From contig NZ_CP121694.1 of assembly GCF_035573695.1 (NCBI RefSeq), positions 534,501 through 598,500 on the forward strand: a DNA stretch of 64,000 nucleotides. Reading direction: 5' to 3'. Position numbers and translations under genes: made by a program. This DNA is from Metallumcola ferriviriculae. Its GTDB lineage: Bacteria; Bacillota; JADQBR01. Numbering within the stretch: the stretch's first letter is position 1; each line of letters starts with the position of its first letter. Below the pieces are notes generated by a model, which saw only the letters and a list, made by a program, of their open reading frames with translations, had not been told where the DNA came from and did not search any database. Below are positions 1 through 64,000 of this stretch, piece after piece.

Positions 1-262
1 GCCCACACCTCATTGAGAAATGAAGTGCGGGCTTATCAATAGGCCGTTATTTGCTACCTACATTCCCATGCCGCCGCCCTCATCCACACCGGAGGGCCTT
101 TTTTATTGAGTTAATTTTCTCAAAGGATAAAAAAGGGCTGGGGACATTTATCTAGAATTTTTTAAGTAAAGACACGAGCTTGCTGGGAATCAGTTGGGAT
201 TAATTAGTAACTAATGCAAGTAACATGTAATAGAAGTAATTATGCCAAAAGGGGAAGCTAAA
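1..262. other. Intergenic leader, no gene seen
   Basis: No convincing coding frame is seen before mqnB. The first 32 bases form an imperfect inverted repeat (GCCC near 1, GGGC near 29). A terminator-like hairpin follows at 76-97. The stretch 130-240 is AT-rich and presumably carries the mqnB promoter, but no clear -35/-10 pair could be assigned. Confidence 0.5.
76..106 (+). terminator. Intrinsic terminator of an upstream gene
   Basis: The arms GCCCTC (76-81) and GAGGGC (92-97) form a 6-bp stem with a 10-nt loop, followed by CTTTTTTATT. It probably ends transcription from a gene to the left of the window. Confidence 0.6.
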
Positions 263-949
263 ATGAACATCAGGAATCAAGGGAAAAAGCCGGACACGAA
301 GCTGAAGAAGCGTATTCTTGTAATAACTGCCGTCGCGGCGGAGAGGGATGCGGTGTTGCGGGGGTTAGGTAAAGATAAGCGCTTTGAAGTTTTAGCGGCG
401 GGCGTTGGTTCGGCAGCTGCCGCAGTCAGTACCACGAAGGTGCTGGCTGCAAGCAAATACGGTTTGGTTGTCAGCGCCGGTATTGGCGGGGGATTTTCCG
501 GACGAACTGAAGTCGGTTCTATCGTAGTGGCGAATGAGATTGTTGCTGCTGACCTGGGAGCGGAGACCCCTGAGGGTTTTAGCAGCTTGGATGAATTGGG
601 CTTTGACTCAAGTCGCATGCAGGTTGATAATAGTTTGGTGAAAAAGGTCACTGAAGCATTACGTTCCGCCGGGATTTCGGTCGATACCGGAGCGGTACTT
701 ACTGTGTCTACTGTGACAGGCACGACCAAGAGTGCCATAGAATTAGCCAAGAGAGTGCCGGGGGCAGCTGCTGAGGCAATGGAAGGGTATGGTACGGCTC
801 TTGCGGCTCATGAATTCGGTGTGCCAATTTTGGAAATCCGTGCTATCTCAAACCCGGTTGGCGCGCGTGACCGAGGCGCGTGGCGCATCAAAGAGGCACT
901 GGCCACATTGGAAGCAGCAAGTTCAGTACTATTGGGGGTGTTGGTGTGA
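263..949 (+). CDS. mqnB: Futalosine hydrolase
   Basis: MqnB removes hypoxanthine from futalosine to give dehypoxanthinyl futalosine in the futalosine route to menaquinone (cytoplasm). The protein has the nucleoside-phosphorylase fold signatures: ILVITAVAAERDAV near residues 18-31, SAGIGGGF near 70, an AEAMEGYG segment near 170, and RAISNPVGARD near 195, which is typical of MqnB. The ATG at 263 is chosen over the in-frame ATG at 242 because AGGGGAAG lies 8 nt before it. The gene overlaps mqnD by 4 nt, so the two are probably co-translated. MqnA and MqnC are not in the window. Confidence 0.9.
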   Translation: MNIRNQGKKPDTKLKKRILVITAVAAERDAVLRGLGKDKRFEVLAAGVGSAAAAVSTTKVLAASKYGLVVSAGIGGGFSGRTEVGSIVVANEIVAADLGAETPEGFSSLDELGFDSSRMQVDNSLVKKVTEALRSAGISVDTGAVLTVSTVTGTTKSAIELAKRVPGAAAEAMEGYGTALAAHEFGVPILEIRAISNPVGARDRGAWRIKEALATLEAASSVLLGVLV

Positions 950-1788
950 AAGTTGCTTTTTCACCATGTCCTAACGATACATTTATTTTTCATGCCTGGG
1001 TACATGGGCTAATACCCGGCGCACCCAAGATTGATGTTACCTATGCGGATATCGATATTACAAATAGTCTGGCTGCCAGCGGTAAGGGGCCTGATGTTGT
1101 AAAAATTTCATATGCTGCTTTACCTTGGGTCCTATCGGAGTACGCGCTGTTACCCTGTGGCGGTGCATTAGGTCGAGGCTGTGGCCCGCTGGTATTGACC
1201 CCAGGTAAGTTGGCTGACACCGAAGGGCCTGCGGCGTTAGCCGGCCGGAAGGTGGCGGTGCCTAGTGAACGGTCAACCGCTTACCTATTGTTTCGATTAT
1301 GGGCAGCTCAGCAGGTGCCCGGTGGTATAGGGGAGATTATCGTTCTGCCGTTTCATGAAATTATGCCTGCCGTGCGCGATGGTGAAGTTGATGCCGGGCT
1401 GGTAATTCATGAGGCGCGTTTTACTTATCCGGCCTATGGTCTGACTCTCTTGGCGGATTTAGGTAGTTGGTGGGAAGCGGATACCAAGCTGCCAATTCCT
1501 TTGGGGGCAATTATCGCAAGGCGCTCACTTGACCTGTCTGCCATAGCCGGTTGGATTCGAGCATCGCTCAAATATGCTTGGGAACACCCGGAGGCCTCAC
1601 AGCAGTTTATAATGCAGTACGCCCAGGAACTTTCGCCAGAAGTTGCCAGAGCGCATATCAATCTCTACGTAAACAATTTTTCCGCTGACTTAGGCGAAGC
1701 GGGATATAATGCGGTGTCCACCCTGCTTAAGCGGGCTTCGGACGAGGGATTAGTGCCAAAAGTAGATTTGGCGGCATTGCGGTCGTGA
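946..1788 (+). CDS. mqnD: 1,4-dihydroxy-6-naphthoate synthase
   Basis: MqnD converts cyclic dehypoxanthinyl futalosine to 1,4-dihydroxy-6-naphthoate, the next steps after MqnB and MqnC in menaquinone synthesis. The N-terminus SPCPNDTFIF (residues 6-15) is the family signature, and VPSERSTAYL lies near residue 106 in the periplasmic-binding-protein-like fold. The start is taken as GTG 946 inside a GTGA overlap with the mqnB stop, preceded by GGGGGTG. This gives 280 residues, the usual length. Frames that begin further upstream only add sequence read out of frame from mqnB. Confidence 0.92.
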   Translation: MKVAFSPCPNDTFIFHAWVHGLIPGAPKIDVTYADIDITNSLAASGKGPDVVKISYAALPWVLSEYALLPCGGALGRGCGPLVLTPGKLADTEGPAALAGRKVAVPSERSTAYLLFRLWAAQQVPGGIGEIIVLPFHEIMPAVRDGEVDAGLVIHEARFTYPAYGLTLLADLGSWWEADTKLPIPLGAIIARRSLDLSAIAGWIRASLKYAWEHPEASQQFIMQYAQELSPEVARAHINLYVNNFSADLGEAGYNAVSTLLKRASDEGLVPKVDLAALRS

Positions 1789-1856
1789 AAATTTATCTTT
1801 GGTGAGTAAAGAGTTGTGTAGAGGACAATGAGCGGTAAACCTATAGGGTGGTGTAA

Positions 1857-2420
1857 ATTATTGTACAAAGGTGTTCATGGTGCGGTGATAATGAGCTCTA
1901 TCTAAAATACCATGATGAAGAGTGGGGTGTCCCGGTTCACGATGACCGTACTCATTTTGAATTTTTGGTGTTGGAGTCTGCTCAGGCAGGATTGAGCTGG
2001 GTAACCATTTTAAAGAAAAGAGACAACTATCGAAGTGCTTATGATAACTTTGATCCAGTCAAAGTAGCTGCGTATGATGAGAAGAAAGTTGCTGAGCTGC
2101 TAAGTAATTCTGGTATAGTCAGAAATCGTAGAAAAATTGAGGCGTCCATTAACAACGCCAATAGGTTTATAGAGATACAAGAAGAGTTCGGTAGTTTTGA
2201 CAAATACATATGGTCATTTGTTAATAATCTTTCGCTAAAAAACTCGTGGGAAGATGTATCGGAATTACCGGCCAAAACCGAATTATCTGATGAGGTAAGT
2301 ACGGACCTTAAAAAACGTGGTTTCAAATTTATCGGCAGTACTATAATATATGCCCATTTGCAAGCAGTGGGATTGGTCAATGACCATGTAACGCGCTGCT
2401 TCAGGTACAATCAGGTTTGA
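1857..2420 (+). CDS. tag: DNA-3-methyladenine glycosylase I, apparent ATT start
   Basis: Tag is a base-excision repair enzyme that removes 3-methyladenine from DNA. Translation from 1857 gives QRCSWCGDNELYLKYHDEEW from residue 4 on, then GLSWVTILKKRDNY, KKRGFKFIGS and GLVNDHVTRC. It has the family zinc ligands (Cys6, His19, and the NDH/C pair at the end) and 187 residues, matching the family length. A TAA stop at 1854-1856 closes the frame. No ATG, GTG or TTG occurs before TTG 1965, which would delete 36 conserved residues. A good SD (AGGGTGGTG, 1845-1853) sits just before ATT 1857 and ATT 1860, so a rare ATT start is inferred. Which ATT is used is uncertain. Confidence 0.8.
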   Translation: MIVQRCSWCGDNELYLKYHDEEWGVPVHDDRTHFEFLVLESAQAGLSWVTILKKRDNYRSAYDNFDPVKVAAYDEKKVAELLSNSGIVRNRRKIEASINNANRFIEIQEEFGSFDKYIWSFVNNLSLKNSWEDVSELPAKTELSDEVSTDLKKRGFKFIGSTIIYAHLQAVGLVNDHVTRCFRYNQV

Positions 2421-2503
2421 TTTATAAGTTTCCATTAGAGTATACAGAAGTATTTACTTAATGTCCTAAGCGGAATCGTATTAAGTTCGCGGTGAAAAAA
2501 AGC

Positions 2504-2540
2504 AAGGCGGTTTTCTGTATTATGCAGGACCGTCTTTTTT
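2504..2540 (+). terminator. Terminator after tag
   Basis: AAGGCGGT (2504-2511) pairs with ACCGTCTT (2529-2536), including one G-T pair, and is followed by TTTTAAT. The hairpin lies 84 bp after the tag stop codon. Confidence 0.65.
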
Positions 2541-2587
2541 AATGTCAAGATTACCTTTTAAGCTTAACCTGCGTAAACATACAATAA

Positions 2588-2695
2588 ATCTATCAAGGAC
2601 TGGCAACAACTGGTCAGAGCATTAATGCTGTAAATCGTCGACGGCATTATTATTGTTTGACTGCTGCAGGACCAAAAACTTTAGCGGATAATTAA
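2588..2695 (+). pseudogene. Possible 3' remnant of a PadR-like regulator
   Basis: The frame 2588-2695 reads ...SINAVNRRRHYYCLTAAGPK and ends LADN-stop. The RRRxYYxLTxAG pattern resembles the wing of PadR-family winged-helix regulators. An in-frame TAA at 2585 and the lack of any start or N-terminal half suggest a decayed fragment between the tag terminator and the DUF2087 locus. The resemblance covers about 20 residues, so chance is possible. Confidence 0.35.
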
Positions 2696-2702
2696 ATAAC
2701 TA

Positions 2703-2732
2703 TAGACAAATAACAATAATGTCTAGTATAAT
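2703..2732 (+). promoter_or_regulatory. Promoter with internal palindrome before the DUF2087 gene
   Basis: TAGACA (2703-2708) and TATAAT (2727-2732) are separated by 18 nt and fit a sigma-A promoter. TAGACA also forms an 11-nt-spaced inverted repeat with TGTCTA (2720-2725) lying between -35 and -10, and a further CAGACA follows at 2734. This placement suits an operator, perhaps for autoregulation by the DNA-binding product downstream (inference). Confidence 0.55.
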
Positions 2733-2759
2733 ACAGACAATACATGGAGGTGTTCGAAA

Positions 2760-3515
2760 GTGAATGTTTCAGAACTGTTTTGGAATGCATCATTGGAGGA
2801 GCTTAAATCCGGCTATGTCCGACAGGACAATCACTTTGTCTGTCTGCTCTGCGGCAAGGACTTTGAAAAAGGAATTATTTATTCAGACCAAGGTGTTCTC
2901 TATGAGGCGGAGAGGTATGTTCGTGTTCATATTCAAAGGGAACACCAGTCGGTATTTGATTATCTGATTAAGCTTAATAAAAAGTTTACCGGTATGACAG
3001 AGCATCAGAATAATCTACTGCAGTTATTTTATCAGGGAAAGAGCGATGCAGAAGTACAAAAAGAAATGGGCATTGGCAGTGCATCTACAATACGCAATCA
3101 TCGCTTTGCATTAAAAGAGAAAGAACGTCAGTCAAAAGTATTTTTAGTGCTGATGGAGTTATTAAAAGAACAGGATAAACATGCACCGACTTTTATAAAT
3201 CCTAGAAAAACGGCCCGAATGTTAGATGACAGGTATAACGTTACACAGGAAGAGAGCGAAAAAATATTGAAAAAGTATTTTCCCGAAGGTACGGCTGGGC
3301 GATTAGAGATATTCCCCGCGAAAGAAAAACACAAACTCGTTCTTCTTGGGGAAATTGTTAAAAGGTTTGAACGCGGGAGAAGCTATGACGAAAAGGAAGT
3401 CAACCGAATACTGAAAACTGCTTTTGACGACCATGTTACTTTGAGGCGGTATTTAGTAGAATACGGTTTTTTGGACAGAAAACCAGATGGGAGTCAATAC
3501 TGGTTAAAGGGATAA
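2760..3515 (+). CDS. C2H2-type zinc-finger/HTH/DUF2087 transcriptional regulator
   Basis: This is a predicted cytoplasmic DNA-binding protein of 251 residues. It has an N-terminal metal site, Cys28-x2-Cys31 with His57-x4-His62, and then a LuxR-type helix-turn-helix around residues 78-125 (MTEHQNNLLQLFYQGKS, ASTIRNHR). A linker and a C-terminal DUF2087 domain follow (about 175-250, with VKRFERGRSYDEKEVNRIL and RRYLVEYGFLDR). DUF2087 domains occur with regulators, but their ligand is not known. The start (GTG 2760) follows GGAGGTG. The next gene, 26 bp away, encodes a GIY-YIG protein, so the two probably form an operon behind the palindromic promoter. Confidence 0.75.
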   Translation: MNVSELFWNASLEELKSGYVRQDNHFVCLLCGKDFEKGIIYSDQGVLYEAERYVRVHIQREHQSVFDYLIKLNKKFTGMTEHQNNLLQLFYQGKSDAEVQKEMGIGSASTIRNHRFALKEKERQSKVFLVLMELLKEQDKHAPTFINPRKTARMLDDRYNVTQEESEKILKKYFPEGTAGRLEIFPAKEKHKLVLLGEIVKRFERGRSYDEKEVNRILKTAFDDHVTLRRYLVEYGFLDRKPDGSQYWLKG

Positions 3516-3541
3516 ATTTATAGTGAAGGAAGGTTAATAAC

Positions 3542-3901
3542 ATGCAGAAAAAAGCGGAACTGAAACAAATATATAAAGAAAAACAAAAATCAGTAGCAGG
3601 GGTCTATCAGATTAAAAATATTAACAATAATAAGGTTTTTGTGGGAACCAGTATGAATTTGAAGACCATGAATGGTAAACGCTTTGAATTGGAATTAGGT
3701 TCTCATAAAAACATGGAACTCCAAGACGAATGGAAAGAGTTTGGCAAAGAGGCATTTGCTTTTGAGGTTTTAGAGACTTTAGAAAAGAAGGAAACTGGAT
3801 ATTTGGACGCAAAAGATGCATTAAAGAAACTGGAGGAAAAGTGGTTAAACAAAGTACAACCGTTTGGCGAACGTGGCTACAACCGAAAGAAACCCGATTG
3901 A
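3542..3901 (+). CDS. GIY-YIG family protein with divergent core motif
   Basis: A 119-residue protein with a single GIY-YIG nuclease-like domain. The two hallmark strands are GVY (residues 20-22) and FVG (33-35) instead of GIY and YIG. A candidate catalytic arginine is Arg47, and acidic residues occur at FEVLE (75-79) and LEEKW (97-101). It starts at ATG 3542 behind GAAGGTTAATAAC and is co-directional with the DUF2087 regulator. Because both aromatic and glycine positions are only partly kept, nuclease activity is uncertain. It may be a small DNA- or RNA-processing enzyme or a binding protein. Confidence 0.65.
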   Translation: MQKKAELKQIYKEKQKSVAGVYQIKNINNNKVFVGTSMNLKTMNGKRFELELGSHKNMELQDEWKEFGKEAFAFEVLETLEKKETGYLDAKDALKKLEEKWLNKVQPFGERGYNRKKPD

Positions 3902-4086
3902 TCCCTTTCACTTTATGGCCATTTTTACCTGCTGCCCAAATTAAACAAGGGCTCTTAATTATGTATAGGCAATTATGTCGGCCGAAGGCATGAAATGCTT
4001 TTGTTCTTTTACAGGGTTTAGCCCTGCTGATATTGAATTATCTATTTAGATAAAAAGATCATATAAAAGTGGGGAAGGTGTAGTTA

Positions 4087-5262
4087 ATGGGGTCTAATTT
4101 GGATAATGTTCTTGATAGGCGGGGTACTAGTTGCTTGAAATGGGACAGTTTAAAGCCCTTTTACGGTCGTGATGATGTTCTGCCCATGTGGGTTGCAGAT
4201 ATGGATTTCAAAGCTCCTCCGGCAGTAATAGAGGCATTGTCCCAACGCGTGCAGCACGGAGTGTTTGGGTATACAGCCCAACCGGATTCATATGATGATG
4301 CTGTGATAAGCTGGTTCGACAGGCGATTTAACTGGCGAATACAAAAGGAATGGCTGAGTTTTAGCCCCGGCGTTGTTACCGGATTGACAATAAGTATTCG
4401 CGCCTTTACTCATCCTGGTGATAAGGTTATCATTCAGACACCGGTTTATTATCCTTTTTATCAAGTTATTAAGGATAACGGCTGTCAGGTGGTGGAAAAC
4501 CCGTTAAAACTTGAGCACAATCGGTATTTAATGGACTTTGAGGACTTAAAGAAGAAGGCGAAAGATCCTGAAGTGAAGCTTTTAATTCTCTGTAGTCCCC
4601 ATAATCCGGTGGGCCGGGTGTGGACGAAAGCGGAACTGCAGGAACTGGGGGATATATGTATTAATAACGATGTCATGGTAGTTTCTGACGAAATTCACTG
4701 TGATGTCATTTATCGCGATGCTAAGCATATTCCGTTTGCCTCAATCTCAGAGAAATTCGCAGCTAACTCCATAACCACGATAGCAACCAGCAAAACTTTT
4801 AATCTTGCCGGCTTAAAGAATTCTATAATTATTATTCCTAATAAAAAAATTCTTTCAGAATTTGATAATATGTCCGCCAAGCATCGGGTAGGTATGAATG
4901 TCTTTGGTATGCTGGCTACAGAAATGGCCTACACTGAAGGGGAGGAGTACCTAGAACAATTGATAGATTACCTGTCAGATAACCTGAATTATTTAACTGA
5001 TTTTATTAAGCAAAACATTCCTGGAATAAAGGTTATAAAACCGGAAGGTACATATCTTGTTTGGCTTGACTGCCGCGAATTAGGCATGGATAGACACCAG
5101 CTAGATAGCTTCTTTATCAATGAAGCTAAGGTAGCCTTAAACAGCGGCTATGGTTTCGGGCTGGCTGGAGCAGGCTTTATGAGAATAAATATTGCCTGTC
5201 CAAAACCTATTTTGCAAGAAGGGCTGACAAGGATCAAAAACGCTGTTGACTCCTTGGTTTAA
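4087..5262 (+). CDS. patB: MalY/PatB-type PLP cystathionine beta-lyase
   Basis: A fold-type I PLP enzyme (391 residues) expected to cleave cystathionine or cysteine C-S bonds to thiol or sulfide, pyruvate and ammonia. The start MGSNLDNVLDRRGTSCLKWD and VLPMWVADMDF (31-41) are diagnostic of the PatB/MalY group. SPHNPVGRVW lies at 170-179, Asp201 of SDEIH contacts the PLP nitrogen, and Lys236 in TSKTFNL forms the Schiff base. GGGGAAGGTG precedes ATG 4087. MalY members can also have regulatory roles. The gene lies directly upstream of a DUF362-ferredoxin gene. Confidence 0.88.
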   Translation: MGSNLDNVLDRRGTSCLKWDSLKPFYGRDDVLPMWVADMDFKAPPAVIEALSQRVQHGVFGYTAQPDSYDDAVISWFDRRFNWRIQKEWLSFSPGVVTGLTISIRAFTHPGDKVIIQTPVYYPFYQVIKDNGCQVVENPLKLEHNRYLMDFEDLKKKAKDPEVKLLILCSPHNPVGRVWTKAELQELGDICINNDVMVVSDEIHCDVIYRDAKHIPFASISEKFAANSITTIATSKTFNLAGLKNSIIIIPNKKILSEFDNMSAKHRVGMNVFGMLATEMAYTEGEEYLEQLIDYLSDNLNYLTDFIKQNIPGIKVIKPEGTYLVWLDCRELGMDRHQLDSFFINEAKVALNSGYGFGLAGAGFMRINIACPKPILQEGLTRIKNAVDSLV

Positions 5263-5267
5263 GTAAG

Positions 5268-5293
5268 ACTCCCCGATTTTTTCGGAAAGGAGT
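5268..5293 (+). promoter_or_regulatory. Hairpin that can pair the SD of the DUF362 gene
   Basis: ACTCC (5268-5272) pairs with GGAGT (5289-5293), which contains the SD of the next gene. CCGA (5273-5276) pairs with TCGG (5282-5285), leaving an AAA bulge. The hairpin begins 6 nt after the patB stop codon and could couple or limit translation of the downstream gene. Confidence 0.4.
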
Positions 5294-5300
5294 GCGGTTA

Positions 5301-6461
5301 ATGAGTAAGGTAATTATTAAAGAGTGCAAAAGCTATGTAGTAAGCGACGTAATAGAAAAGATAAACGATGGTATAAAAGAGATTGGCGGATGGAATAAGT
5401 TTGTAAAAGCAGGGGATAAAGTTTTATTGAAAGTCAACCTTATTGGTCCCAAGACTTCCGAAACGGCAGCGGTCACACACAGCGAATTTGTACGTGCTAT
5501 GACTAGGATATTAAAACAAGAAGGGTGTACGGTATGGATAGGAGACAGTTCGGGCGGGGCAATTGCCGGTATGGCACCTACCGCTCGGAGTTTCCGTGTC
5601 GCAGGGTACGAATCAGTGGCTCAAGAGGAAGGGGCAGTTATCAAAAATTTTGATCGCGAGGGTGTAGTGGGAGTGCGTCCCGAAAGCAACAACGAGGAAC
5701 AAATGTATCTTGCTAAACCCTTGTTTGATGCGGATGTGGTCATTAACCTGCCTAAGCTAAAGACCCATACAGCGGGTATTTTTACCGGAGCAGTAAAGAA
5801 CGTCTTTGGGTGCATACCGGGTCTTAAAAAAGCCAATTATCATAAGATGTCGCCGGATCCCGAAGATTTTGGTGAAACTATTGCCGACATTCATCAGGGG
5901 GCCAGATTCCATTTGCATATCATGGATGGAATTACCGCAATGCAGGGAGAGGGTCCTACCGCCGGGGAAGTCTATCGGGCGAATAAAATCTTGATCAGTG
6001 AAGATCCATTGGCTCTTGATACAGTGGCCGCTAAGATGCTTGCCATGGAAATCGATGATATCCCCATCTTAATTGCAGCCAAAAAGAGAGGGTTGGGAGA
6101 AAGCAAAATAGAAGATATTACTTTGAATGGTGATTATCAATCAGTTCCCAATTTACCAGACTTCCAACTGCCAAAACGCTTTCGAAGTACCAAAAAGCGT
6201 AACCATAAAGCTTTGGTCAAGGTTATTGACTTCTTTAAGACCCGCCCGGAGATAAATCTTAAGAAATGCCAAAACTGCAATGTCTGCGTTGAAAGCTGTC
6301 CTATGGAGGCAATAGACCAGGAAACCAAGAAGATAGCCTATAATATATGCATTGAATGTATGTGCTGCCATGAGCTATGTATGCATAAAGCAGTAGACTT
6401 AAAAAAGGAAAAACTTCTGGCACAGATTGCTACAAAGCTGTACCGTGGTAAATATAGGTAA
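5301..6461 (+). CDS. DUF362 protein with two [4Fe-4S] ferredoxin motifs
   Basis: A 386-residue cytoplasmic iron-sulfur protein. The DUF362 domain covers about residues 1-290 (VLLKVNLIG near 41, GDSSGG near 81, NLPKLKTHT near 149, FTGAVKNVFG near 161). The C-terminal ferredoxin region has Cys323/326/329/333 followed by CP, then Cys350/353/356/360, enough for two 4Fe-4S clusters. ATG 5301 is chosen over GTG 5292 because AAAGGAG ends 8 nt before it. DUF362 proteins are of unknown function, and an electron-transfer role is inferred. Its stop lies 4 bp from the convergent LysR gene. Confidence 0.8.
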   Translation: MSKVIIKECKSYVVSDVIEKINDGIKEIGGWNKFVKAGDKVLLKVNLIGPKTSETAAVTHSEFVRAMTRILKQEGCTVWIGDSSGGAIAGMAPTARSFRVAGYESVAQEEGAVIKNFDREGVVGVRPESNNEEQMYLAKPLFDADVVINLPKLKTHTAGIFTGAVKNVFGCIPGLKKANYHKMSPDPEDFGETIADIHQGARFHLHIMDGITAMQGEGPTAGEVYRANKILISEDPLALDTVAAKMLAMEIDDIPILIAAKKRGLGESKIEDITLNGDYQSVPNLPDFQLPKRFRSTKKRNHKALVKVIDFFKTRPEINLKKCQNCNVCVESCPMEAIDQETKKIAYNICIECMCCHELCMHKAVDLKKEKLLAQIATKLYRGKYR

Positions 6462-6463
6462 TA

Positions 6464-6479
6464 TTTTAAGATCTTAAAA
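6464..6479. repeat. 16-bp palindrome between convergent genes
   Basis: TTTTAAGATCTTAAAA is a perfect palindrome covering the end of the LysR gene on the minus strand and starting 3 bp after the DUF362 stop codon. It has no T-run long enough to be a good intrinsic terminator. It may be chance in AT-rich sequence. Confidence 0.4.
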
Positions 6480-7356
6480 CAAAATCTTTAAACGCTGTTG
6501 CTAGAGGAGATAATGCCCTGCTTTTATGATAAACAAAGTAAAAACTTCGGGTGATTTCCAAGCCGTCCACGGATATTTCCTTAAAAATCCCCTGCTCAAT
6601 TTCATCTACCACTGCTTTCGCAGAAATAAACGTCAAGCCCAAACCACCTTTAACACATTCCTTAATGGTTTGGGTATTTTCAATTATTGCTACCGGTTTT
6701 AATTGTTTTGCTACAAACTGTCGTTGCTGCAAGGCGGCCTCAACAACTTTTCGGGTTCCGGACCCTGTTTCCCTAAATATTAAAGCAAGACTATGTAGTT
6801 CATCGAGAGATATTTCATTTATAGCTGAATATTTGCCGTGGTTGGGCGCCGTCAGAATAATGCGGTCTTTCATAACCTCTATATAATCTAATTGGGAAGA
6901 TTCTTTTTTAAATCCTACGAAACCAAAATCTATTTCCCCGCTCAATAATTTATCAATTACCTGTTGAGAGTCGTATTTCATCAATTTGAAGGCCACATGG
7001 GGATACTTTTTATTAAACTTTGACAAGATTCCCGGCAGGAGGTGCTGGCCTGGTATGGTGCTGGCGGATATCTCCAAAGTACCTTCTATTTTTCCCTTGT
7101 ATTCGCGCAGGGAAAAAAGTGCACTTTCCTTCTTATTCAATAATTCCAATGCGTGTTGAAAAAAGACTTCACCGGCTTTGGTTAACGTCACATCTTTGTT
7201 ATTATTTCTATTAAAAAGAATGGTTTGTAGCTCCTGCTCCAACCATTGGATATGGTTGCTTACTGTGGGCTGGGTCAAGTATAATGCTTTAGCTGCTTTA
7301 GAAAAGCTTTTTAACCGGGCCACACTAATGAATGTTTCTAACTGTTTAAATTCCAC
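6466..7356 (-). CDS. LysR-family transcriptional regulator (CysL-like)
   Basis: A 296-residue LysR regulator. The winged HTH is at residues 1-60 (FKQLETFISVARLKSFSKAA, LTQPTVSNHI), followed by a helical linker and a substrate-binding domain with IFRETGSGTRK, a motif seen in CysL-like and selenium-metabolism-associated LysR proteins. The start is placed at GTG 7356, since AGGGG lies 8 nt upstream of it. The in-frame GTG at 7365 directly abuts that SD. The gene is divergent from msrB and convergent with the DUF362 gene, so targets may include either side. The effector is unknown. Confidence 0.85.
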   Translation of the reverse strand: MEFKQLETFISVARLKSFSKAAKALYLTQPTVSNHIQWLEQELQTILFNRNNNKDVTLTKAGEVFFQHALELLNKKESALFSLREYKGKIEGTLEISASTIPGQHLLPGILSKFNKKYPHVAFKLMKYDSQQVIDKLLSGEIDFGFVGFKKESSQLDYIEVMKDRIILTAPNHGKYSAINEISLDELHSLALIFRETGSGTRKVVEAALQQRQFVAKQLKPVAIIENTQTIKECVKGGLGLTFISAKAVVDEIEQGIFKEISVDGLEITRSFYFVYHKSRALSPLATAFKDFVLRS

Positions 7357-7427
7357 TTTACTCACCCCTGGATTTTCTCATGCTAATTATATCATAAAGC
7401 AAATAGTCAGTAACTGCCTCCAAAAGT

Positions 7428-7481
7428 TAGGGAACAGTCCCTAGTTGTTCTTTACGTTTTCACAAAACCAAAAAACGTAAA
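7428..7481. repeat. Two inverted repeats in the lysR-msrB divergent region
   Basis: TAGGGA (7428-7433) pairs with TCCCTA (7438-7443). TTTACGTTTT (7451-7460) pairs with AAAACGTAAA (7472-7481) in a perfect 10-bp inverted repeat with an 11-nt spacer. They lie between divergent genes and could be operators or structured leader elements. Confidence 0.5.
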
Positions 7482-7577
7482 ATTTGCAATCCCCCAAAAT
7501 AGATAAATCTAATGCTGCAGTTATTCATTAAATGTTTGGGGTACTATATTAAAAAAACTTTTAATTGAGGTGTGGTA

Positions 7578-8033
7578 ATGGGGACTAAAAGAAATTATGA
7601 TAAGGTAGAATTGAATAAGTTAACTCCGCTCCAGTATGAAGTTACCCAGAAAAACAGTACGGAACCGCCTTTTAAAAATGAGTATTGGGATAATAATCGA
7701 CAAGGCATTTATGTGGATGTTATATCCGGTAAGCCTCTTTTTAGTTCCCTGGATAAATTTGATTCCGGCTGCGGGTGGCCCAGCTTCACCAAGCCTCTGA
7801 TACCGGAAAAGATAGAAGAAAAAAGGGACATTAGCCACTTCATGGTGCGAACCGAAGTGCGCAGCAGGGAATCAGATTCCCACCTTGGCCATGTCTTTAA
7901 GGATGGTCCGGCACCCGACGGTTTGCGGTATTGTATCAATTCCGCAGCCTTACGCTTCATTCCCAAGGAAGATATGGATAAGGAAGGGTATGGAGAGTTT
8001 CTTTACTTGTTTGACGATAACTTTAAAAAATAA
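7578..8033 (+). CDS. msrB: Peptide-methionine (R)-S-oxide reductase
   Basis: MsrB repairs oxidised methionine (the R epimer of the sulfoxide) in proteins, using thioredoxin-type reductants. The 151-residue protein has GCGWPSF (64-70), [13 protein letters not shown] (95-107) and [11 protein letters not shown] (117-127), where Cys119 is the catalytic nucleophile and Cys65 is a likely resolving residue. ATG 7578 is preferred over GTG 7572 because GAGGTG lies 5 nt before it. It is a stand-alone domain, with no fused MsrA. Confidence 0.93.
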
Positions 8034-8283
8034 TTAAAATTTATTTTAATTATTATGCTTTTGGGGCATTATAGTAAAAGAAGGGTATTATTTGTTGCTG
8101 AGATGCCTTATAGAGAACATTGATGAAGTGACACTGAGCCAAGTAAACCCCTGCCATATGTTAACAAATGGCAGACGTACTTATAAGTGTGGTGATAGGC
8201 GCAAAAATAACATAAAAATTGGTCAATTATTATAAAAAACATGGAAAAAAACAGGAGAATCATCAAATTTCACGAAATAAATT
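8034..8283. other. Intergenic region with small inverted repeats
   Basis: No gene is supported here. AATAATTAAAAT and its complement form an AT-rich palindrome at about 8029-8054 directly after msrB, without a T-run. CTGCCAT (8151-8157) pairs with ATGGCAG (8168-8174). No known riboswitch consensus was recognised. Confidence 0.45.
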
Positions 8284-8316
8284 TTGACTTTTTCAAGTTA
8301 CATGGTATGATATAAT
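8284..8316 (+). promoter_or_regulatory. Promoter of the cold-shock gene
   Basis: TTGACT (8284-8289) with TATGAT (8306-8311) at 16-nt spacing, overlapping TATAAT (8311-8316), fits a sigma-A promoter. Transcription would begin near 8320, giving a 5' UTR of about 110 nt, typical of cold-shock genes. Confidence 0.6.
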
Positions 8317-8357
8317 GGTTAAAAAGATAAAAACGCAAAAACGATTTGACAGCCTCT

Positions 8358-8435
8358 GTTTTGAGCTTGGGAAATTAAGTTTTTGGTTTTAGCTTTTTAA
8401 TCAAATCAATATTTAGTAAAAAGGAGGCTCAAAAC
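8358..8435 (+). promoter_or_regulatory. Cold-shock mRNA 5' UTR, SD-sequestering fold
   Basis: GTTTTGAGC (8358-8366) is exactly complementary to GCTCAAAAC (8427-8435), which lies between the SD and the ATG. Inside it, CTTTTT near 8393 can pair with AAAAAG (8418-8423) at the 5' edge of the SD AAGGAGG (8421-8427). The fold would hide the ribosome-binding site, as expected of a temperature-responsive leader (inference). Confidence 0.5.
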
Positions 8436-8633
8436 ATGGAAGGTACAGTAAAATGGTTCAACTCTGAAAAAGGCTTTGGATTTATTGAGCGCGAAGATGG
8501 CGACGACGTATTCGTTCATTTCTCCGCTATTCAGGGATCCGGCTTTAAAACTCTCGAAGAGGGTCAGCGAGTTGAATTTGAAGTTGTAGAAGGTCAAAAA
8601 GGACCGCAAGCTGCAAATGTGACTCGGGCGTAG
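8436..8633 (+). CDS. CspA-family cold-shock protein
   Basis: A 65-residue single OB-fold RNA chaperone that binds single-stranded nucleic acid and melts mRNA structure at low temperature. RNP1 is KGFGFIE (residues 12-18) and RNP2 is VFVHFSAI (27-34). The length and the start [17 protein letters not shown] are typical. ATG follows AAGGAGG by 8 nt. It has its own promoter and terminator, so it is probably monocistronic. The next gene encodes a DEAD-box RNA helicase, a functional partner in cold adaptation. Confidence 0.95.
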
Positions 8634-8665
8634 GAGTTTGTTTGTTGACAAAACAGCAAATCCGG

Positions 8666-8703
8666 AAGGGCATTTTCCGAATTAGGAATAATGCCCTTTT
8701 TTA
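8666..8703 (+). terminator. Terminator after csp
   Basis: A perfect 9-bp stem, AAGGGCATT (8666-8674) with AATGCCCTT (8690-8698), is followed by TTTTTAT. Confidence 0.9.
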
Positions 8704-8747
8704 TGGGAAATCTTATAGTAAATATTTATTCGAAGGAGATTTAAAAT

Positions 8748-10202
8748 TTGGCTACATTTAAAGAATTTGGGCTACAACCGGCTATACTTGATGCAGTTGG
8801 CAATATGGGTTTTGAGGAGACAACTCCTATTCAGGAGAAAACAATCCCATATGGGCTGCAGGGTAAAGATCTAATAGCCCAAGCACAAACAGGTACAGGG
8901 AAAACAGCTGCATTCGGCATACCAATCATTCAACGATTAGAAACAGATGCATCGGATATTCAGGCATTGGTTTTGACTCCCACCAGGGAGTTAGCTGTGC
9001 AGGTTGCTGAAGAACTAAACAGAATTGGACAGTTTAAAAAGATACGGGCGCTGCCGATTTACGGCGGTCAAGATATCGGCAGGCAAATCAAGTCATTAAA
9101 GAAGCATCCAAATATTATTGTTGCAACGCCTGGTCGCTTAATGGACCATATGCGCAGGCGGACCATTCGGCTGCAGTCTTTGGAGGCAGTAGTACTGGAT
9201 GAAGCAGACGAGATGCTTAATATGGGTTTTATTGAAGATATTGAGAACATATTAGCAGAAACCCCAAGTGAGCGTCAGACCCTTTTGTTTTCGGCTACCA
9301 TGCCCATACCTATTCAGAGACTGGCGAAAAAATTCATGCGGGACCCCCAGGTGTTTTCGGTAAAGGCCAAGGAAATGACAGTGCCTAACATTACTCAGCA
9401 GTATATGGAGGTTCAAGAAAAAAAGAAATTTGATGTGCTGTGTCGTTTATTCGATGTTCAATCTCCTAAATCGGCTATTGTATTTGGCAGAACCAAGCGC
9501 AGAGTTGATGAGCTGGGCGAGGCATTAAACAAACGCGGTTATGCTGCCGAAGGAATCCACGGTGATTTGAACCAGGCCAAAAGGGATAGTGTCTTAGGTA
9601 AATTTAGAAGAGGTGCTATCGACTTTTTAATAGCGACTGATGTAGCTGCGCGAGGCTTGGATATCAGTGGAGTTACTCATGTATATAACTTTGATATTCC
9701 GCAAGATGCTGAAGGGTATGTTCATCGGATAGGTCGAACGGGCAGGGCAGGTAAGGAAGGGTTGGCACTTACTTTTGTCACCCCGCGAGAAATAGACCAT
9801 TTACACACCATTGAAGCTCTTACCAAGCGTAAGATGGAACGTAAGCCGGTACCCAGCATAGGTGATGCCATAGAGGGTCAGCAGAGACTGGCGGTTGATG
9901 GTTTGCTTGAGGTAGTGCAGCAGGGTAATTTACAAGGTTTTAAGGTGTTGGCTGAAGAGCTGCTAGGTGAACACGATTCAGCGATATTAGTGGCAGCAGC
10001 ATTGAAGATGCTTACCAAAGAGACCATAAAAGAAGATGCGATAAAGCTAACGGCAGAACCACCCCTTAGGGCTAAAAAGAGTAATAACCAAAGATACTCC
10101 AAGGGCCGTCCTCAAAACAAAGGCGGTAAGAATTGGGGTAAGCCTGGAGGCGGTAAAGGGAAGGGTCGTTCTAACCGTTCTTCTTCTAACAAATGGAAAT
10201 AA
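8748..10202 (+). CDS. cshA: DEAD-box ATP-dependent RNA helicase (CshA-like)
   Basis: A 484-residue RNA helicase that unwinds RNA duplexes with ATP in mRNA decay, ribosome assembly and cold adaptation. It has the Q motif ([10 protein letters not shown]), Walker A AQTGTGKT (46-53), [15 protein letters not shown], the [10 protein letters not shown] region, ARGLDISGV and HRIGRTGR, then a C-terminal domain and a Lys/Arg/Gly/Asn-rich tail ([19 protein letters not shown]) of the CshA type. It starts at TTG 8748 with AAGGAGA 8 nt upstream. The csp terminator separates it from csp, but read-through is possible. Confidence 0.92.
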
Positions 10203-10244
10203 GCAGACCATAGCAGTCTCAAGAGAGGCGGATAGTTTTAAATG

Positions 10245-10277
10245 AAGGTTTTCCCATTATTGCGGAGAACCTTTTTA
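10245..10277 (+). terminator. Terminator after the helicase gene
   Basis: AAGGTTTTCC (10245-10254) pairs with GGAGAACCTT (10264-10273), with one G-T pair, and is followed by TTTATATT. Confidence 0.8.
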
Positions 10278-10406
10278 TATTGTATAGGAAATTATGGGTT
10301 GTCGGCATTTCCTATACTGGGGTTGATTACCTTCAGTCCGCGGAAGGTGATGAAATCGCCTTTGTTCTTTAAGGGAGAAAGTCACGTAAGGAGGGGAAAA
10401 TAGTCA

Positions 10407-11348
10407 ATGAGGGAAATTAACACTGTTTCAATTATCGGGCTTGGCGCGGTTGGAGCGGCTTATGCGGCGAGATTACACGATATGGACCCTGATTGTTTGC
10501 GCGTCATTGCCGACAATGATAGAAGCCAACGCTACTCTAAGGAAGGATTTATCATTAACGGTAAGAGATATCGTTTTAACTATATCGCCCCAGATGAGAA
10601 GGTGCTACCGGCAGATTTGCTGCTTATTGCATCCAAGTACCATCATTTAGAGCAAGTAACTGAGGATATCAGGCAGCATATTGGGTCGAACACTATCATT
10701 TTGTCACTGCTTAATGGTATTTCCAGCGAAGACATAGTGGGCCAAAGGTATGGAATGGATAAGATACTGTACTCAATGTGTTTGGGTATTGATGCGGTAA
10801 GAGAAGATGAAGAGATTAGTTTTGTTAAAACCGGCAAGGTTTATTTCGGTGAAAAAGATAATGAGGTTTACTCGGAAAAGGTACGTGCGGTGAAAGCACT
10901 TTTTGACCGGGCAGCTATTCCATATATAATACCGCAGAACATGCTGCGTACATTATGGTGGAAATTCATGGTCAATGTAGGCATCAATCAGGTGTCTGCG
11001 GTGTTGAGAGCTCCGTACGGAGTTTTTCAACGTTTTGAGGAGCCCAATGAATTGATGGAGTCTGCCATGCGGGAGGTAGTCCGTGTATCGCAGCAGACCG
11101 GCGTTTACCTCACGGAAGATGATATCAGGGATTATCGGGAGGTGCTTCAGGCGGCGGAGCCTCGCGGAAAGACTTCTATGCTACAGGATATTGAAGCAGG
11201 ACGTAAAACTGAAGTAGAGATGTTGGCGGGTGCTTTAATCGAACTGGGGCATGAACACGGGGTGGACACTCCGATAAATGAAGCGCTCTACCAGGCAATC
11301 CGCACATTGGAACAGATGACAAGCGACGGCGCTAAAGAATTTACATAG
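10407..11348 (+). CDS. panE: Ketopantoate reductase family protein
   Basis: A 313-residue NADPH-dependent reductase of the ApbA/PanE family, expected to reduce 2-dehydropantoate to pantoate for coenzyme A synthesis. The Rossmann motif GLGAVGAAYA lies at residues 11-20. The ketopantoate-reductase pattern LLNGISSEDIVG is at about 101-112, and WWKFMVNVGINQ (about 188-199) carries the conserved Lys/Asn. No panB or panC gene lies nearby, so it could act on another 2-oxo acid. AGGAGGGG precedes ATG 10407. Confidence 0.8.
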   Translation: MREINTVSIIGLGAVGAAYAARLHDMDPDCLRVIADNDRSQRYSKEGFIINGKRYRFNYIAPDEKVLPADLLLIASKYHHLEQVTEDIRQHIGSNTIILSLLNGISSEDIVGQRYGMDKILYSMCLGIDAVREDEEISFVKTGKVYFGEKDNEVYSEKVRAVKALFDRAAIPYIIPQNMLRTLWWKFMVNVGINQVSAVLRAPYGVFQRFEEPNELMESAMREVVRVSQQTGVYLTEDDIRDYREVLQAAEPRGKTSMLQDIEAGRKTEVEMLAGALIELGHEHGVDTPINEALYQAIRTLEQMTSDGAKEFT

Positions 11349-11388
11349 GCAGAAGGAATTTCGGATATCATATGGAAATATGAACAAA

Positions 11389-11404
11389 CCCCATGTAGAT
11401 GGGG
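11389..11404 (+). other. Hairpin upstream of glnS
   Basis: CCCCAT (11389-11394) pairs with ATGGGG (11399-11404) around a GTAG loop, between panE and glnS. No T-run follows directly, so it may be a weak terminator for panE or part of the glnS leader. No T-box consensus is visible. Confidence 0.4.
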
Positions 11405-11453
11405 TGCCGAAGCCCTTTTAATATTAATATTTATTCGAACAGGAGGCATTTCG

Positions 11454-13151
11454 ATGAATGACAGCATTGAAGAACGGGAGGGGAAGACCCCTGCTAATTT
11501 TATTGAACACTTAATTAGTGATGATTTGAAAGAAGGGAAAAATGACAGTCGCATACACACCCGCTTTCCTCCCGAGCCCAACGGATATTTACATATCGGT
11601 CATGCCAAATCCATCTGCTTGAATTTTGGTCTGGCGCTGCAGTATAACGGCCTTTGTAATTTGCGTTTTGATGATACTAACCCATCAAAAGAGGATACGG
11701 AATATGTGGATTCTATCCGAACAGATGTTAAGTGGTTGGGTTATGATTGGGATGAGCGGTTGTTTTATGCTTCCGATTACTTCGAGAAGCTATATCAATT
11801 TGCTGAGCAGCTAATTAGGAACGGTAAGGCTTACGTTTGTGATTTAAACCCGGAGGAAATCAGGGCTTACCGAGGCACCCTCACGGAACCAGGCAAGAAC
11901 AGTCCGTATCGTGACCGTTCAGCAGAAGAAAATCTGGCCCTTTTTGAAAAGATGCGCGCCGGAGAATTTCCCGATGGGTCACGGGTACTGCGGGGAAAGA
12001 TAGATATGAGCTCGCCCAATTTAAACATGAGGGATCCGGTGCTTTACCGTATTCAACGGGCGAGTCATCACCGCACCGGGGATGAGTGGTGTATTTATCC
12101 CATGTATGACTATGCCCATCCTGTCTCAGATGCGCTAGAAGGGATAACACACTCCATCTGCACTCTTGAATTCGCGGACCATCGGCCACTATATGATTGG
12201 GTAGTGGAAAACATAGACTTGCCCGCGCAGCCTCGACAAATAGAGTTCGCCCGGCTGAATTTAACTCATACGGTGATGAGTAAACGTAAACTGCGGCAGT
12301 TGGTGGAAGAAGGGCACGTTAATGGCTGGGACGACCCCCGTATGCCAACTATTTCCGGATTACGCCGCCGCGGTTATACTCCTGAATCCATCAAAGACTT
12401 TTGTAATCGGATTGGGGTGGCCAAGGCCAACAGTGAGGTGGATATCGCTTTTCTTGAGCATTGTATTCGGCAGGATTTAAATGCCAATGCCCCCCGGGTG
12501 ATGGCAGTGCTGCAACCGCTTAAGGTAGTGATAGAAAACTATCCCGAAGATAATGTAGAAGAGCTAGATGCAGAAAATAATCCTGAGAAACCGGAAATGG
12601 GCTCCAGAAAAATGCCTTTTTGCCGTGAAATCTTCATTGAACAAGAGGATTTTCGCGAAGAGGCACCCAAGAAGTTTTTTCGCTTAAAGCCGGGTAAAGA
12701 AGTGCGTTTAAAGCATGCCTATATTATTAAGTGCGAAGAAGTAGTTAAGAATGAAAAGGGTGACATTATTGAACTACGCTGCACCTATGACCCCAGCAGC
12801 AAAAGCGGTGAGGATACCAGCGGCAAAAAAGTAAAGGGCACCTTGCACTGGGTTTCCGCAAAACATGCCCATAAGGCCGAAGTAAGAATATATGATCACC
12901 TGTTCACCAAAGAGAACCCGGAAGAGGAAGGGGAGGATTTTAAAACTAATATCAACCCTGACTCTTTAGAATTATTAAAGGACTGCAGGGTAGAGCCAAG
13001 TTTAGCGAATGCCAAACCTGGAGAGAGATTCCAATTTTTACGCAAAGGTTATTTCTGTGTAGATCCGGACTCCGATAACGACAATTTGGTGTTCAATAGA
13101 GTTGTTTCTTTAAAAGACACTTGGGCAAAAATGCAAAAAGGAAAGAAATAA
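11454..13151 (+). CDS. glnS: Glutaminyl-tRNA synthetase
   Basis: GlnRS attaches glutamine to tRNA-Gln directly. The 565-residue class Ic enzyme has [18 protein letters not shown] (about 36-53, HIGH motif), DDTNPSKED, the tRNA-binding core, VMSKRKL (KMSKS motif, near 270) and the C-terminal anticodon-binding beta-barrels. AGGAGG precedes ATG 11454. The sequence is colinear with bacterial GlnRS and has no GluRS-type features. Many Firmicutes lack GlnRS and make Gln-tRNA with GatCAB, so acquisition by transfer is plausible. Confidence 0.95.
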
Positions 13152-13164
13152 CGTTAAGATGACC

Positions 13165-13194
13165 GGGAAGCCTAACTGCGGGCTTCCTTTTTTA
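13165..13194 (+). terminator. Terminator after glnS
   Basis: GGAAGCC (13166-13172) pairs with GGCTTCC (13181-13187), followed by TTTTTTAAA. Confidence 0.9.
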
Positions 13195-13394
13195 AATAGG
13201 AAATACCATGATAAGCCCGTTTCACAAAGTATAATGAAAATACCTGCGACTGTAATTGGGCCGTGGAAGGTGAAATTATTTTTTCTTTTAAAGGAACAAC
13301 AATGATCAAGAGGCGTCTAAATTAATAAAGAAGAATTTCAGATTGACATGACGAAGCGTCCTAACACAAAAGGGTGGAAGAAGGAGAGAGTGGT

Positions 13395-14126
13395 TTGGGT
13401 CTCGTGAAAAGAGTTGTGTTGTTGACCATTTTAATTGGTTCTTTGTGGCTAACGGCCTGTGCCGCGGAAAAACCAGAAGCGCTTGACAGCCATCCAGTGG
13501 CAGGTACTGAGAGTCAGGTTAGTGGCAGTGGGTTTGGAATAAGGTTTGACACTGTTTTTTCGCAAATGTTCCCCGATATGATATATCGCGTGGCGGATGG
13601 TAACAGCATAGTCAATAACAACGAAGAGAATTATTATTTAGAGCGGGTATACTGGGGTGATTTCACCGGCAGGGGCAAAGAATTTTTGGTCGTAGTAAAA
13701 AGGCCCAAAAGCGAGTTGGCTCACGCAGCAGGTTTTTATAACGCTTATGCGGCAGTTTTCAACGGCGCTAACAGTGATATACTTACTTCCGTTCAGCAAT
13801 TCACTGCTGATGAGGGTGATATAAGAATCTTTCACGGTGATAAACAAGATTACTTATTTTTTTCAGGGAATGTCACCTTTCAAGGTTGGAGCGAATGGAA
13901 TGGAGGGCTGTTCAAGGCCGCTGCGGCTGGTTGGGAAAAAATCTGGCCTACAGAGGAAGGTTTTTGGGAAAATCAAGCGATACAGGCGGGAGGGGACAGA
14001 CTAATTATTTACCGTCGAGAAACGAAACCAAGCCAAGGGGTTATACCTCAGTCCCGCTTTGTTTATGACCGAGAGCTGTTTTGGCATCCTGATGAGGAAA
14101 AGTTTCGAGAAAATCCAATTGAATAA
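13395..14126 (+). CDS. Uncharacterised lipoprotein
   Basis: A 243-residue protein of unrecognised family. Its N-terminus has a short basic stretch, a hydrophobic helix (VVLLTILIGSLWL) and the lipobox LTAC with Cys22, so it should be lipid-anchored on the outer face of the membrane. The remainder is rich in aromatic and charged residues (RVYWGDFTGRGKEFLVVVKR, VTFQGWSEWNGGLFKA) and resembles secreted beta-rich domains. TTG 13395 is preferred over GTG 13374 because AAGGAG lies 8 nt before it. It is monocistronic between two terminators. Confidence 0.7.
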   Translation: MGLVKRVVLLTILIGSLWLTACAAEKPEALDSHPVAGTESQVSGSGFGIRFDTVFSQMFPDMIYRVADGNSIVNNNEENYYLERVYWGDFTGRGKEFLVVVKRPKSELAHAAGFYNAYAAVFNGANSDILTSVQQFTADEGDIRIFHGDKQDYLFFSGNVTFQGWSEWNGGLFKAAAAGWEKIWPTEEGFWENQAIQAGGDRLIIYRRETKPSQGVIPQSRFVYDRELFWHPDEEKFRENPIE

Positions 14127-14137
14127 TCGCTAAACGA

Positions 14138-14168
14138 AAAACCCCCGAAACATTTCGGGGGTTTTTTA
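14138..14168. terminator. Bidirectional terminator
   Basis: AAAACCCCCGAAA (14138-14150) and TTTCGGGGGTTTT (14153-14165) form a 13-bp perfect stem with flanking A and T runs, so it can work on both strands. It lies between the lipoprotein gene and the convergent TauE-type gene. Confidence 0.92.
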
Positions 14169-14271
14169 AAGTACCTTGGAGTGTGGTCGAATTTGTACTG
14201 GTCTGAGGTCCGACGAAAAAATTTGAGCCAATGTTTGGCAAAGGATATCCAAGAAATTACCTTCTGGCCGC

Positions 14272-15036
14272 TCAGGCAAACAGTTCGAATACTCCCAGCA
14301 GTTTAGCGGCCATCATTACCACTGCAATGACCAGAAACACTCGTATCCATTTATCGCCCTTGGCGACGGCAAAATTACTACCCAGCCAGCCGCCCAACCC
14401 GTGACCCACTGCCAGCGTCAAGCCCAGTACCCAGTTGACCTGGCCGCTGATGATGAATATAGCCAATGACGAAACCATGTAAATTGCCACTACAAAGACC
14501 TTAATGCTGTTGACACGTACTAAGGACATGCCGGTGATTAATGTTAGGCTGGCGATTATGATAAAGCCTACCCCCGCTTGAATAAAGCCCCCGTAGATGC
14601 CGACAAAGAAAAAAGTTATCACTGCGATTATCTTACTTTTCTTTGACAGGTTCTCTTCAGATGCCTCTAGTCGTTTTTGCGGCTGCCACAGGATAAGCAC
14701 CAGCACCAGCAGCATAACCACGGCAAGAATTTTGTTAAAGACATTGTCCGGTAGAGAGATAGCTAAATTTGCACCTAAGACGGACCCCAGTACTGCCGGA
14801 ATGCCCAGCATCAGACTCAATCTCCAATCAAAGAAACCCTTACGGCGGAAATTGGTAATGGCAACGATATTTTGCACCATTAGGGCAATGCGATTGGTAC
14901 CGTTGGCCATCGCGGAAGGAAGCCCTAAAAAGATCAACATCGGCATAGTAAGAAGTGAACCGCCGCCGGCTAAAGTGTTTATAAATCCTGCGGCTATTCC
15001 TGTTATTAGAATTAAAATTATGTATGGTACGGGCAT
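14272..15036 (-). CDS. TauE/SafE-type membrane permease
   Basis: A 254-residue integral membrane protein of the TSUP family, whose members export sulfite, sulfonates or other small anions. It starts MPVPYIILILITGIAAGFIN with the family N-terminal pattern NTLAGGGSLLTMPML (residues 20-34), and has about eight hydrophobic segments with a second GG-containing half (GGFIQAGVGFIIIASL). AAGGAG precedes the ATG on the minus strand. The substrate cannot be told from sequence. Confidence 0.85.
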   Translation of the reverse strand: MPVPYIILILITGIAAGFINTLAGGGSLLTMPMLIFLGLPSAMANGTNRIALMVQNIVAITNFRRKGFFDWRLSLMLGIPAVLGSVLGANLAISLPDNVFNKILAVVMLLVLVLILWQPQKRLEASEENLSKKSKIIAVITFFFVGIYGGFIQAGVGFIIIASLTLITGMSLVRVNSIKVFVVAIYMVSSLAIFIISGQVNWVLGLTLAVGHGLGGWLGSNFAVAKGDKWIRVFLVIAVVMMAAKLLGVFELFA

Positions 15037-15149
15037 TTATAACTTAACTCCTTTATAATGTTTTGATAATTCATCATAACATATCAGAGCTTGGATTTGC
15101 ACTAATTTGGATATTTTTAGATAAAAAGTGGGTGGCTGATTTAAAAAGC

Positions 15150-15179
15150 TTGAGCATTGCGGAGTGAGTGTTCTATAAT
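15150..15179 (+). promoter_or_regulatory. Promoter of the fetA-fetB operon
   Basis: TTGAGC (15150-15155) and TATAAT (15174-15179) with an 18-nt spacer, 36 bp before the first gene. Confidence 0.6.
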
Positions 15180-15215
15180 GAAAAGGTATATTTTTCATAT
15201 TAAGGATGTGGCATC

Positions 15216-15905
15216 ATGGTGATTGATTTAGCAGCTAATGTTTGTCTTAAAGGCGTTACTTTTAGTTACGATAATGCGCCCCCGGTATTGGAACAGGTCG
15301 ACCTTTCTTTTAGCCGGGGTTTTTATTTAATCAAAGGCCCGTCCGGTGCAGGAAAATCTACATTGCTGCGGCTGCTTTGTAAATTAGATATCCCTGTAGC
15401 AGGCGAAATCCTTTACCAAGGTGTACCGTACAGTCGGTGGGATACCGGTTTGCTGCGCACTAAGCTGAGTTACGTGCAGCAGATGCCTGTTGTCTTGCCC
15501 GGCACGGTAAAGGAAAATTTAATGCTGCCTTTCAAGTTCAATCAGCTGCGCAGCGCGCCGCGGCCCGACGATGATCGATTGCGGGAGTGGTTGGACTATT
15601 TCCTGCTGGATGGTGTCAGCTTGGATAGTAGGGCAGATAAGCTTTCTGTGGGGCAGAGGCAGAGGTTAACATTAATTCGTTCTTTAATGCTGGAGCCGGA
15701 GATGCTGTTATTGGATGAACCTACGGCTTCTCTTGACCCTCAAGCTCGGGAACTGGTGGAACAGCTGGTAGAAAAGTTGAACATGGAGCGTGGCATAGGT
15801 ATCATTATGGTCAGCCATAATGATTTTGTTCCTCGGTCTGTGCCGGCGAGGCATATTTACGTTGAAGGGAAGAAAGTGGAGGAAAGAAAATATGACAGCG
15901 ATTGA
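15216..15905 (+). CDS. fetA: ABC transporter ATPase, FetA/YbbL-like
   Basis: The ATP-binding subunit (229 residues) of a two-gene ABC exporter. Walker A is GPSGAGKST (about 47-55). The Q-loop QQMP, the signature SVGQRQRL (a variant of LSGGQ) and Walker B LLLDEPTASLD follow, then the switch His in MVSHND. Its partner gene overlaps the end by 14 nt. FetAB of Escherichia coli exports iron and protects against peroxide stress. The substrate here is assigned by family only. Confidence 0.82.
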   Translation: MVIDLAANVCLKGVTFSYDNAPPVLEQVDLSFSRGFYLIKGPSGAGKSTLLRLLCKLDIPVAGEILYQGVPYSRWDTGLLRTKLSYVQQMPVVLPGTVKENLMLPFKFNQLRSAPRPDDDRLREWLDYFLLDGVSLDSRADKLSVGQRQRLTLIRSLMLEPEMLLLDEPTASLDPQARELVEQLVEKLNMERGIGIIMVSHNDFVPRSVPARHIYVEGKKVEERKYDSD

Positions 15906-16668
15906 TTTAAGTATTTATCAAATGATGTTTGCGTTAGTGTTTATTTTTGCTGCAGCGTTAAGCTCATTTTTGCTAAATTTGGGTTTGCATCGGGATATAC
16001 TTTGGGGCTCAATTCGGATGATATCCCAGCTGGTGCTGATGGGTTATGTCTTGACCTATGTTTTTCAGTTGAATTCTCCCTGGTTAGTACTGCTGGTGTT
16101 TGGCGTGATGATATTTTTTGCGGCAAATATCATTAAAGGACGTGTCAAAGGAGGTAAAATTGCGTACTATTACCCTACCCTCATTTCTATGTTTTTAAGT
16201 TACATAATAGTGACTTATTTTATTACTGCGATAGTAATTAATGTCGAACCGTGGTATCAGCCACAGTACTTTATACCATTGGGCGGGATGGTTGTAGGCA
16301 ATTCGATGAATGCAATTTCTATTTCTTTAGAGCGGCTTTTTTCTCAATTACGGGATAAAAGAGATTTGGTGGAGATGTATCTTACTGTAGGGGCTGATTA
16401 TAAGGAGGCGTCAGCGGATATTACCCGTGAGGCAATTTCTGCGGGGATGATACCGGCCATTAATTCGTTAATGGGTATGGGTTTGGTCTTTTTGCCCGGA
16501 ATGATGACCGGTCAGATACTAGCGGGTGCGGACCCGCTGTTTGCGATAAAATACCAGATTGTGATAATGATGATGGTGGTTGGCGCTACTGCCATGGGCA
16601 GCATCCTAGTTACTTTACTGGTACGCCGCCGCTGTTTTTCCCCAGATAATAGGTTATTGGTTAGATAA
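15892..16668 (+). CDS. fetB: ABC exporter permease, FetB/YbbM (UPF0014)
   Basis: A 258-residue membrane permease with about seven hydrophobic segments. The conserved middle stretch GGMVVGNSMNAISISLERL (about residues 132-150) and the loop EMYLTVGADYKEA plus GLVFLPGMMTGQILAG are hallmarks of the family. ATG 15892 lies inside the end of fetA, 10 nt after AGGAAAG, so translation is coupled. Together with FetA it would form the iron/metal exporter. Confidence 0.85.
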   Translation: MTAIDLSIYQMMFALVFIFAAALSSFLLNLGLHRDILWGSIRMISQLVLMGYVLTYVFQLNSPWLVLLVFGVMIFFAANIIKGRVKGGKIAYYYPTLISMFLSYIIVTYFITAIVINVEPWYQPQYFIPLGGMVVGNSMNAISISLERLFSQLRDKRDLVEMYLTVGADYKEASADITREAISAGMIPAINSLMGMGLVFLPGMMTGQILAGADPLFAIKYQIVIMMMVVGATAMGSILVTLLVRRRCFSPDNRLLVR

Positions 16669-16679
16669 ATATTTTTGTA

Positions 16680-16709
16680 TTGACAATAAAGTATGAGGCA
16701 GGGTATAAT
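16680..16709 (+). promoter_or_regulatory. trp operon promoter
   Basis: TTGACA (16680-16685) and TATAAT (16704-16709) with an 18-nt spacer. The transcript would begin near 16716, just before the (G/T)AG repeats. Confidence 0.8.
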
Positions 16710-16727
16710 TACAAAAAATTTGAAGTT

Positions 16728-16794
16728 GAGCTTAGAGAGTTTAGTGGAGTTTGAGTTGAGCCTAGTTGAGAATGTTTAGCAAAGCAGAGTTGAG
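16728..16794 (+). promoter_or_regulatory. TRAP (MtrB) binding site in the trp leader
   Basis: Twelve GAG/TAG triplets start at 16728, 16733, 16737, 16742, 16747, 16753, 16758, 16763, 16768, 16777, 16787 and 16792. The gap at 16773 holds TGT and that at 16782 holds AAG, so the spacing stays near 5 nt throughout. TRAP, an 11-mer ring loaded with tryptophan, wraps RNA with 11 (G/U)AG repeats spaced by 2-3 nt. The match in number, spacing and position before trpE is strong. mtrB itself is not in the window. Confidence 0.88.
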
Positions 16795-16822
16795 TGAAAG
16801 GTAAATGGACTATATCGATTTT

Positions 16823-16854
16823 CCCCAGGAGCCACTTGGTAATGGCAGCTGGGG
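16823..16854 (+). promoter_or_regulatory. trp leader hairpin
   Basis: CCCCAG (16823-16828) pairs with CTGGGG (16849-16854), and inside it GCCA (16831-16834) pairs with TGGC (16843-16846). It lies between the TRAP site and the attenuator and may help fold the leader. Confidence 0.6.
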
Positions 16855-16860
16855 CACTCT

Positions 16861-16925
16861 GGCTTTTGTTAAAAATTCTTTTGGCTGTTAAAGCCGGTAG
16901 GTCTTAATTGACTTGCCGGCTTTTT
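16861..16925 (+). terminator. trp attenuator: terminator with competing pairing
   Basis: AAAGCCGG (16890-16897) pairs with CCGGCTTT (16916-16923), ending in CTTTTTC, as a Rho-independent terminator before trpE. GGCTTT (16861-16866) is complementary to AAAGCC (16890-16895), so an alternative pairing would break the terminator. Tryptophan-bound TRAP on the upstream repeats is expected to favour termination, as in Bacillus (inference for this leader). Confidence 0.75.
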
Positions 16926-16970
16926 CTAATTATTCCAAAAGGTGAATGAAAGGCGAAGGGAGAGGATTTT

Positions 16971-18557
16971 TTGAAAGATTTAGAAGGTGTTTCAAATTTT
17001 TACCCATGTGCAGGAAGCACGTACCCGTTGGAATTTGACTGCGCGCCCAAATGTTTTCCTGATATAGAGGAATATGTGCGGCAGGCTGGCAGGCAGCAAG
17101 TTGTTCCTGTTTATACGGAAATTAGCCAGGATGAACTAACCCCGGTAACCGTTCTGATGAAGCTGGGGCAGTCGGACCATTCATTTATTTTGGAAAGTGT
17201 GGAAGGAAATGAACAGATTGCCCGTTATTCATTTATCAGCAATGACCCGTATCTGATATTTAGCGCTTCGGGCGGAAATGTGTCTATAGGTACGGCGGAA
17301 GCAAGGGACAGTTTTCCTAACCGTGATTTCAGCTGGAAGAAAAAGGAAAATGCGGAACCGAGACAAGAATTGCAGCAGTTGCTTAATAGCTATACTGCCG
17401 AACCTTCTCCCGACTTACCGCGTTTTTTTGGCGGCGCGGTTGGTTATTTCGGCTTCAATGCGGTGGGTCATTTTGAAGAGGCACTGGCAGGCCTTTCGGG
17501 GCAAACGGAATTTGCTGATGTGCATATGGTTTTTACTAGGTCTGTTTTGGTTTTTGACCACTTAAAAGGTACCGTAAAAATAGTGATCAATACGCTGCCC
17601 GGTGCAGTTCCCCAGCAAACATACAGGCGTGCCCGGGAGCTGATTAAGAAAGTTTTACTCAGATTAAAAAAGAGCGTTAACCTGCCCGCGGTGGAAACAC
17701 AGAAACATGCCGAACCCATTGAATATAAAAGTAATTTTACCAGAGAGGAATTCTACCGGGTAGTGGCCCAGGCAAAGGAATATATCAACAACGGGGATGT
17801 GTTCCAAGTGGTTTTGTCTCAGAAATTCACCCTAGCGGCAGACTTTGACCCATTGGTGCTTTTTCGTTGTCTGCGCGTAGTTAACCCTTCGCCCTACATG
17901 TTTTACTTGAATTGTGGCGGGACGGCTCTTACAGGGGCTTCCCCGGAAATGCTGGTACGCTTGGAGGGGGGAGAGGGAAGTGTTAGACCTATTGCGGGTA
18001 CCAGGCGGCGGGGAAAGGATGGGGATGAAGATAGGTCATTGAGCAAACAATTGGTTGAAGACGAAAAAGAACAGGCAGAACATTTGATGCTGGTCGATTT
18101 AGGTCGCAATGACCTGGGGCGAGTGTGCACTTTTGGTTCGGTTGTGGTGAAAGAATTCGCTAAAGTAGAGTATTTTTCTCATGTAATGCATCTGGTATCA
18201 AGGGTAAAGGGGAAAGTTATGCCTGGGGTAAAGCCGTTGGATGTGTTGGCAGCTGCATTTCCGGCGGGTACTGTGTCCGGTGCGCCAAAAATTAAAGCAG
18301 TGGAAATTATCAACCGACTTGAAAAAGGATGTCGAGGGCCTTATGCGGGTTTGGTGGGGTATATTTCCTTCACCGGACAGATGGACACCTGCATCAATAT
18401 TCGTTCGGTCACCTTATCCGGAGGTAAGGCATTGGTGCAGTCGGGGGCGGGGATTGTGGCGGACTCCCGTCCGGATTCGGAATTTCAGGAGACCTTAAAT
18501 AAGGCCCGGGGAATGTTCGAGGCAATAAGCATGGCCAGGGGTGTGAAAGCAAGGTGA
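16971..18557 (+). CDS. trpE: Anthranilate synthase component I
   Basis: TrpE makes anthranilate from chorismate with ammonia supplied by TrpG, the first step of tryptophan synthesis. The 528-residue protein has the N-terminal tryptophan feedback motif LESVEGNEQIARYSFI (about 74-89). The catalytic chorismate domain shows SPEMLVRLEGG, RPIAGTRRRG, DEKEQAEHLMLVDLGRNDLG, FPAGTVSGAPK and the C-terminal GAGIVADS. It starts at TTG 16971 with GGGAGAGG about 6 nt upstream. It is the first gene of trpEGDCFBA, controlled by the leader described above. Confidence 0.95.
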   Translation: MKDLEGVSNFYPCAGSTYPLEFDCAPKCFPDIEEYVRQAGRQQVVPVYTEISQDELTPVTVLMKLGQSDHSFILESVEGNEQIARYSFISNDPYLIFSASGGNVSIGTAEARDSFPNRDFSWKKKENAEPRQELQQLLNSYTAEPSPDLPRFFGGAVGYFGFNAVGHFEEALAGLSGQTEFADVHMVFTRSVLVFDHLKGTVKIVINTLPGAVPQQTYRRARELIKKVLLRLKKSVNLPAVETQKHAEPIEYKSNFTREEFYRVVAQAKEYINNGDVFQVVLSQKFTLAADFDPLVLFRCLRVVNPSPYMFYLNCGGTALTGASPEMLVRLEGGEGSVRPIAGTRRRGKDGDEDRSLSKQLVEDEKEQAEHLMLVDLGRNDLGRVCTFGSVVVKEFAKVEYFSHVMHLVSRVKGKVMPGVKPLDVLAAAFPAGTVSGAPKIKAVEIINRLEKGCRGPYAGLVGYISFTGQMDTCINIRSVTLSGGKALVQSGAGIVADSRPDSEFQETLNKARGMFEAISMARGVKAR

Positions 18558-19126
18558 GGGTCCTGATAATCGATAATTATGATTCCTTTACTTATAACCT
18601 TGTGCAGATGTTTGGAGAATTGGGCGCTGCGGTAGAGGTAAGGCGTAATGACCGGGTGACTATTACAGAAATAAGAAGGATTCAGCCTCAATGTACGGTG
18701 GTTTCACCCGGACCGGGGCGACCTGAAGATGCGGGTATATCCATCAATATCATTAAGGAATTTTACAAAACCATGCCTATCATGGGGGTATGTTTAGGGC
18801 ATCAGTGCATTGCCGCAGCTATAGGGGGAAGGGTGGAGCGCGGTAGAGGGCCGGTACATGGCAAAGTCTCCTCAGTAGTCCATTCAGGGGAGGGGATTTT
18901 TAAGGGGCTGCCCAATCCCTTTTCTGCAACCAGATATCATTCATTGGTAGTGTTGGAAGAAGGACTATCGCCAGAATTAAGCATTGTTGCCAGGGCTGAA
19001 CTGGGTGAGGTGATGGCGATAAGGCATCTGCATTACCCCCTGTGGGGCCTGCAATTTCACCCAGAATCATTTTCAACCGCAGTTGGTAAAATGCTGATTA
19101 AAAACTTCTTGGCAGTGGTGCAATGA
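18554..19126 (+). CDS. trpG: Anthranilate synthase component II (glutamine amidotransferase)
   Basis: TrpG hydrolyses glutamine and passes ammonia to TrpE. The 190-residue class I amidotransferase has NYDSFTYNL (8-16), SPGPGRPEDAG (51-61), the nucleophile Cys80 in GVCLGHQ, and the His/Glu pair in FHPES near the C-terminus. GTG 18554 overlaps the trpE stop in GTGA, so translation is coupled. Such subunits often also serve PabB for folate, since no separate pabA is visible here. Confidence 0.94.
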   Translation: MRVLIIDNYDSFTYNLVQMFGELGAAVEVRRNDRVTITEIRRIQPQCTVVSPGPGRPEDAGISINIIKEFYKTMPIMGVCLGHQCIAAAIGGRVERGRGPVHGKVSSVVHSGEGIFKGLPNPFSATRYHSLVVLEEGLSPELSIVARAELGEVMAIRHLHYPLWGLQFHPESFSTAVGKMLIKNFLAVVQ

Positions 19127-19186
19127 GATTAGTCCCAGTAATGGGAACGGAGTTTTTTAGCTAAGCGGAGGAGAGGAGAGACCAGT

Positions 19187-20245
19187 ATGCAAAGGACGAT
19201 AAACAAATTAGTGGATGGGCAGCATCTGGATAAAGAAGAGGCCCAAGAGGCTATGAGTTTGATTATGACAAATAGGGTTACCCCTGTTCAGGTGGCTGCT
19301 TTTATTACTGCGTTAAGAATGAAAGGGGAAACTGCCGCTGAAATTACCGGGTGCGCTCTGGCAATGCGTGACGCCGCTATTGCTATCTCCGCCAAATCGC
19401 CGGTAGTTCTTGACACTTGCGGTACCGGTGGGGATCGATTGGGCACATTTAATATTTCTACAGCCGCTGCTTTTGTAGTAGCAGGTGCGGGTGTAACAGT
19501 GGCCAAACACGGTAACCGATCCGTATCGAGTAAGTGTGGTAGTGCGGACGTGCTGGAGGCGCTAGGGGTAAGGGTAGATTTGATCCCTAAGCAGGTGGAA
19601 AAATGTTTGGCAGAAGTAGGCATTGGATTTTTCTTTGCACCTACCTTCCACCATGCCATGAAGTTTGCTGCCGGGCCGCGCCGGGAATTGGGTTTTCGGT
19701 CCATATTCAATTTATTAGGGCCGCTTACCAATCCTGCTGCCGCCGGTTATCAGGTGGTAGGTGTTTACCGCCGTGATGTGGCACCGATACTGGCCCAGGT
19801 GCTGCTGAATATGGGTTCTCAACGGGCTATGGTGGTCCACGGGGAGGATGGTATGGATGAACTTACTCTTACCGGCGCCACTTATATCAGTGAGACACAT
19901 GACGGTGACATTATAAATTATCAAGTTACACCGGAGATGTTTGGTTTGACTCGATGTCTACCCGAGGAGGTAAGCGGGGGAACCGCTAAGGATAATGCCA
20001 TAATCATTAGGCAAATATTTTCCGGCGAGGGAAACCTCGCCCGGCGGCAAATAGTGCTGTTAAATGCGGCCGCAGCTCTTTATGTCTGCGGTAAGGCAAA
20101 GGATTTGCATGATGGAATTCGCTTAGCGGCAGAGGTCATTGAAGGTGGTAAGGCGCTGGCCGTTCTTGATCGGTTGACTGCATTAAGCATTACTCTGCCA
20201 AACCCTGGGCGGGAATCCAAAGCCCTGGGGCACGAGGTGGGTTAA
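19187..20245 (+). CDS. trpD: Anthranilate phosphoribosyltransferase
   Basis: TrpD joins anthranilate to PRPP, giving phosphoribosylanthranilate. The 352-residue protein has the PRPP loop DTCGTGGDRLGTFNIST and KHGNRSVSSKCGSADVLEALG, the GPRRELGFRSIFNLLGPLTNP segment, and VVHGEDGMDELT. It is not fused to TrpG. GGAGAGGAGAG precedes ATG 19187. The 60-nt gap after trpG is the largest spacing in the operon. Confidence 0.95.
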   Translation: MQRTINKLVDGQHLDKEEAQEAMSLIMTNRVTPVQVAAFITALRMKGETAAEITGCALAMRDAAIAISAKSPVVLDTCGTGGDRLGTFNISTAAAFVVAGAGVTVAKHGNRSVSSKCGSADVLEALGVRVDLIPKQVEKCLAEVGIGFFFAPTFHHAMKFAAGPRRELGFRSIFNLLGPLTNPAAAGYQVVGVYRRDVAPILAQVLLNMGSQRAMVVHGEDGMDELTLTGATYISETHDGDIINYQVTPEMFGLTRCLPEEVSGGTAKDNAIIIRQIFSGEGNLARRQIVLLNAAAALYVCGKAKDLHDGIRLAAEVIEGGKALAVLDRLTALSITLPNPGRESKALGHEVG

Positions 20246-20246
20246 A

Positions 20247-21032
20247 ATGAGTGGGTTTCTCAGTGAGATAGTGAAGATAAAAAAGGAAGAAGTTACTCGG
20301 GGATGCAGGGAACTGCCTATTACAGACCTAAAGACAATAATTACTTCAAGAGATTACCAGCCCGGAGCTTTTGTCCATGCCCTGCGCAGCGACGGTTTCA
20401 AGGTAATTGCCGAAGTAAAACAAGCTTCCCCGTCCCGGGGAAGTTTTGAACACCGGTGGGAGAAAAACGAACTAATTAATCAGTATCAACAGGGTGGTGC
20501 AGCTGCCATTTCCGTGATTACCGATGAAAAGTATTTTCAAGGGAGTTATCGCCTGTTAGGTAAAGTGGTGGATCGAACTATTCTGCCGGTACTTCATAAG
20601 GAATTTATTATTGACCCTTGGCAGATTTTGAGAGGGAGGGCAGCCGGTGCCTCGGCGGTATTGTTAATTGCTGCTCTGGTTGATGATGTTATGTTAAAGG
20701 AACTTTATTTAACGGCTAAGAATTTGGGTATGGACTGTCTGCTGGAAGTACATGACCGAAATGAATTGGACCGTATTCTTGGTCTACAGCCAGAGGTTAT
20801 TGGAGTGAATAACCGCAATCTAAAAACCCTTACTGTAAACATTGATACCGCAGTTAGTTTAGCGGCCGAGCTGCCACAAACTGCTGTTAGCATCGCAGAA
20901 AGTGGTATAAAAACCTTCTGCGAAGCCCAGAGATTGGCCGACGCTGGTTACAACGGAGTGCTGATGGGAGAGGCTTTGGTGACCAATGTACAACCAAAGC
21001 AGCTGCTAAAAAAGTTAAGGCAGGTTAGGTAA
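20247..21032 (+). CDS. trpC: Indole-3-glycerol-phosphate synthase
   Basis: TrpC closes the indole ring, making indole-3-glycerol phosphate from CdRP. The 261-residue TIM barrel has VIAEVKQASPSRG (catalytic Lys), AISVITDEKYFQGS, VLHKEFIIDPWQ, LLEVHDRNEL and GVNNRNLKTL, then the phosphate-binding AESGI. The start lies 1 bp after the trpD stop, with GAGGTG inside the end of trpD. Confidence 0.95.
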   Translation: MSGFLSEIVKIKKEEVTRGCRELPITDLKTIITSRDYQPGAFVHALRSDGFKVIAEVKQASPSRGSFEHRWEKNELINQYQQGGAAAISVITDEKYFQGSYRLLGKVVDRTILPVLHKEFIIDPWQILRGRAAGASAVLLIAALVDDVMLKELYLTAKNLGMDCLLEVHDRNELDRILGLQPEVIGVNNRNLKTLTVNIDTAVSLAAELPQTAVSIAESGIKTFCEAQRLADAGYNGVLMGEALVTNVQPKQLLKKLRQVR

Positions 21033-21721
21033 TGGTTAAGCCAGTTGTAAAAATCTGCGGTATCACTACGGCGGCTCAGGCTAAAATGGTTTCAACGGCC
21101 GGGGCCGACGCTATAGGGTTGGTTTTTGCAAAGCAAAGTACCCGCTTTGTTTCTCGGCAGCAGGCTAGTACAATCAGCCAAATGGTAGACAATGACACTT
21201 CGGTTGTTGGCGTTTTTTGCAATGATTCGGAAGAAGTGGTGGCGGCAGCAGCAGACTTTGTATCATTGAGTGCTGTTCAACTTCATGGAAATGAGTCCCC
21301 GGATTACTGTCGTCGGTTGCGTGAAAAGATGCATCTGGTTGAAAAGGGCTGCTGGCCAATGCTGGTTAAGGCTGTTCCCGTGCGCGGAGTCGAAACCTTG
21401 GAACAGGTTAAGCCTTATTTGCATTTAGTAGATGCGATAATGTTAGATACCTATCACCGGGGGCGGTTGGGGGGGACGGGAATGCAGTTTGATTGGCATG
21501 TGGCGGTTGAGTTTAACCGCCTGTGGCCGGAAAAAACACTCTTGATTGCCGGAGGTTTGAATGGTGTAAATGTGGGGACTTTGCTTGCCAGAATTAACCC
21601 TTGGGGGGTAGATGTGTCTTCCGGAGTGGAGGCGTATCCCGGGCAAAAAAGCCCGGAAAAGGTTTCGGCTTTTATCAAGCAGGTAAAAAAGGGCATAGAT
21701 GAGGGGGAAGGACAGTGTTAA
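21032..21721 (+). CDS. trpF: Phosphoribosylanthranilate isomerase
   Basis: TrpF performs the Amadori rearrangement of phosphoribosylanthranilate to CdRP. The 229-residue TIM barrel starts [13 protein letters not shown] with the catalytic Cys in KICG, then shows [42 protein letters not shown] and [10 protein letters not shown] ending in [14 protein letters not shown]. The ATG overlaps the trpC stop by 1 nt. Confidence 0.95.
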
Positions 21722-22959
21722 CTAAAGACTTACTAATGGATAAACCGCTTAAGGGTTACTTTGGTCATTATGGCGGGCAGTATGTGCCGGAAACTTTGGT
21801 TTCCGCCCTTACGGAGTTGGAAAAAGCATATGAGTATTACACTGCCCAAAAAGAATTTTGGGCGGAGCTTAACAGCTATTACCGGGACTATAGCGGTCGG
21901 CCTACACCGTTGTTTCTTGCGCCCCGCCTATCAGAGCATTATTCCGCTGAGGACCTCAAGTTAAAAATCTATCTCAAACGTGAGGATCTAAACCATACGG
22001 GTGCGCACAAGATAAACAACGCTTTGGGTCAGGTACTGTTGGCTAAAAGGATGGGCAAGCAGCGCATCATTGCGGAGACGGGTGCGGGCCAGCATGGTGT
22101 TGCCACTGCCACGGTAGCCGCCCATTTTGACATGAAATGCTGTATTTACATGGGGGCGGTGGATATGCAGCGCCAAGCACTGAATGTATATAAGATGAGA
22201 TTATTGGGTGCTGAGGTAATTCCGGCAACCGGCGGCACCCAGACTTTAAAGGATGCCTGTAATGAGGCCATCAGGGATTGGGTGGCGAATTCATTAGATA
22301 CCCATTACATTATTGGGTCTGTGGTAGGCCCGCATCCGTATCCAGTTATGGTACGAGACTTTCAGCGGGTGATTGGCGAAGAGACAAAAGATCAGATTAT
22401 TACTAAGGAAGGCCGACTGCCGGATATCATTGCTGCCTGCGTCGGCGGTGGAAGCAACGCCATGGGCATGTTTTATCCTTTTCTTCAGGAAGAAGAAGTA
22501 AAGCTGGTAGGTTTAGAAGCAGCGGGAGAGGGCTTGGAAAGCGGGCGGCATGCAGCGTCTTTAAGCCGAGGGAGGCAAGGAGTGCTGCATGGGGCGTTCA
22601 GTTACTTACTGCAAAACGATGACGGTCAAATTGAAGAAGCTCACTCCATTTCCGCAGGGTTGGATTACCCGGGAGTGGGGCCGGAACATTCCATGCTGAA
22701 GGATTCCGGTCGAGTGAAGTATTTGGGGGTCCAGGACCAAGCTGCATTAGCGGCATTTCACCAGCTAACTAAACTAGAAGGAATAATTCCTGCTTTGGAG
22801 AGTGCCCATGCCTTGGCTTTTTTAGAAGAACTGAAAAGTTTTATTCCCCGAGACGCAGAAAAGGAGACGATTGTCGTCATCAATTTGTCCGGCCGAGGGG
22901 ACAAAGATATTGATACAGTCAGGGAGGAGGCAGGTCATGAGCAGCATAATGGAGCATAG
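21715..22959 (+). CDS. trpB: Tryptophan synthase beta subunit
   Basis: TrpB condenses indole with serine in a PLP reaction. The 414-residue protein has [13 protein letters not shown], the Schiff-base Lys in [13 protein letters not shown], the cofactor phosphate loop [10 protein letters not shown], and the C-terminal [11 protein letters not shown] 21715 follows GGGGGAAGGA and overlaps trpF by 7 nt. ATG 21736 would also match the family start. It is the standard TrpB1 type and lies beside trpA. Confidence 0.95.
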
Positions 22960-23752
22960 TCGTTTGGAAACTGCGCTGGATGGTGCCCGGAGGAGGGATC
23001 GGAGAGTCTTTATGCCTTTTATTACCGCAGGGGACCCGCACCTTGATCGTACAGAAGAATTAGTTGCTGCTATGCGGCGGGGTGGGGCAGACATTATTGA
23101 GTTGGGTGTCCCTTTTTCTGACCCTTTGGCAGACGGTCCTGTTATTCAGCGAGCATCCAGCAGAGCGTTAAAAAATGGTACAACTATGCGGCAGATACTG
23201 GATTTGGCAGGACGGATGCGGGGTAATGGGACATTGGGAGCGACGCCGCTGGTACTTTTGCTTTACTATAACACTGTTTATGTCTATGGTGAGGAGAGGT
23301 TCGCCCGAGACGCAGCAGCAGCCGGCGTAGATGGTGTAGTTATACCCGACCTGCCGTTGGAAGCGGGAGGTTCACTGCGGAGTATGTGTAATAAAACGGG
23401 ATTAACCATGATTGCTATCGTTACTCCAACTACCTCCGTAGATAGAATAAAGATGATTACAGATAATGCTGAAGGGTTTATTTATTATACCGCGGTCACC
23501 GGTGTTACTGGCATACGGGAAGGGCTTCGTCAAGAGTTGATGGGTGAAATTAAGCAGTTAAAACAGCTTACAAACCTGCCCGTATTACTAGGCTTTGGTA
23601 TCAGTAACAGTCAACAGGCGCGGCAGGCAGCGGCGTTTGCAGACGGTATTATCATGGGTAGTGCATTGGTGGAATTAATCGAAAACAGCCTAGGGTCTGA
23701 AATGCCAAAGCTGATAGAAAGATTCGTGAGGGAGATCAAGCAAGTAATTTAA
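22937..23752 (+). CDS. trpA: Tryptophan synthase alpha subunit
   Basis: TrpA cleaves indole-3-glycerol phosphate to indole, which is channelled to TrpB. The 271-residue TIM barrel has [10 protein letters not shown] (catalytic Glu/Asp partner in [19 protein letters not shown]), [21 protein letters not shown] and LLGFGIS. ATG 22937 sits 6 nt after GGAGGAGG and 23 nt inside trpB, so translation is coupled. It is the last gene of the operon. Only a weak hairpin follows. Confidence 0.95.
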
Positions 23753-24004
23753 AGGGCTGCCAGTGAAATAACTCCACTTTTTCTGCAGACGGGTCTTGGA
23801 TGTGGATTAAACTGCAATGTTTTATAGAAGATTCAGCGAAAAGGTAATTAGCAAATAATGACCCGGATTAGATCCTTGTTGTCCGGCAGGGGTAATGTTT
23901 TTTGGAGGAGTTGAGCCTCTCGAGAAAGAATATTAAAGGAAATGGTGTCGCATTTTGGCAGGCCATTGATTAATATTTCAACTCTTACTGCGGGGTAGTA
24001 TTAT
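23753..24004. other. Intergenic region after trpA
   Basis: No gene is supported. A 4-bp AGTG/CACT hairpin followed by TTTTTC at about 23762-23786 may end the trp transcript weakly. Nothing else is recognised up to the next start. Confidence 0.4.
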
Positions 24005-25996
24005 ATGGTACAGCTTCTGATAGTTTTCGGTATTATGCTCGCTACGGTATTCTTTTTGCTGGTGATTTTGACGGCGAACTACCTTTTAAACCCCAAATAT
24101 AAGCTGGGCTTTCGGCGGCGAGTTTTTAGCACAACTTTCGTTATCGTTATTGCCCTGGTTTTTGTTGTCGCCGGGTGGTTTGGTATTGTTGGAATAGGAC
24201 CGGCGGTGCAGGGTGCAAAGGATAAGGTGAGGCAATTAGGGCTTCTTTTTCAACGAGGAGGTAGTCCTGCGTATGATGTGGTTGTTTTGGGGGGAGAGCC
24301 TGAGGGCATTGCTGCCGCCGTGGCTGCAGCCCGTGCAGGGGCTGATACCTTATTAATTGTACAACGTCCTCAGCTTGGCGGCATAATTACATACAGCTGG
24401 CTGAATATGCTGGACATGAATTACGGCAAGGATAAACAACTGCTTACTCGGGGGATATTTTCGGAATTTTACGAGGCGGTAGGCGATACGTCCTTTGATA
24501 TTGATGAAGCGCAAGCAGTGTTTGACAGGATGACTCGTGATGAAGGGAAAAAACTGAAGGTGGTTTTTGAAAGAATATTTTCCGAACCCATCATTGGTTG
24601 GGATCGGGGCACCCTGGTAGGCATTAAGGTTAAAAATGGTGACAAGGTGGAAAAGTACTTCGGCAAACGGTTGGTAGATGCTACCCAGGACGCTGACTTG
24701 GCGGCGGCAGCGGGGGTTAGATATACGGTGGGAGCTGAAGACATCGGCTGGGATAGAACCATGGCTGCTACCTTGATTTTTAAGTTAGCCGGGGTGGATT
24801 GGGATGTGGCGAGCCGCGCATTAAATACTGACGCATCCGCGATGACCGGGAGTAGAGGAAATTCTGCCTGGGGTTTTGAAAAAGAAATAAAGGGTTATCT
24901 ACCAAGCAGTAATAAATTTCGTCTGCGTGGTCTAAACATGGGCCGACAGAGAGACGGTACAGTAATGATTAATGCCTTGCAGATTTTTGGCGTCAACGGC
25001 CTTAATGATGGGTCCCGCAATGAAGCTAAAATAAAAGCAGAAAAAGAGTTAGAAAGAATTATACCCTATCTGCGGGATAATGTGCCCGGTTTTGCCGAAG
25101 CACGTCTGGTTGCTGCGGCACCGGAACTCTATGTTAGGGAGACCCGCCATGTAATCGGCGAATACCGATTGGATATAAATGATGTGATGGAAAATAGAGA
25201 TTTTACCGATGGTATTGCCATAGCATCGTATCCGGTAGATATTCAGGCCATGTCGCCGGACGACTGGGGCAATGTTGTGGGTAATCCGGTTCAGTATGCT
25301 ATTCCCATCAGGTGTCTGGTAGTAAAGGAAGTGAATAATTTGCTGGTGGCAGGCCGGTCAGCCAGTTATACTTCTCTGGCAGCGGGAAGTGCCAGGGTCA
25401 TTCCGGTAGGGATGGTGACCGGGCAGGCCGCAGGAGTTACCGCAGCTTATGCCGCAAAAGAGGGGTTAATAGTGGCTACAGCGGCTGCAAATGCTCTACA
25501 TGTAAAACGAATACGCCAAAGACTAGTTCAACAAGGCGCTTATCTGGAACCTTTTGAAATAAAAAATCCCCAGCGCAAACACTGGGCCTATGATTCAGTC
25601 CGGGGATTACGCCCCATGGGGTTGGTAATGGTCGGCTATGAAAACGAACTGTCCTTGGAGGATACGTTTACCGAAGCTCAATTTGTGCGCATATTGTTCC
25701 AAGCACTGACTATAGCCATCCCGGAGTATACTCCCAAGCTTGAAGAAATAAAAGCATTGGCCGGCGATGAACTGTTGGCCGGTCCTAAGATGCTGGAGCT
25801 GCTCACCGTGGTGCATCGTCTGCCGGAATACTATCGGGAATACGATAGTAAAGACCTTTACCGCTTGATGAAGGATGTGGGCATGCTCAGTTATGAATTT
25901 CAGCGGCATTATGACCCACAAAAGCCCCTCACCCGCGGGCAGATTTATACATTGATACTTGATACCATCAGGTATTATAAAGAAGGAAACGGTTAA
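24005..25996 (+). CDS. Membrane-anchored FAD-dependent oxidoreductase
   Basis: A 663-residue flavoprotein of the FAD_oxidored type. Two hydrophobic helices lie at about residues 3-27 and 41-64. A dinucleotide-binding segment follows (DVVVLGGEPEGIAAAVAAAR, about 90-109), then LGGIITYSWLNMLDMNYG and the C-terminal FAD contact GRSASYTSLAAGSARVIPVG. The last 150 residues (KHWAYDSVRGL, GYENELSLEDTFTEAQFVRI) look like a degenerate S-layer-homology-type module. The flavin domain may thus be tethered to membrane and wall. The start site has a weak SD (GGGGTAG). The substrate is unknown. Confidence 0.7.
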   Translation: MVQLLIVFGIMLATVFFLLVILTANYLLNPKYKLGFRRRVFSTTFVIVIALVFVVAGWFGIVGIGPAVQGAKDKVRQLGLLFQRGGSPAYDVVVLGGEPEGIAAAVAAARAGADTLLIVQRPQLGGIITYSWLNMLDMNYGKDKQLLTRGIFSEFYEAVGDTSFDIDEAQAVFDRMTRDEGKKLKVVFERIFSEPIIGWDRGTLVGIKVKNGDKVEKYFGKRLVDATQDADLAAAAGVRYTVGAEDIGWDRTMAATLIFKLAGVDWDVASRALNTDASAMTGSRGNSAWGFEKEIKGYLPSSNKFRLRGLNMGRQRDGTVMINALQIFGVNGLNDGSRNEAKIKAEKELERIIPYLRDNVPGFAEARLVAAAPELYVRETRHVIGEYRLDINDVMENRDFTDGIAIASYPVDIQAMSPDDWGNVVGNPVQYAIPIRCLVVKEVNNLLVAGRSASYTSLAAGSARVIPVGMVTGQAAGVTAAYAAKEGLIVATAAANALHVKRIRQRLVQQGAYLEPFEIKNPQRKHWAYDSVRGLRPMGLVMVGYENELSLEDTFTEAQFVRILFQALTIAIPEYTPKLEEIKALAGDELLAGPKMLELLTVVHRLPEYYREYDSKDLYRLMKDVGMLSYEFQRHYDPQKPLTRGQIYTLILDTIRYYKEGNG

Positions 25997-26364
25997 GCCT
26001 CGCCATCATGCTTCTGGATGATGTCACGGGCCTTCTCCAGTTTATCTTCTTCTACAACTACCGTTAGCAAAAAACCCTTGCCCCCCACCAATCCTGCCTC
26101 AGTGGAATTGCCGCTGGCTGCATTATCCACTGCCAGGAGCGGACCTACATCACCGGGGAGGCCGCCGCCGGAGTTTTCGGTGAGAGCCGCAAGACTTGTA
26201 GCTTCACCGGCGATGGGGTTATTGTAATGACTGTTGGGTTTACCCGGATATTTGCTGACCCGGTCTACTTGGGTGGTGTTTATACCCTGGTCATTTAATT
26301 CTTTTTCTGCTTCCATTGCCTTGGTATCACTGGGAAATGAGGCGAGAATAGTTCGTTCTGACAA
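25993..26364 (-). CDS. Small stress-type protein of unknown function
   Basis: A 123-residue protein with ERTILASFPSDTKAMEAEKEL at the start and GGKGFLLTVVVEEDKLEKAR near the end. This ferredoxin-like repeat pattern resembles YflT/general-stress protein 17M-like domains. Between these lies a Gly/Ser/Asn-rich region. TTG 26364 follows GGAGGG by 6 nt. A longer frame to 26388 would start within the SD region. The stop codon overlaps that of the convergent FAD oxidoreductase gene. Its SD lies in a 13-bp inverted repeat. Confidence 0.6.
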   Translation of the reverse strand: MSERTILASFPSDTKAMEAEKELNDQGINTTQVDRVSKYPGKPNSHYNNPIAGEATSLAALTENSGGGLPGDVGPLLAVDNAASGNSTEAGLVGGKGFLLTVVVEEDKLEKARDIIQKHDGEA

Positions 26365-26423
26365 AATAATCCCTCCATAGTTGGGCAATTTGTAATTATA
26401 ATCTGCCCCGGGAGGGATTATTT
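26364..26423 (-). promoter_or_regulatory. 13-bp inverted repeat covering the SD of the small stress-type gene
   Basis: AAATAATCCCTCC (26364-26376) and GGAGGGATTATTT (26411-26423) are exact complements. In the minus-strand RNA the upstream arm would pair with the SD (GGAGGG) and the bases up to the TTG. A second inner pairing, GGGCA with TGCCC, lies in the 34-nt loop. It may terminate transcription from the glycosidase gene upstream, control translation, or both. Confidence 0.6.
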
Positions 26424-26436
26424 ATTCTATTTAAAA

Positions 26437-27795
26437 CTAGTTACTTCTTTCCGGGAGCAGCACCTTTATCAGGTTATTGTCAGCATCCCAAGCCAGCTTG
26501 TACCCTAAAGCAGCAGCTGCAGTGCGTAAAGGGAGATAGGACCTGCCATTAATAATAAAAGCACTTTGATTGCCCACATTTTTTAATGGACGCACCGGAA
26601 AAACAATTTCTGTATCTTTATGAGAGAGCTGGATACTGCGTTCCCCAGGCTGCCACATTAAAGATGCTCCCAGAAGGTCCCGTAAGGATGCGGTCGAGAC
26701 GTAGGTAGTACCATTTATCAGGTAGACCCTGTCAGTGATGTTGAAGAGTTCTTTATCTTTTTCCCCTTCCAGGTTTTTTGATATGTCACTGAGAAAATTC
26801 TCGTCGTCTATCAGGTTTGAATAGTTGCTTAAAATATCCATATTATCAGTCAAGGCATAATTGTTGATACGCCTATCGATGGGGGCGTTGATTAGGTTAT
26901 TGACATCGAAATAGAAGATAGATTTCACTCGGGGGTACTTTGAACGGATACCCGTGTACATCCGGGAAAGCTTATCGATGGCAAAGGATTGATAATGTTT
27001 GCTATCGGTGATGGTATAATGAGTGACTCCGAATTCCGATATTTGAATGGGTTTTTTTCGACTAAAAGTGTTGTAGACGAAATCGAGAAGCTCCAGCGGA
27101 TCCTCGTGGGCTGCAGGAGAGTTTATGTCATTATTATGATAGATTACATTGTAGATATTAACTCCTACCCAGTCTACATAATCATCCCCGGGATAATAAT
27201 CCGTTACTGTAGCTGTGGGGAAAGTAAAGACAGTCCACACCATGATAACATTAGGCGCCTCTTCCGCCATTACATCATGCACCAACCGCCATTTTTCAAT
27301 GTATTCTTTCGGGTTGCCGCTATAAGGGGCCCAAGTTCCATTCATCTCGGATGCGAAGCGCAGAAAGACGGGCACCCCGGTGGAAGACAACTTTTTAGCG
27401 AAATCTCTTAGGTATGCATTATCCTTGATCTCATCTAAACCCCTGTTTGGTTCCCAGGCCAGGTGGGGTACTGCACCTGCCTCTTCAACGTCGTCAAACC
27501 ATTGCTGAGGGAATTGATGCCCATATCCTGAGTAAAGAAAAAAGGAAGCATGCTTTTTACCGGTCAATCGGTTAAATTCCGACATGCTGCCGTTAATTAA
27601 AGTATCCTGTAATACATACGCACCCAGGTATGTGCCCTGAACGGGTTCAAACTTCCCTAATTTATAATTGTTCACTTCCGCCAGCACTCTTGGGGCAGCG
27701 GGTCCCGCAGCTAAGGCGGGGCTTGGTACGGCCAGAAGCGCAGTTAATGCGGCTAATGTGAGTATTTTTGATAGTGTCACTATTATCGCTCCCAT
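26437..27795 (-). CDS. Secreted GH26-like glycosidase with copper-amine-oxidase-type domain
   Basis: A 452-residue exported protein. A signal peptide covers about residues 1-30 (ending ALAA). A TIM-barrel domain of GH26 (beta-mannanase-like) type covers about 40-330: FLRFASEMNG with Glu150 as likely acid/base and QISEFG with Glu254 as likely nucleophile. The last 100 residues (VYLINGTTYVSTASLRDLLG, RSYLPLRTAAAALGY) form a copper amine oxidase N-terminal-like domain, common on Firmicute surface proteins. The polysaccharide target is unknown. The minus-strand transcript runs on towards the small stress-type gene. Confidence 0.75.
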   Translation of the reverse strand: MGAIIVTLSKILTLAALTALLAVPSPALAAGPAAPRVLAEVNNYKLGKFEPVQGTYLGAYVLQDTLINGSMSEFNRLTGKKHASFFLYSGYGHQFPQQWFDDVEEAGAVPHLAWEPNRGLDEIKDNAYLRDFAKKLSSTGVPVFLRFASEMNGTWAPYSGNPKEYIEKWRLVHDVMAEEAPNVIMVWTVFTFPTATVTDYYPGDDYVDWVGVNIYNVIYHNNDINSPAAHEDPLELLDFVYNTFSRKKPIQISEFGVTHYTITDSKHYQSFAIDKLSRMYTGIRSKYPRVKSIFYFDVNNLINAPIDRRINNYALTDNMDILSNYSNLIDDENFLSDISKNLEGEKDKELFNITDRVYLINGTTYVSTASLRDLLGASLMWQPGERSIQLSHKDTEIVFPVRPLKNVGNQSAFIINGRSYLPLRTAAAALGYKLAWDADNNLIKVLLPERSN

Positions 27796-27872
27796 TAATT
27801 CAAAATAAAAGATTGCCTTGTCTAATTCGACAAGATGTACCGCTTTCCTGTTTAGTGTACTTCAATGAAAAT

Positions 27873-27898
27873 TAAAAAAACCACCCCGCAGGGTGGTT
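27873..27898 (-). terminator. Terminator of the deacetylase gene
   Basis: AACCACCC (27879-27886) pairs with GGGTGGTT (27891-27898) around CGCA. On the minus strand the stem is followed by TTTTTAAT, 20 bp after the deacetylase stop codon. Confidence 0.88.
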
Positions 27899-27918
27899 GC
27901 TGTACAGTCCTATAATAA

Positions 27919-29256
27919 TTACTGAATGGTAAAATAGTGTTCTGCTACTTTTTTGGCGGTAGTTTCAATTTCTACCATCTTTTTGAAATTATCCATCGTG
28001 GCATTGCTGGGTACCAAACTCCATTTGATATCGGTAAGCGGACTGCCGTAGAAATTTTCTTCCGAGCTGCTGTTTATGCGGAAAAAGTACCGATAACCGC
28101 TTTCTTTGGCTGCAATGAATGCGGTGGGTGTTTGTGGAGCCGGCCATGAAAGGGCCGTTGGTTTCGCGCCTGTTATCTCCTTAATTTTAGCATTAAGCTT
28201 TACAAAATCTTGCTTCAATCTCTCTCTATACGCTGTATCGCTTTCCTGAGAATTCTGGTAGAGCAGCTCTTTACTGTGCAGGTTGTAGCTGTGACTGGCG
28301 ATAGTGAACAATCCCGAGTCAGCCAGCTTCTCTAATTCCTGCCAGTTCATGGCCAGGGCAGAAGGCCCTGTTGAATTGTCCAGGAAGTTTCCTAGAGTAA
28401 ATAAAGCAGCTTTAAAATTAAGCTCTTTCAAAATGGGTAGTGCCCTGGTGTAGGTACTTTTATAGCCATCGCCAAAAGTAATAAGTACGGATTTCTCCGG
28501 CAGTTTTTGCCCTGTGGACATATAATTTGTCAGCTGTTCAAGGCGAATGGCTTGGTAACCGTTGCTGCTCAGGTACTGCATCTGCTTGCGAAAGTCAGCA
28601 AGACTTTCCGTATATAGGTTGACCTCTTTTGAGGCACTAATCTCGTGGTAAAGCAAGACGGGGACCCCTCTATTGTGCTGCTCTACTACATAATGATACC
28701 TTGCCGGTGCCAGCGGTTTGCTGTCTACTTTGGCCTGCCAGGTAATTTGCTGACTACCTTTTGACACCGGGTAATTTTCAAACGGTACGGCCACAGTTTT
28801 GCCGCCTGCATCTAATACCTTGATAGTAATAAATGCGCTGGTATCCATGTTAAAATCAAATGAAACTTCTTGTGAAGTTACTTCTTTCTCTTCTTCGGAC
28901 TTCGACGATGTATTTTCTGTGCCATCGTCCTTTGCTGTAATTTCATCATTGCTGCTAGTTTCATGTTTTTCTTCATCAATTTCCGGTTTATCCGGTGCAT
29001 CGGGCTCTACAGCCGTTTCGGCTTGAACCGGCTGTTCTGTTGCTTCCGCCTCATTTGCCGGAACTTCCACATTATCTTTATGTTGGGAGTCGGTGTTATC
29101 GTCATCCGCATGAGTTGTCACGTCGATGGTTTGTTCATGACCATGGCCCGTTTCTTCCGGGCCGAAAATATCCACACCAATAATGGAAAGCCCTAACAAA
29201 AACGTGAGCGCAAATATCACCGTGCTGGTAATAAGTAAGGTTAACCAATACCGCAT
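27919..29256 (-). CDS. Membrane-anchored polysaccharide deacetylase-like protein
   Basis: A 445-residue protein. One N-terminal membrane helix spans about residues 4-27. An acidic low-complexity linker follows (about 33-130, rich in Glu, Asp, Thr, Ser), then an Ig-like/FlgD-type module (about 132-192), then a NodB-like domain. VPVLLYHEIS (198-207) and the metal histidines His322 and His327 in SHSYNLH are present. The usual TFDDG base motif reads TFGDG (260-264), so the first Asp is Gly. It may be catalytically weak or altered. ATG 29256 follows AAAGGGGGCGGTGAA. Confidence 0.78.
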   Translation of the reverse strand: MRYWLTLLITSTVIFALTFLLGLSIIGVDIFGPEETGHGHEQTIDVTTHADDDNTDSQHKDNVEVPANEAEATEQPVQAETAVEPDAPDKPEIDEEKHETSSNDEITAKDDGTENTSSKSEEEKEVTSQEVSFDFNMDTSAFITIKVLDAGGKTVAVPFENYPVSKGSQQITWQAKVDSKPLAPARYHYVVEQHNRGVPVLLYHEISASKEVNLYTESLADFRKQMQYLSSNGYQAIRLEQLTNYMSTGQKLPEKSVLITFGDGYKSTYTRALPILKELNFKAALFTLGNFLDNSTGPSALAMNWQELEKLADSGLFTIASHSYNLHSKELLYQNSQESDTAYRERLKQDFVKLNAKIKEITGAKPTALSWPAPQTPTAFIAAKESGYRYFFRINSSSEENFYGSPLTDIKWSLVPSNATMDNFKKMVEIETTAKKVAEHYFTIQ

Positions 29257-29490
29257 TTCACCGCCCCCTTTCAATTTATAAATATTCAGCGCTCGCCAAA
29301 TTATTTCTAACAAGTTTTACTTCTACATTTGTGAAAAAATTCCTTTAAGGGTAATACAAAAAATGGACTGCGCTAATGATGGTTTTCTATAAATACATAA
29401 TCCCTACTTCCCGTTGACGGCGTATAAAATCGGCAGTAAAGTCGACATACTAGCAATGACTTTGGAAATAAACGCACAAGGGGTAAAATA

Positions 29491-31188
29491 ATGGAATTTA
29501 AAAATCTTTATCATAAATATCAAAATAGGGATCGTTATCGGGAAATTCTACATATTTTAGGTCGACATGGGTTTAGGTTTCTGCTGCAGCGTCGTGGTTT
29601 TCGTAGTATCGGCTATTGGAAACAAAAGGTGCTGCCCCATTATCCCAAGCCGGCGGTACTGTCGGAATATGAGGGGGAAATGACGCTGCCACGGCGCGTC
29701 CGATTTTTATTCGAGGAGCTGGGCCCCACTTTTATTAAGTTGGGCCAGATATTAAGTACCCGGCCGGATTTGGTGCCCAAAGAGTACGCCCAAGAACTTG
29801 GCGTACTTCAAGACGGGGTCATGCAGGAAAGCGCCAAGAAAATTCGACAACAGTTTATAAACAGCTGGGGGCGGCCCCCGGAAGAACTATTTCGCGAATT
29901 TGATTATCAACCGGCAGCTGCCGCGTCAATTGCCCAGGTGCATCGGGCGGTGCTCCCTGATGGCAGGGAAGTGGCGGTTAAGGTCCAGCGCAGCGACGTA
30001 AAAAAAGTGATGGAAAAGGACCTGACAATACTGCAGGACTTAGAAAAACTGCTGCAGCATTCTTTAGTTGGTAAGGTTTGCGATGTAGCGGAAATTAACC
30101 AGATATTATTCCGCCAAATTAAAAGGGAACTGGACTTTACTGTAGAGGCGCTGAACATGGAGCGATTCGAAGAGGTTTTAGCCGGTAGCGGCATTTTAGT
30201 TCCTCGAGTATATTGGAACTATATCTCTCAGCACATTCTCACCATGGATTGGGTGGATGGTCGGCCTGCCAAAGAAGCGCTAGTGGATTGCGAAGCAACA
30301 GAGGCAGGGGAAAAATTTGCCCAAAAAGTAATGTATACGGTCTTGCTGCCATTTTTTCGTCATGGCATCTTTCATGGTGATCCTCATCCCGGAAATGTTT
30401 TTTGGCTGGATGGTGGTGACTTGGCTTTGGTGGATTTTGGTATCACCGGGCGACTAGACCAGGAATTTCGTTTCACCATTGCGGAACTGATGCTGGCGAT
30501 AAACGAAAAAGATACTTGTTCGGTGGTAACCATTACCAAAAAAATAGGTAAGATGACACAACCAGTTAATGAAGAACACCTTTTCCAAGATGTTTCAGAG
30601 ATGTTGGACAGGGCAGCGGGGCTCAGCGGCAGCATTAGCTTCAGTTATCTAATCAACGGTATGATTGATATTGCCATTAATCATGGGATTAAAATGCCCG
30701 GCAGTTTCTTTTTATTGGGTAAGGCACTGCTTACCGCTGAAGGGCTGGCCCGACGTTTCCACCCTGATATCGATGTCGTAGATATATCCAGACCCTTGGC
30801 GTTGGCCTATATGAAGACACACTTCCAACCGGTTCTTACTCAGGAGAGGATTTATAAACAGGGCGCGGGTTTGTTACGGGGGATGCTTTCCTTTCCCCGA
30901 GATGTAGCTGAGGTAATTTCCGATCTCGCCAAGGGAGAATTAAGCATCGTTTTTATCCATCGCGGGCTGGAGGTGCTTTACGATAAACTGGATGCTGTAT
31001 CCACCAGATTGGCGATCAGTCTGATTATTGTGGCCATGATGGTCAGCTCCGCTTTGATTATCCATGCCGGGTCCGGGCCGGTGCTCAGCATGGGACTTCC
31101 TCTGCTGGGTTTAATAGGGTTTTCCGTGGCCGCCCTCTTAGGAGTATGGATGGTAATAGGGTTATTGCGGGACGGTAAAATCCGTTAA
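29491..31188 (+). CDS. ubiB: ABC1/UbiB-family atypical kinase
   Basis: A 565-residue protein kinase-like ATPase linked to isoprenoid-quinone synthesis or lipid homeostasis. Family marks: [14 protein letters not shown] (KxGQ motif, about 80-93), the Ala-rich loop [12 protein letters not shown], the VAVKVQR lysine, HGDPHPGN and VDFGITG. Two C-terminal membrane helices lie at about 507-530 and 536-558. AGGGG precedes ATG 29491. As the window also has mqnB-mqnD, a role with menaquinone is reasonable but not shown. Confidence 0.85.
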
Positions 31189-31304
31189 AATGGACTTTTT
31201 AAAAAAATTTTGCAAGATTTGTTCGGATTGGTTAGTATTTATATATAAAGCCGCATTTTTATGTGGCATTTATATGCAAATATTCCAGTCGGGGAGCGTA
31301 ATAC

Positions 31305-31892
31305 ATGGATCGTTTGATGGATGAAGTGCTGGTGGGACTATGTCTTAATGGGGACCGAGAGGCATTTGCCGAAATAGTTCGCCGCTATCAAAAACAAATA
31401 TACAGTCTTACCTTCCGGCTAACCAATGATAGTATGGACGCTCAGGATTTGGCTCAGGAAGTTTTTCTTCACCTTTATCAGGTGCTGGAGAAATTTGATG
31501 GAAGCAGGAAGTTTTTTTCCTGGATGTACAAGGTAGCGACCAATTATTGCTACACGGCATTGCGGAAGAAGGCTCCTAATGAGATTTCGTTGGAAAAGAT
31601 TATCGATTTTACGCCGCTGAGGCCGGGTGACCACGGACAACCGGAAGACCAATGCGAGGTTAAAGAAACGCAGATGCTGGTGCGAGAAGCTATCAGCCAA
31701 CTGCCGGAAAAATATCGTATTCCGTTAGTGCTACGCTATCTTGAAGAGTTTAGTTACCGGCAGATATCTGATGCCATGGATGTCCCGGTGACTACGGTGG
31801 AGACAAGGCTCTATCGAGGGAAGGCGCTGCTGCAGAAGAAGCTGGCCATTGTATTGGAAAGGGGGGGACAAAATGAGATGTCAGGAAACTAA
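31305..31892 (+). CDS. ECF-type RNA polymerase sigma factor
   Basis: A 195-residue sigma factor. Region 2 (FAEIVRRYQKQIYSLTFRLT, DAQDLAQEVFLHLYQ) binds core polymerase and the -10 element. Region 4 (LPEKYRIPLVLRYLEEFSYR, VETRLYRGKALLQKK) binds the -35 element. There is no region 1 or 3, which fits the ECF class. The anti-sigma gene overlaps its end by 20 nt. The promoter region just upstream contains a GCCGCA/TGTGGC hairpin. The regulon is unknown. Confidence 0.9.
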   Translation: MDRLMDEVLVGLCLNGDREAFAEIVRRYQKQIYSLTFRLTNDSMDAQDLAQEVFLHLYQVLEKFDGSRKFFSWMYKVATNYCYTALRKKAPNEISLEKIIDFTPLRPGDHGQPEDQCEVKETQMLVREAISQLPEKYRIPLVLRYLEEFSYRQISDAMDVPVTTVETRLYRGKALLQKKLAIVLERGGQNEMSGN

Positions 31893-33585
31893 ACAGTACA
31901 TTTACAGTTATATAGACGGGTATTTGACTGAGTCCCAAGAGAAGACATTGTATCAGCATCTCTCTCTGTGTCCTTCCTGCCAAAATGAAATGAATGTGGC
32001 CCGGCGGGTAAATGAGCTGCTGGAGGAGAACTGCACCACCGTTGAACCACCGGCGAATTTTACCCGGATGGTGATGCAGCAAATACCCGGTGCCCCTGAG
32101 GTTGAGGAAAGCCCGGTCCAAAAGAGGCGTAACCCTAAAAATAAGTTTTCTGTCGCGGGATGGCTCAGTTCCATGTTGGACATGGAGACAAGGGTATTGT
32201 TGGCGGCATCATATTTTGTTATTTTTATTGCTATTGGTGTTTTATTTGTCTACGGCAGCAACCAATTAAATGCATTAACTCCCGCACAGCAAGGTCCCGG
32301 GCAGCAGCTATCTGGGGATATCCTTGATGAGGAAGAGACGACAAAGGGTAACGAAGGCCAAAAGAAGACGGATACGCAGGAAGGCATTAAACAGAGTAAT
32401 AACACTGATCCCAATGTAGTGGTACCGTCACCGGCAAAACCTGACCCCGATGACCGCGATGATAGATTATCAATTACTGATGATATAGATGTAGAAACAG
32501 TTTCTCCCACTGTTATCTTAACTCCGATGATAACGGACAACCGACTGAATAATATTCACCCTGCATGGGATAAAGATGGGAATATTGTTTACCTGTCTCA
32601 ACGTCGAGCCGGTGAAGAACGATATGCTGTCTGGAGGACTTCGGCTGATGGTAAGGGCGGAAAGACCATAGCAGCCGGGCAATATGGTTTGCCGGTGATG
32701 CATGGTGGGGGGATTTGGTCGCCCGACCGTTCGGAAATTGCTTATGTAACTGACCGCAACGGTTATATGGAAATATGGGTAGATGATTTATCGGGAAGAG
32801 GTACTAATCTGACCATTGATACCACTGGTAAGGCTGTAGAGCGGGCAAAAGATAGTAAAGACTTTTGGGCATATAGTCCGGTATGGTCATCTCAAGGCGA
32901 GATTGCTTATCTGACTACGCGGTCCGGCAATGTGGATATTATGGCTATTGATATTAACGGTACCAATCGGGTGGTTACCATGACCCCGGCGGTGGAGACT
33001 AATCCTGATTGGTCTCCGGATGGAGAGAAACTTGCGTATTTCCGCTCTATGACCGATGAAGAGGGCGAGACGACCAATCAAATTTATGTAGTAAATAAGG
33101 ACGGCAGTGACCCTCGGGCAGTGGTTTCTGACTTTGACGCTGCGTCGATGGTGCCGGCATGGCATCCTGACGGAAAGATGCTGGCAATAAATGCAGGCCA
33201 AATGAAGGAAGGTTCCCTGGAGAATAAGGGCATTTGGCTGGTTAACCTAGATAGCGGCACCGCTACTCAACTGACTAAAATAGGCGGCGGTGAGATGGTA
33301 TCATGGTCACCCGACGGCAGCAAGGTTGCTTTTACTGATACAAATGGTGTTTTGCATGTTCTTTATTTAAAAGAAGACCTGACAGTGGACGGTATTTATC
33401 GTATTATGCCGGGTTCCGAAGGTGAAACCAAGGTCTGGGTTGATTGGTCTGCTGACTCTAAACAAATGTTGTTTGACTGGGATAAATCGGGATCGGCTCG
33501 GGGCGTTTGGGCTGCTACCCTGCCCGTGGTAAAAAAGAATGAAAACCCTGCTGAAGCTAATACTACCAGGCAGATGTTTGAATAA
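31873..33585 (+). CDS. Anti-sigma factor with extracytoplasmic TolB-like beta-propeller
   Basis: A 570-residue membrane protein. The N-terminal zinc anti-sigma domain has His29-x3-Cys33-x2-Cys36 (QHLSLCPSCQ). A membrane helix spans about 108-128, a Thr/Asp/Pro-rich linker about 130-215, and then repeated TolB/PD40-type blades follow (PAWDKDGNIVYLS, SPDRSEIAYVT, PDWSPDGEKLAYF, PAWHPDGKMLAIN, VSWSPDGSKVAFT). The propeller should lie outside the membrane and act as a sensor or as a protein-binding surface. ATG 31873 follows AAAGGGGGG and overlaps the sigma gene. Confidence 0.85.
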   Translation: MRCQETKQYIYSYIDGYLTESQEKTLYQHLSLCPSCQNEMNVARRVNELLEENCTTVEPPANFTRMVMQQIPGAPEVEESPVQKRRNPKNKFSVAGWLSSMLDMETRVLLAASYFVIFIAIGVLFVYGSNQLNALTPAQQGPGQQLSGDILDEEETTKGNEGQKKTDTQEGIKQSNNTDPNVVVPSPAKPDPDDRDDRLSITDDIDVETVSPTVILTPMITDNRLNNIHPAWDKDGNIVYLSQRRAGEERYAVWRTSADGKGGKTIAAGQYGLPVMHGGGIWSPDRSEIAYVTDRNGYMEIWVDDLSGRGTNLTIDTTGKAVERAKDSKDFWAYSPVWSSQGEIAYLTTRSGNVDIMAIDINGTNRVVTMTPAVETNPDWSPDGEKLAYFRSMTDEEGETTNQIYVVNKDGSDPRAVVSDFDAASMVPAWHPDGKMLAINAGQMKEGSLENKGIWLVNLDSGTATQLTKIGGGEMVSWSPDGSKVAFTDTNGVLHVLYLKEDLTVDGIYRIMPGSEGETKVWVDWSADSKQMLFDWDKSGSARGVWAATLPVVKKNENPAEANTTRQMFE

Positions 33586-33645
33586 TAAGCAAAAGATTTT
33601 ATGGCCGAAAGTTTAACCGGTCATAAATGCAATTAACCCAAAGAG

Positions 33646-33676
33646 GGAAACCGCGGGACCATGTCCCGCGGTTTCC
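33646..33676. repeat. 14-bp GC-rich perfect hairpin
   Basis: GGAAACCGCGGGAC (33646-33659) and GTCCCGCGGTTTCC (33663-33676) surround a 3-nt loop. It lies 60 bp after the anti-sigma gene. No T-run follows, so it is not a classical terminator. It could block RNA decay or act with other factors. Confidence 0.75.
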
Positions 33677-33764
33677 TGTTGCCGAGAATTTTTAGAGAGA
33701 TTAGAAGTGGGTAATAATAGATAGACAATGATTTATTTTCCCTGAAAAATTGCATTGAGAATGT

Positions 33765-33783
33765 CTGTCAAGTTACTTGACAG
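33765..33783. promoter_or_regulatory. Palindrome overlapping a -35-like TTGACA upstream of argS
   Basis: CTGTCAAG (33765-33772) and CTTGACAG (33776-33783) form a perfect 8-bp palindrome around TTA. The right arm holds TTGACA (33777-33782), although the matching -10 is weak. The TGTCAAGTTA core is also found in the REP-type palindromes further on. Confidence 0.5.
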
Positions 33784-33840
33784 TATCTTGTTTAAAGTAT
33801 TAAGCTAATTATGAATTTTGTAGAAAATTGGCATTACCTG

Positions 33841-33872
33841 AAGGAGGTGTGCCCGCCACAGGCGGGATATAA
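33841..33872 (+). promoter_or_regulatory. argS ribosome-binding site with intervening hairpin
   Basis: AAGGAGGTG (33841-33849) lies 23 nt before GTG 33873, too far for normal initiation. CCCGCC (33852-33857) and GGCGGG (33861-33866) fold into a hairpin between them. Looping it out leaves an effective gap of about 8-9 nt. Confidence 0.6.
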
Positions 33873-35552
33873 GTGAACTTTTTTGCGGAAATTCAAAACC
33901 AATTGGTAAAAGAACTGCATATTGCTTTGGAGAATGCCCGGGATGCTGGTAAAATCAGCTTTGATACATTACCCGAATTTGTTGTAGAAGTACCGCGGGA
34001 AAAACAGCACGGGGATTTTGCCACCAACGTGGCCATGCTGTTGGCTAAGCAGGCCAAGATGTCTCCGCGCAGTATTGCTACCCTAATTGTAGAATATTTT
34101 CCTGCCGGGGATGACATAGAAAAATTAGAGATTGCCGGTCCTGGATTTATTAACTTTCGGTTGAAGAACAGATGGTTGTATCAAGTTGTACCTGAAGTGA
34201 TTGCCCGGGGTTGTGATTACGGCAACGGTGATATAGGTGCCGGACAAAAGGTTCAGGTGGAATTCGTCAGTGCTAATCCCACCGGTTTGCTACATATGGG
34301 TAATGCTCGAGGTGCGGCGCTGGGTGATTCCATTGCCAACCTGCTGAAAAAGGCAGGTTATGATGTCAGTCGAGAATTTTTTATTAATGACGCAGGCAAT
34401 CAAATAGAAAATTTTGCCCGTTCCTTGGAAGCGAGATACCTTCAGCAATTAGGGCAGGATGTACCCTTTCCCGACGAGGGATATCATGGCGCAGATATAA
34501 TAGATACTGTTAAAGGTTTCATTGACCAGGTGGGAGACAAGTATCTTAGCGTAGATGAAGAGCTAAGGCGGGAAATGTTGGTAAAGTATGCCCTGGATGA
34601 GAAGTTAACTGCTATTAGAGAAGTGTTGGGACAGTTTGGGGTAAAGTATGATATGTGGTTTAGTGAGCAATCTCTCCATGATTCAGGTGAGATCAACGAA
34701 ACTATTAAAAGAATGAATGAGCAGGGATACCTGGTGGAGCAGGATAATGCTCTTTGGTTCAAAGCCACCGAATTTGGTGAAGAAAAGGATGAGGTACTGG
34801 TTCGTTCTAATGGTATACCTACTTACTTTGCGGCGGACATTGCTTACCATCGCAATAAATTTGAACGAGGCTTTAAATGGGTGATTAACCTTTGGGGTGC
34901 CGACCACCACGGTCATGTCTCCCGCATGAAAGGAGCCATGCAGGCGCTGGGATACGACCCGGATAAGGTGCAGGTCGTGATCATGCAGCTGGTACGGCTC
35001 TTTCAGGGTGGAGAAAGTTTGCGGATGTCCAAACGTACCGGTAAATATATTACTCTAAGTGAATTAGTCGAAGAGGTGGGTCGTGATGCGGCGAGGTATT
35101 TCTTCGTTATGCGCGGTGCGGACAGCCACCTGGATTTTGATCTTGACCTAGCCAAATCTCAATCCCAGGATAACCCGGTTTACTATGTTCAGTATGCTCA
35201 TGCGCGAATTTGTAGTATGATACGCCAGGCGGAGGAAGAAGGACGAAATATTCCTGATGCAGCCGGGGTGGATTTTACCCTCTTACATGAAGACGCGGAA
35301 TTAGAATTGGTGCGTAAACTGGCTGAGTTTCCAGAAATAGTTGCGGGTGCGGCCCAGGCGCTAGAACCTCACCGCTTGACGCGCTATGCCCATGAATTGG
35401 CTGGCCAGTTTCACAGCTTCTACGGCCACTGTCGGGTGTTGGGTGATGACGTGGCACTAAGTGATGCCCGTATAACCCTGGTTCTCGCTGCTAGAATAGT
35501 ATTGAAAAATGTTTTATCATTAATCGGTGTTTCTGCTCCTGAAAGGATGTAG
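33873..35552 (+). CDS. argS: Arginyl-tRNA synthetase
   Basis: ArgRS charges tRNA-Arg. The 559-residue class I enzyme has the N-terminal tRNA-binding Add1 domain, VEFVSANPTGLLHMGNARGAA (HIGH equivalent HMGN, about 128-148), LRMSKRTGKY (KMSKS equivalent, near 386) and a C-terminal helical anticodon-binding domain ending GVSAPERM. The start is GTG 33873. Its SD is separated from it by a hairpin. The gene lies upstream of pyrG as in Bacillus, but rpoE is absent. Confidence 0.95.
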   Translation: MNFFAEIQNQLVKELHIALENARDAGKISFDTLPEFVVEVPREKQHGDFATNVAMLLAKQAKMSPRSIATLIVEYFPAGDDIEKLEIAGPGFINFRLKNRWLYQVVPEVIARGCDYGNGDIGAGQKVQVEFVSANPTGLLHMGNARGAALGDSIANLLKKAGYDVSREFFINDAGNQIENFARSLEARYLQQLGQDVPFPDEGYHGADIIDTVKGFIDQVGDKYLSVDEELRREMLVKYALDEKLTAIREVLGQFGVKYDMWFSEQSLHDSGEINETIKRMNEQGYLVEQDNALWFKATEFGEEKDEVLVRSNGIPTYFAADIAYHRNKFERGFKWVINLWGADHHGHVSRMKGAMQALGYDPDKVQVVIMQLVRLFQGGESLRMSKRTGKYITLSELVEEVGRDAARYFFVMRGADSHLDFDLDLAKSQSQDNPVYYVQYAHARICSMIRQAEEEGRNIPDAAGVDFTLLHEDAELELVRKLAEFPEIVAGAAQALEPHRLTRYAHELAGQFHSFYGHCRVLGDDVALSDARITLVLAARIVLKNVLSLIGVSAPERM

Positions 35553-35559
35553 CAATTTT

Positions 35560-35718
35560 ATGTGGCAAATTATTTTTTCCGCAGTGACGGGTATGGTGGT
35601 TGGCCTACTCTTTGCCATTCTACGATTACCTGTCCCCGCTCCACCCACAGTGGCTGGTGTGATGGGTATTGTGGGTATTTTTTTAGGATATCTGGTAGGA
35701 AAAAGATTTCTGCCTTAG
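35560..35718 (+). CDS. XapX-domain small membrane protein
   Basis: A 52-residue protein with two hydrophobic segments: IIFSAVTGMVVGLLFAIL, then the conserved RLPVPAPPTVAGVMGIVGIF with a final LGYLVGKRF. The PxPAPPTxxGxxGIxG pattern is typical of XapX (DUF1427) proteins, whose function is unknown. ATG 35560 follows GAAAGGATG and lies 8 bp after argS, so it is probably co-transcribed with it. Confidence 0.8.
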   Translation: MWQIIFSAVTGMVVGLLFAILRLPVPAPPTVAGVMGIVGIFLGYLVGKRFLP

Positions 35719-35788
35719 TGAGGCGCCTATACAGTCGGCGCTTATCCGATCGGACCGTTCTTTTGGGGTTTCCTCTTGGATAACAATC

Positions 35789-35818
35789 TTGACGGAGCAT
35801 TACGATAAGGGATAGAAT
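35789..35818 (+). promoter_or_regulatory. pyrG promoter
   Basis: TTGACG (35789-35794) and TAGAAT (35813-35818) with an 18-nt spacer. The start would be near 35825, in ATGAGG, giving a leader of about 30 nt. The GGG start and attenuator used for reiterative control of Bacillus pyrG are not seen. Confidence 0.55.
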
Positions 35819-35835
35819 AAATGAGGTTAATTTAA

Positions 35836-37467
<1,632 letters not shown>

Positions 37468-37490
37468 ATTGGCATTTATCTTAGTTTAAA

Positions 37491-37522
37491 GGCCGCTGTT
37501 ACTATAACGAGTATCAGCGGTC
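37491..37522 (+). terminator. Possible terminator after pyrG
   Basis: GGCCGCTG and CAGCGGTC form a stem of about 8 bp with a 15-nt loop. Only a broken T-rich run (TCTAACTTATTTT) follows, so termination may be weak. Confidence 0.45.
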
Positions 37523-37659
37523 TAACTTATTTTGGCAAATGCATTCGCTGTTGATTCCGTTTATCATGCGTTTGGCTGCTAGAGGACGAGTTCCGTGAAT
37601 TTAACCTTACCGATTAAGCAATAGATTTTCGAAAAATCCATTATTCAGCAGGAGTGAAT

Positions 37660-37711
37660 ATGCTTTACGGGGAAAGAAAAAACTAAACCAGTACCAGAAA
37701 GCATCTTTTTT
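37660..37711 (+). promoter_or_regulatory. Possible leader ORF and attenuator before femX
   Basis: ATG 37660, with CAGGAG 6 nt upstream, opens an 8-codon frame (MLYGERKN, stop 37684-37686). ATGCTTT (37660-37666) is complementary to AAAGCAT (37698-37704), which is followed by CTTTTTTGG. Translation of the short frame would compete with the hairpin, a classic attenuation layout, but the signal is unknown. Confidence 0.35.
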
Positions 37712-37738
37712 GGAACATGCAGCTCAGGAGGGATTAGC

Positions 37739-38824
37739 TTGACTTTAAGGGGAAGGATTATAAATGAAAATGACAAAGACCAATTTAATCAATTTATTGC
37801 CGGACATCCAAAAGGCCATATACTCCAATCTTATCAATGGGGTGAAGTGAAGGCTGCCACCGGTTGGGAACCGCTTCGCTTGGTGATAGAAGACGGGGGA
37901 GAAATAGTGGCGGCGGTGTCTCTGCTGAAAAGAAGGCTGCCCGGTATGGGTAAGGCCATTTTCTATGCACCGAGGGGTCTGGTGGTAGACTTTAGCAATA
38001 AAGAGTTATTTTCCTACTTACTGGAACAAATAGCAGTTTTGGCTAAAGAACATGGGGCAATACTTTTAAAGATAGACCCAGATATAGCTGCTCCCAATCA
38101 AGCGGTGGAGCAATTACTACAAGACACAGGTTTTCATCCTGTCGGGTCCGGGGAAGGATTTGAGGGAGTGCAGCCCCGTTATGTTTTCCGTCTGGACATC
38201 ACTCCATCGATGGAGGAACTTTTCGCGAATTTACATAGTAAGACCCGTTATAATATTCGCTTGGCAGGACGCCGGGGAGTGGAGGTAAAGGATGACTGTA
38301 CCAAAGAGGATTTAAAGGATTTTTACAAAATTCTTAAAGTTACGGCTGAGAGAGACAAGTTTTTGGTTCGCTCCTATGATTATTTTGAAATCATCTGGGA
38401 CCAGCTAGTGGAAAACGGCCTGGCTAAATTGTTTATGGCATACTATCAAGGGAAGCCCATCTCCGGCACTTTGGCCTTTCGCATGGGTCATATCACCTGG
38501 TATCTTTATGGGGCATCCAGCAACGAGCACCGTAAAGTGATGCCCAATTACCTGCTCCAGTGGTCAATGATTGAATGGGCCAAAGCGCAAGGTTCCACAC
38601 TATATGATTTTCGCGGTGTACCGGGCCATCTTACCGAAGACAATCCGCTATATGGTTTGTATCGTTTTAAAAAAGGCTTTAACGGTGACTATGTGCAGTT
38701 TATCGGCGAATATGACCTGGTTTATTCCAAACTTTACTATAGCCTTTGGAATGTGGCAGAACCGGTGTATTATAAGGGTGTCCGCCGTTTAATCAACCTT
38801 AAGAAAACCTTGCGGGGGAAATAG
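37739..38824 (+). CDS. FemX/FemAB-type peptidoglycan bridge aminoacyltransferase
   Basis: A 361-residue protein of two GNAT-like subdomains that transfers amino acids from aminoacyl-tRNA to the lipid II stem peptide. It shows HILQSYQWGEVKAATGWEP near 27-45, LHSKTRYNIRLAGRRG (about 165-180) and the conserved C-terminal stretch YDFRGVPGHLTEDNPLYGLYRFKKGF. TTG 37739 follows AGGAGG. It sits directly before an alanine racemase-like gene, so the pair may serve cell-wall peptide assembly. The donor amino acid is unknown. Confidence 0.85.
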   Translation: MTLRGRIINENDKDQFNQFIAGHPKGHILQSYQWGEVKAATGWEPLRLVIEDGGEIVAAVSLLKRRLPGMGKAIFYAPRGLVVDFSNKELFSYLLEQIAVLAKEHGAILLKIDPDIAAPNQAVEQLLQDTGFHPVGSGEGFEGVQPRYVFRLDITPSMEELFANLHSKTRYNIRLAGRRGVEVKDDCTKEDLKDFYKILKVTAERDKFLVRSYDYFEIIWDQLVENGLAKLFMAYYQGKPISGTLAFRMGHITWYLYGASSNEHRKVMPNYLLQWSMIEWAKAQGSTLYDFRGVPGHLTEDNPLYGLYRFKKGFNGDYVQFIGEYDLVYSKLYYSLWNVAEPVYYKGVRRLINLKKTLRGK

Positions 38825-38827
38825 GCA

Positions 38828-39991
38828 ATGGATGATACGCGCTGGATTGAGGTAGATTTGGATAAGATTATTCATAATTACCGACAGGTAAAGGAAATGC
38901 TTGACCCTGAAACCCTTTTCATGGCGGTGGTTAAGGCTAACGCTTACGGCATGGGTATGGTCTCCGTAGCCAAGGCCTTATCAGAGGCGGGAGTGGACTG
39001 GTTTGGAGTCACTTACGCAAATGAAGGTATCACCCTGAGACAGGCTGGTATTTCCCTGCCGATTTTGGTATTTGCTCCTTTATTAACTAAGGAGATAGAC
39101 AAAGCTATTTCTGCCGGTCTCACCTTGACAGTTAGCAGTGAGGACCAGGTGGAGGAGTTTAACCGTTGGGCCGGGGCCCTGGATAGTGAGCTTTCGGTTC
39201 ATGTGAAAGTGGAAAGCGGCATGGGACGTACCGGGGTATTTTCCAGGCAGTTGACCGAGGTGGCGGAGAAAATAGTCCAATCCAGCCATCTGAAACTGCA
39301 GGGTATTTATACTCATTTTCCCAGAGCCGCTAAATCCGGGGTAACCGAAAAGCAATATCATCAATTTACTGCGGCATTGGAACAGCTGGAAGAAGCAGAC
39401 ATTGATGTGCCTTTGGTACACTGCTGTAACAGCACAGCAACCATAAATTACCCTAAGATGCACCGTTCCCTGGTGCGAGTGGGAACATTGCTTTACGGGC
39501 AGTATCCTGGCGGCGGCAGGGGGAACCTGGACATAAGGGACCCATGGTCTGCGCGCTGTCAGGTGACTTACCTGCGCAAGGTGCCCCGGGGTACCGGGGT
39601 TGGTTATGGCCAGGAATACTCTACCCGGCGCGATACGTTTATTGGCATTATTCCTTTTGGTACGGCGGACGGTTTTGGGGTTACTGCGGTCAGTCGGGCC
39701 AAATCATGGCTGGACCTGCTGAAAATGTTGGTCAAAACTATCCTCAACTTTCTTGGCCGGGTTGATACCCAACAGCAGGTTTATGTTGATGGCAGAACAT
39801 ACCCGGTGATAGGCAGGTTGGGCATGCAGCTAAGCATGGTAGACTTTGGCACTGATCCGCCCCTAAAGCCGGGAGACACAGTTAATGTCTTTTTGCGTCG
39901 GGTGACAGCTGCCGGATATCTGGAAAGACGCTATTACTTGGCAGGTGACAGGGTATTTCTAGATAATAAGCCGGCTGAAGAAACGGAGTGA
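38828..39991 (+). CDS. alr: Alanine racemase-family PLP enzyme
   Basis: A 387-residue fold-type III PLP racemase, expected to make D-alanine for peptidoglycan. The Schiff-base lysine is Lys36 in VVKANAYGMG, and the catalytic Tyr is in GVGYGQEY. HVKVESGMGRTG and LVRVGTLLYGQYPGG match the family. It differs from classical Alr at the substrate entrance: GYADG reads GTADG and CMDQ reads GMQL. Substrate range could therefore be wider. It starts 3 bp after femX and is followed by sppA. Confidence 0.8.
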   Translation: MDDTRWIEVDLDKIIHNYRQVKEMLDPETLFMAVVKANAYGMGMVSVAKALSEAGVDWFGVTYANEGITLRQAGISLPILVFAPLLTKEIDKAISAGLTLTVSSEDQVEEFNRWAGALDSELSVHVKVESGMGRTGVFSRQLTEVAEKIVQSSHLKLQGIYTHFPRAAKSGVTEKQYHQFTAALEQLEEADIDVPLVHCCNSTATINYPKMHRSLVRVGTLLYGQYPGGGRGNLDIRDPWSARCQVTYLRKVPRGTGVGYGQEYSTRRDTFIGIIPFGTADGFGVTAVSRAKSWLDLLKMLVKTILNFLGRVDTQQQVYVDGRTYPVIGRLGMQLSMVDFGTDPPLKPGDTVNVFLRRVTAAGYLERRYYLAGDRVFLDNKPAEETE

Positions 39992-39995
39992 TGGG

Positions 39996-40922
39996 ATGAG
40001 ACGTTTAATGGTAGTGGGCGGCATTATGCTGATAAGTGTGGCAGTGCTGCTTATGGCGGTGATTTTTCCCGGCAGCCCCGGCAGGGCTGGGCAGGAAATA
40101 GCAGTAATCCACGTAGACGGTTTAATAACCGGAGGTTACAGCGGTTCCGGAGTCTTTGGCAGTGCCGTCGGTTCACAATCGGTAATGAGTCAGCTGCGTC
40201 AAGCGGCTCGGGATGATAGCATCCGGGCAGTGGTCATTAGGGTCAACAGTCCCGGTGGCAGCGCTGCAGCCAGTCAGGAAATCAGCCGGGAAATTGAAAA
40301 ATTGCAAAAGACCGGCAAACTGGTTGTGACATCCATGGGTGATGCGGCGGCTTCAGGCGGGTATTGGATTGCTTCCGGGACTGATTACATTTTTGCCAAC
40401 GAAGCGACCATGACCGGCAGTATCGGTGTTATCATGGAGTTCACTCAGTTAAAAGAACTTTATCAAAAACTTGGTGTGGATATCAACGTGATCAAAAGCG
40501 GTCCCCATAAGGACATGGGTTCACCTGCAAGAGATTTGACGGAGCAGGAACGGGAAATCCTTCAATCGATGGTGGATGATATCTACGAACAATTCATACA
40601 GGTGGTGGCAGATGGCCGCCAGATGTCTTCGGAACGGGTAAAAGAGTTGGCCGACGGTCGTATTCTTACCGGGCGTCAGGCTAAGGAGTTAGGCCTGGTG
40701 GATGACATGGGGAATTATTATGATGCCATCGATTTTGCGGCAGATAAGTTGGGAATAACGGGGTCGCCTCAAGTGAGAACCTTCGGTAAGCCCTCCGCTT
40801 TAGACATCTTTCTCAGTGGCAGCAGCCGGATGCTGCACGGTCTTTATTTAACGGATTATCGATTGCTGAACCCCGATTTTTTGTCCGGGAACCAATGGGG
40901 TGACAACTATGGAGCCCAGTGA
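39996..40922 (+). CDS. sppA: Signal peptide peptidase SppA
   Basis: A 308-residue membrane protease that degrades cleaved signal peptides. One N-terminal membrane helix (about 8-25) anchors it. The catalytic Ser120 is in GDAAASGGYW and Lys172 in KSGPHKDMGSP, 52 residues apart as in Bacillus SppA. VIRVNSPGGSAAAS and TMTGSIGVI complete the ClpP/crotonase-like fold. It starts 4 bp after alr, and the next gene overlaps its end. Confidence 0.92.
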   Translation: MRRLMVVGGIMLISVAVLLMAVIFPGSPGRAGQEIAVIHVDGLITGGYSGSGVFGSAVGSQSVMSQLRQAARDDSIRAVVIRVNSPGGSAAASQEISREIEKLQKTGKLVVTSMGDAAASGGYWIASGTDYIFANEATMTGSIGVIMEFTQLKELYQKLGVDINVIKSGPHKDMGSPARDLTEQEREILQSMVDDIYEQFIQVVADGRQMSSERVKELADGRILTGRQAKELGLVDDMGNYYDAIDFAADKLGITGSPQVRTFGKPSALDIFLSGSSRMLHGLYLTDYRLLNPDFLSGNQWGDNYGAQ

Positions 40923-41586
40923 TTATCACCAATTTTATCAGCAATTTGATGAGTCTTCCCTTAATACCGGCACCTCGGTACCCGATATCGATAAGGACCC
41001 TCGGTTTAGTGATTATATTTATCTTGTTTTACTTAAGCCTTCCAGAGGTATGGAACTAATCAATCAGAATATACCACTTTTAGAAGGACTGGCGGTATAC
41101 TTCTTTGTCCAATCACTGCAGTTAGCCTTGAACTGGCAGGGCATTACTCAAACCATGGCCTCAGCCTCCGTTTGGCTGGATGGAAGCTTTCGGGGTCTGG
41201 GGGCAGCTTTTGCGGTGCTTGGTTTGATAATCAGCATTAGCTTACTTTTTGTTAACACTGCAGTGATAAACCTTACAGCTCAGCTTTTTGGCGGAACGGG
41301 GAACGGGGTATCGTTACTTGCGGCCTTTTCCTTTGCCTCATTGCCGGGATTATTCGGCGGCATATTTAATTTTATCGGGGCTCGCACAGATATAGTTTTT
41401 GTTAGTACTCTGGCAGCTATCGCAGTTTTTGTTTGGGGTCTGATCCTCCATGTGATTGCGGTGGAGAAGTGCCATGGTATTACCACCGCTAAGGCATTCA
41501 TGGTAATAATATTACCTTTTGCGGTTATCCTTACGCTTGTCTTTTTCCTATTCGTGCTGGCAGCGACAATTTTACCCGGGCTGTAA
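40909..41586 (+). CDS. Yip1-family membrane protein
   Basis: A 225-residue membrane protein with a soluble N-terminus of about 50 residues and five hydrophobic segments (AAFAVLGLIISISLLFVNTA, SLLAAFSFASLPGLFGGIF, LAAIAVFVWGLILHVIAV and others). The SFASLPGLFGG stretch is typical of bacterial Yip1-type proteins, of unknown function. ATG 40909 follows GGGGTG by 7 nt and lies 14 nt inside sppA, so translation is coupled. Confidence 0.7.
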   Translation: MEPSDYHQFYQQFDESSLNTGTSVPDIDKDPRFSDYIYLVLLKPSRGMELINQNIPLLEGLAVYFFVQSLQLALNWQGITQTMASASVWLDGSFRGLGAAFAVLGLIISISLLFVNTAVINLTAQLFGGTGNGVSLLAAFSFASLPGLFGGIFNFIGARTDIVFVSTLAAIAVFVWGLILHVIAVEKCHGITTAKAFMVIILPFAVILTLVFFLFVLAATILPGL

Positions 41587-41733
41587 AAGGAGCATCCTTT
41601 CTATTTGGCTAATTTTGGTGCAAAGCAGGACTTCGATGATTTTTTTCGAAAACATATAGACAGAGTCAAAATTGTACCAGATTTACGACATCAGTAGAAA
41701 GGCGGGTGAAGCCTGGTTAGCGCCGGGGCACAG

Positions 41734-42117
41734 ATGGGCAAAAAACATATTATCTTAGTTATTGATGACCAAGATGGAGTGCGCAAACTGCTGGCAGAGG
41801 TTCTTCGAAGTGATGACCGAGAAATTCACTTGTTAAACAATGGAGAAGAAGGGATGGAATTCATTCGCTCTACAACTCCCGAGCTAATCTTGCTGGATAT
41901 GAAAATGCCCGGCATGAGCGGCTTGGAAGTTACCAGAGAACTAAAAAAAGCTGGTTTTGAAGGAGCGATAATTTTTATGACCGCCTATGGCGAATTAGAA
42001 ATAATTACTGAAGCAAAATCACTGGGCATAACAGCATACATAAATAAGCCCTTTGATGTCAACGAAATAAGGAATCTTGTTACTGGGATATTGGATGGAA
42101 CTTTTACAAGGGAATAA
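41734..42117 (+). CDS. spo0F: Spo0F-like response regulator
   Basis: A 127-residue single receiver domain without an output domain, like Spo0F, the phosphorelay intermediate between sporulation kinases and Spo0B/Spo0A. It has the acidic pair in VIDDQDG, phospho-acceptor Asp54 in ILLDMKMPGMSG, the Thr in FMTAYGE and Lys in YINKPFD. It lies between pyrG and fba as in Bacillus subtilis. The upstream AGGACTT/CGAAA pattern (41627-41655) is only a weak sigma-H candidate. Confidence 0.88.
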   Translation: MGKKHIILVIDDQDGVRKLLAEVLRSDDREIHLLNNGEEGMEFIRSTTPELILLDMKMPGMSGLEVTRELKKAGFEGAIIFMTAYGELEIITEAKSLGITAYINKPFDVNEIRNLVTGILDGTFTRE

Positions 42118-42161
42118 TTTTTTCAAGAAAATGTAAAATATACCTGAAAGGGGGTGGTCAA

Positions 42162-42821
42162 ATGCTGGTTTCTACCACTACGGTTATTACGCTTTGTTGT
42201 CCTGAATGTGGGAAGATGGAGCATAATGCTGTTTCGCTGTTTCAATTTGCAGGTAAGAACAGTGTGCCGTTGAACTGCGATTGCGGTACTGTGTTAGGAA
42301 AACTGAGCAGTAGAGATGCAAAGGTATTTTTATTGGACTTTACCTGCGGCATGTGTACAGAAAGGCATGGGTACACCTTTAGCCGTAATATGCTTTGGTC
42401 AGAAAGAGCTACTGCCATATTTTGTCCTGATACCGATTTGGAAGCCGGTTTTGCCGGCCGGAAGGAAGCAGTACGAGCGGCACTGCGGGAAATGGAACGA
42501 TCCATTGCGCAGATGGCGTCTGAATTGGGCTATGACGAATTTTTCGACAATCCCGAAGTAATGTATAAAATTTTGGAACATCTTTATAATATAGCCGAAA
42601 AGGGAAAACTGTCCTGCCATTGTGGTAACAAGGATGTTGAAATAGAGGTATTTCCTGATTATGTGGAGCTAAGCTGTGAAACATGTCAACTCACTGAAAC
42701 TATTGCTGCTTTAAACGGGGATGATTGGCACCAGGTTGAAAGTCTCGCAGAACTGGTGTTGGCCCCCGGGGGTATCGTTCGAACTAACATGGTACAATTA
42801 TTTGGCCCTGGGAAAAAATAA
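42162..42821 (+). CDS. Cysteine-rich zinc-ribbon protein, CpXC-like
   Basis: A 219-residue protein of unknown function. Pairs of cysteines suggest zinc ribbons: CCPECG (12-17), CDCG (39-42), FTCGMCTERH, then later CHCG and CETC. The first block resembles CpXC domains. A helical middle section (about 100-145) separates the two cysteine clusters. It starts at ATG 42162 behind AAAGGGGGTG, between spo0F and fba. Confidence 0.65.
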   Translation: MLVSTTTVITLCCPECGKMEHNAVSLFQFAGKNSVPLNCDCGTVLGKLSSRDAKVFLLDFTCGMCTERHGYTFSRNMLWSERATAIFCPDTDLEAGFAGRKEAVRAALREMERSIAQMASELGYDEFFDNPEVMYKILEHLYNIAEKGKLSCHCGNKDVEIEVFPDYVELSCETCQLTETIAALNGDDWHQVESLAELVLAPGGIVRTNMVQLFGPGKK

Positions 42822-42843
42822 AGTATTAAAGGAGGAAATATAC

Positions 42844-43698
42844 TTGCCATTAGTTACAATGACAGAATTGTTGCAGGAAGCCGAAAAAGGGAAATATGCT
42901 GTAGGAGCATTTAATTGCAATAACATGGAGATTGTCCAGGCCATAGTGGCCGCAGCAGAAGAAGAGAGTGCCCCGGTGATTATCCAGGCAAGCCAGGGGG
43001 CAATCAAGTATGCCGGTTTGGAATATATCGTTGGTCTGGTTCGGGTGGCTGCGGCAGGCTCTAAAGTGCCCATTGCCCTGCACATAGACCATGGTACAAG
43101 TTTTGAACAGGTGATGCGCTGCATTCGTGAAGGATTTACATCAGTAATGATAGATGGTTCTAAGCTGCCATTAGAGGAAAACATTGCTCTGACCAATAGG
43201 GTTTTGGATGTTGCCAGGGCAGTAGGCGTCTCTGTAGAAGCTGAATTGGGTAAAATAGGCGGCACTGAAGACGATGTTTCAGTCAGTGAGCGGGAAGCAT
43301 CCCTCACCGACCCTGAAGAAGCAAAGATATTTGTGGAGAAAACCGGTGTGGATGCATTAGCGATAGCCATTGGCACTGCTCATGGGCAGTATAAAGGTGA
43401 GCCGAAATTAGATTTTGACCGGTTAGAGAAGGTTCGTCAACTGGTGGATGTGCCTATTGTCCTACATGGTTCTTCCGGGGTACCCAGCGAAGCAATCGCC
43501 AAGGCCATTAAGATTGGGGTAAGCAAGGTTAACATCGACACTAACCTGCGGGAGGCATTTGTCAATCGTACTCGGGAGGTACTTGCGGCAAATCCCAATG
43601 AGATAGACCCGCGCAAAATACTGGGCCCGGCCCGTGAAGCTATGAAAGAGGTCATTAAAGAGAAAATTCGTTTATTCGGCAGTAGTCAGAAGGCCTAA
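42844..43698 (+). CDS. fba: Class II fructose-bisphosphate aldolase
   Basis: Fba splits or forms fructose 1,6-bisphosphate in glycolysis and gluconeogenesis, using zinc. The 284-residue protein has GAFNCNNME, the zinc histidines in ALHIDHGTSF and in IGTAHG and VLHGSSGV, and the phosphate loop KVNIDTNLR. TTG 42844 is preferred since AAGGAGG lies 8 nt before it. The much longer frame from 42721 would overlap the previous gene. A strong terminator follows. Confidence 0.93.
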   Translation: MPLVTMTELLQEAEKGKYAVGAFNCNNMEIVQAIVAAAEEESAPVIIQASQGAIKYAGLEYIVGLVRVAAAGSKVPIALHIDHGTSFEQVMRCIREGFTSVMIDGSKLPLEENIALTNRVLDVARAVGVSVEAELGKIGGTEDDVSVSEREASLTDPEEAKIFVEKTGVDALAIAIGTAHGQYKGEPKLDFDRLEKVRQLVDVPIVLHGSSGVPSEAIAKAIKIGVSKVNIDTNLREAFVNRTREVLAANPNEIDPRKILGPAREAMKEVIKEKIRLFGSSQKA

Positions 43699-43721
43699 GC
43701 AGCATAATCAACCAAGAATAG

Positions 43722-43754
43722 AACTGAGCAGACCCACGTTTGCTCAGTTTTATT
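43722..43754 (+). terminator. Terminator after fba
   Basis: AACTGAGCA (43722-43730) pairs with TGCTCAGTT (43741-43749), followed by TTATTATGTTTTT. Confidence 0.85.
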
Positions 43755-44040
43755 ATGTTTTTGAGAGTGAAATATGGATAAATATGGTTTTCCTAATAGC
43801 CTGATATCGTATATATAGTGCTTTCATGGCCAGATAAGCCTTAGGTGGGAGCATTTAAGAACATTCCCTGGGGGTTATTACATAATTGGCAGGTATTTGG
43901 GAACTATTATTGCTAGCGAGTGGGAGAGACGCTCAATAATTGCTCAGCTTGTCTGTGAAGGTTTGACCAAACCTGACATATGCCATAAACTGGTACAGTG
44001 TGCTAAGTTGCCGGATATTAGTGCCGGAAGGAGAGAAGGT

Positions 44041-45246
44041 ATGGAAGAAGCTAAAATTGTGATAAAAGACCTTATTAAAGTATTTGGTAATAACCCTCAA
44101 AAGGCTATCAAGTTAATTAATGAGGGTATGAGTAAAGAAGATATTCTTGCAAAGACGGGGCAGGCCGTGGGTGTGAGAGGTGTCTCATTTGAAGTGAATC
44201 AGGGAGAGACATTTGTAGTGATGGGACTTTCCGGAAGCGGTAAATCAACTCTTATTCGCTGTTTGAACCGTTTAATTGAACCTACCAAAGGCCAGGTGCT
44301 TATTGACGGCGAGGATATTACTTCTATGGATGAAGGTCAGCTGCGGGACGTGCGCCGTAAAAAATTGGGCATGGTATTCCAACGGTTTGCCTTATTTCCT
44401 CACCGAACAGTATTGGAAAATACTGCATATGGTTTGGAAATCCAAGGAACTGACGCGGGGGAATGCGAGGAGCGGGCTATGGCAGCGTTAGAGCTGGTAG
44501 GCCTAAAGGGTTGGGAAAGCAATAAACCTGATCAGCTCAGTGGTGGCATGCAGCAGCGGGTTGGCTTGGCCCGGGCGTTGGCTATTGATCCGGACATACT
44601 TCTAATGGATGAAGCTTTTAGCGCGTTAGACCCGTTAATCAGAGCGGAAATGCAGGATGAATTACTAGACCTGCAGGAAAAAATGAGTAAAACAATTGTC
44701 TTCATTACCCACGACCTGGATGAGGCATTAAAGATTGGTGACCGAATCGCTTTAATGAAAGATGGCGTGGTGGTTCAAATAGGCACCCCGGAAGAGATTC
44801 TTACCGAACCCGCTAACGACTATGTGGCCAGGTTTGTGGAAGATGTGAATATGTCAAAGGTGCTTACTGCCGAAGGCGTTATGCTTTCACCAAAAGCAAC
44901 CGCCAAGGAAAAGGATGGGCCCAGGGTAGCACTTCGCTTAATGAAAGAGCACAGCATCTCCAGTATCTTTGTGGTGGGTAAGGAGAGAGTGCTTAAAGGG
45001 GTAGTGACGGCCGAGGATGCAGTTAAGTCTGTGGAACAGAATAAAAATAGTTTAAATGATATTATTAGGACAGATTTTCCTAAGGTATCTCCAGATACCG
45101 TACTAACCGAGTTATTCCCAATCCTGGCTAATTCGTCGGTACCGGCAGCGGTGGTAGACGAGAAAGGCAAACTGAAGGGGGTTATTATTCGGGGAGCCCT
45201 CCTAGCGGGGTTGGTAGGGAAGGGGGGAACAGTAGATGATTCCTAA
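44041..45246 (+). CDS. opuAA: Glycine betaine/proline ABC transporter ATPase
   Basis: The ATP-binding subunit (401 residues) of an OpuA/ProU-type osmoprotectant importer. Walker A is GLSGSGKST (about 62-70), signature LSGGMQQRVGLARAL and Walker B ILLMDEAFSALD. Two CBS domains lie in the last 120 residues, which sense ionic strength or cyclic dinucleotides in OpuA systems. The N-terminal KVFGNNPQKAIKLINEGMSK is typical. ATG 44041 follows GGAAGGAGAGAAGG. The frame is open back to 43897, but that part has no family match. Confidence 0.92.
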   Translation: MEEAKIVIKDLIKVFGNNPQKAIKLINEGMSKEDILAKTGQAVGVRGVSFEVNQGETFVVMGLSGSGKSTLIRCLNRLIEPTKGQVLIDGEDITSMDEGQLRDVRRKKLGMVFQRFALFPHRTVLENTAYGLEIQGTDAGECEERAMAALELVGLKGWESNKPDQLSGGMQQRVGLARALAIDPDILLMDEAFSALDPLIRAEMQDELLDLQEKMSKTIVFITHDLDEALKIGDRIALMKDGVVVQIGTPEEILTEPANDYVARFVEDVNMSKVLTAEGVMLSPKATAKEKDGPRVALRLMKEHSISSIFVVGKERVLKGVVTAEDAVKSVEQNKNSLNDIIRTDFPKVSPDTVLTELFPILANSSVPAAVVDEKGKLKGVIIRGALLAGLVGKGGTVDDS

Positions 45247-46072
45247 GTTGCCTCTGGGCCCGTGGCTGGAGTTTATTATCAACTTTTTAGATGATAACTT
45301 TAGCTTTATCACCAAGGCAGCATCCAATGTTGTTGAGGCAGGGATATTTAAATTTCAGGATTTTATGATGCTTATTCCTTATTGGCTAGTAATCGCTCTT
45401 GTGGTTGTTGTCGCCTGGCGTGTTGCCGGCAGGGGAGTGGCGATATTTGCAATTTTTGGGTTAGCATTAATTGTGAACCTGCAGATGTGGCCGGAAACTA
45501 TTGAGACTTTAGCCATGGTGCTTTTCGCCACCCTTATTTCCATGCTCATTGGACTGCCGCTGGGCATTTGGTCCTCGCGTAATGAAGTGGTTAATCGCGT
45601 GGTGTCACCAGTACTGGACTTTATGCAAACCATGCCGGCGTTTGTCTATCTAATTCCGGTAATACCTTTCTTTGGTTTAGGTAATGTGCCTGCGGTGATG
45701 GCGACAGTAATTTTTGCCATGCCGCCGGTTATTCGTCTTACCAATCTCGGTATCCGGCAGGTGCCGGCCGAATTGATTGAAGCATCCGAGTCCTTTGGCT
45801 CTACCCCAAGTCAAAAGCTTTATAAAGTGCAGCTGCCTTTGGCACTGCCTACGATTATGGCAGGAGTCAATCAGACCATTATGTTATCCCTGTCCATGGT
45901 GGTTATTGCAGCGATGATTGGGGCCCGTGGTTTAGGCGGTATTATTTGGTCGGCCATTCAGCGCTTGGAGACCGGCAGCGGTTTCGAAAGCGGTATTGGT
46001 GTGGTAATTGTTGCTATTATTTTGGACCGTGTTACCCAAAAGGTAAGCGGTAAGAAAACAAGGGAGGAATGA
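45236..46072 (+). CDS. opuAB: Glycine betaine ABC transporter permease
   Basis: A 278-residue permease with about seven membrane helices. The EAA-type loop for ATPase contact is ELIEASESFGSTPSQKLYKVQLPLALP. VSPVLDFMQTMPAFVYLIPVIPFFG is characteristic of the ProW/OpuAB family. ATG 45236 overlaps opuAA by 11 nt. It forms the channel through which substrate from the lipoprotein next door is imported. Confidence 0.93.
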   Translation: MIPKLPLGPWLEFIINFLDDNFSFITKAASNVVEAGIFKFQDFMMLIPYWLVIALVVVVAWRVAGRGVAIFAIFGLALIVNLQMWPETIETLAMVLFATLISMLIGLPLGIWSSRNEVVNRVVSPVLDFMQTMPAFVYLIPVIPFFGLGNVPAVMATVIFAMPPVIRLTNLGIRQVPAELIEASESFGSTPSQKLYKVQLPLALPTIMAGVNQTIMLSLSMVVIAAMIGARGLGGIIWSAIQRLETGSGFESGIGVVIVAIILDRVTQKVSGKKTREE

Positions 46073-46079
46073 TAGGTTA

Positions 46080-47027
46080 ATGAGTAAAAATGTTCTTAAA
46101 CTAATTGTATTGCTGATCGTATCAATTATGATGGTTACTGCAGTGGGCTGTACTCAAACAGCTCCCGAGGGTGATCAGAAACAGGGGGACCAGGCGGACA
46201 AGGGCGGTAATAAGAATCAGGTCGTAGGTAAAATCATCGGTATTGACCCCGGTGCCGGCATCATGTCCACCACTGAGACGGCACTTGAAGAATACGACTT
46301 AAACTATGACATAGTTGCAGGCAGTGGTGCTACTATGACTGCTGCATTGGGAGATGCTATCGAAAGTGAGAAGTGGATTGTAGTTACCGGTTGGGCACCG
46401 CATTGGAAATTTAATAAGTGGGACCTTAAATTCTTAGATGACCCTAAAGGGATCTACGGCGAAACCGAGCAGGTAAATACTATTGCTCGTAAAGGTTTCA
46501 AAGAAGATATGCCCGAAGCATATGCGTTTATGGACGCCTTCCACTGGGATCCAGCTGATATACAGCAGGTGATGTTGATGAACGCCGAGAAAGGAACTAC
46601 TCCAGCTGGAAACGCCAAAAAATGGGTTGAAGATAACATGGACCGTGTCCAGGAATGGATTCCGGAAGGTTTTGAGATGGGTTCCGGCCAAGGCACAGTT
46701 AAATTGGGTTATGTAGAATGGGCCGGCGAAATTGCCAGCACCAACGTAGTCAGTGAAGTATTAAAGAAAATGGGCTATGAAACAGACCTTCTTCCTCTTG
46801 GTGCTGCTGCTATGTGGCAGGGGGTTGCTGAAGGCGAATTTGATGTCATGACTTCCGCATGGCTGCCTACTACTCATAAAGCCTACTATGACAAGCGAGA
46901 AGCAGATATCGATGATTTGGGTGAAAACATGAAAGGTACCCGTATCGGTCTTGTTGTACCTAAATATGTGACTATCGATTCCATCGAGGAACTGAACGAG
47001 AATACAGAGAAGTTCCAGAAACCTTAA
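46080..47027 (+). CDS. opuAC: Glycine betaine-binding lipoprotein
   Basis: A 315-residue extracellular substrate-binding protein. The signal sequence ends in lipobox AVGC with Cys24 as lipid anchor, followed by a charged linker. The binding domain (about 50-310) has GSGATMTAALGDAIESEKWIVVTGWAPHWKF with Trp residues suited to cage quaternary amines, and a second half GYVEWAGEIASTNVVSEVL. It starts 7 bp after opuAB, and a strong terminator follows, closing opuAA-AB-AC. Confidence 0.93.
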   Translation: MSKNVLKLIVLLIVSIMMVTAVGCTQTAPEGDQKQGDQADKGGNKNQVVGKIIGIDPGAGIMSTTETALEEYDLNYDIVAGSGATMTAALGDAIESEKWIVVTGWAPHWKFNKWDLKFLDDPKGIYGETEQVNTIARKGFKEDMPEAYAFMDAFHWDPADIQQVMLMNAEKGTTPAGNAKKWVEDNMDRVQEWIPEGFEMGSGQGTVKLGYVEWAGEIASTNVVSEVLKKMGYETDLLPLGAAAMWQGVAEGEFDVMTSAWLPTTHKAYYDKREADIDDLGENMKGTRIGLVVPKYVTIDSIEELNENTEKFQKP

Positions 47028-47051
47028 AACAAGGATAACTAAAAAGTATAG

Positions 47052-47084
47052 CGGCAGTGGTGATAGACACCACTGCCGTTTTCA
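47052..47084 (+). terminator. Terminator after opuAC
   Basis: CGGCAGTGGTG (47052-47062) pairs exactly with CACCACTGCCG (47068-47078) around ATAGA, then TTTTCAAC. Confidence 0.92.
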
Positions 47085-47204
47085 ACTCTAGGTCCGGCGC
47101 CACCTCCTTTTGGCAATAATAGCAGGATTTAATGAATTTGGCACGAATTAGGAATAATAATTGCGTCTCTGTAAAAATCAAATGTTTACACAGGAGGGCA
47201 AAAG

Positions 47205-47852
47205 ATGCGTATTTTTATTGACAGTGCTAATGTACAGCATATCCGGGAAATTAGTGCCACGGGAATAGTCAGTGGTGTCACCACCAACCCGTCACTAATT
47301 GCTAAAGAGGGTCGTAATTTCCGGCAGGTGGTTCAGGAGATTACGGAAATAGTTGATGGGCCTATCAGTGCCGAGGTAATTAGTCTAGATGCGGCAGGTA
47401 TGATTTCCGAAGCAGAGGAACTGGCCAAGATCCATCCCAATGTAGTGATTAAAATACCCATGACCCAGGAAGGTTTAGCAGCAGTCTACCGCCTTAATGA
47501 CAAGGGGATTAGGACCAATGTGACGCTGGTTTTTTCTACCAACCAAGCCCTGCTTGCTGCTCGCGCGGGAGCTGCATATGTCAGCCCGTTTGTTGGCCGG
47601 CTTGATGATATTGGGCATGATGGGACGGCAATTATTGGTGAGATTGCCGCAGTATTTGATATCCACGCCTTGGAAACAGAGATAATAGCTGCGAGTATTC
47701 GCCATCCGCTCCATGTTACCCAGGCCGCATTGGCTGGAGCCCACATTGCTACCATACCGTATAAGGTAATTCAGCAAATGACCAAACACCCGCTCACAGA
47801 TGCGGGTATAGAACGATTTCTTGCAGACTGGGAAACCGTCAAAAACAAATAA
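47205..47852 (+). CDS. fsa: Fructose-6-phosphate aldolase/transaldolase (TalC-like)
   Basis: A 215-residue small TIM-barrel aldolase of the TalC/FSA group, with transaldolase or fructose-6-phosphate aldolase activity. It has [25 protein letters not shown], the Schiff-base Lys in [39 protein letters not shown] and [27 protein letters not shown] precedes ATG 47205. The position after fba matches Bacillus ywjH, except for the betaine transporter inserted between. Its stop codon lies inside palindrome copy 1. Confidence 0.9.
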
Positions 47853-47893
47853 CTTGACAAAATGGTGCCAGGCACCATTTTGTCAAGTTATTT
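47847..47893. repeat. REP-like palindrome, copy 1
   Basis: A perfect 23-bp inverted repeat around one base: 47847-47869 against 47871-47893, core CTTGACAAAATGGTGCC. It overlaps the fsa stop codon and ends 20 bp before glpX. Near-identical copies lie at 48957, 52686 and 63303. Confidence 0.92.
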
Positions 47894-47912
47894 AAAAAAA
47901 GGGAGAGATATC

Positions 47913-48884
47913 ATGGAAAGAGAATTAGCACTTGAGTTTGCCCGAGTGACCGAATTGGCAGCACTTGCTGCCGGACGGTGGATGGGCAGAGGAGACAAAG
48001 AAGCAGCGGATGATGCGGCGGTTCGCGCCATGCGAGCGGTTTTCGATACTGTCAGCATCGATGGGACCATAGTAATCGGCGAAGGGGAAATGGATGAGGC
48101 CCCAATGCTTTACATTGGCGAAAAAGTTGGACAGGGTACGGCGCCCCAGGTGGATGTGGCGGTTGACCCGTTGGAAGGAACTAATATTGTCGCAAAAGGT
48201 CTTACTGGCGCAATCGCGGTATTGGCTGTGGCGCCTAAGGGCAATTTACTGCACGCGCCTGATATGTATATGGATAAAATAGCTGTTGGCCCACGGGCTA
48301 AAGGAACCATTAATCTGGATGCACCGGTGGAAGAAAACCTAAAGGCTGTAGCTAATGCTTTGGGCAAAGAAGTAGGCGACCTAACTGTGGTAATCTTGGA
48401 CCGTTCTCGTCATAGTAAAATTATCGAAGCGTGCCGCAAGGCCGGAGCGCGTATCAGGTTGATTACAGACGGTGATGTATCCCCGGCTGTGGCTACTGCC
48501 TTTCCGGAATCCGGCGTAGATATCATGATGGGCATTGGCGGTGCTCCCGAAGGAGTGCTGGCGGCTGCCGCGCTGCGTTGTCTCGGGGGAGAAATGCAGG
48601 GGCGTTTGGTCCCAATGGAAGCTGGAGAAAAGGAACGGGCAGAAGAGATGGGTATCGTACCCGTAGATAAACTTCTCGGCATGGATGAACTGGCCTTAGG
48701 TGATGATGTCATCTTTGTCGCTACCGGAATAACCGATGGTAGTCTACTGCAGGGGGTACGGTATTATGCCGACCGGGCAACCTCTCATACTTTAGTAATG
48801 CGTGGCACTACAGGTACCATACGCTTTGTAGAAGCACATCATCGTTTGGACAAAAAGCCCTTCTGGGAAGATCTTAAGGTATAG
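47913..48884 (+). CDS. glpX: Class II fructose-1,6-bisphosphatase
   Basis: GlpX hydrolyses fructose 1,6-bisphosphate to fructose 6-phosphate in gluconeogenesis. The 323-residue protein has the metal site motifs [21 protein letters not shown] and [12 protein letters not shown], then [20 protein letters not shown] and [12 protein letters not shown] 47913 follows GGGAGAG. The longer frame from 47862 would translate the palindrome and is rejected. With fba and fsa it forms a sugar-phosphate group before rho. Confidence 0.93.
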
Positions 48885-48888
48885 TAAT

Positions 48889-48921
48889 AATTATGTGCAG
48901 ACTTGTGTGATGCACATAATT
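48889..48921. repeat. 11-bp inverted repeat after glpX
   Basis: AATTATGTGCA (48889-48899) and TGCACATAATT (48911-48921) are exact complements with an 11-nt loop, 5 bp after the glpX stop. No T-run follows, so it is a stable 3' end rather than a typical terminator. Confidence 0.7.
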
Positions 48922-48956
48922 CGAAATATTAGTAAGGTGTAGTAGAGATAAATGCA

Positions 48957-48999
48957 AATAAGTGACAAAATGGTGCCTGACACCATTTTGTCACTTATT
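48957..48999. repeat. REP-like palindrome, copy 2
   Basis: 19-bp arms (48957-48975 and 48981-48999) around CCTGA. It has AAGTGACA where the other copies have AACTTGACA, with a compensating change in the other arm so that pairing is kept. Confidence 0.92.
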
Positions 49000-49009
49000 G
49001 TTTGTTAAA

Positions 49010-49039
49010 TTGACTAGAATCTGCCAATAGTGGTATACT
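49010..49039 (+). promoter_or_regulatory. rho promoter
   Basis: TTGACT (49010-49015) and TATACT (49034-49039) with an 18-nt spacer. Transcription would begin near 49046, giving a leader of about 128 nt. Confidence 0.65.
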
Positions 49040-49060
49040 AATACTTAGACTGGACAGACA

Positions 49061-49082
49061 ACCTTCTTCATTTGAAGAAGGT
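49061..49082 (+). promoter_or_regulatory. Hairpin in the rho leader
   Basis: ACCTTCTTC (49061-49069) and GAAGAAGGT (49074-49082) form a perfect 9-bp stem with a 4-nt loop near the presumed start of the rho transcript. rho genes commonly self-regulate in the leader. Whether this hairpin takes part is unknown. Confidence 0.5.
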
Positions 49083-49173
49083 CCCTCTTTGTCTACCCTT
49101 CATTTAAGTCCGGCATTCAATTATAAATCCATTTAGATAATCCAAAAAAGTAAAGAAGTGCAGAGGTGAAAAA

Positions 49174-50424
49174 ATGAATATTTCCGATCTTGAAGGTAAG
49201 ACCATGGCGGAGCTTTTAAAAGTGGCCCGCGGGCTTGAGGTTTCCGGATACTCTAAGCTGCGTAAAAAAGAACTGATTTTTGAAATCCTTAAAGCCAAGA
49301 CTGAAAAGGATGGGCATCTATTTGCTCAGGGGGTACTGGAGATACTTCCGGATGGATATGGTTTTTTACGTCCGTTCGCATACCTGCCCAGCAATGATGA
49401 TATTTATGTATCCCCGTCTCAGATAAGACGTTTTGACCTGCGTACCGGGGATTTGGTAGCAGGCCAGGTGCGTCCGCCCAAGGATATGGAACGCTATTTT
49501 GCTCTGCTCAGGGTGGAAACTGTCAATAATCTGGACCCGGAATTGTCTCAGGAGAGATTGCATTTTGATGGGCTGACGCCCATTTATCCCTTGGAGCGGC
49601 TGACTCTGGAAACGGAAAAAACAGGAATAGCTACCCGCATTATTGATTTAATTGCTCCCTTGGGCAAAGGGCAAAGGGGACTAATTGTATCTCCGCCCAA
49701 GGCGGGAAAAACCACACTGTTGAAAAGGATTGCAAACAGCATTACCGCCAATTCACCGGATACAGAGTTATTGGTGCTGTTGATTGATGAGCGCCCGGAA
49801 GAGGTTACGGATATGCAGCGTTCGGTGGCTGGCGAGGTAGTCAGTTCGACCTTTGATGAACCGCCGGAAAATCATGTTAAGGTGGCGGACATGGTGCTGG
49901 AGCGCGCTAAGCGCCTGGTTGAGCACAAGAAAGATGTCATCATCCTGATGGACAGCATTACCCGTCTGGCACGGGCTCATAACTTAGTGGTGCCCCCCAG
50001 TGGGCGGACATTGTCAGGCGGGGTGGACCCCTCTGCGCTGCATAAGCCAAAACGGTTTTTTGGTGCGGCCAGGAATATCGAAGAAGGGGGCAGCTTGACT
50101 ATCTTGGCTACTGCCCTGGTAGAGACCGGCAGCCGCATGGATGATGTCATTTTCGAGGAGTTTAAAGGCACCGGTAATATGGAACTTATACTTGACCGCC
50201 GCTTGGCGGAAAGAAGGGTGTTCCCGGCTATAGATGTTAAACGATCAGGTACCCGAAAGGAAGAGCTGCTGTTAAATAAAGAGGAACTGGAGCTCACCTG
50301 GAAGTTTAGGCATACTACCAATAATAAGGCGCCTCATGAAGTGACGGAAATGCTGATTGATGCTCTAAAGAAAACCAGCAGAAATGCCGACCTTTTACGG
50401 GTGCTGCCCCAGCTGTTTCCGTAA
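49174..50424 (+). CDS. rho: Transcription termination factor Rho
   Basis: Rho is a hexameric RNA-dependent ATPase that ends transcription. The 416-residue protein has the N-terminal helix bundle ([20 protein letters not shown]), the cold-shock-type RNA-binding domain ([15 protein letters not shown]), P-loop [22 protein letters not shown] and the Q-loop region [25 protein letters not shown] precedes ATG 49174. It has its own promoter. Location beside rpmE and prfA is as in Bacillus. Confidence 0.96.
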
Positions 50425-50453
50425 AAAAAGGCATTAATCAGCGAGAAATAGTT

Positions 50454-50480
50454 ATTGCCCTCCTTTGCGAGGGCAATTTC
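50454..50480 (+). terminator. Probable terminator after rho
   Basis: ATTGCCCTC (50454-50462) pairs with GAGGGCAAT (50469-50477), then only TTCGG, so the U-tract is poor. Confidence 0.55.
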
Positions 50481-50561
50481 GGTATAAAATAAAGGTGGTT
50501 CGGCAAAAATAATTGCTGTATCAAGCGTGCAGAAAATATTTCCATAAGGAGGAACTTTAGC

Positions 50562-51398
50562 ATGCGTAGAAAAGTGATATTTTTGCTTGTTGTCATATTA
50601 CTGACAGCCGGTACGGAAGCAGCCTTTGCCGGCCAATCAGTGACCGAACCACAGGAAAATAATTTTGTTACTGAATACCAGGTTTCCCCAGGGGATAGCT
50701 TGACCGCCATTGCCAAAAGGCATGAAATGGACTGGGAATTAGTGGCGGCCATGAATAATATCGATAACCCCAATAAGATCTATCCCGGCCAGCAGTTGTT
50801 TCTGCCGGTAATGCAGCAGGATCATGTTGTTGTCGGGCACGGGGACACTCTTTGGGCCATTGCTCAAAAGTTTGAAGTGAACGTGTCAGACCTGGCTTTT
50901 GAAAATGCAATTGAGAATCCGAATGCCCTGGAAGCGGGTATGAGGCTGCGTATTCCTAGTATGCCGGCGATACCTACCTTCTTACAGGATGAGGTGGTAC
51001 CGGCACTATCGTCCCGGGGCGCAACCGATTTTTTTCTATCCTGGCCTTTAATTGGTGTCATTACCTCGCCCTATGGTCGGCGGGGTAATGACTTTCATCA
51101 CGGTATAGACCTAAGCGGTAAAGACTCTGATACTATCCTTGCGGCTGCCGCTGGCAAGGTTACATTCTCGGGATGGTTAAACAGCGTCTACGGTCAGACG
51201 GTAATTATTACTCACAACCACAAATATCGTACTCTTTATGCACATAACCGGGGGAATCTGGTAGAAAAAGGTGACAGAGTGACAGTGGGGCAGCCGATCG
51301 CCCTTCAGGGTTCGTCAGGCAGGGCCACCGGCCCGCATCTACACCTAGAAGTGTACCGCGACGGCAGTCCGGTAAATCCGCTGGAACTTCTCCCGTAA
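50562..51398 (+). CDS. Secreted LysM-M23 cell-wall peptidase
   Basis: A 278-residue exported protein. A signal peptide covers about 1-23. Two LysM peptidoglycan-binding repeats follow (EYQVSPGDSLTAIAKRH near 38-54 and VVVGHGDTLWAIAQKF near 88-103), then a C-terminal M23 (LytM-type) zinc metallopeptidase with HHGIDLS and HLHLE ligands and YGRRGNDFHHG. It likely cuts or remodels peptidoglycan cross-links, possibly in sporulation or division. AAGGAGG precedes ATG 50562. The radical SAM gene follows 29 bp after its end. Confidence 0.88.
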   Translation: MRRKVIFLLVVILLTAGTEAAFAGQSVTEPQENNFVTEYQVSPGDSLTAIAKRHEMDWELVAAMNNIDNPNKIYPGQQLFLPVMQQDHVVVGHGDTLWAIAQKFEVNVSDLAFENAIENPNALEAGMRLRIPSMPAIPTFLQDEVVPALSSRGATDFFLSWPLIGVITSPYGRRGNDFHHGIDLSGKDSDTILAAAAGKVTFSGWLNSVYGQTVIITHNHKYRTLYAHNRGNLVEKGDRVTVGQPIALQGSSGRATGPHLHLEVYRDGSPVNPLELLP

Positions 51399-51427
51399 GC
51401 TGTTCGATGGAGAGGAGAAGGAATGAT

Positions 51428-52675
51428 ATGTACAGGCTTTTATTTGCCAATGAACAAGGTGAACTGCGGGATCATCCCACCTGGGGGATGGTGGGGCGAT
51501 CGGGTTTGAGCTTTATCGAACCGCTGCCTGAAGAAATGATACCGCTGCCTGAAGGTGCCACTCTTACGCTGGTGCCGTTCAGCACGCCGGTGGGTATTGA
51601 CGAGCAGGGTCATTTTGCACCCCTGCACAGCAGCCCCTTTGACGACCAAGAACGGGTTTACCAGGTGGGAGCACTGCTTCCTCAGGGTTTTACCCGTTTA
51701 CTTTTGCCGGGATTTACCGGCGGAAATGAGAGCGCGCCGCTGCTGGGTTATACTGCTGTGGGCGTCATGGATGGTCAATTTTATGTGGCAGCGGCTCAGA
51801 CGGATGAACACCATAAGTGGCACCCCAAATTTTTTAATACCGAAGCATTGCCCGGCAAAGTAGCTCGGCTGTCGGCAATCTTTAAAGACAACCGAATTAT
51901 CCAACAATTGGCCAAATGCGCATTGGACTATGGCTGCTTTACCGCCCAGAATATCTTCTACCGCCGTTGGGAAGCGGGTATTCCCGTATCGCCGGTATGC
52001 AATGCCGGTTGTCTGGGTTGTATTTCACTGCAGGAAAGCGAATGCTGTCCCTCGCCCCAGGAGAGAATAGACTTTGTTCCTACCAGCGATGAAGCGGCCC
52101 GGTTAATGATTTATCACCTTGCCGGTTCCAGGGGTGAGATTATCAGCTTCGGTCAGGGTTGTGAAGGGGAACCTTCACTGCAAGCAGAGGTAATAGCTAA
52201 AGCCATTGAGCAGGTGAGAAAGGAAACTTCCCGGGGTACTATCAATATCAACACCAACGCGGGCTATACCGAGGGCATCAAAAAACTTTGCAGCAGCGGA
52301 TTAGATTCCATGCGGGTAAGCCTAATTTCTGCTGTTGAGGAGTGTTATCAAGCATATTACCGCCCGAAAAATTATTCACTGGCCAATGTAAAGGAATCCC
52401 TAAGCTTTGGTGCGGCTGACGGAGTGCTTACTTCATTAAATTTACTCGCATTTCCCGGCTTCACAGATACCGAACCGGAGTTAGAAGCGCTGATTAGTAT
52501 GGCCAGGGAAACCCAATTATCCATAATTCAGCTGCGCAACCTTAATATCGACCCTGGGGTTCTGTTTGCTAAGATTAAGCCGGATGGCGAACCGCTGGGC
52601 ATGTTGACGGCCATTGAAATTCTCCGGGAGGAACTGCCCGGCGTGACCATTGGCAGCTATTCCAAGCCGGTATAG
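51428..52675 (+). CDS. Radical SAM protein of unknown function
   Basis: A 415-residue protein. The first 180 residues form a domain not recognised. The radical SAM core begins with Cys-Asn-Ala-Gly-Cys-Leu-Gly-Cys (VCNAGCLGCISL, about 191-202), which binds the 4Fe-4S cluster and SAM. FGQGCEGEPSL is the glycine-rich SAM contact, and further strands (TININTNAGY, SMRVSLIS) complete the barrel. There is no C-terminal SPASM cysteine cluster. ATG 51428 follows GGAGAAGG. The frame from 51407 adds only MERRRND. It is probably co-transcribed with the M23 peptidase gene. Confidence 0.8.
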   Translation: MYRLLFANEQGELRDHPTWGMVGRSGLSFIEPLPEEMIPLPEGATLTLVPFSTPVGIDEQGHFAPLHSSPFDDQERVYQVGALLPQGFTRLLLPGFTGGNESAPLLGYTAVGVMDGQFYVAAAQTDEHHKWHPKFFNTEALPGKVARLSAIFKDNRIIQQLAKCALDYGCFTAQNIFYRRWEAGIPVSPVCNAGCLGCISLQESECCPSPQERIDFVPTSDEAARLMIYHLAGSRGEIISFGQGCEGEPSLQAEVIAKAIEQVRKETSRGTININTNAGYTEGIKKLCSSGLDSMRVSLISAVEECYQAYYRPKNYSLANVKESLSFGAADGVLTSLNLLAFPGFTDTEPELEALISMARETQLSIIQLRNLNIDPGVLFAKIKPDGEPLGMLTAIEILREELPGVTIGSYSKPV

Positions 52676-52685
52676 CCATACTAAA

Positions 52686-52734
52686 GCAATAACTTGACAA
52701 AATGGTGCCTGACACCATTTTGTCAAGTTATTGC
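52686..52734. repeat. REP-like palindrome, copy 3
   Basis: 22-bp arms (52686-52707 and 52713-52734) around CCTGA, 10 bp after the radical SAM stop codon. The core is identical to copy 4. Confidence 0.92.
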
Positions 52735-52760
52735 TGATTAAGATGCTAAAATCCAAAGGG

Positions 52761-52789
52761 TTGCAAAGGACAGGACCCTATGCTATAAT
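52761..52789 (+). promoter_or_regulatory. rpmE promoter
   Basis: TTGCAA (52761-52766) and TATAAT (52784-52789) with a 17-nt spacer and an extended TG before the -10. Confidence 0.75.
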
Positions 52790-52836
52790 GACAGAAGTGT
52801 AATTTAGTGAATGATTTAGGAAAGAGGTGAACCGCA

Positions 52837-53037
52837 ATGAAAGAGGGCATTCATCCCAAATATGAGAAAACTACTATCCATTGTGCTTGCGGTAATGAAA
52901 TTGAAACTAAGTCCACAGAAAAAGACATCCGGGTAGAAATTTGCTCAGCTTGCCATCCTTTTTACACCGGTAACCGTTCGCGGTTGGTAGACAAAGGCGG
53001 GCGTGTTGAGAGGTTTAAAAAGAAATACGGTATGTAA
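52837..53037 (+). CDS. rpmE: Ribosomal protein L31, zinc type
   Basis: A 66-residue large-subunit protein that bridges the subunits. It has the zinc-binding form, with Cys16, Cys18, Cys37 and Cys40 (HCACGN and [10 protein letters not shown]), and starts [29 protein letters not shown] precedes ATG 52837. The place after rho is conserved in Bacillus, but a peptidase and a radical SAM gene have been inserted here. Confidence 0.95.
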
Positions 53038-53064
53038 AAGCGGGGCAAGGGTCTCGCTTTTTTC
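53036..53064 (+). terminator. Terminator after rpmE
   Basis: AAAAGCG (53036-53042) pairs with CGCTTTT (53055-53061), then TTCTTATTT. It overlaps the rpmE stop codon. Confidence 0.75.
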
Positions 53065-53080
53065 TTATTTAGAATGAAAT

Positions 53081-53117
53081 CACCTTGGCAAATTAGAACT
53101 AAGGTGTTTTCTTTTTC
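53081..53117 (+). terminator. Second terminator after rpmE
   Basis: CACCTT (53081-53086) pairs with AAGGTG (53101-53106), then TTTTCTTTTTCC. It insulates the DUF1385 gene from rpmE. Confidence 0.6.
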
Positions 53118-53225
53118 CTTGAGGTATATTTCTGATATAATGATTAATGTCTTGTACTTGAAATTAGTTAATAAAATTTTCCGTATGCCATTTAAATTGA
53201 TGGTTTCGGTTAGAGGAGAGGTATC

Positions 53226-54167
53226 ATGGCAAATAAATTTCAGTACGGGGGTCAGGCGGTTATCGAGGGTGTTATGATGCGCGGCAAAAATGGTATAGCC
53301 GTAGCAGTGAGACGTCCTTCCGGGCAAGTGGTGGTAGATGAACAACCGCTGGTTTCATGGCTGGATAAAATGCCCTTTTTCAAGAAACCTTTCTTGAGGG
53401 GATTTTTTGCACTGCTAGAAGCGTTAATAATCGGTGTTAAGGCCTTGAGTTTTTCCGCAAATCAGGCGGCTGAGGAAGAGGAAGAAGAGCTATCCGCCAA
53501 GGAAATAGCCATTACTATGGCTGTGGCTTTTGGTTTAGCTATCGGATTATTTGTCGTACTGCCTACATGGACTGCCCACTGGCTGGGCTCCAGCGGCGGC
53601 GAAATTTGGAAGAACGTTCTCGAAGGTATTATTCGTATAGCTGTTTTTTTGTTATATATTATAATAATCTCCCGTCTCAAGGATATCCAACGGGTATTTC
53701 AGTACCATGGAGCGGAGCACAAAGTAATTTCCACCTTTGAGCGGGGCGAGGAACTGACAGTGGAAAATGCACGGAAATACTCCACCCTTCATCCTCGCTG
53801 CGGCACCAGCTTTCTTTTAATCGTCATGGTGATGTCCATAGTAGTATTTTCTGTCTTGGCTTTTGACCAGATTATTTGGCGGATTTTATCTCGGGTGCTG
53901 CTTATGCCGTTGGTGGCAGGTATTGCCTACGAGATTATTAAATTTACCGGCAAGCATCAAGATAAAGGCTGGGTTAAAATGGTCAGCACTCCGGGTCTAT
54001 GGCTGCAAAACTTAACCACCCGGGAACCTGATGACAGTCAAGTCGCAGTAGCGATTAATTCTCTTCAGGCGGTTCTTAAGCAGGACGATTCGGAAGTAGA
54101 AGAAGAATCCCCAAATGTAAATCAATGTATTTTAGAAGATGCTGTCAGAGGTGAAGGAGCATGCTAG
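53226..54167 (+). CDS. DUF1385 membrane protein (YqhQ-like)
   Basis: A 313-residue membrane protein. It begins [20 protein letters not shown], which is the family signature, and has four hydrophobic segments. The YHGAEHKVI and [10 protein letters not shown] motifs could form a metal or ligand site in the membrane. DUF1385 has no confirmed function. AGAGGAGAGG precedes ATG 53226. It overlaps prfA by 7 nt, a link widely seen in Clostridia. Confidence 0.85.
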
Positions 54168-55228
54168 AGAAACTAAAACAAGTAGTAGACAGATATGAAG
54201 AACTGGGACGGTTAATCAGTGACCCCGAGGTAATTGCTGATAATGCCCAGTTTCAAAAGCACGCCAAAGCCCATGCCGGGCTTCAGGAAGTGGTAGATAC
54301 TTTCCAGCGCTATCAAAAAGTAGTGTCTGACTTAGAGGAAGCGCAGGCTTTACTGGAAGATGACCTGGATGCTGATTTTCGCGAAATGGCAGAAGCTGAG
54401 GTTGAGCAGCGTACAAAGGAAAAGGAGCAGTTAGAAGAGCAGTTGAAACTGCTGCTGCTGCCTAAAGATCCTAATGATGAGAAAAACGTCATCATGGAGA
54501 TCCGCGGCGGTGCAGGGGGAGACGAAGCCGCTCTCTTTGCCGGTGATTTGTTTCGTATGTATAGCCGCTACGCCGAAAACCAAGGATGGAAGACCGAGGT
54601 TCTAAGTCTTCATGGAACAGACATCGGCGGTTTCAAGGAAATTTCTTTTCTGATAGAGGGTCAGGGTGCCTACAGTAGATTGAAATTTGAAAGCGGTGTG
54701 CATAGGGTCCAGCGGATTCCCAGTACCGAGTCAGGCGGTCGTATTCATACTTCCACCGCTACCGTGGCAGTGCTGCCCGAGGCGGAAGAAGTAGACATCG
54801 CTATTAATGCCAATGACCTGCGAGTGGATGTATTTTGCTCCAGCGGGCCCGGCGGACAATCCGTAAATACCACACAATCCGCCGTACGTATTACCCATCT
54901 ACCCACCGGGTTAGTGGTATCATGTCAGGATGAAAAGTCTCAGCACAAAAATAAAGATAAGGCACTTAAGGTCCTAAGGGCTAGACTACTAGATAATGCT
55001 CAGCAGGAACAGCATGGTGAGCTTGCCTCTACGCGTAAATCCCAGGTGGGAACCGGTGACCGCAGTGAGCGTATCCGTACCTATAATTTCCCCCAGAGCC
55101 GGGTGACCGATCATAGGGTTGGCCTGACCCTGCATAAGTTGGAGACCATTCTTCAGGGGGATATGGACGAGATTATTGATACCTTAATCACAATAGATCA
55201 GGCGGAAAAAATTAAAGAGGTGGAATAA
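54161..55228 (+). CDS. prfA: Peptide chain release factor 1
   Basis: RF1 recognises UAA and UAG stop codons and triggers release of the peptide. The 355-residue protein has the N-terminal helical domain, the codon-recognition region ([20 protein letters not shown], with the PxT-type loop reading PST) and the catalytic [22 protein letters not shown] precedes ATG 54161. prmC begins directly after its stop codon. Confidence 0.95.
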
Positions 55229-56074
55229 GTGACGTACCGGGAAATGCTGCGGCATGCTGCCGGTAAGTTGAAAGAGGTTGGGGTAGAATATCCCCGCCTG
55301 GATGCCGGAGTCCTACTTGGGCATCTCACCGGTTTATCTACCGCTAAATTAATGGTGCGAATAGATGAGGTCGCTTCCCGGCAGTTAGAAGAAGATTTTA
55401 TGGATTTGGTGGCTCGGCGCGCCAAGAGAGAGCCGCTGCAATATCTCACCGGAATACAGGAATTCATGTCCCTGGAGTTTCACGTATCTCCCGCTGTGCT
55501 GATACCCCGGGGTGATACGGAGGTGCTGGTGGAAGAGGCGCTGCGCCTGATTGACCGCCATGCAATCAACCACATGGCCGATGTCGGCACCGGCAGCGGT
55601 GCTATCGCTTTAAGCATTGCCTATCACAGTGGCAAGAAGGTTTGGGCGACCGATATTTCAACCGAAGCATTGGCTGTGGCCGAAGAGAATGCCCTTCGCC
55701 TTGGTGTTCGGCACCAGGTTACCTTTTTGCAAGGCGATTTGCTGGCACCGTTGATAGAGACTGGCGTGCAAGTGGGGCTGCTTACCGCTAATCTGCCTTA
55801 TATTCCCACTGCTGAACTGGCGGTACTGGCGCCGGAACTCTCCCGTGAACCGATAAGTGCATTGGACGGAGGGGCGGATGGCTTAGATTATTACCGCACA
55901 ATACTGCCCCAGTTGAAGAAGGTGTTAGAACCTGGCGGGTTCCTATTGATGGAGATGGCTTGGGACCAGGCGGAAGGTTTGGCGCGGCTATGCCGCAACC
56001 ATGGCATGAACCGTTTTGAAGTAATCAAGGATTACGGCGGGCGTGATCGAATTTTTAAGGTTCGGCTGAGTTAA
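55229..56074 (+). CDS. prmC: Release factor glutamine methyltransferase
   Basis: PrmC methylates the GGQ glutamine of RF1 and RF2. The 281-residue protein has the helical N-terminal domain, MSLEFHVSPAVLIPRGDTEVL, SAM motif DVGTGSGAIALSIA (about 113-126) and the active-site motif as NLPYIPTAEL, where the usual reading is NPPY. GTG 55229 sits directly after the prfA stop codon, with GAGGTGG inside the prfA end. The pairing prfA-prmC is typical. Confidence 0.93.
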   Translation: MTYREMLRHAAGKLKEVGVEYPRLDAGVLLGHLTGLSTAKLMVRIDEVASRQLEEDFMDLVARRAKREPLQYLTGIQEFMSLEFHVSPAVLIPRGDTEVLVEEALRLIDRHAINHMADVGTGSGAIALSIAYHSGKKVWATDISTEALAVAEENALRLGVRHQVTFLQGDLLAPLIETGVQVGLLTANLPYIPTAELAVLAPELSREPISALDGGADGLDYYRTILPQLKKVLEPGGFLLMEMAWDQAEGLARLCRNHGMNRFEVIKDYGGRDRIFKVRLS

Positions 56075-56122
56075 CTTAACTTAGCTTGATGCTGCATTCC
56101 TTAGTTAAAGCAGGTTTTCTTT

Positions 56123-56692
56123 ATGCCCACACAACCAACCACAAAAACTGAACCCGAGGGAAAAGTTAATGCCTGGCTGCTCTTTGCCGGGTTTTTTCAC
56201 ATAGGTGCTTTTACCATTGGCGGCGGCTATGCCATGATACCAATCATTCAACGAGATTTAGTCAAACGGGAATGGTTTGAAGAGGAGGAGTTTCTGGACT
56301 TAATTGCTGTGGCTCAGTCTATCCCCGGCGCTATTGCGGTCAATGCAGCGATATTAGTAGGATATCGTTTGGGTGGCATTATTGGGGCACTGGCTGCCAC
56401 GCTGGGAGCGGTACTGCCTTCATTTCTAGTGATCTTGCTTGTGGCCAGTCTGCTGGTTAAGTTTTGGGAGTACCCTTACATAAGCGGCTTTCTAGCTGGG
56501 GCCCGGCCGGCGGTAGTAGGGCTGCTGCTTTATGCAGCCCTTTCCTTAGGGAAGAAGGCAGTTGGCTCGGTCTTTGACTGGGTATCATTGGTATCGGGGT
56601 TCGTAGCTTTGGTGGTTTTTAATGTTCACCCCATTGCGGTAATAGTGTTAGCGGGATTAGCGGGGTTTGTCAGACATGGTAAGGGGAGATAG
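56123..56692 (+). CDS. ChrA-type half transporter, N-type
   Basis: A 189-residue single-domain member of the chromate ion transporter family with five or six hydrophobic segments. The signature FFHIGAFTIGGGYAMIPIIQ (about 25-44) and VAQSIPGAIAVNAAILVGYR (about 70-89) are clear. It is followed after 2 bp by a second half transporter, and such pairs act together. The substrate need not be chromate. The SD before ATG 56123 is weak (AAAGCAGG). Confidence 0.85.
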   Translation: MPTQPTTKTEPEGKVNAWLLFAGFFHIGAFTIGGGYAMIPIIQRDLVKREWFEEEEFLDLIAVAQSIPGAIAVNAAILVGYRLGGIIGALAATLGAVLPSFLVILLVASLLVKFWEYPYISGFLAGARPAVVGLLLYAALSLGKKAVGSVFDWVSLVSGFVALVVFNVHPIAVIVLAGLAGFVRHGKGR

Positions 56693-56694
56693 AT

Positions 56695-57210
56695 ATGCTT
56701 TTTAAGCTATTTTTGGCCTTTGCTAAAATAGGTGCATTTAGTTTTGGCGGCGGTTATGCTGTTATCCCGCTGCTTTACCGAGATACGGTTACGATAAATG
56801 GTTGGCTTACAAAATCTCAGATGACGGACATGGTGGCGGTGGCTCAAATGACCCCGGGTCCCATTGCTGTAAATCTGGCCACGTTTGTCGGTTACAGATT
56901 AGACGGGATACAGGGCGCTGCTGCGGCAACACTGGGCCTAATTACACCATCGGTGCTGCTAGCCTTATTGGTGGCAGGTTTTTTTGCCCGTTTTCAGGAG
57001 AAATATCAGGTGAAAAGCGTGCTGGCCGGTATTAGACCGGTAGTAATTGCACTTATAGCTGCAGCGGCAGTATTTTTAGTTCACGGCGCGGTGAAGGACG
57101 TTTTCGGTGTTATGCTAGCGTTGCTGGTGCTGTTTTTATCAGCTTTTACCCGATTGCATCCGATTTGGATGATTATGATTGCTGGCTTTTTGGGGATGAT
57201 TATATATTAA
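56695..57210 (+). CDS. ChrA-type half transporter, C-type
   Basis: A 171-residue partner of the previous gene, with FAKIGAFSFGGGYAVIPLLY (about 8-27) and VAQMTPGPIAVNLATFVGYR (about 53-72). The two halves correspond to the inverted repeats of full-length ChrA. GGGGAGATAG precedes ATG 56695. The gene pair lies between prmC and darA, where Bacillus subtilis has the spoIIR region. Confidence 0.85.
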   Translation: MLFKLFLAFAKIGAFSFGGGYAVIPLLYRDTVTINGWLTKSQMTDMVAVAQMTPGPIAVNLATFVGYRLDGIQGAAAATLGLITPSVLLALLVAGFFARFQEKYQVKSVLAGIRPVVIALIAAAAVFLVHGAVKDVFGVMLALLVLFLSAFTRLHPIWMIMIAGFLGMIIY

Positions 57211-57323
57211 GACACTTGGAGAAATTCATGCTTAAATAGCAGGAATTAGCTTTTAGGACAGGAATTATATTTATAATGTTTATAGTCAAGTCATTCAGGT
57301 TCATCAAACGGGGGGGATGCATT

Positions 57324-57629
57324 ATGAAGCTAGTGATAGCAATGGTCCAGGATAATGATGCGGAAAACTTGTTACAAAAGTTAAATGATCGCGGCTTCAT
57401 GGCAACTAAATTCGCTACTACCGGTGGCTTCTTGCGCCGAGGCAACACTACAATCCTTACCGGTGTTGATGATGATAAGGTTGAAGCGGTGAAGGATACT
57501 ATCAAGTCCTGCTGTGAAGCACGACAGCTAGAAACGCTGGCCAGCGCCCAGCAGAGCCGAGGAAATCCGATAGACCTGTGCGGCGCGACGGTATTCGTTT
57601 TGGATGTAGCAGAGTTCCACAAATTTTGA
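57324..57629 (+). CDS. darA: Cyclic-di-AMP receptor DarA (PstA/YaaQ)
   Basis: A 101-residue PII-like signalling protein that binds cyclic di-AMP as a trimer. MKLVIAMVQDNDAENLLQKL, the ligand-loop motif KFATTGGFLRRGNTTILTG, and the C-terminal CGATVFVLDVAEFHKF match the family. The central loop is shorter than in Bacillus subtilis. ATG 57324 follows GGGGGGG, and the frame from 57276 is rejected. It could link to osmolyte transport, as a betaine ABC system with CBS domains is also in this window. Confidence 0.9.
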   Translation: MKLVIAMVQDNDAENLLQKLNDRGFMATKFATTGGFLRRGNTTILTGVDDDKVEAVKDTIKSCCEARQLETLASAQQSRGNPIDLCGATVFVLDVAEFHKF

Positions 57630-57640
57630 ATGATGGGGGA

Positions 57641-57668
57641 GTCGGTTTGGCCGGCTTCTTCTTTGTAT
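57641..57668 (+). terminator. Probable terminator after darA
   Basis: AGTCGG pairs with CCGGCT (one G-T pair) around a short loop, then TCTTCTTTG. Confidence 0.5.
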
Positions 57669-57741
57669 CTAAATCAGACTATCGGGTTGAATGATTTTAA
57701 GTTTATAGGGGTTTAGTCGTTGTTGAAATGAGGTGGTCATA

Positions 57742-58791
57742 TTGAAGACCAAATTACTGAAAATGCATTCGCAGGTACCAGATATTCAGAAACTGGTTCA
57801 GGCGGCGGAAATCATTAAAGGTGGCGGATTGGTGGCCTTTCCTACTGAGACGGTATATGGGTTGGGGGCAAATGCTATGGATCGGGACGCGGTGGCGGGA
57901 ATATTTCGGGCTAAGGGCCGGCCGGCGGACAATCCGCTGATTGTACATATTGCTAAAGCGGTAGAAGTGAAATACCTGAGTACCTATCTGCCTGTAGGAG
58001 CAGGGGAATTAATGAAGGCCTTTTGGCCGGGGCCGCTGACCTTAGTATTGCCGCGTCATCCTCGGGTACCTAAGATTGTTTCCGCGGGTCTGGATACGGT
58101 GGCCATAAGGATGCCGCAGCACCCGGTAGCTCTGGCATTGATTAAAGCGGCAAGGGTACCTATTGCAGCGCCAAGCGCTAACCGCTCCGGCAAACCCAGC
58201 CCTACTACCGGCACCCATGTTCTTAAAGACCTGGCAGGAAAGATTGAAGCCATTGTAGACGCGGGTCCTTGCGATGTGGGTGTGGAATCTACCGTGGTGG
58301 ACTTGACGGCTTCAGTGCCCACTATACTTAGACCAGGTGGCATTACCTTGGAACAACTGCAGGCGGTATTGGGCAAGGTAGAAATGGACCCGGCGCTGGC
58401 AGCCGGTGAAATGCCTAGGGCACCGGGAATGAAATATGTGCACTATGCTCCCGAAGGCGAATTGATATTGGTGGAAGGTGATTTGCCCGGTGTCTTTGAT
58501 AAGATTTGCCAGCTTTATCGGCACTATCTTTCCCAAGGATTGCGGGTAGGAATATTGGCATCAGAGGAGAATAGCTTTCGTTACCGGCAGGAACTTCAAC
58601 CGGAAATTATTGTTTCTCTTGGTTCCCATAAAAGACCGGAAACTGCAGCTAATAAGTTATTCAGTGCGCTGCGCAGTTGTGACAGGCGACACGCCCAGAT
58701 AATACTATGTGAGGCCTTTCCCCGGGAAGGGGTAGGAGTCGCCTTGATGAATAGGCTGGAAAAAGCCGCTAAAAGAAGGATTTCCCTTTAG
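57742..58791 (+). CDS. tsaC: Threonylcarbamoyl-AMP synthase (Sua5/YwlC type)
   Basis: Makes threonylcarbamoyl-AMP for the t6A modification of tRNA. The 349-residue protein has the YrdC domain (GGGLVAFPTETVYGLGANAM, KGRPADNPLIVHI, FWPGPLTLVLP, APSANRSGKPSPT) and a C-terminal Sua5 domain (about 230-349), so it is the long form. TTG 57742 follows GAGGTGG. In-frame GTG 57733 lies within that SD. It matches Bacillus ywlC in position. Confidence 0.92.
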   Translation: MKTKLLKMHSQVPDIQKLVQAAEIIKGGGLVAFPTETVYGLGANAMDRDAVAGIFRAKGRPADNPLIVHIAKAVEVKYLSTYLPVGAGELMKAFWPGPLTLVLPRHPRVPKIVSAGLDTVAIRMPQHPVALALIKAARVPIAAPSANRSGKPSPTTGTHVLKDLAGKIEAIVDAGPCDVGVESTVVDLTASVPTILRPGGITLEQLQAVLGKVEMDPALAAGEMPRAPGMKYVHYAPEGELILVEGDLPGVFDKICQLYRHYLSQGLRVGILASEENSFRYRQELQPEIIVSLGSHKRPETAANKLFSALRSCDRRHAQIILCEAFPREGVGVALMNRLEKAAKRRISL

Positions 58792-58806
58792 TTATATCCG
58801 GCAAAG

Positions 58807-59589
58807 ATGAAGAATACCATGATAGCAAGGCTTTTTAGAAATGGAGCTATCGATGGTATGGAATTATTGATTCTTAGTATTTTTGCAGGGTTGGCCACAT
58901 CACTGGGCGCTTTAGTGGTAGCGGTACAGCGCAATTTAAGCGAACGGTCTTTAGCGGTACTGCTTGGCGGTGCTGCTGGGATTATGGCAGGGGTGGTTAT
59001 CTTAGATTTGCTTCCTTCCGCCTGGTATCAGGGTGGTTTGTCAGCGGTTGTCCAGGGGTTCCTTTTTGGGCTGCTATTTTTATTCTTGCTGGATCGTTTA
59101 TTTGCTTTTACTGCACCTGCCGGCGGCCGTGATCGCGATAGCTACTACATGCTTAATATGGGCTATCTAATTGCCGTCGGTATTGCCCTGCACGACGTGC
59201 CCGAGGGGATGGCTATCGCGGTGGGGTATGCCGCAGAAGCCAAGCTAGGTGTGGTATTGGTTTTAGCCATTGCCCTGCATAATATCCCCGAAGGAATGGC
59301 TGCGGCAGCGCCGTTATTGATGGGGGGCAGCAGTTTTAAAAGAATAATGTTGGTAACCGGGATTATCAGCATGTTTACGCCCTTGGGTACCTTGGCAGGC
59401 ATGCTGCTGGTAAAAATATCAATCAAAACACTGGGTGAGATGTTGGCAGTGGCCGCAGGTGCCATGACATACATAGTTCGTTTTGAGCTAATTCCTGAAG
59501 CTAGAATGCGACATCCCAATTATGCACTTTTGGGAATAGCCGGGGGTGCCGGCATCAGCTTGCTCTTAGCGCTTTGGCATGGCGCTTAA
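58807..59589 (+). CDS. ZIP-family metal transporter
   Basis: A 260-residue membrane protein with seven or eight helices. The metal-binding helices show ALHDVPEGMAIAVG and ALHNIPEGMAAAAP, the HxxPEG motifs of the ZIP/ZupT group, which take up zinc, iron or manganese. The loop with RDRDS may be cytoplasmic. ATG 58807 has a weak SD. ATG 58858, 12 nt after GGAG, would give MELLILSIFAGLATSLGALV and is also reasonable. It is followed by the manganese exporter gene mntP. Confidence 0.85.
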   Translation: MKNTMIARLFRNGAIDGMELLILSIFAGLATSLGALVVAVQRNLSERSLAVLLGGAAGIMAGVVILDLLPSAWYQGGLSAVVQGFLFGLLFLFLLDRLFAFTAPAGGRDRDSYYMLNMGYLIAVGIALHDVPEGMAIAVGYAAEAKLGVVLVLAIALHNIPEGMAAAAPLLMGGSSFKRIMLVTGIISMFTPLGTLAGMLLVKISIKTLGEMLAVAAGAMTYIVRFELIPEARMRHPNYALLGIAGGAGISLLLALWHGA

Positions 59590-59671
59590 GCAAAATTAGT
59601 TTTTGCATTAGGGGATGCACTTCTAATAAAAGACAAACCCTAGTATTGATGTTACTCGAAGGAGGATGCTT

Positions 59672-60253
59672 GTGGATTATGTGACTTTAATGGCGGTTTC
59701 GGTAGCGCTGGGGACAGATGCCTTTTCCATGGCTTTGGGCTTGGGCACGACAGGCGTTCGCCTGCGTCGTATTGTGGAAATTTCCCTGGTGGTTAGTGTC
59801 TTCCATGTTTTTATGCCTTTGATTGGGCTGGTAGTGGGTGCTTTTCTTGGACGGGTGGTAGGTAATATCGCCACCGTGATAGGTGCGTTGGTGGTTATGT
59901 TTATCGGGCTGCAGATGTTATGGGGCAGCATTAAGCCCCAGTTGGCTCGGTACGGTTTTGCCGCGAAGGCGAACATTGAAAGGGAGCGCAATACGCAGGT
60001 AGTGACGGGCTTTTGGGCGATGGCTATGCTGGCGGCCAGCGTCAGCATGGATGCTTTGAGTGTCGGTTTTAGTTTGGGGACATTTAAAGCTAATTTGGTT
60101 ACCACCGTGCTGGTAATGGGCATAGTAGCAGGTATTATGACCGCTTCGGGCTTTTTGTCCGGGCGCCAGCTGGGGTCATGGTTTGGCGATAAGGCTCAGG
60201 CACTAGGCGGGATAGTATTGGTGGCCATCGGTATCAAACTATTATTAAGTTAG
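59672..60253 (+). CDS. mntP: Manganese efflux pump MntP (YwlD)
   Basis: A 193-residue membrane protein with six helices in two repeats. The metal-site motifs are VALGTDAFSMALGLG and ASVSMDALSVGFSLG, each with an Asp inside the membrane. GTG 59672 fits the SD GGAGG (59661-59665). ATG 59666 overlaps that SD. No yybP-ykoY riboswitch fits in the 80-bp gap upstream. It matches the ywlD position in Bacillus. Confidence 0.92.
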   Translation: MDYVTLMAVSVALGTDAFSMALGLGTTGVRLRRIVEISLVVSVFHVFMPLIGLVVGAFLGRVVGNIATVIGALVVMFIGLQMLWGSIKPQLARYGFAAKANIERERNTQVVTGFWAMAMLAASVSMDALSVGFSLGTFKANLVTTVLVMGIVAGIMTASGFLSGRQLGSWFGDKAQALGGIVLVAIGIKLLLS

Positions 60254-60294
60254 GTTGATTGCCGGGCAAATCACTGCTATGGAGGTGGTGTGCA

Positions 60295-60741
60295 GTGTTT
60301 AAAATATTATTTGTATGTACAGGCAATACCTGCCGCAGCAGCATGGCAGAAGCTTTGGCAAAACAGATTATTGCTGACAGACAATTGCAGGACGAGTTGA
60401 TGGTTTCTTCTGCGGGCATTTCCGCCATGAAAGGGATGCCTGCTGCTGAACAAGCGGTTGAAGTGATGTCCCGGCAGGGCATTGACCTCACGGGTCATCG
60501 CGCCAGTATGGTAAATAAAAACATTTTGACAGAGACCGACCTTGTGCTCACCATGACCGACAGCCATAAAGCGGCTTTAAGGGGACAGGTTCCTGAGGAC
60601 AAGCTATACATCCTGGGGGAATACGCCGGTGAACCGGGGAATATATCAGATCCAATCGGTGGTCCTGTTGAAGTATATCAACAATGTGCGCAACAGCTGG
60701 CGCGTTTGATAGCCAAAGCTATAGAGCGAGCCTTAGCATAA
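60295..60741 (+). CDS. ywlE: Low-molecular-weight protein phosphatase, YwlE arginine phosphatase type
   Basis: A 148-residue phosphatase. The P-loop is CTGNTCRSS with nucleophile Cys8, and the general acid is Asp in ISDPIGG. Thr12 occupies the position that in YwlE confers phospho-arginine preference, where tyrosine phosphatases have Ile. It should remove phosphate from protein arginines added by McsB. GTG 60295 follows GGAGGTGGTG. The frame from 60259 adds unrelated residues. Position matches Bacillus ywlE. Confidence 0.9.
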   Translation: MFKILFVCTGNTCRSSMAEALAKQIIADRQLQDELMVSSAGISAMKGMPAAEQAVEVMSRQGIDLTGHRASMVNKNILTETDLVLTMTDSHKAALRGQVPEDKLYILGEYAGEPGNISDPIGGPVEVYQQCAQQLARLIAKAIERALA

Positions 60742-60893
60742 AAGTATTAAAGCGAAAAAAAACAGCTCCGGAACCGTTGTTTTCCCAAAATCCGACAGGA
60801 AATATAAGTTTTGTGTAGAACCCCAAAATTGCAGCAGGAAAAAATAGAGCGTAATTTAAAATAGATTAAAGGATGGCACTGGGAGGTTATCAG

Positions 60894-61340
60894 ATGAAAA
60901 TTGCTTTGGGCAGTGACCACGGCGGCTTTGAATTAAAGGCAATAATAAAGGAATTATTCGATCAGCTCGGTATCCCTTATCAGGATTTTGGTACGTTAGA
61001 TAAAGAATCGGTGGACTACCCCGACTTTGCCGCAAAAGTGGCAGAAGCAGTGGCCGGGGGCGACTTTGAACGTGGAATCGTGGTGTGTGGTACCGGCATC
61101 GGGGTATCCATTGCCGCCAATAAGGTGCGGGGTATCCGGGCGGCCCTTTGTCATGATGTTTTTTCGGCTAAGGCATCTCGGGAACATAACGACGCCAATG
61201 TTCTTACCTTGGGGCAGAGAGTAATAGGCCCCGGTCTAGCATTGGAAATTGTCAAGACATGGCTTGGCACCGACTTTGCCGGAGGCAGGCATTCCCGGCG
61301 AGTTGATAAAATTAAGGCTATTGAAGAAAGATATCTATAG
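60894..61340 (+). CDS. rpiB: Ribose-5-phosphate isomerase B
   Basis: RpiB interconverts ribose 5-phosphate and ribulose 5-phosphate in the pentose phosphate route. The 148-residue protein has ALGSDHGGFELK (4-15), the catalytic Cys in VVCGTGIGVSIAANK and CHDVFSAKASREHNDANVLTLG. ATG 60894 follows GGGAGG by 7 nt. It corresponds to Bacillus ywlF. Confidence 0.95.
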   Translation: MKIALGSDHGGFELKAIIKELFDQLGIPYQDFGTLDKESVDYPDFAAKVAEAVAGGDFERGIVVCGTGIGVSIAANKVRGIRAALCHDVFSAKASREHNDANVLTLGQRVIGPGLALEIVKTWLGTDFAGGRHSRRVDKIKAIEERYL

Positions 61341-61377
61341 TATGCTGATTTCCTCTGTATAAAGGGGGTATTTTTTC

Positions 61378-61920
61378 ATGGAATTAAAAGATATATCTAT
61401 CAGTACAAAAGCAGCAGTCGAATTTCTTATTGACCAGGCCCAGCCGGAAGCGGGGATGGTATTGGTTGTGGGCTGCAGCACTAGTGAAGTGATGGGCAAA
61501 AAAATAGGTTCAGCATCCAACGAAGAAGCTGCGCGAACCATTTACCAAGCCATTGCCGAGGCGTGTGACCAGCAGGTGGCACTGGCTTTTCAGTGCTGCG
61601 AGCATCTAAACCGGGCTTTAGTGGTTGAAAAGGAAACGGCCATGCGCTTAGGCCTTACCGTAGTCAGTGCGGTTCCCAAGCTTGGCGCCGGCGGTGCACT
61701 GTCCGCTCAAGCATTTCGGGAATTTTTGCAGCCGGTACTGGTGGAGCACATCGCGGCCCAGCTGGGCATGGATATTGGCGACACATTTATCGGCATGCAC
61801 CTTCAGCCGGTACTAAAGCCGGTGCGCGCCAAGGTAACAAAGATAGGCAGCGCCAATTTAACTATGGGGTACAGCAGGCCGAAGCTGATTGGCGGTGAAC
61901 GGGCTGTTTATTGCGATTAA
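61378..61920 (+). CDS. ywlG: YwlG family protein (DUF436)
   Basis: A 180-residue protein of the TIGR01440/DUF436 family, whose function is unknown. It shows [23 protein letters not shown] near 31-53, [14 protein letters not shown] near 71-84 and [14 protein letters not shown]. Cys, His and Glu in CCEHLNRA may form a site. AAAGGGGG precedes ATG 61378. It lies between rpiB and glyA, as in Bacillus. Confidence 0.9.
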
Positions 61921-61937
61921 GAGAGAGGAGAAAGACC

Positions 61938-63185
61938 ATGGGACATTTGACTAACCTACAAAGAATTGACCCCCAGGTGGCCGATGCCATCGGCAGGGAA
62001 GAGAACAGGCAGAGGACAAGCTTAGAGCTGATTGCTTCTGAGAACTTTGTTAGTGAGGCCGTATTGGAAGCGTTGGGGACAGTGCTGACAAATAAATATG
62101 CCGAGGGATATCCGGGGCGGCGTTATTACGGCGGCTGCCAATTTGTAGATATTGCAGAAGAGCTGGCAATTGAAAGGGCCAAAGAATTATTTGGCGCTGA
62201 GCATGTCAATGTGCAGCCGCACTCCGGTGCCCAGGCCAACGGTGCCGTATATTTTGCGCTCCTCAAACCCGGTGATACCGTTTTGGGTATGAATTTGGCC
62301 CATGGCGGCCACCTGACTCATGGCAGCCCGGTGAATATTTCCGGAAAATATTATTCTTTTGTACCTTACGGGGTGAGCGAAAAGGATGAAAAATTGGATT
62401 ACGAGGAAATAGAGCGTTTAGCCCAAGAGCATCAACCAAAGCTGATTGTTGCCGGCGCCAGCGCATATCCTCGTGAACTGGATTTCCCCCGTCTGCGTAA
62501 TATTGCTGATGCCGTTGCTAGTAAGCTGATGGTGGACATGGCCCATATTGCCGGTTTGGTGGCCGCGGGGGTACACCCGTCGCCGGTACCGCTGGCAGAT
62601 TTTGTCACCACCACAACCCATAAAACCTTGCGCGGCCCCCGGGGCGGAATGATACTATGCAAGAAAGAATACGGCCAAGCCGTTGATAAAGCCATTTTCC
62701 CCGGCACCCAGGGTGGCCCGCTGATGCATGTAATTGCAGCTAAGGCAGTTGCCTTTAAAGAAGCGCTGGGCGAGGATTTTAAGGTTTATCAGCATCAGAT
62801 AGTTAAAAACGCCAAGCGCCTCGCGGCTGCCTTGGCAGATAAAGGTTTCAGGTTAGTTTCTGGTGGAACAGACAATCACATGATGCTGGTGGATCTGCGT
62901 TCTCATGGGATTACCGGGAAGGAAGCCGAAGATATGCTGGAGGAAATCGGTATAACCGTCAACAAGAATGCCATTCCCTTCGATCCCGAAAAGCCGACCG
63001 TTACCAGCGGCATACGGGTAGGCACGCCGGCCATTACTACCAGGGGACTGGATGAGGCGGCCATGGAAGAAGTTGCCGAAGCAATGGCCTTGGCTCTAGA
63101 CAAGCATGATGAGGGCGCTAAGGCGAAAGCTCAGGACATAGTGCAAGCTCTTTGCCGCCGTTTCCCGCTATACTCTACATTTTAA
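61938..63185 (+). CDS. glyA: Serine hydroxymethyltransferase
   Basis: GlyA converts serine and tetrahydrofolate to glycine and methylene-tetrahydrofolate with PLP. The 415-residue protein has [52 protein letters not shown] and the Schiff-base Lys in [17 protein letters not shown] 61938 follows GAGGAGAAAG. The frame from 61911 starts inside ywlG. No clear intrinsic terminator follows, and the upp leader with a palindrome is next. Confidence 0.96.
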
Positions 63186-63283
63186 ATCAAGGATTATGTG
63201 AGCGTCGAACGCGTGTGAGTCAATCATAGGACAAAATAGCTTATAAGAAAATTTATAAATAGTTTAATAATGGTATTATGAAA

Positions 63284-63318
63284 TTTGACAAATAGTTTGA
63301 CAAATAACTTGACAAAAT
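63284..63318 (+). repeat. Tandem 12-nt TTGACAAAT repeats before upp
   Basis: TTTGACAAATAG (63284-63295), TTTGACAAATAA (63296-63307) and CTTGACAAAAT (63308-63318) follow each other head to tail. The last unit is the left arm of palindrome copy 4. Each unit holds a -35-like TTGACA. Confidence 0.7.
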
Positions 63319-63347
63319 GGTGCCTGACACCATTTTGTCAAGTTATT
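63303..63347. repeat. REP-like palindrome, copy 4
   Basis: 20-bp arms (63303-63322 and 63328-63347) around CCTGA, lying 25 bp before the upp start. The core is identical to copy 3. Confidence 0.92.
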
Positions 63348-63372
63348 GAAATCGGAAATTGGGGGTGCGCGC

Positions 63373-64000
63373 ATGTCAAAAGTATACGTATTGGATCACC
63401 CGTTGATTCAGCATAAGCTGACGCTGATCAGGGATGAAAGCACCGGTTCTAAGGAGTTTCGGGAATTGGTGGAAGAGGTGGCAATGCTTATGGCCTATGA
63501 GGTGACCCGGGACTTCCCTTTGGAAGAAGTGAGTATAAAGACTCCGGTGGGGCCGGCCAAGGCCAGGGTTATTTCCGGGCGCAAGGTGGGGATTGTACCC
63601 ATTCTTCGTGCTGGATTAGGAATGGTTAGTGGTATGTTGGAATTGATTCCTACGGCCAAGGTGGGTCATGTGGGTCTTTATCGTGACCCGGATACACTGC
63701 AGCCGGTGGAATATTACTGTAAGCTGCCTACCGATGTCACGGAACGGGACTTAATTATTATCGACCCGATGCTGGCTACCGGTGGTTCTGCTGCCGCGGC
63801 TATTCAGTTTCTTAAGGACCGGGGGGTCAAGAATATTAAATTGGTCTGTCTGATCGCAGCTCCTGAAGGTATTGACAATGTCCAAGAGCAACATGATGAT
63901 GTGGATATTTATACTGCCGCAGTTGACGAAAAGCTTAATGAACATGGCTATATAGTACCCGGTCTCGGTGATGCCGGCGACCGGCTGTTCGGTACTAAAT
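63373..64000 (+). CDS. upp: Uracil phosphoribosyltransferase, cut at the stop codon
   Basis: Upp salvages uracil to UMP with PRPP. The frame from ATG 63373 gives 209 residues up to the window end: [20 protein letters not shown], then [25 protein letters not shown], the PRPP motif [12 protein letters not shown] and the C-terminal [14 protein letters not shown]. That is the full family length, and only the stop codon lies outside (64000 is its first T if TAA). GGGGG precedes the ATG. It follows glyA as in Bacillus. Confidence 0.95.

Follow-up and report, generated by a model that had tools for sequence, protein, structure and literature searches.

A probable TRAP-controlled attenuator heads the trp operon of Metallumcola ferriviriculae, with a predicted long-range antiterminator

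How does Metallumcola ferriviriculae match transcription of its trp operon to the supply of tryptophan? The question is raised by a run of GAG/TAG triplets ahead of trpE in the 64-kb window (the whole stretch of 64,000 nucleotides analysed here), which a sequence-only reading had attributed to the tryptophan-sensing protein TRAP, described there as best known in Bacillus while many Clostridia use T-boxes for trp. Our analysis makes it very probable that this leader is a TRAP-controlled transcription attenuator of the trp operon. The array, the promoter, the terminator, the operon and an mtrB gene coding for TRAP are all present, and tryptophan-dependent binding of TRAP, together with the direction of control, would follow by analogy with Bacillus. 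Table 1 lists the features of the locus.

Table 1. Features of the trp operon leader and neighbouring genes (positions within the window)
Feature	Position	Strand	Details
Promoter	16680-16709	+	TTGACA 16680-16685, 18-nt spacer, TATAAT 16704-16709; 12/12 consensus matches
TRAP-binding array (predicted)	16728-16794	+	12 GAG/UAG triplets, AAG at 16782, degenerate triplet at about 16772; mtrB in genome
Outer antiterminator helix (predicted), 5' strand, inside array	16754-16764	+	pairs with 16898-16909; 11 bp, one bulge
Inner antiterminator helix (predicted), 5' strand, 3' part of array	16768-16790	+	pairs with 16856-16880; 22 bp, interrupted
Short ORF, ending at the terminator	16805-16891	+	28 codons; AAAGG just 3 nt ahead of AUG
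Spacer hairpin, inside inner helix	16823-16854	+	CCCCAG...CUGGGG
Intrinsic terminator (attenuator)	16890-16923	+	14-bp stem, 6-nt loop, then UUCUAAUUAU
trpE	16971-18557	+	first structural gene; TTG start
trpG, trpD, trpC, trpF, trpB, trpA	18554-23752	+	trpB and trpD confirmed; the remaining genes assigned from sequence and gene order
Possible second TRAP site over trpD ribosome-binding site	19158-19180	+	UAG, AAG, GAG, GAG, GAG; weak here

The triplet array and its binding protein

The array had been described as at least twelve triplets with about 5-nt periodicity, and twelve non-overlapping GAG/UAG (KAG) triplets were indeed counted, in exactly the place given, starting at 16728, 16733, 16737, 16742, 16747, 16753, 16758, 16763, 16768, 16777, 16787 and 16792. 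A thirteenth canonical triplet, at 16735, overlaps its neighbours, and the two degenerate triplets that were proposed to hold the phase, an AUG near 16772 and an AAG at 16782, do so. The longest chain at 4-6 nt spacing contains nine triplets, or twelve if one skip is permitted, and among 5000 dinucleotide-shuffled versions of the 302-nt leader not one attained either length; the best chain in the remainder of the window, counting both strands, is three, or four with skips. When only the 67-nt array was shuffled, 1/5000 and 0/5000 sequences attained the observed run lengths, indicating that the phase and the composition of the array are both non-random. With twelve triplets separated by spacers of mostly 2 nt, the leader also resembles known TRAP sites, which hold about 9-11 or more NAG triplets, mostly GAG/UAG, 2-3 nt apart. 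The array is almost certainly the RNA binding site for the TRAP ring.

A search of the window's own genome with PF02081 returned a single match (C1:3275699-3275899, minus strand, E 2e-40), a 75-aa MtrB/TRAP protein that scores 139.7 bits against PF02081 (cut-off 21.3) and 142.7 bits against NF009724 (cut-off 117). The sequence-only reading had called for an mtrB product of about 75 aa and had named its absence as the result that would speak against TRAP, and this objection falls away. Alignment with solved TRAPs showed that all six RNA-contacting residues (F32, E36, K37, D39, K56 and R58 in B. subtilis numbering, as listed in PMC3184956) are kept. The Rfam T-box model RF00230 had no match at gathering score in the window, nor did any other Rfam family, and the 16 T-box matches elsewhere in the genome include none at the trp operon. 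An encoded mtrB, conserved RNA-binding residues and a window free of Rfam T-boxes together support the assignment of this leader to TRAP. The view that such control is chiefly a Bacillus trait fared less well: TRAP is not rare in this phylum, where mtrB was found in 200 of the 398 genomes sampled. Anti-TRAP (PF15777), which is not a defining part of the system, was searched for and none was found.

The array was correctly placed between promoter and trpE. Spacing from the promoter puts the transcription start near 16716, about 12 nt ahead of the array, which leaves no room for a 5' stem-loop before the first triplet. In B. subtilis such a stem-loop contributes to TRAP binding, although it is not required of a member of this class. 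The intrinsic terminator, with a strength of -21.5 kcal/mol, begins about 95 nt past the array and, as expected of a TRAP attenuator, sits between the array and the first gene.

These features allow comparison with known leaders. As in the B. subtilis trpEDCFBA leader, a GAG/UAG array lies between promoter and trpE, mtrB is present and a terminator follows; the array here is also predicted to be able to form an antiterminator. The B. subtilis leader is 203 nt long with a weak attenuator at +108 to +133 (-12.6 kcal/mol; PMC3913778), whereas the terminator here starts 95 nt after the array and is stronger, the antiterminator is predicted to act over a long range, with an inner helix distinct from the outer one, and the 5' stem-loop and a detectable anti-TRAP are lacking. 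The remark that the array exceeds the 11 sites of the ring is right as to the count but does not put it out of range, given that B. halodurans combines a leader of 19 NAG triplets with a 12-subunit TRAP ring (PMC3184956). The present leader resembles that system in that more than 11 triplets precede trpE, and its MtrB carries Thr at the residue-72 position as does the 12-mer; it differs in that its triplets are 12 canonical ones and not 19 NAG, and at the other ring-size position, residue 15, it has Leu, as in the 11-subunit ring, rather than Lys. With the T-box trp operons of Firmicutes it would share terminator/antiterminator logic 5' of the trp genes, but not a T-box match.

Predicted antiterminator and alternative modes of control

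To predict an antiterminator, we folded the nascent RNA as far as the loop of the terminator. In the predicted fold, the array pairs through an outer helix with the terminator and through an inner helix with the spacer (Table 1), and the same architecture is predicted in three genera of one order, those of the window and of the relatives G001 and G002. The outer helix is CUGAGUCGAG with CUCGAUUCGG in G001, together with a roughly 20-bp inner helix, and GUUGAGUUGAGA with UCUCAAUUUAAU in G002, accompanied by inner helices. The outer-helix bases differ in each of the three leaders, and where the core of the inner helix can be aligned, two compensatory changes were counted by eye: U-A to G-U from the window to G001 and A-U to C-G from the window to G002. 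Nascent pairing between the array and the 5' arm and loop of the terminator was equalled by only 7, 7 and 5 of 200 shuffled arrays (window, G001 and G002, respectively), the real arrays exceeding about 96% of these. Taken at its simplest, the duplex between array and terminator in the window was no better than with 139 other terminators (P 0.26-0.48), although the in-context fold was significant. Swapping terminators between leaders as a check of antiterminator specificity gave no discrimination, and such swaps are uninformative because the arrays are all alike and many terminators share the element CUCAUUU. This loop-side element is frequent in the trpE-leader terminators of the phylum and is able to pair with GAUGAG of the array. 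A long-range antiterminator overlapping both array and terminator is likely on the strength of these predicted folds.

In regards to the full-length transcripts, predicted terminator occupancy in G001 rises from 0.00 with the array free to 0.93 with the array blocked, and in G002 from 0.69 to 0.89, whereas in the window it is 0.96 either way. For the window, the fully formed terminator is predicted to prevail at equilibrium with the array free or blocked alike (-74.5 versus -58.0 kcal/mol), and control in this leader would therefore have to be kinetic or to use another step.

The switch would then operate as follows. With plentiful tryptophan, the MtrB ring would wrap the nascent array and keep it from pairing downstream, dissolving both the outer and the inner antiterminator helices, so that the terminator would form and transcription would end ahead of trpE. 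With scarce tryptophan, the free array would form the long-range antiterminator, its outer helix engaging the terminator 5' arm and loop and its inner helix the spacer; this would delay or block the terminator and let RNA polymerase read through into trpEGDCFBA. The switch in the window would be kinetic rather than at equilibrium, and that of G001 is predicted to be complete at equilibrium.

Attenuation of this kind has to be weighed against other ways in which the array could act. TRAP could bind the array and work by direct termination (forward translocation of the polymerase) or on translation, without any exchange between antiterminator and terminator. Consistent with this, B. subtilis TRAP is able to terminate without the attenuator hairpin (PMC3913778), and the window's terminator is predicted to prevail at equilibrium irrespective of TRAP. 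However, so strong a terminator needs no helper, the predicted pairing of array with terminator is common to three genera, and the end of the array lies about 165 nt from the trpE Shine-Dalgarno (SD) sequence, which is too distant for direct blocking. We consider this direct mode of action rather unlikely. A role for the 28-codon leader ORF, whose translation TRAP would block and whose ribosome would otherwise prevent the terminator, is suggested by an AUG 10 nt past the last GAG and by a stop codon that shares nucleotides with the beginning of the terminator stem. Yet about a quarter of random stretches are open for 28 codons, and because the SD is poorly spaced and none of start codon, frame and peptide is conserved in G001 or G002, we dropped this leader-peptide mechanism as very improbable.

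Some simple repeats elsewhere in the phylum fit the same pattern, among them runs of GAGCA in G105 and G396, and bring to mind that the triplets might be a product of chance or a purine-rich stretch of low complexity that regulates nothing. Set against the shuffling results, the site between promoter and attenuator, the mtrB gene in the genome and the arrays at the trp operon head of both relatives, this explanation is scarcely credible here. TRAP-controlled attenuation through a long-range antiterminator is the reading that we carry forward.

TRAP arrays in relatives, in the phylum and at further genes

All three genomes of the order (those of the window, G001 and G002) contain mtrB, and the trp operons of G001 and G002 are likewise headed by an array and a terminator. 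The G001 and G002 leaders additionally have a second terminator-like hairpin with a U-run directly after the array and ahead of the main terminator, and may represent tandem attenuators. The G001 operon is headed by a single 796-aa ORF in which trpE and a DAHP-synthase-like (aroF) domain are fused (L060 2313-4703, minus strand).

We sought perfect six-triplet arrays in the same 398 genomes and screened the returned loci for the downstream gene. The largest group lies upstream of trpE, and others precede trpB2, trpP, trpD, trpB, a TrpG-like gene and aroF, with some loci left without assignment. In other array-bearing trpE leaders of the phylum the array is just 5' of an intrinsic terminator. 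A family represented by G024 and G218 has long array-terminator spacers (about 160-260 nt) upstream of trpE, and array-terminator pairing is weak there. Upstream of pabA/pabB-like genes, several genomes have GAG triplets and, after them, a conserved GACGACUCGGAG..GGGGUGAG element and a terminator; the folate branch could in this way have a TRAP attenuator as well.

In the window's own genome, an array of nine GAG/UAG triplets extends over both the SD and the start codon of trpB2 (C1:2941240-2941340, L062 minus strand), a gene identified by its match to TIGR01415/NF009057 and a likely translational target of TRAP. A trpP-like tryptophan transporter gene (PF17099) has two KAG clusters, which lie upstream of its SD and over it (C1:1562664-1562761; positions 3165-3206 and about 3235-3262 of locus L061). 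The array over the trpD ribosome-binding site, weak in the window, is stronger in the relatives, with six triplets each in G001 and G002.

B. subtilis TRAP represses translation of trpG and trpP, the latter being a known TRAP target, and the arrays found here close upstream of trpP and over the trpB2 SD and start codon are similar in this respect. In contrast, the literature covered does not list trpB2 or trpD as TRAP targets in B. subtilis, where a control search also gave no trpB2 hit. As a test of translational control, we compared the stretch just 5' of trpB2 and of trpD between genomes with and without mtrB (Mann-Whitney test, kinship ignored). With kinship thus left out of account, KAG arrays are far more abundant in mtrB-positive genomes, both at trpB2 (39 genomes with mtrB compared with 32 without, p = 3e-12) and at trpD (45 compared with 26, p = 6e-7). 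Four triplets were reached by only 2/864 and 0/688 background tiles of these loci, and by 1/68 and 0/31 of the other SD-preceded ORF starts. Among the genomes that were scored as mtrB-negative and have strong trpB2 arrays, two, G041 and G083, have mtrB-positive family members, so that the gene is possibly missing from their assemblies.

The TRAP switch thus probably has extra target genes here. On balance, we lean towards the view that across a large share of the Firmicutes outside Bacillus the TRAP regulon is wider than that of B. subtilis, with trpE controlled through a two-helix long-range antiterminator (in the window's family) and with the ribosome-binding sites of trpB2 and trpD covered. 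The openly searchable literature yielded no description of TRAP in this group or of TRAP with trpB2 or trpD; subscription journals lay outside this search and may hold an earlier description. The long-range antiterminator and the trpB2 and trpD targets may accordingly be the parts that are new.

In essence this is a known kind of switch that is used outside Bacillus with an unusually long-range predicted RNA fold. TRAP is no longer a Bacillus speciality, with about half of the sampled genomes of another Firmicutes phylum using it. The long-range antiterminator comes with complete sequence predictions that are directly testable by compensatory mutants. As likely targets of TRAP at the level of translation, trpB2 and trpD would explain how a free-standing TrpB-like gene and a gene inside the operon are kept in step with the tryptophan supply. 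If the wider regulon is true, one ring would set both readthrough into the operon and the translation of individual genes.
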